From NCBI RefSeq assembly GCF_036246005.1, contig NZ_CP109171.1, positions 4,018,001 through 4,082,000 of the forward strand: a stretch of 64,000 nucleotides of DNA, written 5' to 3'. This stretch comes from Streptomyces sp. NBC_01723. GTDB lineage: Bacteria > Actinomycetota > Actinomycetes > Streptomycetales > Streptomycetaceae. Positions within the stretch are counted from its first letter, which is position 1. Each line of letters begins with the position of its first letter. Of this stretch, positions 1 through 64,000 are shown piece after piece. A program made the translations under genes and the position numbers. Under the pieces are notes generated by a model. That model saw nothing but the letters and a program-made list of their open reading frames with translations, was not told the origin of the DNA and did not search any database.

Positions 1-83
1 CCTCCTCCAGGGAGGCGGCCCGGCCGTGGGAGGCAGCAGACACCAGTGCAGAAGGTACAGAGTACCCGGCCGCGCGCTTGCGG

Positions 84-111
84 TTGAAATCCGGCCCGGA
101 GGGGACACAAT
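84..111 (+). promoter_or_regulatory. Possible promoter for the first small membrane-protein gene
   Basis: A TTGAAA hexamer (84-89) and a CACAAT hexamer (106-111) are 16 bases apart, which fits a vegetative sigma promoter. They lie about 60 bases before the ATG at 169. The match is partial and nothing else supports it. I see no gene in bases 1-168. Confidence 0.3.
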
Positions 112-168
112 CGATACCCAGCGGATGTGATAGGGCGACGACACACTGCCTTCGGCAGGAGGTTCCCC

Positions 169-474
169 ATGGCACAGATCATGCGACCGGCGAGGCCCCG
201 GACCGGCCTGCTGGCCACCGACGGCAAACCGCATCCCCTCCAGCACGCTCTGCTGGCCGCGACCCTGGCGCTCGCGGTGCTCGCCCTCGCCACGGCGAGC
301 TTCCGGGGACTGCACGTCCTGACGTCCTGGGCGGGGCTGCTCGGCGTCCTGACCGGCGGCTACGGCCAGTACGTCTCCGAGACGACGCGGGAGCGCTTCG
401 GTCTGGTGCTGGGTCTCGGAGCTTCCGCCGCCGGACTGTTCTTCGGCATCTACCACGGCGGACTCATCGGCTGA
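169..474 (+). CDS. Small hypothetical membrane protein, 101 aa
   Basis: The start at 169 is chosen because AGGAGG sits about 8 bases upstream; an in-frame ATG at 127 has no such site. The protein has a polar N-terminus of about 25 residues and three hydrophobic stretches, roughly residues 28-45, 50-64 and 77-97, so it is probably a small three-span membrane protein. I recognise no catalytic motif. It stands alone before the femX-like gene with a 136-base gap. In S. coelicolor the corresponding place, next to the rpsF-ssb-rpsR-rplI cluster, also has a small hypothetical gene, but I cannot see that cluster here. No function can be assigned. Confidence 0.7.
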   Translation: MAQIMRPARPRTGLLATDGKPHPLQHALLAATLALAVLALATASFRGLHVLTSWAGLLGVLTGGYGQYVSETTRERFGLVLGLGASAAGLFFGIYHGGLIG

Positions 475-610
475 GCCGTTCGCCGCCCGACCGCCGGACC
501 ACGCCTTCCAGCCGTGGGCCGGACGGGGCGCTCACAGGGCGCAGTAGGCTTCGCGCGAGAGCCGGAGCCCCTGTACCCATGGGGACACACCAGCCCGAGG
601 AGCGCCCCGA

Positions 611-1732
611 ATGAGCCTGACCCTGAGGACCATCAGCCGCGAGCAGCATCTGGCCTACATCCAGAGCCTGCCGGCGGCCAGTCACATGCAGGTCCCCGCA
701 TGGGCAGACGTCAAGGCCGAGTGGCGCTCGGAGAACCTCGGCTGGTTCGACGACCGGACGGGTGAGCTGGTCGGCGCGGGTCTGGTGCTGTACCGGCAGC
801 TGCCCAAGATCAAGCGGTACCTCGCCTACCTCCCCGAGGGCCCGGTCATCAACTGGTTCGCGCCGAACCTCCAGGAGTGGATGGAGCCGATGCTGGCGCA
901 CCTCAAGCAGCAGGGCGCCTTCTCGGTGAAGATGGGCCCGCCGGTGATCATCCGGCGCTGGGACGCCACGTCCATCAAGAAGGGCATCCAGGACCCCGAC
1001 GTCAAGCGCCTGCGGGACATAGAGGCCGACCACATCGAGCCGCGCGCCTTCGAGGTGGCCGACAAGCTGCGCCGCATGGGCTGGCAGCAGGGCGAGGACG
1101 GCGGCGCCGGCTTCGGCGACGTGCAGCCCCGCTACGTCTTCCAGGTGCCGCTGGCCAACCGGTCCCTGGAAGAGGTCCACAAGAACTTCAACCAGCTCTG
1201 GCGCCGCAACATCAAGAAGGCCGAGAAGGCCGGCGTCGAGGTCGTCCAGGGCGGCTACCACGACCTGGAGGAGTGGCAGCGCCTGTACGAGATCACGGCC
1301 GTGCGCGACCACTTCCGGCCGCGTCCGCTGTCGTACTTCCAGCGCATGTGGGCGGCCCTCAACAACGAGGACCCCAACCGCATGCGGCTGTACTTCGCCC
1401 GGCACAACGGGGTGAACCTGTCGGCGGCGACGATGCTGGTGGTCGGCGGGCACGTCTGGTACTCCTACGGCGCCTCCGACAACATCGGCCGCGAGGTCCG
1501 GCCGTCGAACGCCATGCAGTGGGCGATGCTCCGCGACGCCTACGCCCTCGGTGCGACCGTCTACGACCTGCGCGGCATCTCCGACTCCCTGGACGAGAGC
1601 GACCACCTCTTCGGTCTGATCCAGTTCAAGGTGGGTACGGGCGGTCAGGCGGCCGAGTACCTCGGCGAGTGGGACTTCCCGCTGAACAAGCTGCTCCACA
1701 AGGCGCTCGACATCTACATGTCGCGCCGCTGA
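611..1732 (+). CDS. femX: FemX-like aminoacyl-tRNA:lipid II ligase (FemABX family)
   Basis: 373 aa, a normal length for the FemABX family. These enzymes use aminoacyl-tRNA to attach the first bridge amino acid (Gly in Streptomyces) to the stem peptide of lipid II at the cytoplasmic membrane. The two-GNAT-fold architecture is suggested by the central segment LWRRNIKKAEKAGVEV near residue 200, the typical Fem signature that precedes the C-terminal acyltransferase half, and by YDLRGISD near residue 320. The ATG at 611 follows GAGGAG by about 8 bases. The alanine-racemase-like gene starts 60 bases downstream on the same strand, so the two may be co-transcribed. S. coelicolor has a FemX homologue at this chromosomal position. 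The amino acid used cannot be read from sequence. Confidence 0.88.
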   Translation: MSLTLRTISREQHLAYIQSLPAASHMQVPAWADVKAEWRSENLGWFDDRTGELVGAGLVLYRQLPKIKRYLAYLPEGPVINWFAPNLQEWMEPMLAHLKQQGAFSVKMGPPVIIRRWDATSIKKGIQDPDVKRLRDIEADHIEPRAFEVADKLRRMGWQQGEDGGAGFGDVQPRYVFQVPLANRSLEEVHKNFNQLWRRNIKKAEKAGVEVVQGGYHDLEEWQRLYEITAVRDHFRPRPLSYFQRMWAALNNEDPNRMRLYFARHNGVNLSAATMLVVGGHVWYSYGASDNIGREVRPSNAMQWAMLRDAYALGATVYDLRGISDSLDESDHLFGLIQFKVGTGGQAAEYLGEWDFPLNKLLHKALDIYMSRR

Positions 1733-1792
1733 CCCGCACCCACCCTTCATCCCGCACCTCTGACAGCCACCAGAAAGGTTCCAGGTCCGGCC

Positions 1793-2824
1793 ATGGCGCT
1801 CACGCTCTACGTCGACACCGCGCGCTGGCGGGCGCACCACAAGCACGTGCAGGAGCAGTTCCCCGGGCTGGTCCCGGTCTGCAAGGGCAACGGCTACGGC
1901 TTCGGGCACGAGCGGCTGGCGGAGGAGGCGACCCGGCTCGGCTCGGACGTACTGGCCGTGGGCACCACCTACGAGGCCGCCCGGATCAAGGACTTCTTCG
2001 GTGGTGACCTGCTGGTCCTGACGCCGTACCGGCGCGGCGAGGAGCCCGTTCCGCTGCCCGACCGCGTCGTGCGCTCGGTGTCGTCCATCGACGGCGTGTA
2101 CGGCCTCGTCGGCGCCCGTGTGGTCATCGAGGTGATGTCCTCGATGAAGCGGCACGGCATCAGCGAGCAGGACCTCCCCCAGCTGCACGCCGCCATAGAG
2201 AACGTCCGGCTGGAGGGCTTCGCCATCCACCTGCCGCTCGACCGTACCGACGGCTCGGACGCCGTCGAGGAGGTCATCGGCTGGATGGACCGGCTGCGCG
2301 CGGCCCGACTGCCGCTGCACACCATGTTCGTCAGCCACCTCAAGGCCGATGAACTGGCCCGGCTCCAGCAGCAGTTCCCGCAGACCCGGTTCCGCGCCCG
2401 GATCGGCACGCGGCTGTGGCTCGGCGACCACGAGGCGACCGAGTACCGCGGTGCGGTCCTGGACGTCACGAGGGTCGCCAAGGGCGAGCGCTTCGGCTAC
2501 CGGCAGCAGAAGGCCGCCTCGGACGGCTTCCTGGTGGTCGTGGCGGGCGGTACGTCGCACGGAGTGGGTCTGGAGGCTCCGAAGGCGCTGCACGGCGTCA
2601 TGCCCCGGGCCAAGGGCGTCGCCCGGGCCGGCCTCGCCACGGTCAACCGCAATCTCTCGCCGTTCGTCTGGAGCGGCAAGCAGCGCTGGTTCGCGGAGCC
2701 TCCGCACATGCAGGTGTCGATCCTGTTCGTGCCCTCGGACGCGGCGGAACCCACGGTGGGCGACGAGCTGGTGGCCCATCTGCGGCACACCACCACGCAG
2801 TTCGACCGCATCCTCGACCGCTAG
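1793..2824 (+). CDS. Alanine racemase-like PLP-dependent protein
   Basis: 343 aa. The N-terminal part has the fold-type III PLP-barrel signature VCKGNGYGFG near residue 30, where Lys is the expected Schiff-base lysine (canonical form VVKANAYGHG). Segments such as FAIHLPLDR and RARIGTRLWLGD fit the barrel. The usual C-terminal alanine racemase motifs (GYGDGY and the catalytic Tyr region) are not evident, and the protein is shorter than typical Alr. It may therefore be an Alr-like enzyme or PLP protein of other specificity rather than the essential racemase. The ATG at 1793 has GAAAGG about 15 bases upstream, which is not ideal. Its position behind femX suggests a role in peptidoglycan stem or bridge chemistry; that is inference. 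Confidence 0.7.
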   Translation: MALTLYVDTARWRAHHKHVQEQFPGLVPVCKGNGYGFGHERLAEEATRLGSDVLAVGTTYEAARIKDFFGGDLLVLTPYRRGEEPVPLPDRVVRSVSSIDGVYGLVGARVVIEVMSSMKRHGISEQDLPQLHAAIENVRLEGFAIHLPLDRTDGSDAVEEVIGWMDRLRAARLPLHTMFVSHLKADELARLQQQFPQTRFRARIGTRLWLGDHEATEYRGAVLDVTRVAKGERFGYRQQKAASDGFLVVVAGGTSHGVGLEAPKALHGVMPRAKGVARAGLATVNRNLSPFVWSGKQRWFAEPPHMQVSILFVPSDAAEPTVGDELVAHLRHTTTQFDRILDR

Positions 2825-2841
2825 CGCGTCGGCCGAGGCAC

Positions 2842-2872
2842 GGGCCGTACACGACGTTTCCGTGTACGGCCC
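2842..2872. terminator. Hairpin terminator between convergent genes
   Basis: GGGCCGTACAC and GTGTACGGCCC form a perfect 11-bp stem around a 9-base loop, followed by TTCT. It lies just after the stop at 2824 and before the end of the opposing GT87 gene, so it can serve the racemase-like gene and possibly both. Confidence 0.75.
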
Positions 2873-2902
2873 TTCTCCATGTACGGTCCCGCACGCGTTC
2901 GC

Positions 2903-4402
2903 TCAGAGCGAACTGCCGGTCGGCCGTCGCGTACCCCACTCCACCCGTGGGCCCTCGAAGCGGGCCGTGCGCTGATCGGTCTGAGCGGCGGGGCCCAGGA
3001 CGAAGACGTCCTCGGCGCCGTCGAGCACGCCGCCCGACGGGTCGTCGTCACCCGTCCGCCGGACCGGGTCCCGGTCCGGCATCAGGATGTCGCGCACCAC
3101 CATCACGCAGAGGAACAGCGTTCCCAACAGGTGCACGGCGATGGCCCAGTGGTAGCCGTCCGTGGGCAGGCCCTTGTGGGCGTCGCCGCTGGTCGTGTAC
3201 GCGAGGTACATCCAGATGCCGAGGAAGTAGGCCACCTCGCACGCCTGCCAGATCAGGAAGTCCCGCCACTTCGGCCGGGCCAGCGCGGCCAGCGGCACCA
3301 GCCACAGCACGTACTGCGGTGAGTAGACCTTGTTGGTGAGGATGAAGGCCGCCACGATCAGGAAGGCGAGCTGGGCGAACCGCGGACGACGGGGTGCGGT
3401 CAGTGTGAGCGCCGCGACGGCGCCGCAGCACAGCAGCATCAGCAGCGTGGCAAGGGTGTTGACGGTCTCGGTGCTGGGCGGGCTGTCGGTGTTCTGGACC
3501 AGGATCAGCCAGAAGGAACCGAAGTCCACGCCGCGTTCCTGGCTGAACGTGTAGAACTTCGACCAGCCGTCGAAGGCGAACAGCATCACCGGCAGGTTGA
3601 CCACGAGCCAGGCGCCGGCCGCGCCTCCCAGGGCCTTTCCGAACTCCCGCCATCTACCCGCGCGCCAGCACAGGACGAGCAGGGGGCCGAGAATCAGGAA
3701 GGGATAGAGCTTGGCGGCCGTGGCGAGGCCCAGCAGCACGCCGAAGGCCACGGGGCGCTCCCGTGACCACATCAGCATCGCGGCGGCCGTCAGGGCGACC
3801 GCCAGCAGGTCCCAGTTGACGGTGGCGGTCAGCGCGAAGGCGGGCGCCAGGGCGACGAGCAGACCGTCCCAGGGGCGCCGGGCGTGCGTACGGGTGACGC
3901 AGACCGCGATGACGGCCGCGCAGGCCATGAGCATCCCGGCGTTGACCATCCAGTACCACTGCTCCTGGTCCTGGATGGTGCCGCTGCCCGGCGTGAGCCA
4001 GGTCGCCACCTCCATGAACACACCGGTCAGCACGGGGTACTCCAGGTACTCCATGTCGCCGGGGAGCTTGTCGAAGTACGGCACGAGTCCGTCGACGAAG
4101 CCACGCCCCTGGTAGAGGTGCGGAATGTCCGAGTAGCACGCGTGCGTGTACTGGGAACTGGCGCCGAAGAACCAGGCCCCGTTGTAGCAGGGTGCCTTCT
4201 GGACCAGACCGAGGGCGAACATGCCGATCGCCACGAGTGCGATCACGCGCACGGGGGTCCACCAGGACCTGCCGAGCAGGGCGCGTCGGCCCACGGGGCC
4301 GCCGATCAGCTCGCTGCCGGCCGCGGCGACCGTGTCCTCCCTGGTCGGCCGCACCGGGTCCGGCTCGTGCACGCTGGCTGGCGTCGATTCTGCACTGGGC
4401 AT
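2903..4402 (-). CDS. GT87-family (DUF2029) polytopic membrane glycosyltransferase
   Basis: 499 aa. The ATG at 4402 is chosen because GGCAGG lies 9 bases upstream; another ATG at 4411 abuts that site. After a polar N-terminus of about 50 residues come about ten hydrophobic segments. Features typical of GT87 mannosyltransferase-like proteins include a periplasmic stretch with YLEYPVLTGVFMEV, then NWDLLAVAL, FGVLLGLATAAKLYPFLIL and TNKVYSPQYVLWLVPL. Such enzymes use polyprenyl-phosphate sugars and act outside the membrane on lipids or wall polymers; the substrate here is unknown. It lies downstream of the class A PBP on the same strand, separated by two parS sites and a hairpin, so it may have its own promoter. 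Confidence 0.8.
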   Translation of the reverse strand: MPSAESTPASVHEPDPVRPTREDTVAAAGSELIGGPVGRRALLGRSWWTPVRVIALVAIGMFALGLVQKAPCYNGAWFFGASSQYTHACYSDIPHLYQGRGFVDGLVPYFDKLPGDMEYLEYPVLTGVFMEVATWLTPGSGTIQDQEQWYWMVNAGMLMACAAVIAVCVTRTHARRPWDGLLVALAPAFALTATVNWDLLAVALTAAAMLMWSRERPVAFGVLLGLATAAKLYPFLILGPLLVLCWRAGRWREFGKALGGAAGAWLVVNLPVMLFAFDGWSKFYTFSQERGVDFGSFWLILVQNTDSPPSTETVNTLATLLMLLCCGAVAALTLTAPRRPRFAQLAFLIVAAFILTNKVYSPQYVLWLVPLAALARPKWRDFLIWQACEVAYFLGIWMYLAYTTSGDAHKGLPTDGYHWAIAVHLLGTLFLCVMVVRDILMPDRDPVRRTGDDDPSGGVLDGAEDVFVLGPAAQTDQRTARFEGPRVEWGTRRPTGSSL

Positions 4403-4440
4403 GGGGCACATCCTGCCGTACGCACCTGGGAACACGCGGG

Positions 4441-4470
4441 GGCCGCCGCACCCTGATGGATGCGGCGGCC
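4441..4470. terminator. Hairpin after the PBP gene
   Basis: GGCCGCCGCA and TGCGGCGGCC form a perfect 10-bp stem with a 10-base loop. It follows the minus-strand PBP gene (stop at 4542) and precedes the GT87 start, so it probably ends PBP transcription. There is no clear T run. Confidence 0.6.
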
Positions 4471-4473
4471 CCT

Positions 4474-4487
4474 GTTTCACGTGAAAC
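4474..4487. promoter_or_regulatory. parS: parS site (ParB-binding centromere site) 1
   Basis: Perfect GTTTCACGTGAAAC, the 14-base palindrome bound by Streptomyces ParB. It lies between the PBP and GT87 genes, about 28 kb from oriC, with a second copy 17 bases further on. Confidence 0.95.
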
Positions 4488-4504
4488 TTGCGACTGTTCC
4501 CCGT

Positions 4505-4518
4505 GTTTCACGTGAAAC
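4505..4518. promoter_or_regulatory. parS: parS site 2
   Basis: Perfect GTTTCACGTGAAAC. Start-to-start distance to the previous copy is 31 bases, close to three helical turns, so both sites would face the same side of the DNA. Flanked by T and A, which extends the palindrome to 16 bases. Confidence 0.95.
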
Positions 4519-4541
4519 AGTCAAGCCGGACGTTTTGACCG

Positions 4542-7178
4542 CTAGCCGTTCGGGCCCCGGATGAATCCGCCGTCGTCCTCTTCGCCCGTTTCACTGGGTG
4601 ATGTCGAGGGCGATGGACTGTTGCCGGTTCCTCCCGCATCGTTGCCGCCGTTGCCGTTGCCGTTGCTTCCGTTGTTCCCGTCGTCGCAGTTGAAGTCGAA
4701 GGGACCGCAGGACTCGGTCGGCGTGGGGGAGGGGGTGACCTCCGTCTTGCTGGGCGACGGCGTCGGGGACGGACTCGGCTTCTCCTCCGTCACGGAGGGC
4801 GAGGGAGTCGGGGTCGGCGACGGGGCGTCGTTGATGACCTCGCCGATGGGCTCGGGCTTCGGGAACTTCTCGACCTTCTCGCCCTTCATCGCGTCTTCCA
4901 TGTAGTCCTGCCAGATCACGGACGGGAAGGACGCACCGTGGATCTTCTCCTCGCCACCCGTTCCGTACATCTCCAGGAACGAACGGTTCTTGATGGTCTC
5001 GTCGTCCGGGTACCGGAACATGCTGATCGCGGTCGACAGCTGCGGGGTGTAGCCGACGAACCAGGCCGACTTGTTGCCGTCCGTCGTACCGGTCTTGCCC
5101 GCCACCTCACGGCCCTGGAGCTGGGCGTTGGTGCCCGTGCCGTCCTCGACGACGGTCTTGAGGACGTCCGTGACGTTGTCCGCGACCTTCGCGGTGAACG
5201 CCTGCTTGGTCTCCACCTTGTGCGAGAAGAGCGTGCCGTCCTTGTTCGTCACCTTGGTGACCGAGAACGGATCACGCTGCTTGCCGCTGTCCGCGAAGGT
5301 GGCGTACGAGCCCGCCATGCGGATGGCACTCGGGTCCGAGACACCGATGGAGAACGAGGGGTAACCCGCTCCCGCCAGGCTGTCCTCCAGGAGTCCCGCG
5401 TCGACCGCGGACTCCTTGACCTTGTCCAGTCCGACGTCCATGCCGAGCTGGACGAACGCGGAGTTGACCGACTCCCGCATGGCCTCACGAAGGTCGATCT
5501 TGTAGTCGGGCGCCTCACCGACGGAATCCTTGCCGTCGTTCTCCTGGCGCCACTGCTCGCCCTTCTCGTTCTGCCAGATCGACCCGTCGTAGTTCTTGAT
5601 CTTGAGGTTGTTCTTCCCGCTGTACAGGCTCTTCGGGGAGACGACCGTGCGCTCGTCCTGGGGCTGGGTCTCGGCGCCGTCGGGATCACGCACGCCCCAC
5701 TTCATCGCCGCCGCGAGCACGTACGGCTTGAAGGTCGAACCGACCTGGGCGCCGGTGACGTCGGCGTTGTTGGTGAAGTGCTTGGTGGCGTCCTCACCGC
5801 CGTAGATGGCCTCGATGGCACCCGTCTCGGGGTTCACCGAAGCCCCGCCGAACTGGACGTGGGTGTCCTTCTCGGGGCGCTTCTTGGGGTCGATGTTCTT
5901 CTTGTAGACCTTCTGGACGGCCTTCTCGAGCTCGTCGACCTTCTTCTTGTCGAAGGTCGTGTAGATCGAGTAGCCACCCTTCTCCAGCTGCTGCTCCGAC
6001 ACGTCGGTGTTCTTGATCACGGAGGACTTCGCGAGCCTGACGAGGTAGCCGATCTGGCCGCCCAGCTGCGCGTTCGACTCCGGGTTCTTCCACTTGGGGA
6101 GATCGGTGTACTTCGCCCGGTCCGCCTGGCTCAGATGCCCGTACTCCACCATCTTGTCGAGGGTGTCCTGCATCTGGTTCCTGGCACGGTCCTGGTTGGC
6201 CTCGGGCGTGGCCGCCGGGTCGATCGAGGTCGATCCCGCCGGGTCGTAGTACGTGGCGCCCTTGAGGACCGCCGACAGGAAGGCACACTGCCCGGCGTTC
6301 AGGTCGACGGCGTCCACATTGAAGTACGCCCGTGAGGCGGCCTGGATGCCATAGGCGCCGCGGCCGTAGTACGCGGAGTTGAGGTAGCCCTCGAGGATGT
6401 CGTCCTTGGACACATCGGTGCCGACCTTGATCGAGACGAAGATCTCCTTCACCTTGCGGGAGATCGTCTGCGACTGGTCATTCAGCATCGCGTTCTTGAC
6501 GTACTGCTGGGTGATGGTGGAGCCACCCTGCGTGTCACCGCCCTTGGCCATGTTGAACACGGCGCGGGCGATGCCCTTGGGGTCGATGCCGCTGTCGGAG
6601 TAGAACGTCTTGTTCTCCTGGGAGATGATCGCGTTGCGCATCTCCTTGGGGATCTGGGAGAGGTCGACGCTCTGCCGGTTGCGCTCACCACCCGTGGCGA
6701 CCATCCGGCTGCCGTCGGCCCAGTAGTAGACGTTGTTCTGCGCCGTGGCCGAATCGTCGACGACGGGGACGCTCACCATGGCGTAGGCGATGCCCGCGGC
6801 GGCCACCATCGTGCCGAAGAAGCCGATGCACAGCCCGGAGACGAGCTTCCAGGAGGGCACCCAGCGGCGCCACCCGTCCCGGTCGTAGCGCGGATAGTCG
6901 ATCATCCGCTTCTTGCCGGCCACGGCAGCTGCACGCCGGCCACCGCGGCCCGGCTCGGCCGCTCTGCGGCGGCCACCGCCCCGCTGTGCCGCGCGCCGGG
7001 CTTCGGCCCGACTGCCGTACTGACGTTCCTCGCTCTCCGGACCGTACGAGCCGGACGGAGACCCTGTGGCGTCTCGCGGCGCCGCACGGCGGCCGGAGGA
7101 CGAGCCGGACTGACCGCGTCGGGCCGCGGCACGTCCGCCTCCCTGCGGCTGCGGCGCTTTGCGACGGTGCTCGCTCAT
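4542..7178 (-). CDS. Class A (bifunctional) penicillin-binding protein
   Basis: 878 aa. The ATG at 7178 has GAGGAG about 8 bases upstream. It makes glycan strands from lipid II and cross-links stem peptides outside the membrane. Order of parts: a basic Arg/Gly-rich cytoplasmic tail (about 1-100), one transmembrane segment (about 110-135), a GT51 domain with SQENKTFYSDSGID near 180 and GGSTITQQYVKN near 220, then a transpeptidase domain with the SxxK motif STFK near 480, SVN near 572 and KTGTT near 693. The last 120 residues are a Pro/Ser/Thr/Glu-rich tail followed by an Asn/Gly-rich stretch, presumably a flexible extracellular tail. All catalytic motifs are intact. The gene is divergent from padR, with a 352-base gap that holds the PadR operator. 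Confidence 0.93.
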   Translation of the reverse strand: MSEHRRKAPQPQGGGRAAARRGQSGSSSGRRAAPRDATGSPSGSYGPESEERQYGSRAEARRAAQRGGGRRRAAEPGRGGRRAAAVAGKKRMIDYPRYDRDGWRRWVPSWKLVSGLCIGFFGTMVAAAGIAYAMVSVPVVDDSATAQNNVYYWADGSRMVATGGERNRQSVDLSQIPKEMRNAIISQENKTFYSDSGIDPKGIARAVFNMAKGGDTQGGSTITQQYVKNAMLNDQSQTISRKVKEIFVSIKVGTDVSKDDILEGYLNSAYYGRGAYGIQAASRAYFNVDAVDLNAGQCAFLSAVLKGATYYDPAGSTSIDPAATPEANQDRARNQMQDTLDKMVEYGHLSQADRAKYTDLPKWKNPESNAQLGGQIGYLVRLAKSSVIKNTDVSEQQLEKGGYSIYTTFDKKKVDELEKAVQKVYKKNIDPKKRPEKDTHVQFGGASVNPETGAIEAIYGGEDATKHFTNNADVTGAQVGSTFKPYVLAAAMKWGVRDPDGAETQPQDERTVVSPKSLYSGKNNLKIKNYDGSIWQNEKGEQWRQENDGKDSVGEAPDYKIDLREAMRESVNSAFVQLGMDVGLDKVKESAVDAGLLEDSLAGAGYPSFSIGVSDPSAIRMAGSYATFADSGKQRDPFSVTKVTNKDGTLFSHKVETKQAFTAKVADNVTDVLKTVVEDGTGTNAQLQGREVAGKTGTTDGNKSAWFVGYTPQLSTAISMFRYPDDETIKNRSFLEMYGTGGEEKIHGASFPSVIWQDYMEDAMKGEKVEKFPKPEPIGEVINDAPSPTPTPSPSVTEEKPSPSPTPSPSKTEVTPSPTPTESCGPFDFNCDDGNNGSNGNGNGGNDAGGTGNSPSPSTSPSETGEEDDGGFIRGPNG

Positions 7179-7478
7179 CGAACGACTACTCCTCGGGCAG
7201 GCGCACCTTTGCGCACCTGGAAAAGGCGGCTGGTTTCCGGTCCCCCCGAAGTACGGATGCGGCCCCTTCCGCATTCACCCGTACTGCACCAGGGACAGGG
7301 ACGCCCCCGTGCGTCACGCGGTTCCCGGTGGTTTGCATGGCGCACAGACTACGCACCGCCAAAACCCCCGAGTCCCGAAGTTCACCTCAAATCAGGCAAC
7401 TTGCTCACGATGAAACCCTGATGTGATCCCGTTCACCACGTCCGCTCTTGTCGCACGCGCAACCTCGTTCTATCGTGC

Positions 7479-7501
7479 TGATGTATCGACTCGATACATC
7501 A
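7479..7501. promoter_or_regulatory. PadR-type operator upstream of padR-ino1
   Basis: A 23-base palindrome, perfect except for its central base, with core ATGTATCGACTCGATACAT. PadR-family operators typically have ATGT...ACAT half-sites with this spacing. It lies 30 bases before the padR start, so autoregulation and control of the downstream inositol-phosphate synthase gene are likely. The rest of the 7179-7530 gap shows no gene. Confidence 0.75.
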
Positions 7502-7530
7502 GAGCGGCATAAGGGCGAGAGGAGGCGACG

Positions 7531-8208
7531 ATGAGCCGGCGATCCGGCATCCTCGAGTTCGCCGTACTCGGCCTGCTCCGCGAGTCCCCCATGCACGGCT
7601 ATGAGCTGCGCAAACGGCTCAACACATCACTGGGTGTGTTCCGGGCGTTCAGCTACGGGACGCTCTATCCCTGCCTCAAGACGCTGGTCGCCAACGGCTG
7701 GTTGATCGAGGAACCCGGGAACATCGGCGAGGCCGCGGCCTCCCTCACGGGACGTCGCGCCAAGATCGTCTACCGGTTGACGGCCGACGGTAAGGAACAT
7801 TTCGAGCAGCTCCTTTCACAGACGGGCCCGGACGCGTACGACGACGAGACGTTCGCCGCTCGCTTCGCGTTCTTCGGGCAGACGTCGCGTGACGTACGCA
7901 TGCGCGTGCTCGAGGGCCGGCGCAGCCGGCTGGAGGAGCGCCTGGAGAAGATGAGGGCCTCCCTGGCCCGCACCCGGGAGCGGCTCGACGACTACACGCT
8001 TGAGCTGCAGCGCCACGGAATGGAGTCCGTGGAGCGCGAGGTGCGCTGGCTGAACGAGCTCATCGAGAGCGAGCGGGCGGGGCGGGATCTGCGAGGTCCC
8101 GTCGCCGAGGGGACCGCACATCAGGACACGACATCTGGAGCGACGGGCGGCCTGCCCCGGCCGGGGGACGAACCCCTGCCGGATACGCCCGGCGACACCG
8201 CCACGTGA
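7531..8208 (+). CDS. PadR-family transcriptional regulator
   Basis: 225 aa. The N-terminal winged helix carries the PadR signature ([20 protein letters not shown], residues 7-26, then [15 protein letters not shown]). A C-terminal coiled-coil region of about residues 125-175 gives dimerisation, and the last 45 residues look disordered. The ATG at 7531 has GAGAGGAGG 7-10 bases upstream. A palindrome at 7479-7501 fits autoregulation. The inositol-phosphate synthase gene begins 44 bases downstream, so the two probably form an operon. The inducing signal is unknown. Confidence 0.9.
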
Positions 8209-8252
8209 GCGCCCAGTCAGGGCCTCACTCGTACACACAGGGAGCAACCGGA

Positions 8253-9335
8253 ATGGGTTCGGTTCGCGTAGCCATCGTCGGTGTGGGCAACTGCGCCGCA
8301 TCGCTGGTTCAGGGCGTCGAGTACTACAAGGACGCCGATGCGGAGTCCAAGGTCCCGGGCCTGATGCACGTCCAGTTCGGCGACTACCACGTCCGCGACA
8401 TCGAGTTCGTCGCCGCCTTCGACGTGGACGCCAAGAAGGTCGGCCTGGATCTCGCGGACGCCATCGGCGCCTCCGAGAACAACACCATCAAGATCTGCGA
8501 CGTGCCGAACAGCGGCGTCCAGGTCCAGCGCGGCCACACGCTCGACGGTCTCGGCAAGTACTACCGCGAGACCATCGAGGAGTCCGCCGAGGAGCCGGCC
8601 GACATCGTCAAGGTCCTCAAGGACAAGCAGGTCGACGTCCTGGTCTGCTACCTGCCCGTCGGTTCCGAGGACGCGGCGAAGTACTACGCCCAGTGCGCCA
8701 TCGACGCCAAGGTCGCCTTCGTCAACGCCCTCCCGGTCTTCATCGCCGGCACCAAGGAGTGGGCGGACAAGTTCACCGAGGCCGGTGTCCCGATCGTCGG
8801 TGACGACATCAAGTCGCAGGTCGGCGCCACCATCACGCACCGCGTCATGGCGAAGCTGTTCGAGGACCGGGGCGTCGTCCTGGACCGCACGATGCAGCTG
8901 AACGTCGGCGGCAACATGGACTTCAAGAACATGCTCGAGCGCGACCGCCTCGAGTCGAAGAAGATCTCCAAGACGCAGGCCGTCACCTCGCAGATCCCCG
9001 ACCGGGACCTCGGCGAGAAGAACGTGCACATCGGCCCGTCCGACTACGTCGCGTGGCTGGACGACCGCAAGTGGGCCTACGTCCGCCTGGAGGGCCGCGC
9101 GTTCGGCGACGTCCCGCTGAACCTGGAGTACAAGCTCGAGGTCTGGGACTCCCCGAACTCCGCGGGTGTCATCATCGACGCCCTGCGCGCCGCGAAGATC
9201 GCCAAGGACCGCGGCATCGGCGGCCCGATCCTGTCGGCGTCGAGCTACTTCATGAAGTCCCCGCCGGTCCAGTACTTCGACGACGAGGCCCGTACCAACG
9301 TCGAGAAGTTCATCGCGGGCGAGGTCGAGCGCTGA
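8253..9335 (+). CDS. ino1: myo-Inositol-1-phosphate synthase
   Basis: 360 aa, the actinobacterial length. It converts glucose 6-phosphate to myo-inositol 1-phosphate with NAD, the first step toward phosphatidylinositol and mycothiol. The N-terminal Rossmann motif is [13 protein letters not shown] (residues 5-17). Further family segments are [40 protein letters not shown] and [11 protein letters not shown]. The ATG at 8253 is chosen because GGGAG lies about 9 bases upstream and homologues start just before the Rossmann motif; an upstream in-frame GTG at 8205 overlaps padR. A strong terminator follows at 9361-9388. Control by the adjacent PadR protein is likely. Confidence 0.95.
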
Positions 9336-9360
9336 CGCGCGAGGACTCAGCTCCGCAGAA

Positions 9361-9388
9361 GGTCCCCGGGTCGCGTGACCCGGGGACC
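9361..9388 (+). terminator. Rho-independent-like terminator after ino1
   Basis: GGTCCCCGGGTC and GACCCGGGGACC form a perfect 12-bp stem around GCGT, followed by TTTCCC. Confidence 0.85.
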
Positions 9389-9413
9389 TTTCCCGTATGT
9401 GAGGCTGTGCCCC

Positions 9414-10676
9414 ATGGCCGTCGTCCGTGACCTGCGCGTCCTGCTGCGCCTGAAGGGCTTTCGGCGCCTGCTCGCCGTGCGCCTGCTCTCCCAGGGCGCC
9501 GACGGCGTCTACCAGGTCGCGCTCGCCACCTACGTCGTCTTCTCCCCGGAGAAGCAGACCTCGCCCGCCGCCGTCGCCTCCGCGATGGCGGTCCTGCTGC
9601 TCCCCTACTCCCTGGTGGGCCCCTTCGCGGGCGCCCTGCTGGACCGCTGGCGCCGCCGCCAGGTCTTCCTGTACGGCAACCTGCTGCGCGCCGTGCTGGC
9701 CTCGGTGACGGCGGTACTGATGATCGCCTCCGTCCCGGACTGGCTCTTCTACGTCTCCGCGCTCTGCGTCACCGCCGTCAACCGCTTCGTCCTCGCGGGA
9801 CTGTCCGCCGCGCTGCCCCGGGTGGTCGACGCCGAGCGCCTGGTGATCGCCAACTCCCTCTCCCCGACGGCCGGCACCCTCGCCGCGACGGCGGGCGGCG
9901 GCCTGGCCTTCGTCGTACGCCTCGTGATCGCGGACTCCGACGCGGCCGTGGTGCTGCTCGGCGCGGCCCTGTACCTCTGCGGGGCACTCGCCTCGCTGCG
10001 CATCGCCGTCGAGCTGCTGGGCCCCGACCCCGGGCGCATCCCGCCGCGGGTCGCCTCCGCGCTCGCCGGCACCGCCCGCGACCTGGTGGCAGGGGTACGC
10101 CACCTCGCCGCACCCGCTCGCCGGGAGGCGGCCTGGGCGCTCGCGGGCATGACCCTTATGCGCTTCTGCTACGGCGCCCTGCTGGTCATGCTGCTGATGC
10201 TGTGCCGGTACGCCCTGGCCTCGGACACGGAGGAAGGGCTCGCCCTGCTGGGGCTGGCTCTCGGTGTCTCCGGGGCGGGCTTCTTCGCGGCCGCGGTCGT
10301 CACCCCCTGGGCGGCGGGGCGGCTGGGGCCGGGCCGCTGGATGGCCGTGTGCGCGGCCGCGGCCACGGTGCTGGTGCCGGTACTCGGCCTGCCGTTCGCC
10401 ACGGTGCCGCTGCTCGCGGCGGCGTTCGTGCTGGGCCTGACTACGCAGGGGGCGAAGATCGCGACCGACACGGTCGTGCAGTTCTCGGTCGACGACTCCT
10501 TCCGCGGCAGGATCTTCTCCGTCTACGACGTGCTGTTCAACGTCGCCTTCGTCGGCGCCGCCGGGGTGGCCGCGCTGATACTGCCGGCGGACGGCCGGTC
10601 GGTGCCGCTGGTGTTGACGGTTGCCGTGATTTACGGAGCGGTTGCTGCGGCTATGGCCCGGTTTGAGAGCCAGTAA
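9414..10676 (+). CDS. MFS transporter
   Basis: 420 aa with about 12 predicted membrane spans. An MFS fold is supported by YSLVGPFAGALLDRWRRRQV near residue 65, which matches the loop 2-3 motif (GxLaDrxGrr), and by the two six-span halves separated by a loop near residues 210-240. The substrate is unknown; the N-terminus resembles efflux-type MFS proteins. The ATG at 9414 has GAGG 9 bases upstream. It starts only 25 bases after the ino1 terminator, so its promoter must overlap that hairpin region or transcription reads through. A 123-base gap follows before the next gene. Confidence 0.85.
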   Translation: MAVVRDLRVLLRLKGFRRLLAVRLLSQGADGVYQVALATYVVFSPEKQTSPAAVASAMAVLLLPYSLVGPFAGALLDRWRRRQVFLYGNLLRAVLASVTAVLMIASVPDWLFYVSALCVTAVNRFVLAGLSAALPRVVDAERLVIANSLSPTAGTLAATAGGGLAFVVRLVIADSDAAVVLLGAALYLCGALASLRIAVELLGPDPGRIPPRVASALAGTARDLVAGVRHLAAPARREAAWALAGMTLMRFCYGALLVMLLMLCRYALASDTEEGLALLGLALGVSGAGFFAAAVVTPWAAGRLGPGRWMAVCAAAATVLVPVLGLPFATVPLLAAAFVLGLTTQGAKIATDTVVQFSVDDSFRGRIFSVYDVLFNVAFVGAAGVAALILPADGRSVPLVLTVAVIYGAVAAAMARFESQ

Positions 10677-10799
10677 GTGTCACATCAGTGACACAGAGCC
10701 CTACCGGAGTGCGGACTTGCCAGTGGGACCCGATAACTTACGTGCGTCTTATCTCGCGGCATGTCCGCGACACGTGCCTATTTTCCAGGGGGACCCCCA

Positions 10800-11309
10800 G
10801 TGACCACTCAGCCGCCGCCGCAGGGCAACCCGTTCGCCCAGGGCCAGCCGCAGGCTCCGCAGCAGCCCCAGGGACAGAACCCCTACGCGCAGGGGCAGCA
10901 GGGCTTCCCGCAGCAGCCCGGTCAGCCCGGCGTCCCCCCGCAGGGCGCGCCGTACGCGCCGATCCCGCCGGAGCCGGCCCGCCGCAAGCCGAGCTTCAAG
11001 ATGATCAAGAACATCGTCATCGCTGTGATCGTCGTGGGTGTCGCGGTGGGCGGGTACATCGCCAGCCGGGACGACGCCGAGCAGGCAGCCGTGGGTGACT
11101 GCCTGAAGTCCGCGTCGTCGTCCTCGGACCGCATGGAGGTCGTGGACTGCTCCTCCTCGGAGTCCGAGGGCAAGGTCCTCAAGAAGGTCAAGGGGCACTT
11201 CACCTCGATCAGCGCCGAGACCGAGTGCCGGAAGGTCGATGGAGCCACTGGCTTCTACGCCGAGACCGGCGACGGAGAAGAGTTCCTGCTCTGCCTCGGC
11301 GAGGCCTGA
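10800..11309 (+). CDS. Small Pro/Gln-rich N-terminus membrane protein, 169 aa
   Basis: GTG start with a GGGGGA stretch just upstream. Residues 1-58 are a low-complexity Pro/Gln/Gly tail (PQGNPFAQGQPQ...). One transmembrane helix follows (about 72-88, NIVIAVIVVGVAVGGYIAS). The remaining 80 residues are extracellular with paired cysteines (GDCLK, VVDCSSS, ETECRK, LLCLGEA), which suggests two disulphides. This is the common Streptomyces DUF4190/LppU-like arrangement; I cannot name the family with certainty. A region with two parS palindromes separates it from convergent pcnA. Function unknown. Confidence 0.75.
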   Translation: MTTQPPPQGNPFAQGQPQAPQQPQGQNPYAQGQQGFPQQPGQPGVPPQGAPYAPIPPEPARRKPSFKMIKNIVIAVIVVGVAVGGYIASRDDAEQAAVGDCLKSASSSSDRMEVVDCSSSESEGKVLKKVKGHFTSISAETECRKVDGATGFYAETGDGEEFLLCLGEA

Positions 11310-11331
11310 GAAATCCAGGGCACAGCCCGAC

Positions 11332-11379
11332 TGCTGCTTCGGGGCCATGTTTCACGTGAAACATGGCCCCGAAGCAGCA
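11332..11379. repeat. 48-bp perfect palindrome centred on a parS site
   Basis: Both arms are identical over 24 bases and the central 14 bases are parS. It lies in the convergent gap after the small membrane-protein gene. The arms read GCTTCGGGGCCAT before the parS core and their complement after it. With no loop other than parS itself it could act as a terminator or cruciform. Confidence 0.9.
11349..11362. promoter_or_regulatory. parS: parS site 3
   Basis: Perfect GTTTCACGTGAAAC at the centre of the 48-bp palindrome at 11332-11379. About 21 kb from oriC. Confidence 0.95.
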
Positions 11380-11400
11380 CGACGGCGGCACAGCGGCAGC

Positions 11401-11454
11401 GCATGAGGAGAGGGCGCTACGTTTCACGTGAAACGTAGCGCCCTCTCCTCATGC
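11401..11454. repeat. 54-bp perfect palindrome centred on a parS site
   Basis: Two perfect 27-base arms with parS at the centre; the outer arms read GCATGAGGAGAGGGCGCTAC and its complement. It includes the pcnA stop codon at 11449-11451. It is the second such element within 125 bases and may double as the pcnA terminator. Confidence 0.9.
11421..11434. promoter_or_regulatory. parS: parS site 4
   Basis: Perfect GTTTCACGTGAAAC at the centre of the 54-bp palindrome; 72 bases start-to-start from site 3. Confidence 0.95.
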
Positions 11455-12900
11455 GGATTCCACGCGCTGCGCCCACCAGTCCTTGAGCGCAGCCACCGCC
11501 GCGTCGTGCTCCATCGGGCCGTTCTCCAGGCGGAGTTCCAGCAGGTGCTTGTAGGCCTGGCCGACGGCCGGGCCGGGGGGAACTCCGAGGATCTCCATGA
11601 TCTGGTTGCCGTCCAGGTCGGGGCGGATCGCGTCCAGTTCCTCCTGCTGCTGGAGCTGGGCGATCCGGTCCTCCAGGCCGTCATACGCGCGTGCGAGAGC
11701 CGATGCCTTGCGCTTGTTGCGGGTCGTGCAGTCGGACCGGGTCAGCTTGTGGAGTCGGTCGAGCAGCGGGCCGGCGTCACGGACGTACCGGCGGACCGCT
11801 GAATCCGTCCACTCGCCCGTGCCGTAGCCGTGGAAGCGCAGGTGCAGCTCGACCAGGCGGGAGACGTCCTTCACCAGGTCGTTGGAGTACTTGAGCGCGG
11901 TCATGCGCTTCTTGGTCATCTTGGCCCCGACCACCTCGTGGTGGTGGAAGGAGACCCGGCCGTCGCTCTCGAAGCGGCGCGTGCGGGGCTTGCCGATGTC
12001 GTGCAGCAGGGCGGCCAGGCGGAGGGTCAGATCGGGACCCTCGCTCTCCAGGGCCATCGCCTGCTCCAGGACGATGAGCGTGTGGTCGTAGACGTCCTTG
12101 TGCCGGTGGTGCTCGTCACGCTCCAGGCGCAGCGCCGGCAGCTCGGGCAGGACCCGGTCCGCGAGGCCGCTCTCCACCAGCAGGGTCAGTCCCTTGCGGG
12201 GGTGCGAGGAGAGGACGAGCTTGTTCAGCTCCTCCCGGACCCGCTCGGCCGAGACGATGTCGATACGGCCGGCCATGTCCTTCATGGCGGCCACCACCTC
12301 GGGCGCGACCTCGAAGTCGAGCTGCGCCGCGAAGCGCGCGGCTCGCATCATCCGCAACGGGTCGTCCGAGAAGGAGTCCTCCGGAGTGCCCGGAGTGCGC
12401 AGCACACGCGCCGCGAGGTCGTCGAGCCCGCCGTGCGGATCGATGAACTCCTTCTCCGGAAGCGCGACCGCCATCGCGTTCACCGTGAAGTCGCGCCGGA
12501 CGAGGTCGTCCTCGATGGAGTCGCCGTAGGACACCTCCGGCTTGCGCGAGGTGCGGTCGTACGCCTCGGAGCGGTAGGTCGTCACCTCGATCTGGTAGCC
12601 GTCCTTCTGCGCCCCGACCGTCCCGAAGGCGATCCCGACCTCCCAGACGGCGTCCGCCCAGGGGCGCACGATCGCCAGTACGTCCTGGGGACGGGCGTCG
12701 GTCGTGAAGTCCAGATCGTTGCCGAGCCGGCCGAGCAACGCGTCCCGGACCGAGCCGCCGACCAGGGCGAGAGAGAACCCGGCCTCCTGGAAACGGCGGG
12801 CAAGTTCGTCGGCGACGGGGGCGACCCGCAGTGGTTCGCGCATCGCGGGGGACGGCTCCGGGCTCAGGGCGCTGGGGCTGGCTTCGTTGACGTTCGGCAC
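11449..12900 (-). CDS. pcnA: CCA-adding tRNA nucleotidyltransferase
   Basis: 483 aa. It adds or repairs the 3'-CCA of tRNAs. The N-terminal nucleotidyltransferase domain has LVGGSVRDALLGR near residue 45 and the metal-binding DLDFTTDARP. An RRDFTVNAMA segment follows, and a C-terminal HD domain (ALLHDIGKPRTR near residue 290) gives the phosphohydrolase-type bacterial/actinobacterial form. The start is the GTG at 12900; its upstream Shine-Dalgarno is weak, and an internal ATG at 12843 is an alternative. The window itself shows a use for this enzyme, since its tRNA-Ala gene lacks an encoded CCA. The 12901-13125 gap to the divergent DUF6049 gene shows no gene. Confidence 0.93.
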   Translation of the reverse strand: MPNVNEASPSALSPEPSPAMREPLRVAPVADELARRFQEAGFSLALVGGSVRDALLGRLGNDLDFTTDARPQDVLAIVRPWADAVWEVGIAFGTVGAQKDGYQIEVTTYRSEAYDRTSRKPEVSYGDSIEDDLVRRDFTVNAMAVALPEKEFIDPHGGLDDLAARVLRTPGTPEDSFSDDPLRMMRAARFAAQLDFEVAPEVVAAMKDMAGRIDIVSAERVREELNKLVLSSHPRKGLTLLVESGLADRVLPELPALRLERDEHHRHKDVYDHTLIVLEQAMALESEGPDLTLRLAALLHDIGKPRTRRFESDGRVSFHHHEVVGAKMTKKRMTALKYSNDLVKDVSRLVELHLRFHGYGTGEWTDSAVRRYVRDAGPLLDRLHKLTRSDCTTRNKRKASALARAYDGLEDRIAQLQQQEELDAIRPDLDGNQIMEILGVPPGPAVGQAYKHLLELRLENGPMEHDAAVAALKDWWAQRVESA

Positions 12901-13125
12901 AACAGAACAGGGTACGTGGCCCGGGCGGAGCCAGGCGCCCCCATTGATCGCGGCCCGAATCCCCCAGTTCGGCCCCGCTCCCTTTATAGGCGCACATACG
13001 GGGCGGCCCGCCCCCGCAGGCGATCTTGTGGCGTACGCCGCGGCACTTCCTCTCCGCGCACATCGTTACCATGCGTGGACGCACATTCCGACGACCACTG
13101 ATCACGACGAGGGACGGGCGAGCGC

Positions 13126-15522
13126 GTGGCCGAGGCGGCAGACTTCCAGGGGACCAGTCCCTCACCTGCCCGCCGGTGGCTCCGGCGCACCACGGCACTG
13201 CTCGCCGGGGCGCCGCTGCTGGCCGGCCTGGTCCAGCTGCCCACGGCCGGCGCGGCACACGCCGACGGCAAGCCGTCCGCCCGGGCCGACGGCGATTCGG
13301 GCCCGGTGGCCGTCGCCGTCGACTCGCTGACCCCCTCGGCGCCCACGGACGGGGACACGGTGACCGTGTCCGGCACCGTCACCAACAACGGCAAGCAGGC
13401 CGTCACCGACGCCCACGTGGGCCTGCGCGTGGGCCCCGAGGTGGACACCCGCTCGTCCGTCGACTCGATCGCCAAGGAGAGCGACAACCTCCAGGGGTCC
13501 ATCGCCCCGGAGATCGAGAACAAATACACCGAGAAGTTCTCCAAGCTGGTCCCGGGCGTGGCCGAGCACTTCAACATCTCCGTGCCCGCCGACGACCTGA
13601 ACCTCGGCGAGGACGGCGTCTACGAATTCGCCGTCTCGCTCTCCGGGCAGACCTCCGCACAGCCGTGGGAGCAGATCCTCGGCATCCAGCGGACCTTCCT
13701 GCCGTGGCAGCCCGGTGGGGCCGACACCAAGACGAAGACGACGGCCCTGTGGCCGCTGATCTCCACCACGCACATGGCCGCCGAGACGGGGCCGAACGAG
13801 GAGCAGACCCCGGTCCTCCTCAATGACGACCTGGCCAAGGAGATCTCCCCCGGCGGCCGGCTGAACCAGATGCTGACGCTGGGCAAGGATCTCGACGTCA
13901 CCTGGGTGGTCGACCCGGACCTGCTGGCCTCCGTCGACGCGATGACCGGCAGCTACCGCGTCCGGGACGGCGAGAACACCGTCGCCGGAACCCATCAGGA
14001 CGTCGCCAAGCAGTGGCTCGCCGACTTGCAGGACGCGGTGGCCGACAAGGAGGTCGTCGCCCTCCCCTTCGCCGACCCCGACCTGGCGTCCCTGGCCCAC
14101 AACGGCACGGACGTCACCGGCTCACTGAGCCAGCTGAAAAGCGCCACGGACGTGATCGAAGACACGGTCGGGACAATCCTCCACGTGAAGCCGAGCACCG
14201 AGTTCGCCTGGCCGGTGGACGGCGCCGTCGACCGGTCGATCGTCAAGGTCGCGACCTCCGCCGGCGCCGACAAGGTGATCGCCCGCAGCGACAGCCTCCA
14301 GGAGAGCAACGGTCTCTCGTACACGCCGTCCGCCGCCCGCCCCGTCGGCGGCGGCACCACGGCCGTCGTCGCGGACGCCCGGCTGTCCACGGCGTTCGAG
14401 GGCGACCTGACGAAGGCGTCCTCGTCCACGCTGGCGGTGCAGCGGTTCCTCGCCCAGAGCCTGGGCCTGGGCCTCCAGACCGGGAAGCAGCGCAGCGTGG
14501 TCATCGCACCGCAGCGCATGCCGTCCGGGAGCCAGGCACGCGCGATGGCCGAGGCGCTGCGCGCGCTGCAGGGGAGCACCTGGTCCGAGTCCCAGAAACT
14601 GGGGGCCGCCGCGGGGGCCAAGCCGGACCCGGACGCCACCACGAAGGTTCCGGGGACCTCGTCGTACCCCTCGGAACTGCGCAAGAACGAGCTGCCGCGG
14701 TCGGCGTTCGAGGAGATCGCCCGGACCCAGGGCACGCTCGACAACTTCCAGGTCGTCCTGTCCAACCCGTCCCGCGTGGTGACTCCCTTCGGACGCGCCC
14801 TCAACCGGGAGATGTCCGTGTCCTGGCGGGGCCGGACCACCGAGGCGGAGTCGTTCCGCGACGGCGTGAAGCGTTACCTCGACGGGCTCACCGGCCGGGT
14901 CAGACTGATCGACAAGTCCGAGACCAAGCTCTCCGGGCGCAGCGCCACCATCCCGGTGACGGTGCAGAACAACCTGGTGCAGGACGTCGGGCCCCTGGTT
15001 CTACGGCTCACCTCGACCAACCCGACGCGCCTGGAGATCGACGGCGACCGGTACGAGGAGCAGCCGATCTCGGTCTCCGGCGGCCACAGCCAGTCGGTGA
15101 AGTTCCCCACGTCCGCCAATGCCAACGGCCGGGCGACGGTGATCGCCCAGCTGTACACGATGGACGGACGCAAGTACGGCAAGCCCGTCACCTTCGACGT
15201 GAAGGTCACCGAGATCACGGCCACCGTGATGCTCGTCATCGGCGGCGGTGTCCTGCTGCTCGTCCTCGCCGGCTTCCGGATGTACACGCAGCGCAAGCGC
15301 GCCGCGGCCCGGGACGCCGAGAAGAACGGTTCCGACGGGTCGGAGGCGCCCGAGGACCCCGAAGACGGACCGGAGAACCCGGACGGCACCGAGGGGCGTC
15401 TCAAGAAGGAGTCCGAGGCACCGGCCCGGGCAGGCGACCCCGAGCAGCCGAGTGACCCGACACCAAACGCCGCAACGGAAAGCACGGACCCGTCCGGCAC
15501 GGGTGAGAGAGTGGACCGTTGA
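13126..15522 (+). CDS. DUF6049-like exported membrane-anchored protein (Rv3909-like)
   Basis: 798 aa. A GTG start leads into a twin-arginine-containing signal region (RRWLRRTTALLAGAPLLAGL, about 18-37) ending near AAHADG. A large extracellular part has Ig-like beta character (VSGTVTNNGKQAVTDAHV near 85; IPVTVQNNLVQDVGPL near 610). One transmembrane segment (TVMLVIGGGVLLLVLAGF, about 700-718) and an acidic Pro/Glu-rich cytoplasmic tail follow. Its position directly before murJ equals that of mycobacterial Rv3909, supporting the family call. No catalytic motif was seen. The murJ gene starts 44 bases later, so the two are likely co-transcribed; a role beside lipid II export is inference. Confidence 0.78.
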   Translation: MAEAADFQGTSPSPARRWLRRTTALLAGAPLLAGLVQLPTAGAAHADGKPSARADGDSGPVAVAVDSLTPSAPTDGDTVTVSGTVTNNGKQAVTDAHVGLRVGPEVDTRSSVDSIAKESDNLQGSIAPEIENKYTEKFSKLVPGVAEHFNISVPADDLNLGEDGVYEFAVSLSGQTSAQPWEQILGIQRTFLPWQPGGADTKTKTTALWPLISTTHMAAETGPNEEQTPVLLNDDLAKEISPGGRLNQMLTLGKDLDVTWVVDPDLLASVDAMTGSYRVRDGENTVAGTHQDVAKQWLADLQDAVADKEVVALPFADPDLASLAHNGTDVTGSLSQLKSATDVIEDTVGTILHVKPSTEFAWPVDGAVDRSIVKVATSAGADKVIARSDSLQESNGLSYTPSAARPVGGGTTAVVADARLSTAFEGDLTKASSSTLAVQRFLAQSLGLGLQTGKQRSVVIAPQRMPSGSQARAMAEALRALQGSTWSESQKLGAAAGAKPDPDATTKVPGTSSYPSELRKNELPRSAFEEIARTQGTLDNFQVVLSNPSRVVTPFGRALNREMSVSWRGRTTEAESFRDGVKRYLDGLTGRVRLIDKSETKLSGRSATIPVTVQNNLVQDVGPLVLRLTSTNPTRLEIDGDRYEEQPISVSGGHSQSVKFPTSANANGRATVIAQLYTMDGRKYGKPVTFDVKVTEITATVMLVIGGGVLLLVLAGFRMYTQRKRAAARDAEKNGSDGSEAPEDPEDGPENPDGTEGRLKKESEAPARAGDPEQPSDPTPNAATESTDPSGTGERVDR

Positions 15523-15566
15523 GGATGTCGTGGCCGGTCGGCCCGGGACGATGAGGTGGGGTAGCG

Positions 15567-18086
15567 ATGAACGCGCCGTACGACGGTGACCGCGGTCGGT
15601 CCGCGGACGGCTCGGGCCACCCCGAGGGCCCGCCGCAGGACCCCCGTCAGACGCCGCCGCAGCCGCCCGCGGACATGTACCTCCAGGACGCCTACGACCA
15701 GGATCCCTACCGGGCACAGGACCTCTCCGCCCAGGACCCGGTCTCCGAGGCGCTCTACGACCGCGCCGCGCACCCCCCGCCGCCGCCGGGCGCGTACCCG
15801 CAGCAGCCGTTGTACTCCCAGCCCGCCCAGTCGCCGCATGCCCCCGACCCGCGCGTCTGGGGGCAGACCCCGGCCCCCGAACCGGAGGGCCCGACGCAGT
15901 ATCTGCCGTACGGCGACGACCCGCGGACCACCCAGTTCGTCGGCGTGGACGACCTGGTCACCCAGGCCGGTGACCAACGCCACGAGCCGGACGCCTTCGC
16001 GCACCTCTTCCGCGACCAGCAGCAGGGCGGCGGCCACCCCTCGTACGACGACCACGCCGGCGTACCCGCACCCGCCCAGGCACCGGGGCCGTACGGCGCT
16101 CCCCAGGGCCCGGCCCCGTACGGCGGCCCCGAGGGCCCCACCCAGTACGGCGGCCCCCAGGGCCCGGCCCCGTACGGCGGCCCGCAGGGACCGGCGCAGT
16201 ACGGCGGCCCGCAGGGACCGGCGCAGTACGGCGGCCCGCAGGGACCGGCCCAGTACGGAGCCCCGCAAGGGACCGGCCCCTACGGAAACCCTCCGGCACC
16301 CGGCCAGTACGGCGGCCCGGCACCGGGGCATGAGCAGCACGCGCCACCCGCTCCCGGCCAGTACGCGGTCGCCCCGACCCCGGAAGCGGCCGAGGCCCCC
16401 CTCGTGGAGCCCGAGCCGGCTTCCGCGGCCGCTCCGGCCGGCGCGGCCAAGAAGGGCGGTCGCGCGGGTGGCCTCCTGAAGTCGAGCGCCGTGATGGCCG
16501 CGGGCACGATGGTGTCGCGGCTGACGGGGTTCATCCGGTCGGCGCTGATCGTCTCGGCTCTGGGCGTCGGGTTGCTCGGAGACACCTTCCAGGTCGCCTA
16601 CCAGCTGCCCACGATGATCTACATCCTCACCGTCGGCGGCGGCCTCAACTCTGTCTTCGTACCGCAGCTCGTCAGGGCGATGAAGGACGACGAGGACGGT
16701 GGCGAGGCCTTCGCCAACCGTCTGCTGACCCTCGTCATGGTGGCGCTGGGCGCCCTGACCGTGATCACCGTCTTCGCCGCACCCCTGCTGATCCGGCTGC
16801 TGTCCAACCCTGTCGCCAGTGACCCGGCCGCGAACGAGGTCGGTATCACCTTCGTCCGCTACTTCCTGCCGTCGATCTTCTTCATGGGCCTCCATGTGGT
16901 GATGGGGCAGATCCTCAACGCCCGCGGCAGGTTCGGCGCGATGATGTGGACGCCGGTCCTCAACAACATCGTCATCATCGTGACCCTGGGGATGTTCATC
17001 TGGGTCTACGGCACCGCAGAGAACTCGGGGATGAAGGTCACCAGCATCCCGCCGGAGGGCGAGAAGCTGCTCGGTATCGGGGTGCTGCTGGGCCTCGTCG
17101 TCCAGTCCCTGGCCATGATCCCCTACCTGCGAGAGACGGGGTTCCGGCTCCGCCCGCGCTTCGACTGGAAGGGCCACGGACTCGGCAAGGCCGTCACCCT
17201 CGCCAAGTGGACGGTCCTGTTCGTGCTCGCCAACCAGGCCGGCGCCATGATCGTCATTCAGCTCTCCACCGCGGCCGGCAAGGCCTCGCCCGTCGACGGC
17301 ACCGGCTTCGCCGCCTACGCGAACGCGCAATTGATCTGGGGCCTGCCCCAGGCCATCATCACCGTCTCCCTGATGGCCGCCCTGTTGCCCCGCATCTCCC
17401 GCTCGGCGTCCGAGGAGGACGGCGGAGCGGTGCGGGACGACATCTCCCAGGGCCTGCGCACCACAGCCGTCGCCATCGTCCCTGTGTCCTTCGCATTCGT
17501 CGCGCTCGGCATTCCGATGTGCACGCTCATGTTCGGTTCCTCGGGCACCGGCGAGGCCACCAACATGGGCTACATGCTGATGGCCTTCGGCCTCGGCCTC
17601 ATCCCGTACTCCGTCCAGTACGTCGTCCTGCGCGCCTTCTACGCCTACGAGGACACCCGGACGCCCTTCTACAACACGGTCATCGTGGCCGTGGTCAACG
17701 CCGCCGCCTCGGGACTCTGTTTCCTCCTGCTGCCAGCGCGCTGGGCCGTGGTCGGCATGGCCGCCTCCTACGGCCTGGCCTACGTGATCGGTGTGGGCAT
17801 CGCCTGGCGCAGGCTGCGCAAGCGGCTCGGCGGCGACCTCGACGGCGCCCGGGTGCTGCGGACGTATGCCCGGCTGTGCATCGCGTCCGTCCCGGCCGTC
17901 CTGCTCAGTGGCGCGGCCTGCTACGCCATCACCAGGTCGCTCGGTCAGGGTGTCGTGGGATCGTTCGCCGCGCTGCTGGCCGGCGGGCTACTGCTGTTCG
18001 GTGTCTTCTTCGTCGCCGCCCGCCGGATGCGCATCGAGGAGGTCAACTCTCTGGTCGGCATGGTGCGCGGACGCCTGGGACGCTGA
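15567..18086 (+). CDS. murJ: MurJ/MviN lipid II flippase with long repeat-rich N-terminus
   Basis: 839 aa. Residues from about 300 on form the 14-span MATE/MOP-type flippase that moves lipid II across the membrane: KSSAVMAAGTMVSRLTGFIR near 307, then VPQLVRAMKDDE, LVVQSLAMIPYLRETGFRLRP and DTRTPFYNTV. The first 290 residues are an unusual cytoplasmic Pro/Gly/Gln/Tyr-rich tail with tandem 9-residue units such as GGPQGPAQY (about 170-255). Start ATG at 15567 with a GGGGTAG stretch about 5-11 bases upstream. Mycobacterial MurJ carries a pseudokinase at its C-terminus; here that part is a separate gene downstream (18226). Confidence 0.93.
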   Translation: MNAPYDGDRGRSADGSGHPEGPPQDPRQTPPQPPADMYLQDAYDQDPYRAQDLSAQDPVSEALYDRAAHPPPPPGAYPQQPLYSQPAQSPHAPDPRVWGQTPAPEPEGPTQYLPYGDDPRTTQFVGVDDLVTQAGDQRHEPDAFAHLFRDQQQGGGHPSYDDHAGVPAPAQAPGPYGAPQGPAPYGGPEGPTQYGGPQGPAPYGGPQGPAQYGGPQGPAQYGGPQGPAQYGAPQGTGPYGNPPAPGQYGGPAPGHEQHAPPAPGQYAVAPTPEAAEAPLVEPEPASAAAPAGAAKKGGRAGGLLKSSAVMAAGTMVSRLTGFIRSALIVSALGVGLLGDTFQVAYQLPTMIYILTVGGGLNSVFVPQLVRAMKDDEDGGEAFANRLLTLVMVALGALTVITVFAAPLLIRLLSNPVASDPAANEVGITFVRYFLPSIFFMGLHVVMGQILNARGRFGAMMWTPVLNNIVIIVTLGMFIWVYGTAENSGMKVTSIPPEGEKLLGIGVLLGLVVQSLAMIPYLRETGFRLRPRFDWKGHGLGKAVTLAKWTVLFVLANQAGAMIVIQLSTAAGKASPVDGTGFAAYANAQLIWGLPQAIITVSLMAALLPRISRSASEEDGGAVRDDISQGLRTTAVAIVPVSFAFVALGIPMCTLMFGSSGTGEATNMGYMLMAFGLGLIPYSVQYVVLRAFYAYEDTRTPFYNTVIVAVVNAAASGLCFLLLPARWAVVGMAASYGLAYVIGVGIAWRRLRKRLGGDLDGARVLRTYARLCIASVPAVLLSGAACYAITRSLGQGVVGSFAALLAGGLLLFGVFFVAARRMRIEEVNSLVGMVRGRLGR
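16075..16330 (+). repeat. In-frame tandem repeat coding for GGPQGPAQY-type units in murJ
   Basis: About eight imperfect copies of a 27-base unit (for example GGCGGCCCGCAGGGACCGG as its first part), each coding nine residues. Copies at about 16180-16260 are almost identical, which makes the array prone to length change. Confidence 0.8.
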
Positions 18087-18225
18087 GACCCGGGGTAGGC
18101 GCACAACCATCGTCCGCCGCCGTGTGTCGTGCATAGCGCCGGACTGTGGGCACAATTGGGTTCGGCGTCGGACGCGCGCATCGGGAGTCGGCCGACGCGC
18201 ATCGAATGGGGAGGCAGGAACGACG

Positions 18226-19917
18226 GTGGCGGAACGGAGCACAGCTGCCGTCGACGTGGCAGACAACAGCGGTGATGAGCCGCTGACCGCACAGGCGGAC
18301 CAGTCCACGGCCGACGGGGTGGCCAACAACCGGGAGCGGGACACGGACAGCGACGAGGCACAGGGGACCCCCACGAGCGAGGAAACCGGCAAGGCCTCGC
18401 CTCCCGAACTGCACAGCGGGCACAAGCTCGCCAGACGCTACCGCCTCGAGGAGTGCGTCACCCGTCTGGACGGCTTCAGCAGTTGGCGGGCCGTCGACGA
18501 GAAGCTCCGCCGCGCCGTCGGAGTCCACATCCTGCCGACCGACCACACGCGGGCCCGCTCCGTGCTGGCCGCGGCACGCTCCTCCGCGCTGCTCGGCGAT
18601 CCCCGCTTCGTCCAGGTGCTGGACGCCGTCGAGGACAACGATCTCGTCTACGTCGTCCACGAGTGGCTCCCCGACGCCACGGAGCTGACCGCGCTCCTCG
18701 CCTCCGGCCCGCTGGAGGTGTACGACGCCTACCAGATGGTCAGTCAGGTGTCCTCCGCCATGGCGGCCGCCCACCGTGAGGGCCTCGCCCATCTGCGGCT
18801 GAGCCCCAACGCGGTGCTGCGTACGTCGTCGGGGCAGTGGCGGATCCGCGGCCTCGCTGTCAACGCCGCACTGCGCGGCATCAGTTCCGCGTCCCCCCAG
18901 CGCACCGACACGGAGGCCATCGGCGCCCTGCTGTACGCCACGCTCACCCAGCGCTGGCCGTACGAGACCGACGCCCACGGTCTGGCCGGTCTGCCCAAGG
19001 ACATCGGTCTGATCCCCCCGGACCAGGTCCGCGCGGGCGTCCACCGCGGTCTGTCCGAACTGGCCATGCGGGCGCTCGCCAACGACGGCGCGACCGCCTC
19101 CCGGCACGAGGCCCCGTGCACCACGCCGGAGGAGCTGGTGAAGGCGATCGGCGAGATGCCCCGCATCCGCCCGCCGGAGCCCTCGTACACCGCACCGCCC
19201 GACTACCAGCGCACCGCCTATCAGCAGGGTGCGTACGGCCGTCCGGCACCGCGCCCCGGCGCCACCCAGGCGGTGCAGGCGCCGCCGCCCCCGCTGCAGA
19301 GCCGTACCGGCAAGGCGCTGAAGTGGAGCGTCTCCGCTCTGCTGATCGCCGCCCTCGGCCTGGGCAGCTGGCAGCTGGCGGACGCGCTCATGGAGCGCGG
19401 CGGCAAGTCCGACGACCAGAACCAGACGCAGACGACGGACGGCGACAACGACAAGAGCACGAAGAAGCCGGTCAGTGGGCCGATCGCCATCGCGAGCGCG
19501 CACGACTTCGACCCGTTCGGCGACGACGGGTCCGAGTACCCGGAGAACGTCAGCAAGGCCTACGACGGCAGCCCGAGCACGTACTGGCAGACAAGCCACT
19601 ACGCGAGCGCCGACTTCGGGCGGCTCAAGCCGGGTGTGGGCATCGTCGTCGATCTGGGCAAGGTCCAGCAGGTCGGTAAGGTGGCCGTGTCGTTCGGTGG
19701 GGACACCTCGGTGGAGCTCCGGGCCGGCGGCGACACCGACTCGGAACCACAGTCCTTCAAGGGTTACACGAAGGTTGCCGGTGGCTCCGGCACAACGGTG
19801 GACCTCAAGCCGGACGAGGCCCTCCGGACCCGCTACCTACTGGTCTGGCTGACCGAGCTGCCGCTGACGGACGGGCAGTTCCGGGGCCGCGTCGCCGACA
19901 TCAAGGTGACCAGCTGA
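18226..19917 (+). CDS. Membrane pseudokinase with extracellular discoidin-like domain (MurJ partner)
   Basis: 563 aa. The GTG at 18226 follows GGGGAGGCAGG. Residues about 65-315 have a protein-kinase fold, but key residues are lost: the HRDxKPxN loop reads HLRLSPNAVL, the DFG region reads IRGLAV, and the VAIK lysine position reads VGVHIL. A Pro-rich linker leads to one transmembrane helix (about 365-385). The outer domain (about 425-563) contains AYDGSPSTYWQT and GIVVDLG, typical of F5/8-type carbohydrate-binding folds. This equals the C-terminal part of mycobacterial MviN, whose phosphorylated pseudokinase binds FhaA to regulate lipid II flipping. A regulatory role on the MurJ encoded upstream is the natural reading. 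Confidence 0.85.
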   Translation: MAERSTAAVDVADNSGDEPLTAQADQSTADGVANNRERDTDSDEAQGTPTSEETGKASPPELHSGHKLARRYRLEECVTRLDGFSSWRAVDEKLRRAVGVHILPTDHTRARSVLAAARSSALLGDPRFVQVLDAVEDNDLVYVVHEWLPDATELTALLASGPLEVYDAYQMVSQVSSAMAAAHREGLAHLRLSPNAVLRTSSGQWRIRGLAVNAALRGISSASPQRTDTEAIGALLYATLTQRWPYETDAHGLAGLPKDIGLIPPDQVRAGVHRGLSELAMRALANDGATASRHEAPCTTPEELVKAIGEMPRIRPPEPSYTAPPDYQRTAYQQGAYGRPAPRPGATQAVQAPPPPLQSRTGKALKWSVSALLIAALGLGSWQLADALMERGGKSDDQNQTQTTDGDNDKSTKKPVSGPIAIASAHDFDPFGDDGSEYPENVSKAYDGSPSTYWQTSHYASADFGRLKPGVGIVVDLGKVQQVGKVAVSFGGDTSVELRAGGDTDSEPQSFKGYTKVAGGSGTTVDLKPDEALRTRYLLVWLTELPLTDGQFRGRVADIKVTS

Positions 19918-19945
19918 CGACATCTGCCCGAAGGGGGAGGATCCG

Positions 19946-20680
19946 ATGGCGGAAGGCGCCGGGTACGACGGGGTGAGCGATCAGGATCTGCTCACCCGCC
20001 ACGTCGACGGCGACCCCGAAGCCTTCGGTGAGCTCGTCCGTCGTCACCGCGACCGGCTCTGGGCCGTGGCTCTGCGGACGCTGGGAGACCGGGAGGAGGC
20101 GGCCGACGCCGTTCAGGACGCGCTCGTCTCCGCCTACCGGGCCGCCCACACCTTCCGCGGACAGGCGGCCGTCACGACGTGGCTGCACCGGATCACCGTG
20201 AACGCCTGTCTCGACCGGGCACGCAAGGCCGCTTCCCGGAAGACCTCCCCGGTCGACGACACCGAGCGCCTGGAGCAGCTCCTGGAGCCGCACGAGTCGG
20301 CCTCCGCCCCCGCCGAGCGCAACGACCTGCACCGCCAGCTGCTGAAGGCCCTGGGTACCTTGCCGGCCGACCAGCGAGCAGCCCTCGTCCTGGTGGACAT
20401 GCAGGGATACCCCGTCGCCGAAGCCGCCCGGATCCTCGACGTACCGACCGGCACGATCAAGAGCAGGTGCGCCCGGGGCAGAGCCAGACTCCTGCCGCAG
20501 CTCTCCCATCTACGCCCGGAGGGCAGCGGCGGGGGCGGCGAGGACAGGAAGTCCGGCACCGAGCGGAACCGGACGCCGGGGACATCCGTCCCACCGGCAG
20601 CGGAACCGCACCGTGCGGGTCCGCCGGAGAACGGGCCGAGCGATTCAGCCGCAGTGAAGGGCGGAGGTGGACGAGCGTGA
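19946..20680 (+). CDS. sigM: ECF sigma factor, SigM-like
   Basis: 244 aa. Region 2 (DLLTRHVDGDPEAFGELV, then DREEAADAVQDALVSAYR and TWLHRITVNACLDRARK) covers residues 14-95. Region 4 follows with LPADQRAALVLVDMQGYPVAEAARILDVPTGTIKSR near 140-180. The C-terminus is a 60-residue polar extension. The ATG at 19946 has GGGGGAGG 7 bases upstream. It overlaps the next gene by GTGA, so sigma and anti-sigma are translationally coupled. Position and order (murJ, sigM, rsmA, trxB, trxA) match M. tuberculosis SigM; it is not necessarily the gene called sigM in other Streptomyces work. The trigger is unknown. Confidence 0.88.
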   Translation: MAEGAGYDGVSDQDLLTRHVDGDPEAFGELVRRHRDRLWAVALRTLGDREEAADAVQDALVSAYRAAHTFRGQAAVTTWLHRITVNACLDRARKAASRKTSPVDDTERLEQLLEPHESASAPAERNDLHRQLLKALGTLPADQRAALVLVDMQGYPVAEAARILDVPTGTIKSRCARGRARLLPQLSHLRPEGSGGGGEDRKSGTERNRTPGTSVPPAAEPHRAGPPENGPSDSAAVKGGGGRA

Positions 20681-21594
20681 CGTCGTCGACGACAGACAGG
20701 GCCGGGCACCCGGACGTCGCGGAGATCTCCGACCTCGCCGAAGGCCTCCTCCCGACCACCCGGACGACCGACATACGGCGGCATCTGGAGGGGTGCGACC
20801 TCTGCGCGGACGTCTACGCCTCACTGGAGGAGATCCAGGGGCTGCTCGGAGCCCTGCCGGAGCCGGAACGGATGCCGGACGACGTGGCCGAGCGCATCGA
20901 CGCCGCCCTGGCGGCCGAGGCGGCGCTGGACGCCACCACAGGGGGAGCCGCGTCCAGCGACGACAGCGCGCGTGTTTCACGTGAAACATCGGCACCACCC
21001 TCGGCATCGGCGGCAGCCGACCGTCCCGCCGGGCATGCCCGTCCCTCCTCCACTGGCCCGGGCCGCAAGGACCGTCGGCGTGGGGGCAGGCGCAGGATCG
21101 CCGTACTCGGCGCCGTGGCCGCCGCAGCCGCCATCGGCCTCGGTTCGGTCGTCGTGTCCTCCCTGACCGGGGGGAGCCCATCGGACGACACCGCCCACGG
21201 ACAGCAGTCGGCGCCGGCGGACACCTTCTCCGAGGGCAGGCTCCAGGACAAGGTCACCGGCCTCCTCTCGGGCGGGCAGGCCAACGAGAGCGGACCGCGC
21301 ACCCCCCGTACCTTCGGCACGGAGTCCGAGAACGGCAACGAGACCGGTGCCGAGAACCATGTCTTCAAGCAGCCGACGATCCCGGAGTGCATCGAGAAGG
21401 GCATCGGCCGCGACGACGCCGTGATCGCCACGGAGAAGGGCGTCTACCAGGGCAAGGACGTCCTGCTCGTGGTCCTGCCCGACGCCTCCAACGACTCGCG
21501 GGTCACCGCCTACATCGTCGACTCGTCGTGCGTGCGGGAGCCCGCCGTCAGCAAGGCCCAGATCCTCTTGAAGCACTCCTACGCACGTTCGTAG
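20677..21594 (+). CDS. Membrane-anchored zinc-type anti-sigma factor (RsmA/Rv3912-like)
   Basis: 305 aa. The GTG start overlaps the sigM stop. The N-terminal anti-sigma domain has a ZAS-like HxxxCxxC motif, HLEGCDLC, near residue 38. A polar linker is followed by one transmembrane helix (IAVLGAVAAAAAIGLGSVVV, about 141-160) and an extracellular domain with CIEKGIGRDDAVI and a conserved C-terminal Cys region. It should hold the SigM-like factor at the membrane until a signal arrives. A perfect parS (20974-20987) lies inside the coding sequence and encodes VSRET at residues 100-104. A 161-base gap precedes trxB. Confidence 0.85.
   Translation: MTSSTTDRAGHPDVAEISDLAEGLLPTTRTTDIRRHLEGCDLCADVYASLEEIQGLLGALPEPERMPDDVAERIDAALAAEAALDATTGGAASSDDSARVSRETSAPPSASAAADRPAGHARPSSTGPGRKDRRRGGRRRIAVLGAVAAAAAIGLGSVVVSSLTGGSPSDDTAHGQQSAPADTFSEGRLQDKVTGLLSGGQANESGPRTPRTFGTESENGNETGAENHVFKQPTIPECIEKGIGRDDAVIATEKGVYQGKDVLLVVLPDASNDSRVTAYIVDSSCVREPAVSKAQILLKHSYARS
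20974..20987. promoter_or_regulatory. parS: parS site 5, inside the anti-sigma gene
   Basis: Perfect GTTTCACGTGAAAC located within the linker-coding part of the anti-sigma gene and translated as V-S-R-E-T. Confidence 0.95.
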
Positions 21595-21656
21595 CGATCA
21601 GGCTCTTCTCTCCCTTCCCGCGCCCCGGCGCCGTTCCCGTGTGCCCGGGCACGGCG

Positions 21657-21682
21657 GGAATGCGCGCCCCGTAGGATCCGTT
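21657..21682 (+). promoter_or_regulatory. SigR-type promoter of trxBA
   Basis: GGAAT (21657-21661) and GTT (21680-21682) are separated by exactly 18 bases, the consensus of Streptomyces SigR promoters (GGAAT-N18-GTT). SigR answers disulphide stress and is known to control trxBA in S. coelicolor. It lies 74 bases before the trxB start. Confidence 0.85.
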
Positions 21683-21755
21683 AGGTGGGGTGAGAGTTCC
21701 GAGTGCAGCTTCACCCGGCCCCGAAGAAGCTAGTCCAGAGACGAGGAATGCAGCC

Positions 21756-22724
21756 GTGAGCGACGTCCGAAACGTGATCATCATCGGCTCCGGGCCCGCC
21801 GGCTACACGGCGGCCCTGTACACCGCGCGTGCTTCGCTGAAGCCGCTGGTGTTCGAAGGAGCCGTCACCGCGGGCGGAGCACTGATGAACACCACCGAGG
21901 TGGAGAACTTCCCCGGCTTCCAGGACGGCATCATGGGCCCCGAGCTCATGGACAACATGCGCGCCCAGGCCGAGCGCTTCGGCGCCGAGCTGATCCCGGA
22001 CGATGTCGTCGCCGTCGACCTGTCGGGCGAGATCAAGACCGTCACCGACACCGCGGGCACGGTCCACCGGGCCAAGGCCGTCATCATCACCACCGGCTCC
22101 CAGCACCGCAAGCTCGGCCTGCCGAACGAGGACGCCCTCTCCGGACGCGGCGTCTCCTGGTGCGCGACCTGTGACGGGTTCTTCTTCAAGGACCAGGACA
22201 TCGCGGTGATCGGCGGTGGTGACACCGCGATGGAGGAGGCCACGTTCCTCTCCCGCTTCGCCAAGTCCGTGACGATCGTCCACCGCCGGGACACCCTGCG
22301 CGCCTCCAAGGCGATGCAGGAGCGCGCCTTCGCCGACCCGAAGATCACGTTCGTCTGGGACAGCGAGGTCGCGGAGGTCCAGGGCGACCAGAAGCTGTCC
22401 GGCCTGAAGCTGCGCAATGTGAAGAACGGCGAACTCTCGGACCTGCCGGTGACTGGCCTGTTCATCGCGATCGGCCACGACCCGCGCACCGAGCTCTTCA
22501 AGGGCCAGCTCGACCTGGACCCGGAGGGCTACCTGAAGGTCGAGGCTCCGTCGACCCGTACCAACCTGACCGGTGTCTTCGGCGCCGGTGACGTGGTCGA
22601 CCACACCTACCGCCAGGCGATCACCGCGGCCGGCACCGGCTGCTCCGCCGCTCTCGACGCCGAGCGCTTCCTCGCCGCGCTCAGCGACGAGGACAAGGCG
22701 GAGCCCGAGAAGACCGCCGTCTGA
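21756..22724 (+). CDS. trxB: Thioredoxin reductase
   Basis: 322 aa, the usual length. It passes electrons from NADPH through FAD to thioredoxin. The FAD motif [19 protein letters not shown] is at residues 8-26, the redox-active CATC at about 136-139, and the NADPH motif [12 protein letters not shown] follows near 153. The C-terminal FAD-binding motif [10 protein letters not shown] is near 272. The GTG at 21756 has GACGAGGA about 10 bases upstream. trxA follows after 37 bases, forming the trxBA operon, with a SigR-type promoter upstream. Confidence 0.96.
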
Positions 22725-22761
22725 CCCCCCATCCCCGCACCAACCAGTTAAGGAGCCCGCC

Positions 22762-23094
22762 GTGGCCGGCACCCTGAAGCATGTGACCGACGACTCCTTC
22801 GAGCAGGACGTCCTCAAGAGCGACAAGCCCGTCCTGGTGGACTTCTGGGCCGCCTGGTGCGGTCCGTGCCGCCAGATCGCGCCGTCCCTCGAGGCGATCG
22901 CCGCCGAGTACGGCGACAAGATCGAGATCGTCAAGCTGAACATCGACGAGAACCCGGGTACGGCCGCCAAGTACGGCGTCATGTCCATCCCGACCCTGAA
23001 CGTCTACCAGGGTGGCGAGGTGGCTAAGACCATCGTCGGCGCCAAGCCGAAGGCTGCGATCGTTCGCGACCTCGAGGACTTCATCGCCGACTGA
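22762..23094 (+). CDS. trxA: Thioredoxin
   Basis: 110 aa. The active site WCGPC has its cysteines at residues 33 and 36, inside VDFWAAWCGPCRQIAPSLE. The cis-Pro segment is MSIPTLNVYQ. It is the cytoplasmic dithiol reductant, recycled by the TrxB encoded just upstream. The GTG start at 22762 follows AAGGAG by 7 bases. A parS site and a strong terminator follow directly. Confidence 0.96.
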   Translation: MAGTLKHVTDDSFEQDVLKSDKPVLVDFWAAWCGPCRQIAPSLEAIAAEYGDKIEIVKLNIDENPGTAAKYGVMSIPTLNVYQGGEVAKTIVGAKPKAAIVRDLEDFIAD

Positions 23095-23095
23095 C

Positions 23096-23109
23096 GTTTC
23101 ACGTGAAAC
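23096..23109. promoter_or_regulatory. parS: parS site 6
   Basis: Perfect GTTTCACGTGAAAC starting one base after the trxA stop codon and overlapping the base of the following terminator hairpin by two bases. Confidence 0.95.
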
Positions 23110-23147
23110 ACGAAGGGGCCGACCCGCATGGGTCGGCCCCTTCGTGT
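23108..23147. terminator. Bidirectional terminator between trxA and the GNAT gene
   Basis: ACACGAAGGGGCCGACCC and GGGTCGGCCCCTTCGTGT form a perfect 18-bp stem around GCAT, in the gap between two convergent genes. Confidence 0.88.
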
Positions 23148-23175
23148 ACGGCGACTTCCTCGTCCCGGCTCACCG

Positions 23176-23793
23176 CTACAACGGACGCAGCGCGGGTTCC
23201 TTCTGAACGGCTCCGAGCAGGCGGTCCAGCGCCAACTCCACGTCTTCCTTCCAGGACAGCGTGGACCGCAGATCCAGCCTCAGCCGCGGATGGCGGGGGT
23301 GGGGGCGGACCGTCTTGAAGCCCACCGCCAGCAGATGCTCCGCGGGCAGGACACAGGCCGGCTCCTTCCAGCGTGCGTCCCCGAAGGCCTCGATCGCCTT
23401 GAAGCCCCGGCGCAGCAGATCCTTGGCGACCGTCTGGACCATCACGCGCCCGAGCCCTTGTCCCTGGTAGCCCGGCATCACGAACGCCGTGATCAGCTGC
23501 ACCGCGTCGGACGAGACGGGGCTGGTGGGGAACGCTGTCGAGCGGGGCACGTAGGCCGGCGGGGCATAGAGAACGAAGCCCACCGGCACATCGTCGACAT
23601 AGACCACCCGGCCGCACGATCCCCAGTCCAGCAGCACGGCGGAGATCCAGGACTCCTTCTCCAGGGCGGGCGTCCCGGCCTTTACCGCGGCTTCGCCGCT
23701 GACGGGATCCAGTTCCCAGAAGACGCACGAGCGACAGCCCTGGGGAAGGTCCTGAAGGTTGTCCAGCGTGAGCGGTACGAGCCGGCGCCCCAT
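23176..23793 (-). CDS. GNAT-family acetyltransferase
   Basis: 205 aa. The acetyl-CoA binding motif A is visible as QLITAFVMPGYQGQGLGRV near residues 98-116 (Q/RxxGxG/A), followed by LLRRGFKAIEAFGDA. An N-terminal segment SCVFWELDP is typical of a subgroup often found near oriC in actinomycetes. The ATG at 23793 is the first good start; an AGGAAG stretch lies 10-15 bases upstream. The substrate is unknown. It is convergent with trxA, and parB lies beyond its 5' end on the same strand. Confidence 0.83.
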   Translation of the reverse strand: MGRRLVPLTLDNLQDLPQGCRSCVFWELDPVSGEAAVKAGTPALEKESWISAVLLDWGSCGRVVYVDDVPVGFVLYAPPAYVPRSTAFPTSPVSSDAVQLITAFVMPGYQGQGLGRVMVQTVAKDLLRRGFKAIEAFGDARWKEPACVLPAEHLLAVGFKTVRPHPRHPRLRLDLRSTLSWKEDVELALDRLLGAVQKEPALRPL

Positions 23794-23939
23794 GAAGGCT
23801 GTTCCTCGCTTCCTTCGCCTGCCGCGTCACGAGCGGCTGTCAGAGCGCTCCGTTCCCTGAGCAGGCTGCCGATGAAGCCACCGACCGCGCCCAGCCCCAA
23901 GCCCGCGCTCACCAGTCCGGTGCGGCCCATCGTGCGCAT
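23682..23939 (-). CDS. Possible small hydrophobic protein, 85 aa, overlapping the GNAT start
   Basis: An ATG at 23939 is preceded by GAGGAAGG about 10 bases upstream and opens a reading frame with a glycine-rich hydrophobic stretch (TGLVSAGLGLGAVGGFIGSLL, in two overlapping parts over residues 5-25). The frame then runs 112 bases into the GNAT gene in another frame, where it loses any protein-like character. It may be a genuine short membrane protein that ends by overlap, or chance. Kept as a low-confidence candidate. Confidence 0.35.
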   Translation of the reverse strand: MRTMGRTGLVSAGLGLGAVGGFIGSLLRERSALTAARDAAGEGSEEQPSWGAGSYRSRWTTFRTFPRAVARASSGNWIPSAAKPR

Positions 23940-24091
23940 GGCCCCTGCCTTCCTCTCAGAGGTATTGCCAGGTGATGACCCATCCCGATCGCATCGTATC
24001 CACGATGCGCCGGTCCCGACACCGACGCAAAGCAAAGGGCGGGCCGTGTTCCGGTATGCACCGGACACGGCCCGCCCTGGCGGCCTGTGCT

Positions 24092-25192
24092 TCAGGAGTC
24101 GAGGTCTTCGTCCTCGTCGTCCAGGAGCCCCTTCTGCAGCACGGGACCTTCACCGGGGGCGAGGCTTCCGAGGATCCGCTCAAGGTCGTCCATGGAGGCG
24201 AACTCCACGGTGATCTTGCCCTTCTTCTGTCCCAGGTCGACCTTCACTCGGGTCTCGAAGCGGTCGGACAGCCGCGTCGCCAGGTCGGACAGCGCCGGGG
24301 AGACCAGGGAACCGGCTCGCGGGCCCTTGGCACGCTGCGGCTTCTGGGGCCGGGAACCCATCAGGGTCACGATCTCCTCGACCGACCGCACCGAGAGCCC
24401 TTCGGCCACGATGCGGTGCGCGAGGCGATCCTGCTCCTCCGGGTCGTCGACGGAGAGCAGCGCCCGGGCATGCCCCGCGGAAAGCACGCCCGCGGCCACC
24501 CGGTTCTGCACCTTCGGCGAGAGCTTCAGCAGACGCAGCGTGTTGGAGACCTGAGGCCGGGAGCGCCCGATCCGGTCGGCCAGCTGGTCGTGCGTGCAGT
24601 TGAAGTCCTTCAGCAACTGGTCGTAGGCGAAAGCCTCTTCCAGCGGGTTCAGCTGGGCACGGTGCAGGTTCTCCAGGAGGGCGTCCAGGAGAAGCTTCTC
24701 GTCCTCCGTGGCCCGGACGATCGCCGGGATGGCCTCCAGCTCAAGCTCGCGGCAGGCCCGAAAACGACGCTCGCCCATGATCAGCTCATAGCGGCCCTGA
24801 CCGATCGGCCGGACGACGACCGGCTGGAGGAGCCCGACCTCCCTGATGGAGGTGACCAGCTCGGCCAGCGCGTCGTCGTCGAAGTCCTTACGCGGCTGCT
24901 TCGGGTTCGGCGTGATGGCGTCGAGAGGGACCTCGGCGAAGTGCGCCCCCATGGGTGCCCGGAGACCCTCCGCGCCACCGGATGCCGCCGGCTCCTCTGT
25001 TTCACGTGAAACAGGGGGCAGCGTGGCCACCTTCGCCGCGGCCACCCCGCGCTCGTTCGGCAGCAGCGGCATGGTCCCCGGAGAAGCGGAGACCGCATTC
25101 CCCAGCGCTGCCGAAGCCACCGACTTCTCCGTCGGGGCGTTGGGGATCAGTGCGCCCAGACCACGGCCCAGCCCCCTCCGTCGCTCACTCAC
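24092..25192 (-). CDS. parB: Chromosome-partitioning protein ParB (CTP-dependent parS clamp)
   Basis: 366 aa. Domains in order: the N-terminal GLGRGLGALI (ParA contact), then the CTP-binding/ParB core with NPKQPRKDFDDDALAELV, the GERRFRA motif and LLENLHRAQLNPLEEA, then the HTH DNA-binding domain (FNCTHDQLADRIGRSRPQVSNTLRLL, in two parts near residues 195-225), and a C-terminal dimerisation domain. It loads at parS, spreads, and organises the origin. The GTG start overlaps the parA stop (GTGA), so the two are coupled. A perfect parS (24999-25012) lies within its own coding sequence, giving VSRET near residue 61. Confidence 0.96.
   Translation of the reverse strand: MSERRRGLGRGLGALIPNAPTEKSVASAALGNAVSASPGTMPLLPNERGVAAAKVATLPPVSRETEEPAASGGAEGLRAPMGAHFAEVPLDAITPNPKQPRKDFDDDALAELVTSIREVGLLQPVVVRPIGQGRYELIMGERRFRACRELELEAIPAIVRATEDEKLLLDALLENLHRAQLNPLEEAFAYDQLLKDFNCTHDQLADRIGRSRPQVSNTLRLLKLSPKVQNRVAAGVLSAGHARALLSVDDPEEQDRLAHRIVAEGLSVRSVEEIVTLMGSRPQKPQRAKGPRAGSLVSPALSDLATRLSDRFETRVKVDLGQKKGKITVEFASMDDLERILGSLAPGEGPVLQKGLLDDEDEDLDS
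24999..25012. promoter_or_regulatory. parS: parS site 7, inside parB
   Basis: Perfect GTTTCACGTGAAAC in the linker-coding part of parB, translated as V-S-R-E-T. ParB can thus bind within its own gene. Confidence 0.95.
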
Positions 25193-26262
25193 TGGATCCC
25201 CTCCACCATGTTCGGGTCATTCTGTGCGCCGAGGTGAGCGTGCGTCGCCTCGTACTGGACGCCCACGCCCTTCAGCGCCATCTCACGTGCCGCCTCCAGA
25301 TAGGAGAGGGCTCCACTCGATCCTGGATCGTAGGTCAGTACCGTCTGCCCGTAGCTCGGGGCCTCAGAGATACGGACCGAGCGGGGAATGCTCGTCCGCA
25401 GCACCTCTTCGCCGAAGTGGCTGCGCACCTCGTCCGCGACCTGGGACGCGAGCCGCGTCCGGCCGTCGTACATGGTGAGCAGGATGGTCGACACATGCAG
25501 CGTCGGGTTGAGGTGCCCTCGGACCAGATCGACATTGCGGAGGAGCTGTCCCAGCCCTTCCAGCGCGTAGTACTCGCACTGGATCGGGATCAGCACCTCC
25601 TGGCCTGCGACAAGCGCATTGACCGTCAGCAGACCGAGGGAGGGCGGGCAGTCGATGAGGATGTAGTCCAGCGGCTGCTCGTATGAGGCGATCGCCCTCT
25701 GGAGCCGGCTCTCCCGGGCGACCAGAGAGACCAGTTCGATCTCGGCACCGGCGAGATCGATCGTGGCGGGCGCACAGAACAGACCCTCGACATCCGGGAC
25801 CGGCTGGACCACTTCCGAGAGCGGTCGGCTCTCGACGAGTACGTCGTAGATGGAGGGGACGTCGGCGTGGTGATCGATACCCAGGGCGGTGGACGCGTTG
25901 CCCTGCGGGTCCAGGTCGACGACCAGGACTCTGGCACCGTGGAGGGCGAGTGAGGCGGCAAGGTTGACGGTCGTCGTCGTCTTGCCCACACCGCCCTTCT
26001 GGTTGGCGACCACCATGACCCGGGTCTGCTCGGGTCGCGGCAGCCCTTCGCCGGCGCGCCCCAGAGCCTCCACCGCCAGTTGGGCAGCGCGACCGATCGG
26101 AGTGTCGTCCATCGGAGGCGGTGTTTCACGTGAAACATCCGCTCCCATCGACTCGGTACGGGGACCGGGGACCGGATCGGTCATCGGTCCCGCGATATTG
26201 GCGTCGGACCGCAAGGATTCACTCTCCTCGACTTCAGGCTCGCAATGAACAGAGCCTCCCAT
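25189..26262 (-). CDS. parA: Chromosome-partitioning ATPase ParA
   Basis: 357 aa with the ATG at 26262; the later in-frame ATGs at 26184 and near the Walker box have no better ribosome site, so the start is uncertain. The deviant Walker A box KGGVGKTTTT lies at about residues 89-98, followed by VLVVDLDPQGNASTALG and DYILIDCPPSLGLLTVNAL. It is the DNA-bound ATPase that moves ParB-origin complexes during sporulation and polar growth. The first 80 residues form an acidic, disordered extension not seen in short ParA proteins; it contains a parS-encoded VSRET. It is coupled to parB by a 4-base overlap. Confidence 0.93.
   Translation of the reverse strand: MGGSVHCEPEVEESESLRSDANIAGPMTDPVPGPRTESMGADVSRETPPPMDDTPIGRAAQLAVEALGRAGEGLPRPEQTRVMVVANQKGGVGKTTTTVNLAASLALHGARVLVVDLDPQGNASTALGIDHHADVPSIYDVLVESRPLSEVVQPVPDVEGLFCAPATIDLAGAEIELVSLVARESRLQRAIASYEQPLDYILIDCPPSLGLLTVNALVAGQEVLIPIQCEYYALEGLGQLLRNVDLVRGHLNPTLHVSTILLTMYDGRTRLASQVADEVRSHFGEEVLRTSIPRSVRISEAPSYGQTVLTYDPGSSGALSYLEAAREMALKGVGVQYEATHAHLGAQNDPNMVEGIQ
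26123..26136. promoter_or_regulatory. parS: parS site 8, inside the parA 5' end
   Basis: Perfect GTTTCACGTGAAAC, translated as V-S-R-E-T in the ParA N-terminal extension. Confidence 0.95.
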
Positions 26263-26420
26263 GCCTTCGGGGTCATGAACCAGTGAGGCCTGGTGTTCTG
26301 TGGAGAAATCCACCTCTGTGGACAACTCCGCCCCCTCTCCGAGCGACCCGAGAGGCTTTCGGTCGCGGGGGTCGGCCGCAGCGCGGCCGCGACTGATGAT
26401 GCCGTGCAGCAGTGAGCGAC

Positions 26421-26434
26421 GTTTCACGTGAAAC
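26421..26434. promoter_or_regulatory. parS: parS site 9, upstream of parAB
   Basis: Perfect GTTTCACGTGAAAC in the 265-base gap between the parA start and the rsmG end, so ParB bound here could affect parAB transcription. Confidence 0.95.
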
Positions 26435-26527
26435 ACGATGCACAGCGTGCGATGCCGAACTCCCGCGACACTCCGGCATGCGTAGGTTTGGCAGCTTGTG
26501 TGGAGTACGGCCGGACGCCAGGACGGG

Positions 26528-27247
26528 TCAGCCGCGACGCCGACGCGTGCGCCCCGTCCGGGCCGCCTTGGCTCGTTTGGCGGCGAAGCGCACACCACCG
26601 GGGCTCTCGCCGACCTCGACCCGCACCACGGTGGACAGGGGGTCCACGACGCCCTCGCCCACCTGAAGGACGGATGTCTTCTCGGCACCCAGCTTGCTCA
26701 GTGCGGTGGCCGCCGCCTTCAGCTCCTCCTCCGCCGTGTCGCCCTTGAGCGCGAGCATCTCGCCGTACGGGCGCAGCAGGGGAATCCCCCAGGTGGCGAG
26801 GCGGTCGAGCGGGGCGACGGCACGAGCCGTCACCACATGCACCGGCGGCATCTTGCCCATGACCTCCTCGGCCCGGCCGCGCACGACGGTCACATGGTCC
26901 AGGCCCAGCAGCTCCACGACCTCGGTCAGGAAATTCGTGCGCCGCAACAGCGGCTCCAGCAGAGTGATCTTCAGGTCGTCCCGCACCAGCGCCAGGGGGA
27001 TCCCGGGCAGACCGGCGCCCGACCCGACGTCGCACACCGTCACACCCTCGGGCACGACCTCCGAGAGCACCGCACAGTTCAGCAGATGCCGCTCCCACAG
27101 GCGGGGAACCTCACGCGGGCCGATCAGGCCGCGCTTCACCCCCGCCTCGGCAAGCAGCTCCGCGTAGCGGACCGCGTCCGCGTAGCGATCGCCGAACACG
27201 ACACGCGCCTGCTCGGGTACAGGGGGAAGCTCCGCTGCCTCCGTCAC
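26528..27247 (-). CDS. rsmG: 16S rRNA (guanine527-N7)-methyltransferase RsmG
   Basis: 239 aa. The GTG at 27247 is preceded by GGAAGGACGG; an in-frame ATG at 27280 lacks a site. The SAM-binding motif [17 protein letters not shown] lies near residue 75, after the helical N-terminus that contains [18 protein letters not shown]. It methylates G527 in 16S rRNA; loss causes low-level streptomycin resistance in Streptomyces. The C-terminal 25 residues are basic. It is part of the conserved rpmH-to-parB minus-strand series but is separated from jag by a terminator. Confidence 0.95.
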
Positions 27248-27326
27248 GGGGACCGTCCTTCCGTACGGCGCCCGGCGCACCAGGCGCCGGTGCCAGAACC
27301 ACCAGAACTATCAGGCTGACAAAACT

Positions 27327-27355
27327 CGGCCCCGCCTGCGCAACAGACGGGGCCG
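27327..27355 (-). terminator. Terminator of the rpmH/yidC/jag series
   Basis: CGGCCCCG..CTG and CAG..CGGGGCCG pair over 12 positions with one mismatch and a 5-base loop; read on the minus strand it is followed by GAGTTTT. It lies directly after the jag stop. Confidence 0.85.
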
Positions 27356-27372
27356 GAGAACGAGAGAACCGA

Positions 27373-27885
27373 TCAGGCGGGAAGCACGACGACGAAGCGC
27401 TCGGGCTCCTCGCCCTCGGACTCGCTGCGCAGCCCTGCGGCCTTGACCGCGTCGTGCACGACCTTGCGCTCGAACGGGGTCATCGGCTCCATCCGCACGG
27501 ACTCGCCGCTGCTCCTGACCTCGGCCGCGGCCTTGGCGCCCAGCTCGGACAGCTCGGCGCGCTTCTGGGCCCGGTAGCCGGCGATGTCGAGCATCAGTCG
27601 GCTGCGGTCACCGGTGTCCCGGTGCACGGCCAGGCGCGTCAGCTCCTGCAGAGCCTCCAGCACCTCACCGTCCCGGCCGACCAGCTTCTGGATGTCGCGA
27701 CTGTTCGAGTCGCTGATGATCGAGACAGAGGCACGGTCTGCCTCGACGTCCATGTCGATGTCGCCGTCGAGGTCGGCGATGTCGAGCAGGCCCTCCAGGT
27801 AGTCCGCGGCGATCTCGCCCTCCTGCTCGAGGCGGGAGAGGGTGTCTGCGCCCTCGGCAGCGGCGGAGGTGGTGCCTTCCGTCAC
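27373..27885 (-). CDS. jag: Jag/KhpB-like RNA-binding protein (KH and R3H domains)
   Basis: 170 aa. The KH part contains NSRDIQKLVGRDGEVLEALQ (near residues 59-78) with the GxxG-type loop GRDG. The C-terminal R3H domain contains SGESVRMEPMTPFERKVVHDA. Jag/KhpB proteins bind RNA and are linked to cell elongation and division in Gram-positive bacteria. The N-terminal Jag domain of Firmicutes is absent; the first 45 residues are acidic. The GTG start has AAGGAG 9 bases upstream. It follows yidC by 15 bases in the same operon. Confidence 0.92.
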   Translation of the reverse strand: MTEGTTSAAAEGADTLSRLEQEGEIAADYLEGLLDIADLDGDIDMDVEADRASVSIISDSNSRDIQKLVGRDGEVLEALQELTRLAVHRDTGDRSRLMLDIAGYRAQKRAELSELGAKAAAEVRSSGESVRMEPMTPFERKVVHDAVKAAGLRSESEGEEPERFVVVLPA

Positions 27886-27900
27886 GGGATGGACTCCTTC

Positions 27901-29199
27901 TTACTTCTTCGACGGGGACTTGGGCCGCTGCGGGCCCTTGCGCTGCCCGGACTGGGCCTTGCTGCGGGTGCCGCCGCCCTTCTGCTGGGCGGGCTTCTGC
28001 TGTCCGGACTTCTTGGCGGCATCGGCGGGCTTGGCGGCCTGCTTGCCGTCCTCCGGCTCGTCGGACTTGGTGAGCGAGGTCTTCGCCTCGGCCTCTCCGC
28101 CCGGCTTGGCGGACTGGCGCTGCGACTTGCTCTGCCGCTTGGGCTGCTGCCGCTTGGGCGTGGCGGTGGCGCCGGGCGCGCCGTCCTCGCTCTGGGCGGC
28201 CGCGGAGGCCTCGTTCTTCAGTACGTTGCCGTCGGGCTGGGCGGCGAGACCGGCCTTGTTCAGGCCGTTGATGAACTTGCGCTCGAACTCGTTGCGGTCC
28301 CGGCCCTTGGCGACGATGGCCTTCACGATGGCCCTCTCGCCCCGGCCGCGCGTCTTGCCGTGCTCGGTGACGCTCTTGTGCAGCCGCTCCAGGTAGGAGG
28401 CCTGGGCCTTGGAACCCGGCGTCGGGTTGTTGCGGATGACGTACATCTGCTGGCCCATGGTCCACACGTTGGTGGTCAGCCAGTAGACGAGGACACCGAC
28501 GGGGAAGTTCACGCCGAAGACGGCGAACATGACCGGGAAGACGTACATCAGCATCTTCTGCTGCTGCATGAACGGGGTCTTCACCGTGGTGTCGACGTTC
28601 TTCGTCATCAGCTGGCGCTGGGTGAAGAACTGCGACGCGGACATCAGCACGATCATGATCGCGGTGACGACCCGCACGTCGGTCAGCGAGGCGTTGAGGG
28701 CGGCGACCTCGCTCTCGCTGCTGAAGAACTTGGAGGCCAGCGGGGCACCGAAGATGTGGGCCTGCTGCGCGCTCTCCAGGAGCTTCTGGTTGACCGCACC
28801 GACGGTGTCACCGGACGCGATGCCGTTGAGCACGTGGTACAGGGCGAAGAAGAACGGGGACTGCGCCAGGATGGGAAGGCACGAGGAGAGCGGGTTGGTG
28901 CCCGTCTCCTTGTACAGCTTCATCATCTCTTCGGACTGACGCTGCTTGTCGTTCTTGTAGCGCTCCTGGATCTTCTTCATCTCCGGCTGGAGCGTCTGCA
29001 TACCGCGCGTCGCCTTGATCTGCTTCACGAAGAGCGGGATCAGGCAGATGCGGATGAGGACCACCAGGGACACGATGGACAGGCCCCAGGCCCATCCGGT
29101 GTCAGGTCCGAAGATCGCCCCGTACACCGTGTGGAACTGGACGATGACCCAGGAGACGGGCCAGGTGATAAAGCTGAACAGGCTGGCAATCGTGTCCAC
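27901..29199 (-). CDS. yidC: Membrane protein insertase YidC/Oxa1
   Basis: 432 aa. The conserved core has five spans: an N-terminal helix, the [28 protein letters not shown] region near residues 50-80 with the cytoplasmic hairpin, [16 protein letters not shown] near 110, and the last helices before [12 protein letters not shown] near 245. It inserts membrane proteins with or without SecYEG. The C-terminal 170 residues are a long basic, Lys/Gln-rich tail ([15 protein letters not shown]) that probably contacts ribosomes. The GTG start has AAGGAG upstream; yidD ends 3 bases before. Confidence 0.95.
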
Positions 29200-29202
29200 T
29201 AA

Positions 29203-29577
29203 TCATGCTCCTTGGGCATGGGGCGAGGTCTCTGCGGCCGGGCCCGAGGGGCCGGAGGGGCTCGTGGGAGCCGTCCGTCCTTCGGTGGCCGGTTCGGCGG
29301 CGGAGGGCCCGCCCTTACGTGCACGCCAGGCGTCACGCAGCATTTCGTGCCACCGCGGACGCTTGCGCGGCGGAACATGGTCCACGCCGCCCAGCGACCA
29401 CGGATTGCATCGCAGGATGCGCCATGCCGTGAGCGCCGTGCCCTTGACGGCTCCGTGCCGGTCGATGGCCGTGTAGCCGTAGTGGGAGCACGACGGGTAG
29501 TACTTGCACACCGGCCCCAGCAGCGGACTGATCGTCCACTGGTAGAGCTTGATCAGAGCCAGTAGCGGGTACTTCAT
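29203..29577 (-). CDS. yidD: YidD membrane protein insertion efficiency factor
   Basis: 124 aa. It carries the family signature [27 protein letters not shown] with conserved cysteines in two segments (residues 12-40) and [12 protein letters not shown] near 53-64. The C-terminal 45 residues are a polar extension. It is peripheral to the membrane and assists YidC. The ATG overlaps the rnpA stop by ATGA. Confidence 0.95.
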
Positions 29578-29945
29578 CGCGCGCCCCCTCCCAGTAGCCG
29601 CTCCAGGGCGGCGTCCAGGTCTCGGGCCAGCTGTGCATGGTCGGCGTCACCCGCACCGGGCAGCGCTCGTACGACTACCAGGCTACCGGGGGGAAACAGG
29701 TGGATCCGGTCGCGCACCAGATGGCGAAGCCTGCGCTTCACCTTGGTGCGCACCACCGCGCCTCCTACAGCTTTGCTCACGACGAAACCCGCACGTGTCG
29801 GGGGAGCGCTCTCCCCAGGCGCGTGCGGGTCCGTGGCACCGCTTCGAAGGTGGACGACGAGGGCCGGGCGGCCGGCCCGGCGTCCTCGTCGTACCGCGGT
29901 CGCGAAGTCCTCGCGCCGCCTCAGCCGGTTCTCGGTGGGCAGCAC
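29574..29945 (-). CDS. rnpA: Ribonuclease P protein component
   Basis: 123 aa. It is the basic protein cofactor of RNase P, which trims tRNA 5' ends. Signature segments are [18 protein letters not shown] at residues 8-25 and [16 protein letters not shown] near 64-79, the RNA-binding RNR-like motif. GTG start at 29945, with only a weak AGGT upstream. It lies 21 bases after rpmH. Confidence 0.94.
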
Positions 29946-29966
29946 GATGTCATGACCTGACCGGGA

Positions 29967-30104
29967 TCAGGCGGACAGACGGGTGCGACCCTTGCTGCGG
30001 CGAGTCGCGAGAATCGCGCGGCCGGCACGGGTACGCATCCGCAGCCGGAAGCCGTGGGTCTTGGCGCGACGGCGGTTGTTCGGCTGGAAGGTGCGCTTGC
30101 TCAC
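29967..30104 (-). CDS. rpmH: Ribosomal protein L34
   Basis: 45 aa: [20 protein letters not shown] is the N-terminal half and is diagnostic, followed by [19 protein letters not shown]. The GTG start at 30104 follows TGGAG by 8 bases. It is the first gene of the minus-strand series and is divergent from dnaA, the classic bacterial oriC arrangement. Confidence 0.96.
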
Positions 30105-30324
30105 TCGGGGGCTCCAGAAAGAATCGGGGTTGGCGGGGTGCCGTCCTGGCTGTCACCGTGCGCCCACGAGTAGCTCGCGTTACGCCCGAGTGCACCGCTT
30201 TTCGATCACCTTGAACGTGACCTGTGCCCATCGGAGGCAGGCGGCAGCAGCCATCGACAACTCGACCTGGTTACGGTACGTGCGACTGCGCCATTCGGTC
30301 AAACCAGCGGGGACCGGGAGACAC

Positions 30325-30346
30325 TTGTCCACAGGCTGGGGACAAC
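30325..30346. promoter_or_regulatory. DnaA boxes in the dnaA upstream region
   Basis: A perfect TTGTCCACA box (30325-30333) faces an imperfect box, GGGGACAAC (complement GTTGTCCCC, 30338-30346), four bases away. They lie about 140 bases before the dnaA start in the 376-base rpmH-dnaA gap, where no other gene is seen. Autoregulation of dnaA through such boxes is established in Streptomyces. Confidence 0.8.
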
Positions 30347-30480
30347 AACTTGAACCCTACCGGCCGCGCTGACTACCGTGGCTGAACTCCGATTCGTTCC
30401 CTTATCCCTGCCCCATCCGAGTTTCATCCCGACCCGTCCCCGAATCACACCTTCGAGGGACTCGTGAGAGAGCGTGCCCT

Positions 30481-32451
30481 GTGGCTGACGTACCTGCCGA
30501 TCTTGCCGCAGTGTGGCCACGCGTACTGGAACAACTTCTCGGGGAAGGCCGCGGGCAGGGCGTCGAGTCGAAGGACGAGCACTGGATCCGGCGCTGTCAG
30601 CCGCTCGCCCTGGTCGCCGACACCGCCCTGCTCGCCGTACCGAACGAATTCGCGAAGGGCGTACTGGAGGGCCGTCTCGCCCCCGTCGTCAGCGAGACCC
30701 TCAGCCGCGAGTGCGGCCGCCCGATCCGCATCGCGATCACCGTCGACGACACCGCGGGCGAGCCCGCCGGCCCCGCCCCGCAGACGCCGCCGAGCCGTCC
30801 CCAGCCCCGCTACGAGGAGCCCGAGCTCCCCGCTCCCGGCCAGGGCCGCGACGAGTACGAGGGATACGGCCGCCACCGCGCCGACCAGCTGCCCACCGCC
30901 CGGCCCGCCTATCCGCAGGAGTACCAGCGCCCCGAGCCCGGCTCCTGGCCGCGCCAGACGCAGCAGGACGACTACGGCTGGCAGCAGCAGCGCCTCGGCT
31001 TCCCGGAGCGGGACCCCTACGCCTCACCGCCGCAGGAGCCGTACGGCCAGGACCCGGCGCCGTACCCCCACGACGCGTACCAGCAGGACTACCGGCCGCA
31101 GTCCCCGGAGCGCCCGCCGTACGACTCCCCGCGCGGCGACTACGACCAGCAGCGCGGCGACTACGACCAACCGCGCGGGGACTACGACAAGCCCCGCGGC
31201 GACTACGAATCCCCCCGTGGCGACTACGAGCAGTCCCGGGGCGACTACGACTCCCCGCGCGGTGAATACGACCAGCGCGGCCCCCGCCGGGACCTGCCCG
31301 AGCCCCCGTCCGGCTCCGGACGCGTGCACCGCGGCGGCCCCGTCGGCCCCGGTCCCACCACCGGCGCCCCCGGTCCGCTCGCGGCACAGCCGGCACCGGC
31401 GACCGGACCGGGCGAGCCGACCGCGCGCCTGAACCCGAAGTACCTCTTCGACACCTTCGTCATCGGCGCCTCCAACCGCTTCGCCCACGCGGCGGCCGTC
31501 GCCGTCGCCGAGGCGCCCGCGAAGGCCTACAACCCGCTCTTCATCTACGGGGAGTCGGGGCTGGGCAAGACCCACCTGCTGCACGCCATCGGGCACTACG
31601 CGCGCAGCCTCTACCCGGGCACACGCGTGCGCTACGTGAGCTCCGAGGAGTTCACCAACGAGTTCATCAACTCCATCCGCGACGGCAAGGGCGACAGCTT
31701 CCGCAAGCGCTACCGCGAGATGGACATCCTGCTCGTCGACGACATCCAGTTCCTGGCGGACAAGGAGTCGACGCAGGAGGAGTTCTTCCACACCTTCAAC
31801 ACGCTGCACAACGCCAACAAGCAGATCGTGCTCTCCTCCGACCGGCCGCCCCGGCAGCTGGTGACCCTGGAGGACCGGCTGCGCAACCGCTTCGAGTGGG
31901 GCCTGACCACCGACGTCCAGCCGCCCGAGCTGGAGACGCGCATCGCGATCCTGCGCAAGAAGGCCGTGCAGGAACAGCTCAACGCCCCGCCCGAGGTACT
32001 GGAGTTCATCGCCTCCCGGATCTCGCGCAACATCCGCGAGCTGGAGGGCGCGCTGATCCGGGTGACGGCCTTCGCCTCGCTCAACCGGCAGCCGGTCGAC
32101 CTGGGCCTGACCGAGATCGTCCTCAAGGACCTGATCCCGGGCGGCGAGGACTCCGCGCCCGAGATCACCTCCACGGCCATCATGGGCGCGACCGCCGACT
32201 ACTTCGGCCTCACCGTCGAGGACCTGTGCGGCACCTCGCGCGGGCGCGCGCTGGTGACGGCCCGGCAGATCGCCATGTACCTGTGCCGCGAGCTGACGGA
32301 CCTCTCGCTGCCGAAGATCGGCGCCCTGTTCGGCGGCCGGGACCACACCACGGTGATGCACGCCGACCGCAAGATCCGCAATCTGATGGCGGAGCGGCGC
32401 TCCATCTACAACCAGGTGACCGAGCTGACCAACCGCATCAAGAACGGCTGA
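30481..32451 (+). CDS. dnaA: Chromosomal replication initiator DnaA
   Basis: 656 aa with a GTG start, like S. coelicolor dnaA. Domain I (about 1-85) starts [20 protein letters not shown]. Domain II is very long (about 86-310), rich in Pro, Gln, Tyr and Asp, and ends in seven-residue repeats such as RGDYDQP. Domain III is the AAA+ ATPase with Walker [10 protein letters not shown] near 357, Walker B LLVDDIQF near 417 and sensor segments after [10 protein letters not shown]. Domain IV binds DnaA boxes with [14 protein letters not shown] near 619-632. It opens oriC, located immediately downstream, and probably represses itself through the boxes at 30325-30346. Confidence 0.97.
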
Positions 32452-32473
32452 CGGCTGCCGGCACCGGCCCCAC

Positions 32474-32502
32474 AGGCGCCTCCGGACACTCCGGAGGCGC
32501 CT
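32474..32502 (+). terminator. dnaA terminator
   Basis: AGGCGCCTCCGG and CCGGAGGCGCCT form a perfect 12-bp stem around ACACT, followed by TTCG, 22 bases after the dnaA stop. Confidence 0.88.
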
Positions 32503-33341
32503 TTCGTGTGCCCGGGGGCCGGGTGCGTCGTGCTTGGAGGTCGTACGCCCGTCCCAGCCGCTGTTCGATTACCTGCGGGGTTACGGCCGTCCTCCACAGA
32601 TTGGGCCACTTTCTTCCGTCCACACCTTGGGGACTGGGAAGTTGTCCCGATCCTGTCCACAGGCCGGGCTGTTGAGGGATCATCAGGGCAGGTCAGCTCC
32701 CTGTGGATTCGTGGACGAACGATCTCCACAGGCTGTGGACGACGAAACGTTCCACAAGCTGTGCATCGAGTTGTCCACGGGCAACCCACAGGCTGGAGCC
32801 GGTTGTCCCCAACGATCATGGGCTTCTCCACATGTCTGTCCACTGTTCGGCAACGTGACGCGCCCTGTCACCGCGTCGAGTGAAAGGCGTCACATCAGGG
32901 TGCCGGGTTGGGCTGTGGGAAACGTGGGTAAACCTGGGGACGGCGTTGGGGAGAAGTCGCCTCTCCCTGTGCACGGAGTGTGCAGAACTTTCTGTTCTCC
33001 ACAGATACGCCCGGTTGTCCACGGGCTCCACCCACAGGACCAGTGGACAAAATTCCTGCTCTGACCTGGGGAAACGCGGTTATCCACGGTATCCACAGGC
33101 CCTACTACTACTCCTGACCTTAGAGAGAGCGGAATTCGTTTCGAAGCGGGTCCTGTGCACAACTCGCTCCCGGTAGCCCGACCGTCCCTCGTCACGACTT
33201 GACCCCGAAGGGCACCTACTGTCAGTGGGGTGCGTCAGACTGGTCCCCGGTGTTCTGGTCCCGGGGGGAACGACGACACCGACCCAGACGACGAAGGCCA
33301 GGCAGAGCGAGCAGCGCCGGCAACAGCAGGAGGCGGCAACA
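32503..33341. other. oriC: oriC, chromosomal replication origin
   Basis: The gap between dnaA and dnaN has no gene and many DnaA boxes. Plus-strand boxes: 32590, 32616, 32653, 32722, 32748, 32771, 32824, 32995, 33015, 33080 and 33089 (starts). Minus-strand boxes: 32702, 32734 and 33042. Weaker matches lie at 32803, 32836 and 32914. The most frequent forms are TTGTCCACG and TTCTCCACA, in line with the Streptomyces consensus TTGTCCACA. Spacing is irregular with a sparser middle (32845-32994), as in other Streptomyces origins. The last two boxes abut a GGCCC and CTACTACTACT stretch. Confidence 0.96.
33080..33112 (+). promoter_or_regulatory. Putative basal unwinding element: tandem DnaA boxes plus DnaA-trio
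   Basis: TTATCCACG (33080-33088) and GTATCCACA (33089-33097) are directly adjacent, followed by GGCCC and CTACTACTACT (33102-33112). On the opposite strand the last part reads 3'-GAT repeats. This is the same order as the B. subtilis unwinding element: two boxes, GC spacer, DnaA-trio. The assignment rests on pattern similarity. Confidence 0.7.
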
Positions 33342-34472
33342 GTGAAGATCCGGGTGGAACGCGACGTACTCGCGGAGGCCGTGGCCTGGGCGGCGCGCAG
33401 CCTCCCGGCCCGTCCGCCGGCGCCGGTCCTCGCCGGCCTGCTGCTGAAGGCCGGCGAGGGGCAGCTGAGCCTGTCCAGCTTCGACTACGAGGTCTCCGCG
33501 CGGGTGTCGGTCGAGGCCGAGGTCGAGGAGGAGGGCACGGTGCTCGTCTCCGGTCGCCTGCTCGCCGACATCTCCCGCGCCCTTCCCAACCGGCCGGTGG
33601 AGATTTCCACAGACGGTGTACGGGCGACGGTGGTCTGCGGCTCCTCGCGCTTCACCCTCCACACCCTGCCGGTGGAGGAGTACCCGGCGCTGCCGCAGAT
33701 GCCGGAGGCGACGGGCACGGTCCCCGGCGAGGTCTTCGCCGCGGCCGTGCAGCAGGTCGCGATCGCCGCGGGCCGCGACGACACGCTGCCCGTGCTCACC
33801 GGTGTGCGCATCGAGATCGAGGGCGACTCGGTGACGCTGGCCTCGACCGACCGCTACCGCTTCGCGGTCCGCGAGTTCCTGTGGAAGCCGGAGAACCCGG
33901 AGGTCTCCGCGGTCGCCCTGGTGCCCGCCAAGACGCTCCAGGACACCGCCAAGGCGCTGACCAGCGGTGACCAGGTGATCCTGGCGCTGTCCGGCTCGGG
34001 CGCGGGCGAGGGCCTGATCGGTTTCGAGGGCGCCGGCCGCCGGACGACGACGCGTCTCCTGGAGGGCGACCTCCCGAAGTACAAGACGCTGTTCCCGACG
34101 GAGTTCAACAGCGTCGCCGTGATCGAGACCGCCCCCTTCGTGGAGGCCGTCAAGCGCGTGGCCCTGGTCGCCGAGCGCAACACCCCGGTGCGGCTCAGCT
34201 TCGAGCAGGGCGTGCTCATCCTTGAGGCCGGGTCCAGTGACGACGCACAGGCTGTGGAAAGGGTCGACGCCCAGCTGGACGGCGACGACATCTCGATCGC
34301 CTTCAACCCGACCTTCCTGCTGGACGGCCTGAGCGCCATCGACTCGCCGGTCGCCCAGCTGTCCTTCACGACGTCCACGAAACCGGCGCTGCTCAGCGGC
34401 AAGCCCGCGCTGGACGCCGAGGCGGACGAGGCCTACAAGTACCTGATCATGCCGGTGCGGCTGAGCGGCTGA
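33342..34472 (+). CDS. dnaN: DNA polymerase III sliding clamp (beta subunit)
   Basis: 376 aa, the actinobacterial length. Three clamp domains are visible: MKIRVERDVLAEAVAWAAR at the start, the middle domain starting near FAAAVQQVAIAAGRDDTLPVL, and the C-terminal domain ending YKYLIMPVRL, which forms part of the clamp-loader/polymerase pocket. The GTG at 33342 follows AGGAGG by about 10 bases. It encloses DNA and holds polymerase on the template. A DnaA box lies 21 bases past the stop. Confidence 0.97.
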   Translation: MKIRVERDVLAEAVAWAARSLPARPPAPVLAGLLLKAGEGQLSLSSFDYEVSARVSVEAEVEEEGTVLVSGRLLADISRALPNRPVEISTDGVRATVVCGSSRFTLHTLPVEEYPALPQMPEATGTVPGEVFAAAVQQVAIAAGRDDTLPVLTGVRIEIEGDSVTLASTDRYRFAVREFLWKPENPEVSAVALVPAKTLQDTAKALTSGDQVILALSGSGAGEGLIGFEGAGRRTTTRLLEGDLPKYKTLFPTEFNSVAVIETAPFVEAVKRVALVAERNTPVRLSFEQGVLILEAGSSDDAQAVERVDAQLDGDDISIAFNPTFLLDGLSAIDSPVAQLSFTTSTKPALLSGKPALDAEADEAYKYLIMPVRLSG

Positions 34473-34492
34473 GCCGTCCGCACCGTCGGCGG

Positions 34493-34501
34493 TTGTCCAC
34501 A
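34493..34501 (+). promoter_or_regulatory. Perfect DnaA box between dnaN and gnd
   Basis: TTGTCCACA in the 196-base gap after dnaN, near the putative gnd promoter region. A partial palindrome, ACAGCTGT, lies at about 34551. Confidence 0.75.
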
Positions 34502-34668
34502 GGGTGAGGAAAACCCGCAGGTGGGGGCGTACGTCTGAGCGCGTATGCCCACAGCTGTGCACGGGCGTCCGGGTTTAGGCTCGGCGCGGGTACGAAAGTG
34601 CCGCGGCACGCATCCGGCGGGTACGGAGGTGCCGCCTTGCCACCTCGCACACCTAAGGAAAGCAACTG

Positions 34669-35544
34669 ATGGAGCTCGGTCTCGTCGGCCTCGGCAAGAT
34701 GGGCGGCAACATGCGCGAGCGGATCCGCCGCGCGGGCCACACCGTCGTCGGATACGACCGCAATGCGGACCTCGCCGACGTCCACAGTCTGGAAGAGCTT
34801 GTGGGCAAGCTCAGCGCCCCGCGCGTGGTCTGGGTCATGGTCCCGGCCGGTGAGGCCACCCAGGCCACCGTCGACCGGCTCGGCGAGCTGCTGGAGCCCG
34901 GCGACGTCGTCGTGGACGGCGGCAACTCGCGCTGGACGGACGACGAGAGGCACGCGGAGGAGCTGGCGGCCAAGGGCATAGGCTTCGTCGACTGCGGCGT
35001 CTCCGGCGGCGTGTGGGGCCTGGAGAACGGCTACGCGCTGATGTACGGCGGCGACGCGGAGAACGTCGCCAAGGTGCAGCCGGTCTTCGACGCCCTCAAG
35101 CCGGAGGGCGACTTCGGTGCCGTGCACGCCGGCAAGGTCGGCGCGGGCCACTTCGCGAAGATGGTCCACAACGGCATCGAGTACGCGATGATGCAGGCCT
35201 ACGCCGAGGGCTGGGAGCTGCTGGAGAAGGTCGACTCCGTGGAGAACGTCCGCGAGGTCTTCCGGTCCTGGCAGGAGGGCACGGTGATCCGGTCCTGGCT
35301 CCTGGACCTGGCCGTCAACGCCCTCGACGAGGACGAGCACCTCGGCGACCTGCGGGGTTACGCACAGGACTCCGGTGAGGGACGCTGGACTGTGGAGGCC
35401 GCGATCGACAACGCGGTGCCGCTGCCGGCGATCACCGCGTCGCTGTTCGCGCGGTTCGCGTCCCGACAGGACGACTCCCCGCAGATGAAGATGATCGCCG
35501 CGCTGCGCAACCAGTTCGGCGGCCACGCGGTCGAGAAGAAGTAG
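34669..35544 (+). CDS. gnd: 6-Phosphogluconate dehydrogenase (decarboxylating), short NAD-type
   Basis: 291 aa, the short form rather than the 470-aa form. The Rossmann motif is [20 protein letters not shown] (residues 4-23). The catalytic and substrate segments are [28 protein letters not shown] and [18 protein letters not shown], where Lys and Asn are the conserved catalytic residues. It yields ribulose 5-phosphate and NAD(P)H. The ATG at 34669 follows AAGGAAAG. Its presence between dnaN and recF is a Streptomyces trait; recF starts 32 bases later. Confidence 0.93.
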
Positions 35545-35576
35545 GCACCACCAGTTGGGGAGGTCGGCGAACGACC

Positions 35577-36698
35577 ATGCACGTCACGCATTTGTCGCTG
35601 GCCGACTTCCGTTCGTACGCCCGGGTCGAGGTGCCCCTGGACCCGGGCGTCACCGCCTTCGTCGGCCCGAACGGGCAGGGCAAGACGAACCTGGTCGAGG
35701 CGGTCGGCTACCTCGCCACCCTCGGCAGCCACCGGGTCTCCTCCGACGCGCCCCTGGTGCGCATGGGTGCCGAGCGCGCCGTGATCCGCGCCCAGGTCAG
35801 ACAGGGCGACCGGCAGCAGCTGATCGAGCTGGAGCTGAACCCGGGCAAGGCCAACCGGGCCCGCATCAACAGGTCCTCGCAGGTCAGGCCCCGTGATGTA
35901 CTCGGCATCGTGCGCACCGTCCTGTTCGCGCCCGAGGACCTGGCGCTGGTGAAGGGCGACCCCGGGGAGCGGCGCCGCTTCCTGGACGAGCTGATCACCG
36001 CCCGCTCCCCGCGCATGGCGGGGGTGCGCTCCGACTACGACCGCGTCCTCAAGCAGCGGAACACCCTGCTGAAGTCGGCCGCGCTCGCCCGCCGGCACGG
36101 CGGCCGCACGATGGACCTGTCCACGCTCGACGTCTGGGACCAGCACCTCGCGCGCGCGGGCGCCGAGCTGCTCGCCCAGCGCCTCGACCTGATCGCCGCC
36201 GTGCAGCCGCTGGCCGACAAGGCGTACGAGCAGCTGGCCCCGGGCGGCGGCCCCGTCGCCCTGGAGTACAAGCCGTCGGCGCCGGGGGAGGCGCACACGC
36301 GTGAGGACCTGTACGAGCAGCTGATGGCCGCGCTCGCCGAGGCGCGCAAGCAGGAGATCGAGCGGGGCGTCACCCTGGTGGGGCCGCACCGGGACGATCT
36401 GCTGCTCAAACTCGGTTCACTGCCCGCCAAGGGGTACGCCTCCCACGGCGAGTCCTGGTCGTACGCGCTGGCGCTGCGGCTGGCCTCGTTCGACCTGCTG
36501 CGGGCCGAGGGCAACGAGCCCGTCCTGGTCCTGGACGACGTCTTCGCCGAGTTGGACGCGCGGCGCCGGGAGCGGCTGGCCGAGTTGGTGGCGCCCGGCG
36601 AGCAGGTGCTGGTGACGGCCGCGGTCGACGACGACGTGCCGCAGGTGCTGGCGGGGACGCGGTTCACGGTCGCGGAGGGCACGGTGGAGCGCGTATGA
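35577..36698 (+). CDS. recF: DNA repair and recombination protein RecF
   Basis: 373 aa. An SMC-like ABC ATPase with Walker [10 protein letters not shown] at residues 30-38, the signature region [12 protein letters not shown] near 265 and Walker [17 protein letters not shown] near 315-330. It loads RecA at ssDNA gaps with RecO and RecR. The ATG at 35577 is preceded by GGGGAGG about 12 bases upstream. The dciA gene overlaps its stop by ATGA, so they are coupled. Confidence 0.96.
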
Positions 36699-37258
36699 GC
36701 ACCGGCGAACCGGTCCCGGAGGAGCAGCCCGGACCTCGGGGAGGGAAGCCCGAACCGTCCGGCGTCGACCTCGCGCGCGTGGCGCTCAGGGCGGCGCGGG
36801 AGGCGGCACGCGCGCGTGGGGACGCGGCGCAGCAGAAGAAGCAGGCGCGGCGCGGCGGTCTGCGGTCCGGGGCGCGGGCCGACGGGCGGGACCCGATGGC
36901 GCTGGGGTCGGCGATCAACCGGCTGATCACCGAGCGCGGCTGGGAGACGCCGGCCGCGGTGGGCGGCGTGATGGGCCGCTGGCCGCAGATCGTCGGCGAG
37001 GACGTGGCCAAGCACTGTGTGCCGGAGCGGTACGACGAGGACGAGCGGGTGCTGGTGGTGCGCTGCGACTCGACGGCCTGGGCGACGAACCTGCGGCTGC
37101 TGGCGCCGACCCTGGTGGCCCGGCTCAACGAGGACCTGGGGCACGGCTCGGTCCGGATGATCAAGGTGCTGGGGCCCGGCGGTTCGGGGGGCCCCGGGCG
37201 CCGTTACGGCCCGTTGCGCGCGCCCGGCAGCCAGGGTCCGGGTGACACCTACGGGTGA
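36695..37258 (+). CDS. dciA: DciA-like (DUF721) replicative helicase accessory protein
   Basis: 187 aa. The DUF721 domain is the C-terminal half: [16 protein letters not shown], then [19 protein letters not shown] and [17 protein letters not shown]. The first 65 residues are a basic, disordered region. DciA proteins help load or operate the DnaB helicase in bacteria without DnaC; the mycobacterial homologue in the same position (Rv0004) is essential for replication. It overlaps recF by 4 bases. The 455-base gap before gyrB suggests that gyrB has its own promoter. Confidence 0.88.
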
Positions 37259-39774
<2,516 letters not shown>

Positions 39775-39816
39775 GTCGGTCTCAGCTGACCGCACCAGGA
39801 AGGATCTTCACCAGCA

Positions 39817-42411
39817 ATGACCGACGAGAACACCCCTGTGACGACGCCCGAGGGTGACGCCCTGGCGATGCGTGTCGAGCCCGTCGGGCTCGAGACGGAG
39901 ATGCAGCGCTCGTACCTCGACTACGCGATGTCCGTCATCGTCTCGCGCGCGCTGCCCGACGTCCGTGACGGCCTCAAGCCCGTGCACCGCCGGGTGCTGT
40001 ACGCGATGTACGACGGCGGCTACCGCCCCGAGCGCGGCTTCTACAAGTGCGCCCGCGTCGTCGGCGACGTCATGGGCAACTACCACCCGCACGGCGACAG
40101 CTCCATCTACGACGCGCTGGTGCGCCTCGCCCAGCCGTGGTCGATGCGGATGCCGCTGGTCGACTCCAACGGCAACTTCGGCTCGCCGGGCAACGACCCG
40201 GCGGCGGCCATGCGCTACACCGAGTGCAAGATGGCGCCGCTGTCGATGGAGATGGTCCGCGACATCGACGAGGAGACCGTCGACTTCACGGACAACTACG
40301 ACGGCCGCTCCCAGGAGCCGACCGTCCTGCCCGCCCGCTTCCCGAACCTGCTGATCAACGGCTCGGCCGGCATCGCGGTCGGCATGGCGACCAATATCCC
40401 GCCGCACAACCTGCGCGAGGTCGCCGCGGGCGCCCAGTGGTACCTGGAGAACTTCGAGGCCTCGCACGAGGAGCTGCTCGACGCGCTGATCGAGCGCATC
40501 AAGGGCCCGGACTTCCCGACCGGCGCCCTGGTGGTGGGCCGCAGGGGGATCGAGGAGGCGTACCGCACCGGGCGTGGTTCGATCACCATGCGCGCGGTCG
40601 TCGAGGTCGAGGAGATCCAGAACCGCCAGTGCCTGGTGGTCACGGAGCTGCCGTACCAGACCAACCCCGACAACCTGGCGCAGAAGATCGCCGACCTGGT
40701 GAAGGACGGCAAGATCGGCGGCATCGCCGACGTCCGCGACGAGACGTCGTCCCGCACCGGCCAGCGCCTGGTGATCGTCCTGAAGCGGGACGCGGTCGCC
40801 AAGGTCGTCCTGAACAACCTCTACAAGCACACCGACCTGCAGTCGAACTTCGGCGCCAACATGCTGGCCCTGGTCGACGGCGTGCCGCGCACCCTCTCCC
40901 TGGACGCGTTCATCCGCCACTGGGTGAACCATCAGATCGAGGTCATCGTCCGCCGTACGCGCTTCCGGCTGCGCAAGGCGGAGGAGCGGGCGCACATCCT
41001 GCGCGGCCTGCTGAAGGCCCTGGACGCCATCGACGAGGTCATCGCGCTGATCCGGCGCAGCGACACCGTCGAGATCGCCCGCCACGGCCTGATGGGCCTC
41101 CTGGAGATCGACGAGATCCAGGCCAACGCGATCCTGGAGATGCAGCTGCGCCGCCTGGCGGCCCTGGAGCGCCAGAAGATCGTCCAGGAGCACGACGAAC
41201 TCCAGGCCAAGATCCGCGAGTACAACGAGATCCTGTCCTCCCCGGTCCGGCAGCGCGGCATCGTCAGCGAGGAGCTGGCGGCGCTCGTCGAGAAGTACGG
41301 CGACGACCGCAAGACGAAGCTGATCCCGTACGAGGGCGACATGTCCATGGAGGACCTGATCGCCGAGGAGGACATCGTCGTCACGGTCACCCGGGGCGGC
41401 TACATCAAGCGCACCAAGACCGACGACTACCGGGCGCAGAAGCGCGGCGGCAAGGGCGTACGGGGCACGAAGCTCAAGGAAGACGACATCGTCAACCACT
41501 TCTTCGTGTCCACGACCCACCACTGGCTGCTGTTCTTCACCAACAAGGGCCGCGTCTACCGGGTGAAGGCCTACGAGCTGCCCGACGCCGGCCGGGACGC
41601 GCGCGGGCAGCACGTGGCGAACCTGCTGGCCTTCCAGCCGGACGAGACGATCGCCCAGATCCGCGCGATCCGCGACTACGAGGCGGTGCCCTACCTGGTC
41701 CTGGCCACCAAGGCGGGCCTGGTGAAGAAGACGTCCCTGAAGGACTACGACTCGCCGCGTTCGGGTGGCGTGATCGCCATCAATCTGCGCGAGCAGGCGG
41801 ACGGTTCCGACGACGAACTGATCGGTGCCGAGCTGGTCTCGGCCGAGGACGATCTGCTGCTGATCAGCAAGAAGGCGCAGTCGATCAGGTTCACCGCGTC
41901 GGACGACACGCTGCGTCCGATGGGCCGTGCGACCTCGGGCGTCAAGGGCATGAGTTTCCGCGAAGGGGACGAGCTGCTCTCGATGAATGTTGTTCGAGCC
42001 GGTACGTTCGTGTTCACTGCCACCGACGGCGGTTACGCGAAGCGGACCTCCGTCGACGAGTACCGCGTCCAGGGTCGCGGCGGCCTCGGCATCAAGGCCG
42101 CCAAGATCGTCGAGGACCGTGGGTCGCTCGTGGGCGCGCTGGTGGTCGAGGAGCACGACGAGATCCTCGCCATCACACTCTCGGGCGGTGTGATTCGTAC
42201 GCGAGTCAGCGGGGTCAGGGAGACCGGCCGTGACACCATGGGCGTTCAACTGATCAATCTGGGCAAGCGCGATGCCGTCGTCGGCATCGCACGCAACGCC
42301 GAGGCGGGACGCGAGGCGGAGGAGGTCGACGGCGATGTCGTCGTCGACGAGGCCGCCGAGGGTCCCGAGACCACCGGCACGGACGAGGGTGAGGCGCCCT
42401 CGGCCGAGTAG
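39817..42411 (+). CDS. gyrA: DNA gyrase subunit A
   Basis: 864 aa. The N-terminal breakage-reunion domain has the catalytic Tyr134 in [10 protein letters not shown]. The quinolone-resistance region [17 protein letters not shown] has Ser95 and Asp99 at the positions equal to E. coli Ser83 and Asp87, so no classic resistance change is seen. The C-terminal pinwheel domain contains the GyrA box [10 protein letters not shown] near residue 545, needed for DNA wrapping, and ends in an acidic tail. Start ATG 39817 has AGGAAGG 14 bases upstream. Confidence 0.97.
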
Positions 42412-42429
42412 CACGAGGAGAGAGTCATC

Positions 42430-43146
42430 GTGAGCGGAGCCACGGGCGCCGGGTCGGCCGGTACCTCCAGGGGTACGGAAACGGGCGGCGGCGGCCGTGG
42501 CTCCGCCGCGCGTGCGACCGATCCGCACACGACTCAGCTGCGCAAGATCGACGACGGCGCGACCGACTCGCAGACGTCGCAGAAGCATGGATCCCAGGGG
42601 GGAACTGTGACGGACACCCGAGGCCAGCAGACTCAGCAGGCGGCCTCGCCGCTGCCGGGGGAACGGCAGTCCCAGCAGCCAGGCGGGCCGTACCACCCGC
42701 CGCAGGCCTACCAGACCCAGGGCGGCAACGCGTCCGCCGTGCGCCGCCCGCGCACCGGCGCGCGCACCACGCCGCGGGTCCGCAAGGCGCGGCTGCGCGT
42801 GTCGAAGGCCGACCCGTGGTCGGTGATGAAGGTCAGCTTCCTGCTCTCCATCGCGCTGGGCATCTGCACGATCGTCGCGTCCGCCGTGCTGTGGATGGTC
42901 ATGGACGCCATGGGCGTCTTCTCCACCGTCGGCGGCACGATCTCCGAGGCGACCGGATCCAACGAGTCCAACGGCTTCGACCTGCAGTCGTTCCTGTCGC
43001 TGCCCAACGTGCTGCTGTTCGCCACGGTCATCGCCGTCATAGACGTTGTCCTCGCGACGGCGCTGGCCACGCTCGGCGCGTTCATCTACAACCTGTCCGC
43101 CGGCTTCGTCGGAGGCGTGGAGCTGACGCTCGCCGAGGACGAGTGA
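42430..43146 (+). CDS. DUF3566 transmembrane protein (Rv0007-like)
   Basis: 238 aa. GTG start with GAGGAGAG 8 bases upstream. Residues 1-110 are a disordered Gly/Gln/Arg-rich cytoplasmic part. The DUF3566 domain follows from KARLRVSKADPWSVMKVSFLLS near residue 118, written here in two overlapping parts, with two transmembrane helices around a loop of about 75 residues (GVFSTVGGTISEATGSNESN). The same family follows gyrA in mycobacteria and lies before tRNA-Ile there too. A link to cell division or wall growth has been proposed for the family but the activity is unknown. Confidence 0.88.
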   Translation: MSGATGAGSAGTSRGTETGGGGRGSAARATDPHTTQLRKIDDGATDSQTSQKHGSQGGTVTDTRGQQTQQAASPLPGERQSQQPGGPYHPPQAYQTQGGNASAVRRPRTGARTTPRVRKARLRVSKADPWSVMKVSFLLSIALGICTIVASAVLWMVMDAMGVFSTVGGTISEATGSNESNGFDLQSFLSLPNVLLFATVIAVIDVVLATALATLGAFIYNLSAGFVGGVELTLAEDE

Positions 43147-43246
43147 TCGTCCCTCCGGGACCCCGCGACAACCGATTTTGGGACTGCCCTCCTCGTGCGC
43201 TAATCTTCAGGAGTCAGCGCGCGGGACATACACCGCAGAGCGCGGC

Positions 43247-43323
43247 GGGGCTATAGCTCAGTTGGTTAGAGCGCATCCCTGATAAGGATGAGGCCACAGG
43301 TTCAAATCCTGTTAGCCCCACCA
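43247..43323 (+). tRNA. ileT: tRNA-Ile (GAT)
   Basis: A 74-nt cloverleaf with acceptor GGGGCTA/TAGCCCC, D arm GCTCAGTTGGTTAGAGC, anticodon loop CTGATAA, T arm with GGTTCAAATCC, and an encoded CCA (43321-43323). It follows the DUF3566 gene, as in other actinobacteria. Confidence 0.97.
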
Positions 43324-43328
43324 GCGAG

Positions 43329-43360
43329 AAGACCCCCAGTCGGTATCGGCTGGGGGTCTT
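43329..43360. terminator. Terminator after tRNA-Ile
   Basis: AAGACCCCCAG and CTGGGGGTCTT pair perfectly over 11 bases around a 10-base loop, followed by TCG. Confidence 0.85.
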
Positions 43361-43402
43361 TCGTGTGGTGGGCGGCTTCGGGATGGCGCCGGGTATGAGA
43401 AG

Positions 43403-43442
43403 GCCCGACCGCTGGCGACGGGGGATGCGCCAGCGGTCGGGC
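43403..43442. terminator. Hairpin downstream of the WD40 gene
   Basis: GCCCGACCGCTGGCG and CGCCAGCGGTCGGGC form a perfect 15-bp stem around a 10-base loop, 84 bases past the end of the minus-strand WD40 gene; probably its terminator. Confidence 0.75.
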
Positions 43443-43525
43443 TGTGGCCAAGGCTAACAAGGGCCGGTGCGTCATGGGTGCCGACTGGTCGGTCGGATCT
43501 CCGAGGTGTGACCGGGATCACGTTG

Positions 43526-46500
43526 TCAACGGTCGCACGGCGGCTCGTAGTCCAGGCGCGGCAGGTACTCGTTCCACTTCTCCTCGGTGAGTACGTTCCG
43601 GGTGGCCGAGCAGATGCGGTCGATGGCGTCGTCCACCCCGAGGTTCCAGAGCCGGACGGTGTCCGTTCCGCTCGACACCCCCAGCATGTGACGCACGGGG
43701 CTGAAGGAGAGGACGTTCCCCGCCTTGGCGTTGGGGCTCATCGACTGGCCGATGGGCGCGGCCTCCGCGGGCGTCGTGACGTTCCAGAGGCGGACGGTGT
43801 TGTCGTTGGCGCCACTGGCCAGGGTCTCGCCGTCCTGGCTGAAGGTCAGTGACACCACCGAGTCGGTGTGACCGGCGAGTGCCGACTCGGCCCGGCCGGG
43901 TTCGCCGCCGCCGGGAACGGCCCAGAGGCGGACCGTGCCGTCGTCGCTGCCGCTGGCCAGGGTGTGGCCGTCCGGGCTGTAGGCGAGGGCGTTGACGGGC
44001 CCGAGATGCCCGGAGAGGGACGTACCGCGGGCGGTCGCGTGCGCGGGGTCGCTCACGTCCCAGAGCCGTACGGTGTCGTCCGCGCCGCCGCTGGCGAGCG
44101 TCCGCCCGTCGGGGCTGAAGGCCAGGGTGTTGACGTATCCCCGGTGGCCGCTCAGCGGCCGGCCCAGGCGGCGCGGGTGGGACGGGTCCTCGGTGTTCCA
44201 CAGCTGGACGGTGCGGTCGTCGTAGGCCGTCGCCAGCGTGCGGCCGTCGGGGCTGAACGCCAGGGTGTCGGGGCCCGCGTAGCGGGTGCGCAGCGCCACC
44301 GGCGGTCCGTGGGCGGTGGGGTGGGCCGGGTCGCCGACGTTCCAGAGACGGACCGCGCCCGCGGAGAGCACCGCCAGGGTGTCGCCGTCCGGGGAGAACA
44401 CCAGCGACCGTATGTCGCCCTCGCCCGGGCTGAAGGGCTCGCTCAGTGACACCGGCCGGGCGGGGTTCGTCACGTCCCACAGGCGGACCCGGCCGTCGCG
44501 TGCCGCCGTGGCCAGCACGTGCCCGTCCCGGCGGAAGGCGCCGATCCTACCGATCATGTCCGACGTCGGCAGCGACCACAGGCGCACCTTGCTGTCGCCG
44601 CTGCCGGTGGCGAGGGTCCGCCCGTCGGGGCTGAAGCCGAGGGCGTACATCTCGCCGCTGCTCCCGGCCAAGGGCAAGCCCACCTGGGACGGGTACGACG
44701 GGTCGCTGACGTTCCACAGGCTCGCCGTGCTGTCCGCGCTGCTCGCGGCGAGCATGGCGCCGTCGGGGCTGAAGGCCACCGACCAGATGGGACCGGTGTG
44801 GCCGGTGAGCGGAGCGCCCGCGGATCTCGCGCGGTCCGGGTCTGCCACGTCCCAGAGCCGTACGGTGTCGTCCGCGCTCCCGCTGGCGAGGGTGTGTCCG
44901 TCGGGGCTGAAGGCCACGGAGTGGATCAGGGCGCCGTGACCGGTCAGCGGTGCGCCGACCGGCTCCGGGCGGTTCGGGTCGGCCACGTCCCAGAGCCGGA
45001 CCGCGTTGTCGTCCCCACCGGCGGCCAGCGTCCGTCCGTCGGGGCTGAACGTCACCGAGCGCACCGCCGCCTTCGCGCCGGTCAGGGTGGACAGGGCCCG
45101 CGGCCGGCGCGGGTCGGCCACGTTCCACAGGCGCACGGCGTGGTCGTCGTGGGCGGAGGCCAGGGTGCGTCCGTCGGGGCTGAAGGCGAGCAGGTAGACG
45201 GTGCCGCCGTGGCCGGTCAGGGGTGCGCCGAGGGGACGGGGACGGCTCGGGTCCCGTACGTCCCACAGCCGGATCGTGCCGTCGTCGGAGGCGCTGGCCA
45301 GGGTGCGGCCGTCCGGGCTGAAGACGGCGGTGCTCACCCAGCTCCTGTGGCCGGTGAGGGGCTGGCCCAGCTGTTCCGGGCGGGCCGGGTCCGACACGTC
45401 CCACAGCCGGACGGTCCGGTCGTAGCTGGCCGTCGCCAGGAGCCGCCCGTCGGGGCTGAAGGAGGTCAGGTAGACGGCGCCGGTGTGCCCGAGGAGCGGG
45501 GTGGCCAGCGGCGCGTTCACGATGGATATCAGCCGGTTCCGCACGTCCTCGTCGCCCGGCCGCAGGCGGTGCGCCGCCAGGTCGAGCTGGGCGGACAGCG
45601 ACGGGTCCGTGTCCTCGACGCGGTCCGCCTCGGCGACCACCTGCTCGAACACCGCGTCATTGCGCTGCTGCCAGGCGATCACGGCCGAACCGACGGCCAC
45701 CAGGGCGAGCACGACCAGCGTCGACACCGCCGCGCGCCGGATCAGGACGGTGCGCCTGCGCAGTCTGCTCGCGGCGGCCAGGAAATCGACCGCGCTGCGG
45801 GTCAGGAAGGTGCCACCGGCCGAGTCCGCCCAGCCGCGGGCCTGTTCCAGCCGGGAGCCCCGGTAGAGCAGTGACGTGTCGCGGTCCGACTCCTCCCAGG
45901 CCCGGCCGTCCTCCTCCAGCCGCTGGCGCAGCAGGTTGCCGGCGCGGTCCTCGTCGATCCAGTCGCGCAGCCGCGGCCAGGCGTGCAGCAGCGCCTCGTG
46001 GGTGATCTCCACGGCCTCCGCGTCGAGGGTCACCAGCCGGGCCCGCACCAGCGCCTCCAGGGACTCCTCGGTCTTGCCGGGGTCCCTCGACTCCTGCGCC
46101 AGCCGCCGCCGCGTGCTGCGTCTGCGGGTCGCCTGGGTGTCCTCGCCCAGCCGGACCAGCCTGAGCAGCAGCAGCCTCGCCGCCGTGCGGGCCGCCGGGT
46201 CCAGGTCGGACCAGGCCCGTTCGGCGGTTCCGGCCACCGCGCCCTGGATGCCGCCCGCCGCGCGGTACCCGGCGAGCGTCAGCCGGCCCGCCTTGCGCCG
46301 CTGCCAGGTGGCGAGCAGGGCGTGGGAGAGGAGCGGCAGCACGCCCGCGTCGTGGGTTCCGTGCGGGCCGTCGGTGCTCACCTCGCGGATGATCAGCTCG
46401 GCGAGGCCCGGTTCGAGTTCCATGCCGACGGCCTTGGCCGGTGCGGTCACCGCCTCGCGCAGTTCCGCGGTGGTCAGCGGCCCGAGCACCATGTGCCGGT

Positions 46501-47602
46501 GCTGGAGCGCGTCGGCCAGTTCGGGATGGCGCAGGCAGTGCTCGTAGAAGTCGGCGCGGATGCCGAGCATCACGAGGGCCGGCGCCGCCTCTCCCGGACC
46601 GCCCGGCACGCAGGCGGCCTGCAGCAGCGCGATGAACGCGCGCCGCTCGGACTCGTCGGGGCAGAGGGTGAAGGTCTCCTCGAACTGGTCCACGATGACG
46701 ACGGGACGCGCGGACGGCGGTTCCGGCTCAGGCTCATGCTCAGGCCCCGACCCCGACCCCGACCCCGACCTCGCCTCCCCGCCGGACGCCGCCCACGCGG
46801 CGAAGGCCGCCCTGACGGCGTCCTCGGTCCGGGGAGCGCTCGGCTTCCCCGTCCTGCGCACGGCACTGACGACCGGCTCCAGTTGCGGTATCCGGCGGCT
46901 CAGCTCCCCGAGCGGATCGACGCCCGGCACGAGCTGGAGCACCTGCCTCGGCTCCGGCCCACCCGGCGGACCGGTCCCGCCGCCCGGCGTCCCCTCGCGC
47001 AGGGCGGGCACGAGCCCGGCGTTCAGCAGGGAGGACTTCCCCGCTCCCGAGGCGCCCACGAGCATGACCAGGCCGCCCGTGTCCTCGGCCGCGCGGAGCT
47101 GGGCGACCAGGGCCTGCGTGCTCCGTTCCCGCCCGAAGAACCAGTCGGCGTCCTGCCGGCGATAGGCGGCCAGCCCCCGGTACGGGCAGACCCCGCCGGG
47201 TGCCTGGGGCTCGGCCGCGGGGTGTTCCTCGTCCGCGGCGGACGGCGCGGTGCGTTCGCCGGTCGGGTCGGCCACCGCCCGCTCCCACAGGCGCTGCCAC
47301 TGGACCAGGTCGTACAGCCCGGCGGAGACCGGTACGGGACGAGCCCGGCGCGCGAGCGGGACGAGGACGTGCAGGACGGCCGCGAGGGCGGGGAACTGGG
47401 CGGGGACGTTCTTGGCCCGCCGCCAGTCGCTGATCCGCTGGGCGGAGACCCGTACGGGACGGCCCCGTTCGTCGACCCGCTGGAGCCGGACGACGGCCTC
47501 GGACACGCGTTTCAGAGGGGGGTTGCCCGCCTCCTTGTAGAGCAGTGCGAGGCGTTCCGCGAAGGCCGTTCGTGCCCCTGAGTCGAAACTCAAGGTCTCC
47601 AC
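43526..47602 (-). CDS. nSTAND-type NTPase with 14 WD40 repeats
   Basis: 1358 aa. The N-terminal 100 residues include an HTH-like segment (RISDWRRAKNVPAQFPALAA, 56-75). CPYRGLAAYRRQDADWFFGR (about 139-158) opens the STAND NTPase, with Walker A GASGAGKSS near 183-191 and Walker B VVIVDQFEETF near 300. Winged-helix and linker regions follow, then one hydrophobic helix (VSTLVVLALVAVGSAVIAW, about 620-640) and about 14 WD40 repeats of SPDGRTLASGSxDxTVRLW type up to residue 1340, enough for two seven-blade propellers. Such proteins act as signal-sensing switches; in other bacteria STAND proteins include phage sensors. No attached effector domain is recognised. GTG start with AAGGA directly adjacent, so the exact start is not certain. 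Confidence 0.88.
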   Translation of the reverse strand: METLSFDSGARTAFAERLALLYKEAGNPPLKRVSEAVVRLQRVDERGRPVRVSAQRISDWRRAKNVPAQFPALAAVLHVLVPLARRARPVPVSAGLYDLVQWQRLWERAVADPTGERTAPSAADEEHPAAEPQAPGGVCPYRGLAAYRRQDADWFFGRERSTQALVAQLRAAEDTGGLVMLVGASGAGKSSLLNAGLVPALREGTPGGGTGPPGGPEPRQVLQLVPGVDPLGELSRRIPQLEPVVSAVRRTGKPSAPRTEDAVRAAFAAWAASGGEARSGSGSGSGPEHEPEPEPPSARPVVIVDQFEETFTLCPDESERRAFIALLQAACVPGGPGEAAPALVMLGIRADFYEHCLRHPELADALQHRHMVLGPLTTAELREAVTAPAKAVGMELEPGLAELIIREVSTDGPHGTHDAGVLPLLSHALLATWQRRKAGRLTLAGYRAAGGIQGAVAGTAERAWSDLDPAARTAARLLLLRLVRLGEDTQATRRRSTRRRLAQESRDPGKTEESLEALVRARLVTLDAEAVEITHEALLHAWPRLRDWIDEDRAGNLLRQRLEEDGRAWEESDRDTSLLYRGSRLEQARGWADSAGGTFLTRSAVDFLAAASRLRRRTVLIRRAAVSTLVVLALVAVGSAVIAWQQRNDAVFEQVVAEADRVEDTDPSLSAQLDLAAHRLRPGDEDVRNRLISIVNAPLATPLLGHTGAVYLTSFSPDGRLLATASYDRTVRLWDVSDPARPEQLGQPLTGHRSWVSTAVFSPDGRTLASASDDGTIRLWDVRDPSRPRPLGAPLTGHGGTVYLLAFSPDGRTLASAHDDHAVRLWNVADPRRPRALSTLTGAKAAVRSVTFSPDGRTLAAGGDDNAVRLWDVADPNRPEPVGAPLTGHGALIHSVAFSPDGHTLASGSADDTVRLWDVADPDRARSAGAPLTGHTGPIWSVAFSPDGAMLAASSADSTASLWNVSDPSYPSQVGLPLAGSSGEMYALGFSPDGRTLATGSGDSKVRLWSLPTSDMIGRIGAFRRDGHVLATAARDGRVRLWDVTNPARPVSLSEPFSPGEGDIRSLVFSPDGDTLAVLSAGAVRLWNVGDPAHPTAHGPPVALRTRYAGPDTLAFSPDGRTLATAYDDRTVQLWNTEDPSHPRRLGRPLSGHRGYVNTLAFSPDGRTLASGGADDTVRLWDVSDPAHATARGTSLSGHLGPVNALAYSPDGHTLASGSDDGTVRLWAVPGGGEPGRAESALAGHTDSVVSLTFSQDGETLASGANDNTVRLWNVTTPAEAAPIGQSMSPNAKAGNVLSFSPVRHMLGVSSGTDTVRLWNLGVDDAIDRICSATRNVLTEEKWNEYLPRLDYEPPCDR

Positions 47603-47870
47603 TCCTTACTTCCCCCGCACTTGGACGTCCGGACCGGAAAACTCACTCTATATGCCTGACCTGCGGCTACCTCGGTTCCGCGGATCCGGAACCTCCTCGG
47701 CGGCGACCTCGGATGGCAGGATTCCGTCGCAGTGGCGAGTCGGCCGCGAGGCACCCTGACAGGTCAGCGGCTCGGTGTTCGCGGTGCCACCCCACGAGGC
47801 CGCACGTTCTCGGTCAGCTTTCGGTGGCCCGGCCCTCCCCGACCCGCTCCGGTACCACCCGCAGGACACC

Positions 47871-47930
47871 GCCGGCATGGTTCGGCACCGGTCCCCACGA
47901 GGGGAGGGACCGGTGCCAAACCATGCCGGC
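47871..47930. repeat. 60-base near-perfect inverted repeat
   Basis: The arms GCCGGCATGG-TTC-GGCACCGGTCCC and GGGACCGGTGCC-AAA-CCATGCCGGC pair with one mismatch over 25 positions around a 10-base loop. It sits in the 451-base divergent gap between the WD40 gene and the ferredoxin gene, 120 bases before the ferredoxin start. No other gene is seen in that gap. Confidence 0.85.
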
Positions 47931-48053
47931 GCGTGTGCTGTCCGACTTCGCGGGCGCCGGAGCAACACACGGGCGCGCCGGGCGGGTTCGGCACCTCGAT
48001 CCGCGGGCAGGCACGTCGTGAAGGTTCCGAAGCCGACCGCCGCTGGAGCGCGT

Positions 48054-48245
48054 ATGAGGATCTCCGTCGACCCCGAGCAGTGCTACGGCTCCGGTGACTG
48101 TGTCCACCGGGCCCCGTCCGTCTTCACGCAGGTGGACGGTCTGGGTGCCGTGATACCCGGGCGGGAGTACGACGTCGACGTGGACCGGGTGCGGGAGGCG
48201 ATCGAGGGGTGCCCCTCCGCGGCGATCACCGTCTCGGGCGAGTGA
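48054..48245 (+). CDS. Small ferredoxin ([3Fe-4S] type)
   Basis: 63 aa. The cysteine pattern CYGSGDC...EGCPSAAI (Cys at about 10, 16 and 54, CP at 54-55) is that of the short actinobacterial ferredoxins which usually serve cytochromes P450; the Gly-Ser-Gly-Asp insert replaces the second Cys of a 4Fe cluster. The ATG at 48054 has GGAG 7 bases upstream. Its stop overlaps the GTG of the FkbM-type gene, so the two are translationally coupled. No P450 gene is present nearby. Confidence 0.85.
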   Translation: MRISVDPEQCYGSGDCVHRAPSVFTQVDGLGAVIPGREYDVDVDRVREAIEGCPSAAITVSGE

Positions 48246-49195
48246 GCCTGCGGGGGCAACGGGGCGCGTCCGGTGCCGGGACGGCGCCCCAGGCCCTGGT
48301 CACCCTCGCCGCCCGCTACGTGCGCCACGCGCCCGGCACTCTCGGGAAGTCGGCGCTCACCACGCACTGGCTGAACGCGCGGCTGCGGGAGCGGCCCCGC
48401 CGCCGGGTCGTCCGGGTGCGCTCCGGCGGCCTGTTCGCCGTGGACACGCGGGACCTCATCCAGCGGTACCTGTACCTGTTCGGCGCCTGGGAGCCGCACC
48501 TGACGGCGTGGCTGCGGCGCCGACTGCGCCCGGGGGACGGCTTCGTGGACGTCGGGGCGAACATCGGGGTCTTCAGCGTGCTCGCGGCTCAACTCGTCGG
48601 CGAGGAGGGCCACGTGGTCGCCATCGAGGCCTCCCCCGACATGCACCGCCGCCTGGTGGGGCACGCGCGGCTCAACGGCCTCCACAACGTCCGCGCGCTC
48701 AACGCCGCCGTGTCCGACCGCCGCAGGACCCTGCACTTCGTACTCGCCAGCTCACGGAACACGGGCGCGAACAGCATCGTCCCGTACGACGGCCCGGCGG
48801 AGTCCGGCTTCGAGGCTGAGGCCCTGCCGCTGCCCGAACTCCTCGACCCGGCGGAGCTGGCCGGCGCCCGGGTGATCAAGATCGACGTGGAGGGCGCGGA
48901 GGGCGGCGTCGTGCGCGGTCTGGCGCCGGTGCTGGGTGACCTGCGGCCCGACGCGGATATCTGTGTCGAGGTCACACCGGAACGCATGGCGCTGCTGGGG
49001 GACTCGGCCGACGATCTGCTGGGGGTGATGCGGGACGCCGGATTCCACGTCTACCGGCTGGCCAACGACTACGCGCCCGGCAGCTACCCCGCGGCGCTGC
49101 GCGGCGAGCCGGGTGTGCCGGTCCGCTGGCGGGGGCCGGTTGTAGGGGAGAGCGATCTGGTCTTCTCCCGGGTGGACGCCGAGACGCTGCCCTGA
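48242..49195 (+). CDS. FkbM-family SAM methyltransferase
   Basis: 317 aa with a GTG start overlapping the ferredoxin stop. The SAM motif is FVDVGANIGVFSVLAAQLVG near residues 101-120, followed by VVAIEASPDMHRRL. The C-terminal FkbM motif VIKIDVEGAEGGVVRGL lies near residue 214. Family members O-methylate sugars or natural products. The first 60 residues are an Arg-rich extension. With the coupled ferredoxin and a convergent GT2 glycosyltransferase it may modify a glycan or small molecule; the substrate cannot be told. Confidence 0.85.
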   Translation: MSLRGQRGASGAGTAPQALVTLAARYVRHAPGTLGKSALTTHWLNARLRERPRRRVVRVRSGGLFAVDTRDLIQRYLYLFGAWEPHLTAWLRRRLRPGDGFVDVGANIGVFSVLAAQLVGEEGHVVAIEASPDMHRRLVGHARLNGLHNVRALNAAVSDRRRTLHFVLASSRNTGANSIVPYDGPAESGFEAEALPLPELLDPAELAGARVIKIDVEGAEGGVVRGLAPVLGDLRPDADICVEVTPERMALLGDSADDLLGVMRDAGFHVYRLANDYAPGSYPAALRGEPGVPVRWRGPVVGESDLVFSRVDAETLP

Positions 49196-49235
49196 GCTGC
49201 CGTCACAGCGGCGGGGCGGGCGGCCTTCACCGCCG

Positions 49236-50033
49236 TCACCGCCGCAGGTCCGCGCCCTGGGTCCGGTGCGGCGGGTGCCAGCCGAAGGACGCCAGGGCCC
49301 GCGCCCTGGCCTCCACCACCGTCATCCGGGCCTCCCGTTCGGCCGGGTCCGCGTGGGACGCCTGGCCGGTGACCTGGCCCTCCCACTTGCGGTAGAGCAG
49401 GCCCACCTCCTCGGTGAACCACCCCCGGCTCACGCAGTTCAGGGCCAGCAGCAGGCCGGTGTCCTCGGACGCCGGGAGGGCCATCCAGCCGCCGAGGGCG
49501 AGCAGCAGGTCGCGCCGGACGAGGAGCGTCGCCGGATGGACCTGGGCGCGGAATCCGTTGGCCCGCCAGAAGTCGAGCACCGCGCCGCGTTCGATCGGTC
49601 CGTGCGCGGGGTCGCCCGGGAAACCGGTGGTCGAGCCGTCGGGCAGGAGGTCCAGGGCCCGTGAGGTCGCCCAGCCGAGCCCGGGGTCGGCCTCCAGCGC
49701 GGTCAGGTCGCGGGCCAGGGTGCCCGGCGCGAGCCGGTCGTCGGCGTCCAGGACCTTCACGTACTCCCCGTCCGCGTGGGCCAGGGCCATGGTGCGGGCG
49801 ACACCGGGGCCCGCCTGCCGATCCCCGCGGCCCTGGCGGAAGACGACGCGCGGGTCGTCGGGCACGTGCGGGCGGACGTCGTGGGTCACGCCGTCCTCCT
49901 GGATCACCCAGCGCCAGTCCCAGCCGTCGGGCAACTCCTGGGCGGCCAACGACGCGTGGGCCTCCGGCAGGTAGCGCGCCGAAGGGCCGTGGACGGCCGT
50001 GACGATGACGATGCGCCGGCTCACGGGCGGCAC
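49236..50033 (-). CDS. GT2-family glycosyltransferase
   Basis: 265 aa. The GT-A fold is seen in the N-terminal IVIVTAVHGPSARYLPEAHASL, the nucleotide-sugar segment GVARTMALAHADGEYVKVLDADD near residues 77-99 (with DxD-like DADD), and GWMALPASEDTGLLLAL near 185. No membrane helix is present, so it is a soluble or peripheral enzyme. The GTG at 50033 follows AAAGGTGG. It is convergent with the FkbM-type gene, with 40 bases between the ends. Confidence 0.83.
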   Translation of the reverse strand: MPPVSRRIVIVTAVHGPSARYLPEAHASLAAQELPDGWDWRWVIQEDGVTHDVRPHVPDDPRVVFRQGRGDRQAGPGVARTMALAHADGEYVKVLDADDRLAPGTLARDLTALEADPGLGWATSRALDLLPDGSTTGFPGDPAHGPIERGAVLDFWRANGFRAQVHPATLLVRRDLLLALGGWMALPASEDTGLLLALNCVSRGWFTEEVGLLYRKWEGQVTGQASHADPAEREARMTVVEARARALASFGWHPPHRTQGADLRR

Positions 50034-50112
50034 TCACCACCTTTCCGCAGGAGTGCCGTACAGGCTATGACGCGCGAAGAGGCGCCGGTGGGCGGGGGCC
50101 GGGCGGAACGGC

Positions 50113-50214
50113 GAGCCCGCACACGAGGGGAGCCCACACACGAGGGGAGCCCGCACACGAGGGGAGCCCACACATGAGGGGAGCCCGCACATGAGGGGAG
50201 CCCGCACATGGCGG
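50113..50214. repeat. Six tandem copies of a 17-bp repeat
   Basis: Unit GAGCCCGCACACGAGGG, with R (A or G) at position 7 and C or T at position 12, repeated head-to-tail from 50113; the sixth copy is degenerate at its end. The period of 17 is not a multiple of three and no gene covers it. It lies upstream of the minus-strand GT2 gene. Confidence 0.93.
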
Positions 50215-50246
50215 CGGCCCGGCTGCTCTGTCGAGCGGCCGGGCCG
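50215..50246. terminator. Hairpin next to the tandem repeat
   Basis: CGGCCCGGC and GCCGGGCCG form a 9-bp stem around a 14-base loop, followed on the plus strand by TTTC. It lies downstream of the minus-strand secreted-protein gene and may end it. Confidence 0.55.
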
Positions 50247-50335
50247 TTTCTCGCGTGTGGTGCGGTACGCAGATCGCCGTTGTGTCGGGTCGGGCGGGGC
50301 GGGCGCGGTGTGAACCGGGCGCCGCCTCGGCCCGC

Positions 50336-50707
50336 TCAGCGTTGGAGCGGCGCGCTGTGCTGGGCCGGTGACCCCGCGGTGTCGTCGCAGGGGAGGCCGG
50401 TGGCGGTCTCGGTGGCCGTGGCGGTCGCGTCGCTGAGCGGACGGTGCCGGCAACTGGGGGCCGAGCCGTGCGCCTCGGCGCGGATGCGCTGCTTCATCGT
50501 GGGGGGCAGGGAGCCGGCCCGGGACCAGGACCAGGGGACCGCCGTCGCGGGTGCCGCCTCGGGGGAGGCGCTCTCGCTCTTGCTGTGCGTTCCGGCCTGC
50601 GGCGCGGCCGCGGCGGCGGTCGTCGTGATGAGTCCGAGCGCCGTGCAGAGCGCGAGGAAGGCGGTGACGATGGTGGTCCACAGCGTCATGACCTTGTTCC
50701 GGGCCAT
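50336..50707 (-). CDS. Small secreted hypothetical protein, 123 aa
   Basis: The ATG at 50707 has GAGGGG 7 bases upstream. The first 35 residues are a Sec-type signal peptide (MTLWTTIVTAFLALCTALGL within it, Ala-rich cleavage region TTTAAAAA). The mature part is about 88 residues, Ser/Ala/Thr-rich, with cysteines in SCRHRP and LPCDDT that could form one disulphide. I do not recognise the family. The gap to the next gene is a divergent promoter region of 339 bases. Confidence 0.65.
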   Translation of the reverse strand: MARNKVMTLWTTIVTAFLALCTALGLITTTAAAAAPQAGTHSKSESASPEAAPATAVPWSWSRAGSLPPTMKQRIRAEAHGSAPSCRHRPLSDATATATETATGLPCDDTAGSPAQHSAPLQR

Positions 50708-50995
50708 AACCCCTCACTTTCAGGTTGGGCGATTTGCGTACTTTCCTCATGATGTGTATGCGGATCGCGAAGTGGTGGACCTACGCCCGTGGCGCGTCGA
50801 TGTTCAGATGAACACAACCCGAATGGCCGCAAGAGGGTGGAAAAGCTGCCAATACGGGAGAGAGGCGGGCGAAAAGTCACCTCGCGTAGGGGTGTGATCA
50901 CCCTCCGATCAGAACGGGTTCGTCCGCTTCTGGAGGGCTTCGGCGCACGGCAGTTGACCGCCGACGCAGGTCACCGATCGGTATCGGCCGGTGTG

Positions 50996-51001
50996 TATAG
51001 T
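50996..51001 (+). promoter_or_regulatory. Likely -10 box for the DLW-39 gene
   Basis: TATAGT lies 46 bases before the GTG at 51047 within GTGTGTATAGTC. A convincing -35 hexamer is not seen at the usual spacing. The rest of the 50708-51046 gap shows no gene. Confidence 0.45.
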
Positions 51002-51046
51002 CGGGCGCCAGAGGTCCCCTACGTCAAGGAAAGACGAGGTCGCGCG

Positions 51047-51175
51047 GTGAAGAAGCTTCTCCTGGTCGCACTGGCCGCCATCGGCGGGCTCCTCGTGTAC
51101 CGCCAGATCCAGGCGGATCGCGCCGAGCAGGATCTGTGGACGGAGGCGACCGACTCCGTGCCCACGGGTTCCTGA
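51047..51175 (+). CDS. DLW-39 family small membrane protein, 42 aa
   Basis: VKKLLLVALAAIGGLLVYR forms one N-terminal membrane helix, then QADRAEQDLWTEATDSV carries the conserved Asp-Leu-Trp that names this actinobacterial microprotein family. GAGGT lies about 11 bases before the GTG start. A terminator follows 27 bases after the stop. The function is unknown; the family is usually found in this oriC-proximal tRNA neighbourhood. Confidence 0.85.
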   Translation: MKKLLLVALAAIGGLLVYRQIQADRAEQDLWTEATDSVPTGS

Positions 51176-51202
51176 GTACGACCGACATCCGGTCCCGAGC
51201 AG

Positions 51203-51227
51203 ACCCCGGCCGTCAAACGGTCGGGGT
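51203..51227 (+). terminator. Terminator of the DLW-39 gene
   Basis: ACCCCGGCCG and CGGTCGGGGT pair over 10 bases (one G-T) around TCAAA, followed by TTT. Confidence 0.88.
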
Positions 51228-51343
51228 TTTCTGTTGCCCGGATCTCCACGCGGGGGCGCGGGAGCGCCGGGGCACGCGGCAGGATGGGGCACGGTCGTTC
51301 GGGGCGGGCGGCGAGGGCCGGCGAGCGCGAGGGGTGGCGGGTC

Positions 51344-52798
51344 ATGGGACGGTGGTGTACGGCTTGGCGGCATGCCGGGTCCGGGGGCGCGAAGCCGCAG
51401 TCGGCCGCGCCCGCGTCCGCGCCGGCGCCCGGACGGCGGAGGGCGCCCCGTCGGCGTACGGCACCTGCACCGCGTACCGGGCCCGCGAGCCGTACAGCGG
51501 AAGCGAGCCGTGCGGCGTCCGTGCGGCGGCTGGCCGTCGTGACCGCCGTACTGGCCACCGCCGGCGCCACCGCCACGGCCCTCGCTCTGCCCGGCGGTGC
51601 CGCCTTCGCGGCCGGTGACGGGCCGGGGTACGCCTTCGCCGACGGCGCCCCGCGGATCGAGGGGGCGAACGCCGCCTCGGACGCCGCGGCGCTGACGGCC
51701 GGGGCCACGTACCGCAGCTCGCTTCCGCGCGACGGCATCCTCTATTACCGCCTCGCCCTCGACGCCGCGTCCGACGCCTACGTCTCCGTGACCGCCGTAC
51801 CCGGCTCCGCCGGTGAGGTCACCGCCGTCGACGGCATCCGCGTCTCCGTACAGGACGCCGAGGGCGGCTCCTGCTCCTCCGACAGCGCGACCTTCGGCGC
51901 GGCGCACAGCCCTCGCCCGGTCACCGCGTGGGGCATGCGGGAGATCGAGTCCGGCGGCAACCGGTGCCAGGAGCCCGGCACCTACTACGTCACCGTCGAG
52001 CGGGCCAGGCCCCAGGACTCCCCGCCCGAGGACTGGGACCTGGAACTCACCGTCGCCACCGAACCCCGCCCCGCCCGAACGGGTGCGACCCAGGCGCCGG
52101 AAGCCTGGGACTCCGCCTCGCCCGAGGCCGTACCCGGTGAACCGGAACCCCGCACGGGCGGCAACGGCTTCGCCCACGCCACGCCCCTCGGACCGGGCGC
52201 CTGGCGCGACGACATCCGGCCCGGACAGACCCTCTATTACAAGGTGCCGGTGGACTGGGGCCGCCAGATCCACGCGACCGCCGAACTCGACGGCGCCCGG
52301 GAGGCTTCCGGCTACGCCACCGGCGCCCTGCGCATGGCGCTGCACAACCCGGTGCGCGGCGAGGTCGACGACGCCGCCAAGGGCTACACCGGCCGCCCCG
52401 TCACCGTCGGGCTGGCCGCCCTGCCGCCGGTGGCCTATCCCAACCGGTACGCCACGAGCGGGCAGGTCGGCGCGGTGCGCTTCGCCGGTGACTACTACGT
52501 CGTCGTGCACCTGGCGGCGCAGGTGGCCGAGGACTTCGGCGAGGGGCCCTTCGGACTGACGCTCCGCGTCGGACTGAGGGGATCCGCGCGGAGCGGGCCC
52601 GGCTACGCGGGGCAGTCGCGGCCCGAGGGTCTCTTCGCCGTCTCGGCCCAGGACCGGGCCGCGGCGCCGGAGAGCGGCTCCCCGGACGACGACGGCCTCG
52701 CCATGAAGGCGGTCGCCGTGGGCGGCATCGGCACCGGCAGCCTGCTGCTGGCGGGCCTGACGGTGTGGACCGCGGCGGCCCGTCGCAGGGCGAGGTGA
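51344..52798 (+). CDS. Exported, membrane-anchored hypothetical protein, 484 aa
   Basis: The ATG at 51344 has GAGGGG about 12 bases upstream; the next 60 residues are a basic Ala/Pro/Arg-rich stretch before the true signal helix (VRRLAVVTAVLATAGATATA), so a later start is possible. The extracellular part has two similar beta-rich domains, each with YYRL/YYKV strands near residues 127 and 302 (RDGILYYRLAL; PGQTLYYKVPV), suggesting an internal duplication. One C-terminal transmembrane helix (about 455-475) ends in basic residues. It is convergent with the kinase gene 13 bases away. No function is recognised. Confidence 0.72.
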   Translation: MGRWCTAWRHAGSGGAKPQSAAPASAPAPGRRRAPRRRTAPAPRTGPASRTAEASRAASVRRLAVVTAVLATAGATATALALPGGAAFAAGDGPGYAFADGAPRIEGANAASDAAALTAGATYRSSLPRDGILYYRLALDAASDAYVSVTAVPGSAGEVTAVDGIRVSVQDAEGGSCSSDSATFGAAHSPRPVTAWGMREIESGGNRCQEPGTYYVTVERARPQDSPPEDWDLELTVATEPRPARTGATQAPEAWDSASPEAVPGEPEPRTGGNGFAHATPLGPGAWRDDIRPGQTLYYKVPVDWGRQIHATAELDGAREASGYATGALRMALHNPVRGEVDDAAKGYTGRPVTVGLAALPPVAYPNRYATSGQVGAVRFAGDYYVVVHLAAQVAEDFGEGPFGLTLRVGLRGSARSGPGYAGQSRPEGLFAVSAQDRAAAPESGSPDDDGLAMKAVAVGGIGTGSLLLAGLTVWTAAARRRAR

Positions 52799-52811
52799 GG
52801 CGCGGCCCGGT

Positions 52812-54266
52812 TCAGATCCGGGTCAGCGCCCAGAAACCCACCGCGTAGCAGGCCAGCGCGAGGAGCAGCACGGGCACCGCCACCGCCGCCGGGGGACCTG
52901 GACGGCGCCGCCGTCGCGTCGCCCGGTGCTGCGCCGGGGCCTGTGGATTGCGGGCGGTGTACGAGGCGGTGGGGGCGTCGTCGGGCGCCCGCCACGGGGG
53001 CGGCGTGAAAGACGGCGCGAGGGTCGGCGCGGGCGGCGGCGCGGCGTACGGCGGCGGGTACTCGGGCGGGTACTGGCCGGGGTGCGGGACGGGCGTCGGC
53101 GCTCCGTCCCTCGCGGCGGAGGTGATGGTCGGCTGCGGGGGAGGCAGGTGGAAGCTGCCGGTCTCCGACATGGCGGGCGACGACTTGGGGGGTGCCGACG
53201 GTGTGGAGGAGTCCGGCGGCGACGTGGGTCTCGAAGGCGTCCGCGTCGCCGGGGACGAGGGCGTGACCGGGGCGGACGGGCGGCGCGGGTCGGTCGGTGG
53301 GTCGGTCGGTGGGTCGGTCCGTGGGGCTCCCGGCGGGTCCGTCGACGGGTCTCCCGGCGGTGCGTCGTCCAGTCCGGACGCCCGCTTCAGCGGACCGTCG
53401 GCGGCGAACCCGGCGGGCAGCGGGCCGACTTGGTCGAAGATCTCGATCAGCTCGTCGTCGGGTCCCGGCTCCGGCAGCAGCTCCGCCGCCGCGGCCAGCG
53501 CCTTGCGCGCCCCCGTCGCCGTACGGAACCGGGCCGGTGGATCCGGCTGCACCAGCGTCGCGACGACCTGCCACAGCGGCTCGGGTATCCCCTGCGGCGC
53601 GGCCGGTGTCCCGTGCTCGGCGAAGTGCTGGACCAGCGCCTTGGCGTCCGGCTTGGCCCCCTCCAGCAGGTACAGGGCGACCAGGCCGACCGCGAACAGG
53701 TCCGCGGCGAAGTCCGGCTCCGCGCCCATCATCTGCTCCGGCGCGAGATAACCGGGCGTCCCCACCACGAGGTTGGTCTCGGTCAGCCGGGGCTCGCCCA
53801 GCCGCATCGCGATGCCGAAGTCGGACAGCCGGAGCCGGGGCCGGCCCGTGCCGGTGGCCTCGAGGAGCAGGTTGGCGGGCTTGATGTCCCGGTGGACCAC
53901 GTCCTCGGCGTGCACCGCCGCGAGGCCCGCGAGGAGCTGGTCGATCAGCGTGCACACGAAGGCGGGCGGCAGCGGACCGTAGTCCCCGATCAGGTGGACC
54001 AGGGAACCGCCGGTGACCAGATCCATGGTGAACAGGACCTGGTCGTCGTCGGCGGCCCAGCTCGCGGGCGCGAGTACATGGGGATGATCGATGCGCAGCG
54101 CCTGCTCGCGGACGAACCGCAGCAGCGAGTGCGCGTCCCGCTGCTGGAGCACCTTTGCGGCCACATACCGTCGGCGGCGGTGGTCCCAGGCACGCCAGAC
54201 GGCACCGACCCCGCCGCGGCCGATCGGGTCGACCAGCTCGTACCGTCCGGCGAAGACCTCACCCAT
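52812..54266 (-). CDS. Transmembrane Ser/Thr protein kinase
   Basis: 484 aa. The start at 54266 is chosen because GGAGGAG precedes it and MGEVFAGRYELVDPIGRGG begins the kinase fold. All key residues are present: glycine loop 15-21, Lys38 in VAAKVL, HRD at 125-127 in VVHRDIKPANLL, DFG at 149-151, and APE in YLAPEQ. After the kinase domain (to about 275) comes a long Pro/Ser/Thr/Asp linker with DPPTDPPTDP repeats and one C-terminal transmembrane helix (VAVPVLLLALACYAVGFWAL), with almost no outer domain. It probably senses through membrane or partner proteins. It follows the HTH gene with a hairpin between. Confidence 0.9.
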   Translation of the reverse strand: MGEVFAGRYELVDPIGRGGVGAVWRAWDHRRRRYVAAKVLQQRDAHSLLRFVREQALRIDHPHVLAPASWAADDDQVLFTMDLVTGGSLVHLIGDYGPLPPAFVCTLIDQLLAGLAAVHAEDVVHRDIKPANLLLEATGTGRPRLRLSDFGIAMRLGEPRLTETNLVVGTPGYLAPEQMMGAEPDFAADLFAVGLVALYLLEGAKPDAKALVQHFAEHGTPAAPQGIPEPLWQVVATLVQPDPPARFRTATGARKALAAAAELLPEPGPDDELIEIFDQVGPLPAGFAADGPLKRASGLDDAPPGDPSTDPPGAPRTDPPTDPPTDPRRPSAPVTPSSPATRTPSRPTSPPDSSTPSAPPKSSPAMSETGSFHLPPPQPTITSAARDGAPTPVPHPGQYPPEYPPPYAAPPPAPTLAPSFTPPPWRAPDDAPTASYTARNPQAPAQHRATRRRRRPGPPAAVAVPVLLLALACYAVGFWALTRI

Positions 54267-54297
54267 GGCTGTGTGTCGCTCCTCCCCTCGCGCCACT

Positions 54298-54340
54298 CCC
54301 GGGTCCGGCCGCGACCCCCCTGTGGCGGCCGGACCCCGGG
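54298..54340 (-). terminator. Hairpin between the HTH gene and the kinase gene
   Basis: CCCGGGTCCGGCCGC and GCGGCCGGACCCCGGG pair with one bulged base around a 12-base loop, directly after the HTH stop codon. It may terminate or attenuate readthrough into the kinase gene. Confidence 0.7.
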
Positions 54341-54341
54341 A

Positions 54342-54890
54342 TCAGTTCTGGTGGGACTGGTAGTGCGCGACCGCGTCCGAGGTGCGGCCCGCTCCGTACA
54401 CCCGCAGGAACTCCGCCAGCTCCGGGTGCGAGGAGGACAGGGCGTCCGCCGCGTCGATGATGTCCCCGGCGGCCGCCACCGAGCGCAGCAGAGACTGGAT
54501 CTCGCGGACCACCCGCTTGACCGTGGGCGCACCCGAACTGCTCGTCGTCTGCGTGGTGTTGTTGAGCACCGAACCCCCCTGCGACTTCTTGATCTCGTCC
54601 ATGCGCTCCGTCGCCTCGGCCGCGCTCACACTGCCGTCCGCGACCTGCCCCGCCAGGTCCTGCAGCAGCTGCACCCGCTGCACCACCGCGGGATTGCCGA
54701 TCTTCGCCCGCTGGCCGCTCATCAGCTGCGAGAGCATCGGTGCGGACAGTCCCAGTACCCCCGCGAGACGAGCCTGGTTGAGACCAAGATCGTCGATGAG
54801 CCTACGGAAGAGCGCCCCCAACGGCTCCCCGTACCAGTTCCGCTGCAGTTCCCGCGCTCTCGCGGTGGCTTCCTGCTGTGCGGCGTCCAT
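54342..54890 (-). CDS. Helix-turn-helix DNA-binding protein
   Basis: 182 aa. The ATG at 54890 has GGGGAG 8 bases upstream. The HTH segment is LGLNQARLAGVLGLSAPMLS (about residues 34-53, Cro/XRE-like). The C-terminal half (SHPELAEFLRVYGAGRTSDA) is helical and of unknown role. Such proteins next to a Ser/Thr kinase are seen at the same place in other streptomycetes. It may regulate its own gene; the gap to tRNA-Ala (54951-55069) contains nothing clear. Confidence 0.83.
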   Translation of the reverse strand: MDAAQQEATARARELQRNWYGEPLGALFRRLIDDLGLNQARLAGVLGLSAPMLSQLMSGQRAKIGNPAVVQRVQLLQDLAGQVADGSVSAAEATERMDEIKKSQGGSVLNNTTQTTSSSGAPTVKRVVREIQSLLRSVAAAGDIIDAADALSSSHPELAEFLRVYGAGRTSDAVAHYQSHQN

Positions 54891-55069
54891 TGCGTCTCCC
54901 CATCGCTTCCCCAAGAACCGCAGTTCGCTCCAGCGAACCACGCCGAGCATCTTACGGAGCGTGGTCGTTCCCCGGGAGCCCCAATCATTTGTGAGATCCG
55001 GGGCGCGACCCGGTACTCTTGTCCGCGGTGACCGTCGGCCCGCCCGAAGCGACCGACGCCGCCTCCCGA

Positions 55070-55142
55070 GGGGCCTTAGCTCAGTTGGTAGAGCGCTGTC
55101 TTTGCATGGCAGATGTCAGGGGTTCGACTCCCCTAGGCTCCA
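55070..55142 (+). tRNA. alaT: tRNA-Ala (TGC)
   Basis: A 73-nt cloverleaf with acceptor GGGGCCT/AGGCTCC, D arm GCTCAGTTGGTAGAGC, anticodon loop TTTGCAT and T arm with GGGTTCGACTCCC. No CCA is encoded; the next bases are CTTATG. Confidence 0.97.
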
Positions 55143-55149
55143 CTTATGC

Positions 55150-55189
55150 AAGCCCCTCCGAACTGCGGAAACGTGGTTCGGAGGGGCTT
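55150..55189. terminator. Terminator after tRNA-Ala
   Basis: AAGCCCCTCCGAAC and GTTCGGAGGGGCTT form a perfect 14-bp stem around a 12-base loop, followed by TTCG. It can also serve the convergent histidine kinase gene. Confidence 0.88.
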
Positions 55190-55232
55190 TTCGCGTGCCG
55201 CGGGCACTTGGCCGTCACGGTCGTCCGGCGGC

Positions 55233-56300
55233 TCAGGGCGCCGCCGGCAGTTCCACCGTGACGCCGAGGCCGCCCGTGGGACGGGGGGTCAGGGTGAGGG
55301 TGCCGTCGTGGGCCTGGGCGATGGTGCTGACGATGGCCAGGCCGAGGCCGACGCCCGCGTGATCGGTGTGGACGCGTTCGGTGCCGCGCTGGAACGGCTC
55401 GGTGAGCGTCGAGGCCAGCTCGGGGGTGACCCGGTCGCCGGTGTTCTCGACCGTGAGCACCACCGTCCTGCGGCGGACGGCGGTGGTGACGTGGACGGTG
55501 CCCCGTTCCGGCAGGTTGTGGACGATCGCGTTGTGCACCAGGTTCATGGTCAGCTGCAGCAGGAGCGACGGTGAGCCGGTCGTCGGCGTGAGGTCGCCGC
55601 GGGTCTCGAGGGTGACGCCTCGCCCTTCCGCGAGGGGGAGGAGCGTTTCGGTCGCCTCTTCCGCCAGGAGCGACAGGTCGACGCGCTCGCGCGCGAAGGA
55701 ACGCTGCTCGGCTCGGCTGAGCAGAAGCAGCGCCTCGGTCAGGTCGATCGCCCGGGTGTTGACGGCGTGCAGGCGGTCCACGAGTTCACCGGTGTCGCGG
55801 TCCGGGTCGGCGCGGGCCACGTCGAGCAGCGACTTCGAGATCGCGAGCGGGGTGCGCAGCTCGTGCGAGGCGTTGGCCGCGAATCTCCGCTGCTCGGCGA
55901 CGTGCGCTTCGAGCCGGCCGAGCATGGTGTCGAAGGCGTCGGCGAGTTCGCGGAACTCGTCCTGACGGCCCGGCAGCCGGACGCGGTGGGAGAGCGATCC
56001 GCCCGCCGCCGTGCGGGTGGCCTCCGTGATGCGGTTCAGCGGGGCGAGGATGCGGCCGGCCAGGAACCACCCTCCCGCGAGACCGAACACCAGCAGGAAC
56101 GCCATCGTGACCGCCGCCATCGGAGCGAAGTCCCGCGCGACCGAGAGCTGGTACTCCGGCTGGAAGACGAGCCCGACGTGCGACACCCGCGTCAGGAACA
56201 GCCACCCGGCCGCGAGCATCAGGGCGCCGGCCAGCATCAGGAAGCCGGTGTAGCTGAGGGTGAGCTTGAGCCGGACGCTCGGCCCGCCCTCCCTATCCAC
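55233..56300 (-). CDS. Two-component sensor histidine kinase
   Basis: 355 aa. Two membrane helices (about 16-36 and 62-82) frame a short outer loop of about 25 residues, so the sensing domain is small. A HAMP domain follows (RILAPLNRITEATRTAAGG). The phospho-acceptor is His146 in SHELRTPL, with the N box NLVHNAIVHN and the G boxes ENTGDRV and GVGLGLAIVS. The GTG start overlaps the regulator gene by 8 bases. The partner is the regulator encoded just upstream; the signal is unknown. Confidence 0.93.
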   Translation of the reverse strand: MDREGGPSVRLKLTLSYTGFLMLAGALMLAAGWLFLTRVSHVGLVFQPEYQLSVARDFAPMAAVTMAFLLVFGLAGGWFLAGRILAPLNRITEATRTAAGGSLSHRVRLPGRQDEFRELADAFDTMLGRLEAHVAEQRRFAANASHELRTPLAISKSLLDVARADPDRDTGELVDRLHAVNTRAIDLTEALLLLSRAEQRSFARERVDLSLLAEEATETLLPLAEGRGVTLETRGDLTPTTGSPSLLLQLTMNLVHNAIVHNLPERGTVHVTTAVRRRTVVLTVENTGDRVTPELASTLTEPFQRGTERVHTDHAGVGLGLAIVSTIAQAHDGTLTLTPRPTGGLGVTVELPAAP

Positions 56301-56988
56301 GGCCCGCTCCCTCGTCCGCCGCGTCCGGCCGTACGTCGATGCGGTAGCCGACGCCCGGCACGGTGGCGATGATCCAGGGCTGCCCGAGCCGCTTGCGCAG
56401 CGCCGACACGGTGATCCGTACGGCGTTGGTGAACGGGTCGGCGTGCTCGTCCCACGCGCGTTCCAGCAGCTCCTCGGCGCTGATCACCCCGCCCTCGGCG
56501 GCGACGAGTACGTCGAGCACCGCGAACTGCTTCCTGGTGAGCGCGACGAAACGGCCGTCCCGGTACACCTCCCTGCGGAACGGGTCGAGCCGCAGCCCCG
56601 CGATCTCCCGCACCGGGGGCCGGCTGTGCGCGCGCCTGCGGTCGAGGGCCCGGAGCCGGAGCACCAGCTCCCGCAGCTCGAAGGGCTTGGTGAGGTAGTC
56701 GTCGGCCCCCAGCTCGAACCCGGAGGCCTTGTCGTCGAGCCGGGCGGCCGCGGTGAGCATGAGGATCGGCATGCCGCTGCCGGAGTCGACGATGCGCCGG
56801 GCGACCTCGTCGCCGGAAGGGCCGGGGATGTCCCGGTCGAGGACGGCGATGTCGTACGTGTTCACACCGAGCAGCCTCAGAGCGGTGTCGCCGTCCCCCG
56901 CGATGTCGGCGGCGATCGCCGCCAGCCGCAGTGCGTCGCGGATGGCCTCCGCCATGTACGGCTCGTCCTCGACGATCAGCACTCGCAT
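56293..56988 (-). CDS. OmpR/PhoB-family response regulator
   Basis: 231 aa. Receiver domain with acidic pair EDE at 7-9, phospho-acceptor Asp51 in VLDRDIPG and Lys near 102 in YLTKPF. The C-terminal winged helix carries VALTRKQFAVLDVLVAAEGG and NAVRITVSALRKRLG. It is coupled to the histidine kinase gene by overlap and is divergent from the VanY-like gene, which is a likely target because the shared gap is only 86 bases. Confidence 0.93.
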   Translation of the reverse strand: MRVLIVEDEPYMAEAIRDALRLAAIAADIAGDGDTALRLLGVNTYDIAVLDRDIPGPSGDEVARRIVDSGSGMPILMLTAAARLDDKASGFELGADDYLTKPFELRELVLRLRALDRRRAHSRPPVREIAGLRLDPFRREVYRDGRFVALTRKQFAVLDVLVAAEGGVISAEELLERAWDEHADPFTNAVRITVSALRKRLGQPWIIATVPGVGYRIDVRPDAADEGAGRG

Positions 56989-57074
56989 GCTCCGATGCTA
57001 GGAGCCGGCGCATGTCGTCGGCGTATCGAAAACCGCGTACGCCGCGGCAACACCGCGTTCCCTTACCTGTGGGC

Positions 57075-57716
57075 ATGACTCGCGACGCATCCGCACACAA
57101 GAAGCCCCACCGGCGTACCGACGTCCTCAAGATCGGCCTGCCGGTGGCCGCCCTGATCATCGCCGCCCTCGGCTGCCAGGCGCTGGCGTCCCCGTCGCCG
57201 CCCATGTCCCCGGCCGCGTCATCGGGTGAGGCACGCCCCACGGAGCCCCCCGGCGTGATCGACGAGGAGGACGGTGTCGTCCCCGACGGCACGACCGTCT
57301 TCGACACGGACGTCCCGGCCGTGACCCGGCTCGAGCCCGCGCTCCTCGCGGCCCTGCGACGGGCGGCGACGGACGCCGAGGACGACGGCGTCCAGGCGTT
57401 CCGCGTCAACAGCGGCCGGCGCTCCGAGGACTACCAGAAACGGCTCCTCGACGAGGCCGTCGACCAGTACGGCTCCGAGGAGGAGGCCGCGAAGTGGGTG
57501 GCCACTCCGGAGACCTCCGCCCACGTGTCGGGAGACGCCGTCGACATCGAGGGCTCCGACGCGACCGCCTGGCTCTCCCGCAACGGCAGCGCGTACGGAC
57601 TCTGCCAGACCTACGCCAACGAGCCCTGGCACTACGAGCTGCGCCCCGAGGCCGCCGCGCACGGCTGCCCGGCCATGTACGACAACCCCGCGCAGGACCC
57701 GCGGACGCAGCGATGA
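57075..57716 (+). CDS. M15-family D,D-carboxypeptidase (VanY-like)
   Basis: 213 aa. A lipoprotein-like N-terminus (VLKIGLPVAALIIAALGCQ, with Cys near residue 36) precedes a spacer and the peptidase domain. Zinc and catalytic motifs are present: SAHVSGDAVDIEG (SxHxxGxAxD) near 155 and EPWHYEL near 188. These enzymes remove the terminal D-Ala of peptidoglycan stem peptides outside the membrane. The start ATG has CTGTGGGC upstream, so its ribosome site is weak or it is nearly leaderless. It is divergent from the two-component system and coupled (ATGA) to the next gene. Confidence 0.87.
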   Translation: MTRDASAHKKPHRRTDVLKIGLPVAALIIAALGCQALASPSPPMSPAASSGEARPTEPPGVIDEEDGVVPDGTTVFDTDVPAVTRLEPALLAALRRAATDAEDDGVQAFRVNSGRRSEDYQKRLLDEAVDQYGSEEEAAKWVATPETSAHVSGDAVDIEGSDATAWLSRNGSAYGLCQTYANEPWHYELRPEAAAHGCPAMYDNPAQDPRTQR

Positions 57717-58846
57717 CCGGCGCATCCGATGTGAAGACGAGCGACACGCACGGTGAGCGAGGGCGGCCCATGACGCAGGTGGACACGGCGGCGACCGGAC
57801 AGGGCGGACCCGGCCGCCCGGACACCGGCTCCGGAAGGCGCGCGCCCCTGCGACGGGTGGTCCGCGCCCTCTCCCGGCCGGGGCCCTGGCGACGCGGCCG
57901 GGTCCTCGCCGCCCTGGCGGTGCTGCTCGGCCTGCTCATGCCGCTGCACGCCCTGGTCACGGACCGGGCCGGGCTCGGCAGCCTCGTGGAGACCTTCCTG
58001 CCGTGGCTCGGCCTGGGCGTACCGGTTCTCCTGGTCGCGGCGCTGCTGCGGCGCTCCGCGACCGCGACCGTCGCGTTGCTGGTTCCGTGCGTGGCGTGGA
58101 CGAGCCTCTTCGGCGACATGGTCGCCGACAAGTCCCGCCCGGGCGACAGCGACCTCACCGTGGTCAGCCACAACGTCGGCGCCGCCAACCCCGACCCGGC
58201 CGGCACCGCCCGTGACCTGGCCGCCTCCGGCGCGGACCTGCTGGCCCTCGAAGAGCTGACCGAGCGGGACCGGGCCACCTACGAGAAGGAACTCGCGGAC
58301 GCCTACCCCCACCACACGGTGCAGGGCACGGTCGGACTGTGGAGCAGGCTGCCGCTGTCCGGCACCGCGCCGGTCGACACCAGGATCGACTACGGGCCGC
58401 TGGCGGAGACCAAGCCGGACGACGTCAAGCTCGCCTCCACCCGGGCCCTGCGCACCACGGTGACCACGGACCAGGGGCCGCTCGCGGTCTACGTCGCCCA
58501 CCTGGGGTCCGTGCGCCTCCTGCCCCGCACCGGCTTCTGGACGGGCAGCCGCGACCGCAACGCGCAGGCGCTCGCCGAGGCCGTCGCCGCCGAGGAGAAC
58601 GAGCGGATGGTGCTGCTCGGCGACCTGAACGGCACCGTGGACGACGGCGCCCTCGACGGCATCACCTCGCGGATGGACTCGGCCCAGGAGCAGGCCGGGG
58701 ACGGTTTCGGCTTCAGCTATCCGGCCGGCTTCCCGGTGGTACGCATCGACCAGATCCTGGTCAGGGGCGTAGGGACGGACCGCGCCTGGACACTGCCGGC
58801 CACGGGCAGCGACCACCTGCCGGTGGCCGCGGGGTTCAGCTGGTGA
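57713..58846 (+). CDS. Membrane-bound endonuclease/exonuclease/phosphatase (EEP) family protein
   Basis: 377 aa, overlapping the VanY-like stop by ATGA. After about 60 polar residues come two or three membrane helices (about 63-120). The EEP domain follows with VVSHNVGAAN, LALEELTERD, VAHLGSVR, GDLNGTVDDGALD, RIDQILVRG and GSDHLPVAAGF, the expected metal and catalytic motifs in order. The domain is probably extracytoplasmic and hydrolyses a phosphodiester or lipid phosphate; the substrate is unknown. ATG 57770 is an alternative start. Confidence 0.85.
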   Translation: MTGASDVKTSDTHGERGRPMTQVDTAATGQGGPGRPDTGSGRRAPLRRVVRALSRPGPWRRGRVLAALAVLLGLLMPLHALVTDRAGLGSLVETFLPWLGLGVPVLLVAALLRRSATATVALLVPCVAWTSLFGDMVADKSRPGDSDLTVVSHNVGAANPDPAGTARDLAASGADLLALEELTERDRATYEKELADAYPHHTVQGTVGLWSRLPLSGTAPVDTRIDYGPLAETKPDDVKLASTRALRTTVTTDQGPLAVYVAHLGSVRLLPRTGFWTGSRDRNAQALAEAVAAEENERMVLLGDLNGTVDDGALDGITSRMDSAQEQAGDGFGFSYPAGFPVVRIDQILVRGVGTDRAWTLPATGSDHLPVAAGFSW

Positions 58847-58889
58847 ACGCGGCAGTAAGGTGGCCAGCCCGGGACCCGGCACCCGGGCC

Positions 58890-58905
58890 ACCCCCTGAGG
58901 GGGGT
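58890..58905 (+). terminator. Terminator after the EEP gene
   Basis: ACCCCC and GGGGGT close around a 4-base loop, followed by TTTCG, 44 bases after the stop. A second GC-rich hairpin (around 58867-58888) precedes it. The rest of the gap to 59231 has no clear gene. Confidence 0.65.
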
Positions 58906-59231
58906 TTCGCCCGATATGCGCACAGGTGGCGCGGAGACGTTCCTCACCGACCGCACCCACGCACCTCGGCCGCCGGTGGACACGCGATCCGGACAATCAC
59001 CAACGACCGCACGGAAAGGCCCAGTTGACCACGCGAAACGACCGCGCGGCCCACGCGGCCCGACCGAAACGGGCCCACGGACGGCCGCCGCTCGGCACCC
59101 GGGAGGTGCTGTCTGCTCTTGATATCGTCACCCCACAGGGCACCACCACCACACCCCGGCGGGCCGGTGCCACGTGGCTCATCGCCGTCGGAGGCGTCCG
59201 GTCGCTACCGACGAGGTGGAAGGGGTAGAGC

Positions 59232-60008
59232 ATGCGGGCGAAGGTACGGGCCGCTCTCGACGCGCTGTATATGAAGCGCCTGGTCAAGGAGTTGGAGGGA
59301 CGCCCACGCCCCCAGCACATCGGCATCATGCTCGACGGCAACCGCCGCTGGGCCAAGATGTCGGGCATAGACGACCCGCGAGAGGGCTACCGGGCCGGCG
59401 GAGCGAAGGTGCTGGACTTCCTGCGCTGGTGCGACTCCGCGCAGATCGAACACGTCACCCTCTTCATGCTCTCCGACGACAACCTGCACCGGCCCGAGGA
59501 CCAGCTGAACCCGCTGATCGACATCATCGCCGAAGTCGTCGAGCGGCTCGCCGCCCCCGGCAACCCCTGGCGCGTGGAAGCGGTCGGCGCCCTGGACCTG
59601 CTGCCCGCCGAGTCCGCCGGCCGCCTCAAGACCGCCACCGCCGCCACCCAGGGCCGCAAGGGCGGCACCAAGGTCGACGTCGCCGTGGGCTACGGAGGCC
59701 GTCGCGAGATCGTCGACGCCGTGCGCTCGGCCCTCACCGAGCACAGCTCGCAGGGCGGGGACATCGACGAGTTCATCGAGACCTTCACCATGGAGCACAT
59801 CTCCAAGCACCTGTACTCCAAGACGCGGTCCGAGTCCGACCTCATCATCCGCACCTCCGGGGAGCAGCGCCTCTCCGGATTCCTGCTCTGGCAGTCCGCC
59901 TACGCCGAGGTCCACTTCTGCGAGACCTACTGGCCGGACTTCCGCGAGATCGACTTCCTGCGCGCCCTGCGCTCCTACTCACTGCGCGAACGCCGCTACG
60001 GCCGCTGA
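59232..60008 (+). CDS. uppS: cis-Prenyltransferase (isoprenyl transferase, UppS family)
   Basis: 258 aa. Substrate-binding Asp35 lies in IGIMLDGNRRWAKM (residues 30-43), followed by LFMLSDDNLHRP, AVGYGGRREIVDA, SESDLIIRTSGEQRLSGFL in two parts near 200-216 and FCETYWPDFREIDFL. It condenses isopentenyl diphosphate onto an allylic primer; members of this length include the short-chain Z-farnesyl synthase type (Rv1086-like) as well as undecaprenyl synthase, and I cannot tell which. The ATG has AAGGGG upstream. A parS and a strong terminator follow. Confidence 0.92.
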   Translation: MRAKVRAALDALYMKRLVKELEGRPRPQHIGIMLDGNRRWAKMSGIDDPREGYRAGGAKVLDFLRWCDSAQIEHVTLFMLSDDNLHRPEDQLNPLIDIIAEVVERLAAPGNPWRVEAVGALDLLPAESAGRLKTATAATQGRKGGTKVDVAVGYGGRREIVDAVRSALTEHSSQGGDIDEFIETFTMEHISKHLYSKTRSESDLIIRTSGEQRLSGFLLWQSAYAEVHFCETYWPDFREIDFLRALRSYSLRERRYGR

Positions 60009-60014
60009 GCCGCC

Positions 60015-60028
60015 GTTTCACGTGAAAC
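60015..60028. promoter_or_regulatory. parS: parS site 10
   Basis: Perfect GTTTCACGTGAAAC, 6 bases after the uppS stop and just before its terminator; the only site in this window to the right of oriC, about 27 kb away. Confidence 0.95.
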
Positions 60029-60032
60029 ATCA

Positions 60033-60070
60033 CCGTGGGGCGGAAGACCCGAAGGTCTTCCGCCCCACGG
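60033..60070. terminator. Bidirectional terminator between uppS and the DUF5324 gene
   Basis: CCGTGGGGCGGAAGACC and GGTCTTCCGCCCCACGG form a perfect 17-bp stem with the 4-base loop CGAA between convergent genes. Confidence 0.9.
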
Positions 60071-60091
60071 CGATACCGGTCCGGAGAAGGA

Positions 60092-60793
60092 TCAGCGGGG
60101 CTCGTCGCCCTCCGCCGCCTCCTCCTGCGCCTGCTTGGCCTGCACCTCGGGGTCGAGAATCGCCTCACCGGTGCCGTCCACCGACGTCAGCCGCCCGGAC
60201 TCGGGCACCTCCGTCGCCTCCGGCGGCTCCACCAGCCAGTCCGGGTTTGCCTGCTTGTCCCACCACTTCCAGGCCGCGAAGGCGCCGCCCGCGACGAGAC
60301 CCGCCACCGCCAGGACCCTGGCGATCCGGCCGGCCCTCGCACGCCGCTGGTGCTTGCGGGTCAGCTTCTCGATCTCCTTCGCCGTGACCTGACCCCGGAG
60401 CGCGGCCAACGCGGCGGCACCCCGCGCGGTCGCCTCGTCCCGCACGGGACCGGCCGCGGCCACCGCCTGCTCGATCTTCGGCCGTGAATAGTCGGCCGCC
60501 TGCCGAGCGGCCAGACGGGTGCGGATGGCCGCCTCCTGCGCGGCGGCGTCCACCTTCGGCGGCACATGCGTAAGGGCCTGCTCCAGCCGCGGCGCGACAT
60601 GCGCCCCGTACTGGTGGCGGGCCTGGTCTGCGGCCTGCGACACCTTGGGCGCCAGCCGTACGCGCGCCTCCTGTGCGTAGTGAGCGGCCCTGTCCTTGGC
60701 CGTGTCGGCGTAGGGCGCCACCACTTCCGCGGCGTGCAGCACGCTGTCCTTCGCCGAACCGGTCGCGGCGCGCACGCTGTCGATGCGGGTCAC
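60092..60793 (-). CDS. DUF5324 family protein
   Basis: 233 aa. GTG start with GAGGAGGAGG 6 bases upstream. Residues 1-150 are Ala/Arg/Gln-rich and strongly helical (DSVLHAAEVVAPYADTAKDR), probably a coiled coil. One membrane helix lies near 160-178 (IARVLAVAGLVAGGAFAAW) with WKWWDKQANPDWLVEP after it, then an acidic tail. The family occurs in Streptomyces and its function is unknown. Divergent from the cyclophilin gene. Confidence 0.83.
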   Translation of the reverse strand: MTRIDSVRAATGSAKDSVLHAAEVVAPYADTAKDRAAHYAQEARVRLAPKVSQAADQARHQYGAHVAPRLEQALTHVPPKVDAAAQEAAIRTRLAARQAADYSRPKIEQAVAAAGPVRDEATARGAAALAALRGQVTAKEIEKLTRKHQRRARAGRIARVLAVAGLVAGGAFAAWKWWDKQANPDWLVEPPEATEVPESGRLTSVDGTGEAILDPEVQAKQAQEEAAEGDEPR

Positions 60794-60848
60794 GGGTTCC
60801 TCCTCCTCGGTGGCGTACGGTAATTCGACTTTCCACCCTTTTACGGAT

Positions 60849-60876
60849 CATGCCTGTGGACGCAAAGCCAGGCATG
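60849..60876. repeat. Small inverted repeat in the divergent DUF5324/cyclophilin gap
   Basis: CATGCCTG and CAGGCATG are separated by 12 bases in the 319-base gap (60794-61112). It could be an operator or leader hairpin. I see no gene in this gap. Confidence 0.45.
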
Positions 60877-61112
60877 TGAGGGCGGCCATCCGGGTCACCG
60901 ACGATGCCCTCGGGCTCTCTGGGGCAAGTGGTGATGAAGTTGCGGACAAGAGCAGAACAAGCTCAACAACGGGTGAATACCGGGCAACGCGAGCCCGTAC
61001 CCGACAATGCCACGGATCGGCTCCCCGCGCTCGGACCCGGGCGTATCAACGCCGAACGCGCCCTCGCCCGTGGGAGTATCGGTGCGCACCACCAGACGAC
61101 GGAAGGCACCCC

Positions 61113-61646
61113 GTGGCCGAGCAGCTCTACGCCACTCTCAAGACCAGCCAAGGCGACATCGAGATCCGGCTGCTCCCGAACCACGCACCCAGGACGGTCA
61201 AGAACTTCGTCGAACTCGCCCGAGGCGAGCGGGAGTGGACCCACCCCGCCACCGGCGCGAAGACCACGGACAGGCTCTACGACGGCACCGTCTTCCACCG
61301 GGTCCTCAGCGGCTTCATGATCCAGGGCGGCGACCCGCTCGGCAACGGCACCGGCGACCCCGGCTACCAGTTCGCCGACGAGTTCCACCCCGACCTCGCC
61401 TTCGACAAGCCCTACCTGCTCGCCATGGCCAACGCCGGTCCCGGCACCAACGGCTCCCAGTTCTTCGTCACCGTCTCCCCGACGACCTGGCTGAACCGCA
61501 AGCACACCATCTTCGGCGAGGTCACCGACCCGGCCAGTCAGAAGGTCGTGGACACCATCGCCGCGGTGCAGACCAACCCGCGCACGCACCGCCCGGTCAA
61601 CGACGTCGTCATCGAGACCGTCGTCGTGGAAACCCGCCAGGGCTGA
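61113..61646 (+). CDS. ppiA: Cyclophilin-type peptidyl-prolyl cis-trans isomerase
   Basis: 177 aa. Active-site segments are FHRVLSGFMIQGGDPLGNGT (residues 63-82), AMANAGPGTNGSQFFVTVS and LNRKHTIFGEV. It is cytoplasmic (no signal peptide). The GTG at 61113 has GGAAGG 8 bases upstream. The same gene lies near tRNA-Ala in mycobacteria (Rv0009). The rhomboid gene starts 104 bases later. Confidence 0.95.
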   Translation: MAEQLYATLKTSQGDIEIRLLPNHAPRTVKNFVELARGEREWTHPATGAKTTDRLYDGTVFHRVLSGFMIQGGDPLGNGTGDPGYQFADEFHPDLAFDKPYLLAMANAGPGTNGSQFFVTVSPTTWLNRKHTIFGEVTDPASQKVVDTIAAVQTNPRTHRPVNDVVIETVVVETRQG

Positions 61647-61750
61647 CCTCCCCCCGCACTGGGCAGGAACCAAACGCTCCGCCCATCCGTAAAAAGGGGC
61701 GGGGCGGCGCACGCGCGCACACCGCCCGCAGGGACGACCGAGGGGAAGTC

Positions 61751-62638
61751 ATGGACCACGCGGCAGCAGGCCCGCCGGACGCCCAGAGCCTGCCCGGCTG
61801 CTATCGCCACCCGGACCGCGAGACCGGCATCCGCTGCACCCGCTGCGAACGCCCCATCTGCACGGACTGCATGATCAACGCGTCCGTCGGCTTCCACTGC
61901 CCCGACTGCGCCTCCGGCCGCACGGGCGGTGGCCCCGCGCCCGCCGCCTCCCGGCCCCGCACCCTGGCCGGGGGCACGGTCGCCGCCGACCCGCACCTGC
62001 TCACCAAGATCCTGATCGGGATCAACGCGGCGGTGTTCATCGCCGTACAGGCGCTCCCGTCGTCCTTCCTCAGCGACATGGTGCTCATCGGACGCTGGCC
62101 CCCCGCCCCCTTCGTCCCGACCGAGGGCGTCGCGGAGGGCGAGTGGTACCGCCTGGTGACCACGATGTTCACGCACGAGGAAATCTGGCACATCGGCTTC
62201 AACATGATCAGCCTCTGGTTCCTCGGCGGCCCGCTGGAAGCCGCGCTGGGCAGAGCCCGCTACCTCACGCTCTACCTCGTCTCCGGCCTGGCCGGCAGCG
62301 CCGTCACCTATCTGCTGGCCTCGCCCACCACGGCGACCCTCGGTGCCTCCGGCGCGGTCTTCGGCCTCTTCGGCGCCACCGCCGCGCTCGTCCGCCGCCT
62401 CAACGCGGACATGCGGCCGGTCGTCATCCTGCTGGCGATCAACCTCGTCTTCACGTTCACCTGGGCCAACATCGCCTGGCAGGCACACATCGGCGGTCTC
62501 GTCGCCGGCGGTGTGATCGGCTTCGCCATGCTCCACGCACCGCGCGAGCGGCGGACCCTCGTGCAGTACGGCGCCTGTGCGCTGGTCCTGCTGGTCGTCG
62601 TGGGGCTGACCCTGTTGAGGAGCGCACAGCTCACCTGA
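61751..62638 (+). CDS. Rhomboid-family intramembrane serine protease with N-terminal zinc-binding domain
   Basis: 295 aa. Residues 16-60 contain a B-box-like zinc motif: CYRHPDRETGIRCTRCERPI then CTDCMINASVGFHCPDC. After a Pro/Ala linker six membrane spans follow. Catalytic residues are Ser in LGASGAVFGLFG near 199 and His in WQAHIGGLVAGG near 250; the HIGFNMISLWFLG loop near 152 also fits. It cleaves membrane-spanning substrates. The ATG has GAGGGGAAG upstream. Confidence 0.9.
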   Translation: MDHAAAGPPDAQSLPGCYRHPDRETGIRCTRCERPICTDCMINASVGFHCPDCASGRTGGGPAPAASRPRTLAGGTVAADPHLLTKILIGINAAVFIAVQALPSSFLSDMVLIGRWPPAPFVPTEGVAEGEWYRLVTTMFTHEEIWHIGFNMISLWFLGGPLEAALGRARYLTLYLVSGLAGSAVTYLLASPTTATLGASGAVFGLFGATAALVRRLNADMRPVVILLAINLVFTFTWANIAWQAHIGGLVAGGVIGFAMLHAPRERRTLVQYGACALVLLVVVGLTLLRSAQLT

Positions 62639-62645
62639 GCATGCG

Positions 62646-62857
62646 TTTTCCACAGTGGGTGTCGGATCTTGTGCACAGTGTGCGGGAACAGGTGTGCCCC
62701 CTGTCACTGACCAGTGTTTCCGCAGGTCAGGCAGGGGGCGAACATGTTTTCGGATGCCGGTACTTCCGTCACACCGGCGTCAACACCCTAGAGGTTATCC
62801 ACAGATCGTCTTTCTTTTCCCCATGTGGATAACGCCTGTGGATAACTCCGTGGATAG
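62646..62857. promoter_or_regulatory. Cluster of DnaA boxes outside oriC
   Basis: Boxes: TTTTCCACA (62646-62654, plus), TTATCCACA (62795-62803, plus, perfect E. coli-type), TGTGGATAA (62824-62832 and 62837-62845, minus, both perfect) and CGTGGATAG (62849-62857, minus, one mismatch). They fill the 242-base gap between the rhomboid gene and crgA, about 30 kb from oriC. DnaA-box clusters near oriC that titrate DnaA are known in Streptomyces. Confidence 0.85.
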
Positions 62858-62880
62858 CCCTGGGCAGAGCTAATGCCGCG

Positions 62881-63135
62881 CTACTTCCACTGCGTGGAGA
62901 CGCCGAAGCCGGCGGCGATGAAGCCGAAGCCCACCACGATGTTCCAGTTGCCCAGGGAGTCGATCGGCAGTGAACCGTCGGTGACGTAGAAGACGACGAT
63001 CCAGGCGAGGCCGATGACGAACATGGCCAGCATGACGGGTGCCACCCAGCCGCGGCTGGTCAGCTTGATGCTGGTCGACTGCTTGGCGGGCGGCGGCGTG
63101 TAGTCGGCCTTCTTGCGGATACGTGACTTCGGCAC
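62881..63135 (-). CDS. crgA: Cell division protein CrgA
   Basis: 84 aa from the GTG at 63135 (AGGAG 8 bases upstream), the known Streptomyces length. [16 protein letters not shown] is the basic N-terminus; two membrane helices follow ([21 protein letters not shown] and [17 protein letters not shown], each shown in part). It inhibits or times FtsZ-ring formation in aerial hyphae and recruits wall enzymes. It lies in the standard place between the ppiA group and the DUF881 gene. Confidence 0.95.
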
Positions 63136-63286
63136 GAGGGTCTCTCCTGTCGATGCGCTGCGTGGCCGCGCAGGGAACGGGGGGTCGGTCTCGGGAGCGG
63201 CGTTCGGGGGACAAGGGGACTCTGAGCGCTCCCCCGGGCGTCCGTTAGCGTAGTCCTTCCGTGGCGCCGAAGGAGATAAGGGTACG

Positions 63287-64000
63287 TTGAGCAATTCTGC
63301 CGACTCCCCCGGGACGGGATCCAGCCCTGCCCGCCGGCGCCGTTTCCGGCCCGTGCGCGTTCTCACGGCAGCCGTCTTCGCTCTCGCGGGACTCATTTTC
63401 TTCACCAGCTTCAACACCGCGAAGGGCACCAATATCCGGACGGACGCCTCTTTGCTCAAGTTGTCCGACCTCATCCACGAGCGCAGCCAGGAGAACGGGC
63501 AGCAGGAGGAGGCGAACGCCGGCCTGCGGCACGACATCGAGTCGCTCGCCGAGCGCGACGACGGACGGTCGAAGTCGGAGGACGACGAGCTCGCCGCGCT
63601 GGAGGAGGAGGCGGGCACGCAGAAGCTGACCGGCGAGGCGATCTCCGTCACACTCGACGACGCGCCGCCGGACGCCACCGCCAAGCTCCCGGGCTACCCC
63701 GAGCCGCAGCCCGACTACCTGGTGATCCACCAGCAGGACCTCCAGGCCGTGGTGAACGCGCTGTGGCAGGGCGGGGCCAAGGGGATCAAGGTCATGGACC
63801 AGCGGCTGATCTCCACCAGCGCGGTCCGCTGCGTGGGCAACACCCTGATCCTGCAGGGCCGCGTCTACTCACCGCCGTACAAGATCCAGGCGGTCGGTGA
63901 TCCGGAGCGGCTCAAGGAGACGCTGGCGGCGTCGCCGGCGATCCAGAACTACATGGTGTACGTCAACGTCTACGGACTCGGCTGGAAGGTCGAGGAGGAC
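63287..64000 (+). CDS. DUF881 family membrane protein, cut by the window end
   Basis: At least 238 residues are visible. The likely start is the TTG at 63287 with AAGGAG about 11 bases upstream; no ATG or GTG precedes the membrane helix in frame closer to this site. One N-terminal helix ([18 protein letters not shown]) is followed by a coiled-coil stretch (63480-63630) and the DUF881 domain with ITVTLDDAP-like [32 protein letters not shown] and [19 protein letters not shown]. Rv0012 is the mycobacterial equivalent. The function is unknown; the C-terminus lies beyond the window. Confidence 0.85.

Follow-up and report, generated by a model that had tools for sequence, protein, structure and literature searches.

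Between dnaA and dnaN, the genome of Streptomyces sp. NBC_01723 carries an element that is, by every sequence feature tested, a basal unwinding system (BUS) of the kind known from B. subtilis, in which DnaA boxes are followed by DnaA-trios. From sequence comparison, we consider it highly likely that this element (positions 33080-33116 of the window, the 64-kb stretch of DNA that we analysed) acts as the BUS of the origin and includes the local form of a phylum-wide tract of about five trios with central A or C. The B. subtilis-type reading, which had been put forward in a preliminary description of this DNA, is supported by the order and spacing of the parts, by their conservation, by the residues of DnaA and by the predicted stability of the duplex. 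Further, the counterparts of the tract in other actinobacteria suggest that the key base of a trio would be A or C and not A alone. Since the trios of the window all have a central A, the window is an ordinary member that leaves the A-or-C rule untouched; the variant is a finding on its relatives.

The genome comprises 8.85 Mb in two contigs, with the window near the middle of the 8.76 Mb contig. Its dnaA-dnaN gap of 890 bp holds 18 DnaA-box-like sites (two or fewer mismatches), compared with 68 such sites, or 1.08 per kb, in the rest of the window; 19 DnaA boxes have been reported for the S. coelicolor origin (PMC4285127). The element lies toward the dnaN end of the gap, about 240 bp upstream of dnaN, and a minus-strand box-like site at 33154 is found beyond the trios on the dnaN side. 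The third base is A in both boxes beside the trios (33080-33097), as it is in TTATCCACA, but differs in most of the remaining box-like sites of the gap. In this the pair also differs from TTGTCCACA, the high-affinity box reported for S. coelicolor (PMC4285127). The DciA-family gene that directly follows recF is likely a helicase loader (Table 1). Elsewhere in the genome we observed a second DnaN-like stretch (L178, G000:C1:1086067-1086774) that scored 85.7 bits, below the family cut-off, and second DnaN-like matches are present in several relatives too.

Table 1. Features of the dnaA-dnaN region, in window coordinates.
Feature	Position	Strand	Remark
dnaA	30481..32451	+	TIGR00362, 512.7 bits; initiator that would read the element
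First DnaA box, TTATCCACG	33080..33088	+	1 mismatch vs TTATCCACA
Second, abutting DnaA box, GTATCCACA	33089..33097	+	1 mismatch vs TTATCCACA
4-bp GC spacer, GGCC	33098..33101	.	
Five DnaA-trios, 3'-GAT GAT GAT GAG GAC-5'	33102..33116	-	plus strand CTA CTA CTA CTC CTG
Predicted least stable duplex of the dnaA-dnaN gap	33100..33141	.	putative melting start
dnaN	33342..34472	+	TIGR00663, 299.5 bits; other flank of the origin
recF	35577..36698		
DciA-family gene	36695..37258		PF05258, 87.1 bits; directly after recF

The abutting DnaA box pair named in the preliminary description was confirmed, with TTATCCACG and GTATCCACA in the same orientation from 33080 and 33089, and the order and spacing match those of B. 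subtilis (compare CTACTATTACTTCTACTA, printed for the strand facing the B. subtilis trios, PMC10201434). Where GGCCC and then CTACTACTACT had been read, the layout stands; one C had been counted twice, however, and the spacer is GGCC. Nor does the element end at 33112 as first described, as the run of trios extends to 33116. The trios begin 13 bp from the first box and 4 bp from the second, across a GC spacer of the expected length of about 4 bp, and form five consecutive 3'-NAN-5' units, all with central A, of which the first three are GAT while trios 4 and 5 are without the third-base T. Shared with the B. subtilis BUS (boxes 6/7 and trios) are the same-orientation tandem boxes, the 4-bp GC spacer, the plus-strand CTA CTA at which the trios start, the placement between dnaA and dnaN, and the base-capture residues of DnaA, identical except for N196. 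The window differs in having five trios rather than the six of the B. subtilis structure, in downstream DNA that still has 52% GC in its lowest 50-bp bin (lowest bins 0.52-0.54), and in the DciA gene near its origin.

BUS modules have been predicted in 1755 of 2070 bacterial origins, Streptomyces perhaps among them, and that survey gives box-trio distances of up to 16 bp, peaking at 10-13 bp, with 3'-GAT-5' as the commonest trio beside the box (PMC8287927); the window element fits the published rule at the commonest distance, 13 bp. DoriC and Ori-Finder annotate trios (PMC6323995; PMC10225481), so the Streptomyces element may be listed there already. DnaA-trio motifs have also been reported in the Kocuria oriC (PMC12500396), so trios in actinobacteria are as such not new. 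In titles and abstracts we found no description of trios in Streptomyces or of natural central-C trios, which does not prove that there is none.

Several controls bear on how readily such an arrangement arises by chance. Within the 64 kb, CTACTACTA occurs a single time on both strands, and the box pair with GGCC, at up to three mismatches, has one match in the 8.85 Mb genome. In dinucleotide shuffles of the 890-bp gap, a box followed after 3-5 bp by CTA[CT]TACTA was found in 0 of 3000, and CTA[CT]TACTA anywhere in 1 of 3000. The published BUS rule (a box with at most two mismatches, a gap of at most 16 and at least three NAN; PMC8287927) has six placements in the gap, five of which are registers of the element; the sixth is weak and falls on the minus strand at 32702. 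This rule is permissive, and weak evidence by itself, as 271 of 3000 dinucleotide shuffles satisfy it.

The element is conserved throughout the genus. An exact pattern of box, NNNC and CTACTACTA matched 289 of 295 genus genomes, once in each matching genome of the table, and its reversed control matched none. A looser pattern (box pair, GGCC and 28 unspecified bases, with up to three mismatches) also matched 289 of 295; the six genomes missed by the exact pattern (G044, G089, G198, G202, G233 and G272) were all matched by the looser one, and the six missed by the looser pattern (G088, G096, G110, G138, G276 and G284) by the exact one. G089, the only one of the six exact-pattern misses among the looser-pattern matches listed, carries CTACTACTA. 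We then aligned 48 Streptomycetaceae, that is, the window and 47 loci drawn from 50 of the 61 genomes of a DnaN search, three being duplicate sequences. The 22-mer at 33083-33104 has the highest information content in the dnaA-dnaN gap (1.76 bits against a mean of 0.93). All columns of the first box are invariant except 33082 and 33088, as are positions 33092-33097 of the second box, and the spacer has constant length and a final C in 48/48, its first three bases being variable. Positions 33102-33110 are likewise invariant in 48/48 except 33105, where the change between C and T turns CTA into TTA and preserves the central A of the trio.

Two other conserved stretches were observed in the gap. 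A less strict one at 33120-33131, about 20 bp past the trio start and within the least stable stretch, reads TTAGAGAGAGCG in the window and TAGAGAGAGC, TAGTTAGC or ATATCTACC in other genus genomes. The second-ranked conserved 22-mer in Streptomycetaceae (33221-33242, 1.61 bits) lies outside the DnaA-box cluster and is possibly part of the dnaN promoter.

We searched for the trio tract in other actinobacteria with DnaN proteins in 79 class and 60 phylum genomes. This discovery sample covers 68 of 74 other-genus class genomes and 25 of 55 other-class genomes; of all 176 loci collected up to this stage, 165 have a dnaA-dnaN gap, 161 of these gaps being unique, and among the unique ones 83 are class or phylum loci outside Streptomycetaceae. 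The anchor was the second box, a 4-bp gap and the first CTA, so that the first trio is selected, here as in the replicate below, and trios 2-5 are free. It was found in 43 of the 83 loci, 39 of which passed the two-box score, giving 35 distinct tracts. Of the 140 trios at places 2-5, 110 have T or G as the plus-strand central base (T 50, G 60), 102 have A as the third base and 84 have both; shuffling within tracts gave 56.0, 40.7 and 16.9 on average, and none of 5000 shuffles reached the observed counts. When the register is shifted by one or two bases, central T or G is left in just 29 and 25 of 140, and the trio pattern ends after trio 5.

A replicate sample used a tandem-box pattern with at most one mismatch, which matched 146 of 296 class genomes. 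As the reversed control of this pattern also matches many genomes, the matches needed checking. From the matches listed we took 97 that lie outside the genus and are absent from the discovery sample, leaving out seven identical repeats in G525; 78 of the 97 adjoin dnaN and 19 do not, and the 78 gave 62 distinct tracts, 60 of them new. Here central T or G was found in 211 of 240 trios (T 101, G 110), third-base A in 182 and both in 165, against shuffle means of 102.3, 68.9 and 31.0 (0/5000 reaching the observed), and the out-of-register counts of central T or G were 42 and 44 of 240. On the trio strand, 50 of the 60 tracts have a central C among trios 2-5; in 21 of the 60 each of the first three trios is centred on A, and in 46 each is centred on A or C.

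When the two samples were pooled (117 loci), central C was found in 24 of 28 families and was at least as frequent as A in 15. Family means for the trio-strand central base are A 0.35, C 0.44, G 0.19 and T 0.02, with third-base T at 0.77. Because the shuffles ignore kinship among genomes, we also counted one locus per family, which gave 85, 85 and 66 of 112 (central, third, both) against shuffle maxima of 59, 47 and 26. A profile trained on the replicate placed the plus-strand element beyond all 100 shuffles in 40 of 43 anchored and 33 of 40 unanchored loci, though it includes the trios and so provides no independent evidence for their letters; in 10 of the 83 class and phylum gaps (7 unanchored, 3 anchored) a profile match was absent or weak. 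The first trio is CGA in several unanchored loci, and in L069 all five units are CGA, so that its tract has no central A at all. Intergenic GC showed an unconvincing correlation with central C (Spearman 0.31, p = 0.07). In a separate scan of named genomes across the phyla, an exact TTATCCACA-NNNC followed by three CTA or TTA was found at at least 118 loci, and 96 of the 118 matches listed lie within 2.5 kb of a dnaA or dnaN sequence. The fourth, unselected trio of these 96 has central A in 80, C in 12, T in 4 and G in 0, counts in which C is understated since the scan selected A-type first trios. Among the named actinobacteria, Nocardiopsis alba DSM 43377 (L221) and Bifidobacterium bombi DSM 19703 (L182) have a central C in trio 4 or 5.

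Against the A-or-C rule, central G is frequent in some families: its share of positions is 0.23 in f18, with 22 loci, and in f19, with 16, and it rises to 0.42 and 0.58 in f28 and f13, with three loci each. An exception to the rule was observed in f18, where trios 3 and 4 of seven related loci (L303, L306-L309, L311 and L312) are CCA, with central G.

The substitutions at the central position also depart from those of the surrounding DNA. On the plus strand, T-C is a transition and T-G a transversion. On a tree of 159 genomes (the 117 and 42 Streptomycetaceae) we counted about 62 T-G and 35 T-C changes at the central trio position, compared with 112 and 189 at 18 downstream positions (p = 6e-6) and 151 and 204 at 30 upstream positions (p = 2e-4), all of which are estimates because the tree was built by parsimony methods from short segments of protein. 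Transitions are the most frequent change at the first and third positions of the trios.

We compared the DnaA of the window with that of B. subtilis (8btg) at nine residues whose roles, including the gripping of captured bases, have been reported (PMC10721633). Eight of the nine ssDNA-binding ISM residues are identical (E183, N187, I190, I193, R202, K222, E223 and E228), and the ninth, N196, reported to touch the third trio base (PMC10721633), is G in the window; this and the missing third-base T of trios 4 and 5 count against the BUS reading. Among the readable DnaAs, all 68 of the replicate and 64 of 70 in the discovery sample have Asn187, reported to contact the amine of the central base (PMC10721633), and residues 196 and 202 are variable among relatives. 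In B. subtilis experiments in vitro, with an abasic site opposite, the central A of trio 1 could be exchanged for C and not for G, T or U, and in the cell central C is better than G or T for growth and initiation, which is explained by DnaA reading the amine (PMC10721633). Deviant trios without central adenine had been suspected (PMC8287927) and recognition of a range of sequences had been raised (PMC10721633), while a 2026 review still states the motif as NAN (PMC13220808). The rule of PMC8287927 likewise demands a central A, and other actinobacteria often fail it yet keep A or C. In GC-rich origins, trios with a central C seem to be a naturally occurring variant of the code. We propose that Asn187 (B. 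subtilis numbering) reads the amine common to A and C, which would explain why either can be the central base, and we think it likely that the trio code is N-(A or C)-N, read through that amine. Natural 3'-GCT-5' trios, in some genomes throughout the five units, would then let GC-rich origins retain a melting tract readable by DnaA, and NAN searches would miss such tracts.

It could instead be the plus strand, with CTACTACTA, that is conserved, as a site for a helicase loader or other factor comparable to the DnaD recognition element opposite the B. subtilis trios. TnnT pairs bind DnaD on this strand in B. subtilis (PMC10201434), the window has TACT three times, and the DciA helicase-loader family gene is in the window; however, 42 of the 117 other actinobacterial loci have a 15-nt tract that contains no TnnT, whatever the register, and both the three-base register and the choice of A or C on the trio strand persist in relatives, so we regard this explanation as improbable.

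The preliminary description held that Streptomyces origins are without an obvious AT-rich unwinding region, a view that our stability calculations correct. By nearest-neighbour stability, computed from stacking energies, the predicted minimum of the gap lies at 33100-33129 for a length of 30 bp, at 33102-33141 for 40 bp, at 33080-33129 for 50 bp and at 33078-33137 for 60 bp, each time at the element, and this minimum at the trios indicates that the origin does have a weak point, if a small one. Melting might begin elsewhere, the element being a real DnaA site all the same, for example at 32979-33008, a stretch that ranks second among the weakest 30-bp segments and shares bases with a DnaA-box-like site. 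We find this quite improbable, given that the minimum lies at the trios for each of the four lengths and that the coincidence recurs in relatives: 42 of 47 Streptomycetaceae (rough chance 0.065) and 103 of 117 other actinobacterial loci (chance about 0.094) have the midpoint of their least stable 40 bp between -10 and +50 relative to the trio start. In the 117 loci, the GC content of 20-bp bins that begin between 0 and +30 relative to the first trio is 0.40-0.47, compared with an intergenic mean of 0.62.

The E. coli DUE likewise is a DnaA-dependent weak duplex beside an array of DnaA boxes. AGATCT, the sequence of the E. coli ATP-DnaA boxes, was not seen in 33098-33160 when read by eye. Of the 117 loci, 10 have it between 15 and 50 bp past the beginning of the trios, eight of them in f18 (for example L314, L316 and L305), and it was rejected as a general downstream element on this distribution.

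That the block owes its conservation to a role in a dnaN promoter or in a short leader ORF, its trio likeness being incidental, is highly improbable: it does lie some 240 bp upstream of dnaN and its repeats in the TAC/GAC frame are common GC-rich codons, but it keeps a fixed 4-bp distance from the boxes, the sole sigma-70-like match of the region is at 32842-32815 on the minus strand and not at the element (in a scan for a consensus from which Streptomyces promoters may differ), and a leader is rejected by distances to dnaN of 58-707 bp in all three phases (65, 48 and 46 of 159) and by a stop within 60 nt in the TAC/GAC frame in 91 of 159.

We return to the BUS. Two DnaA molecules on the tandem boxes would bring their AAA+ domains to the GC spacer, from which DnaA-ATP would extend along the minus strand at three bases per protomer, each protomer capturing the first two bases of a trio. 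In this way the weakest duplex of the region could be opened and held for helicase loading, and across the phylum the tract of about five trios is retained, with central A or C. Strand opening would most likely begin at the element at 33080-33116.

The likely opening site of the Streptomyces origin is thereby narrowed to a single element of 37 bp, which lends itself to tests with oligonucleotides. The many lineages that keep A or C at the centre of the trio provide natural evidence for a base-capture rule that has hitherto come from B. subtilis experiments, and we predict that some GC-rich origins scored as being without trios do carry them.
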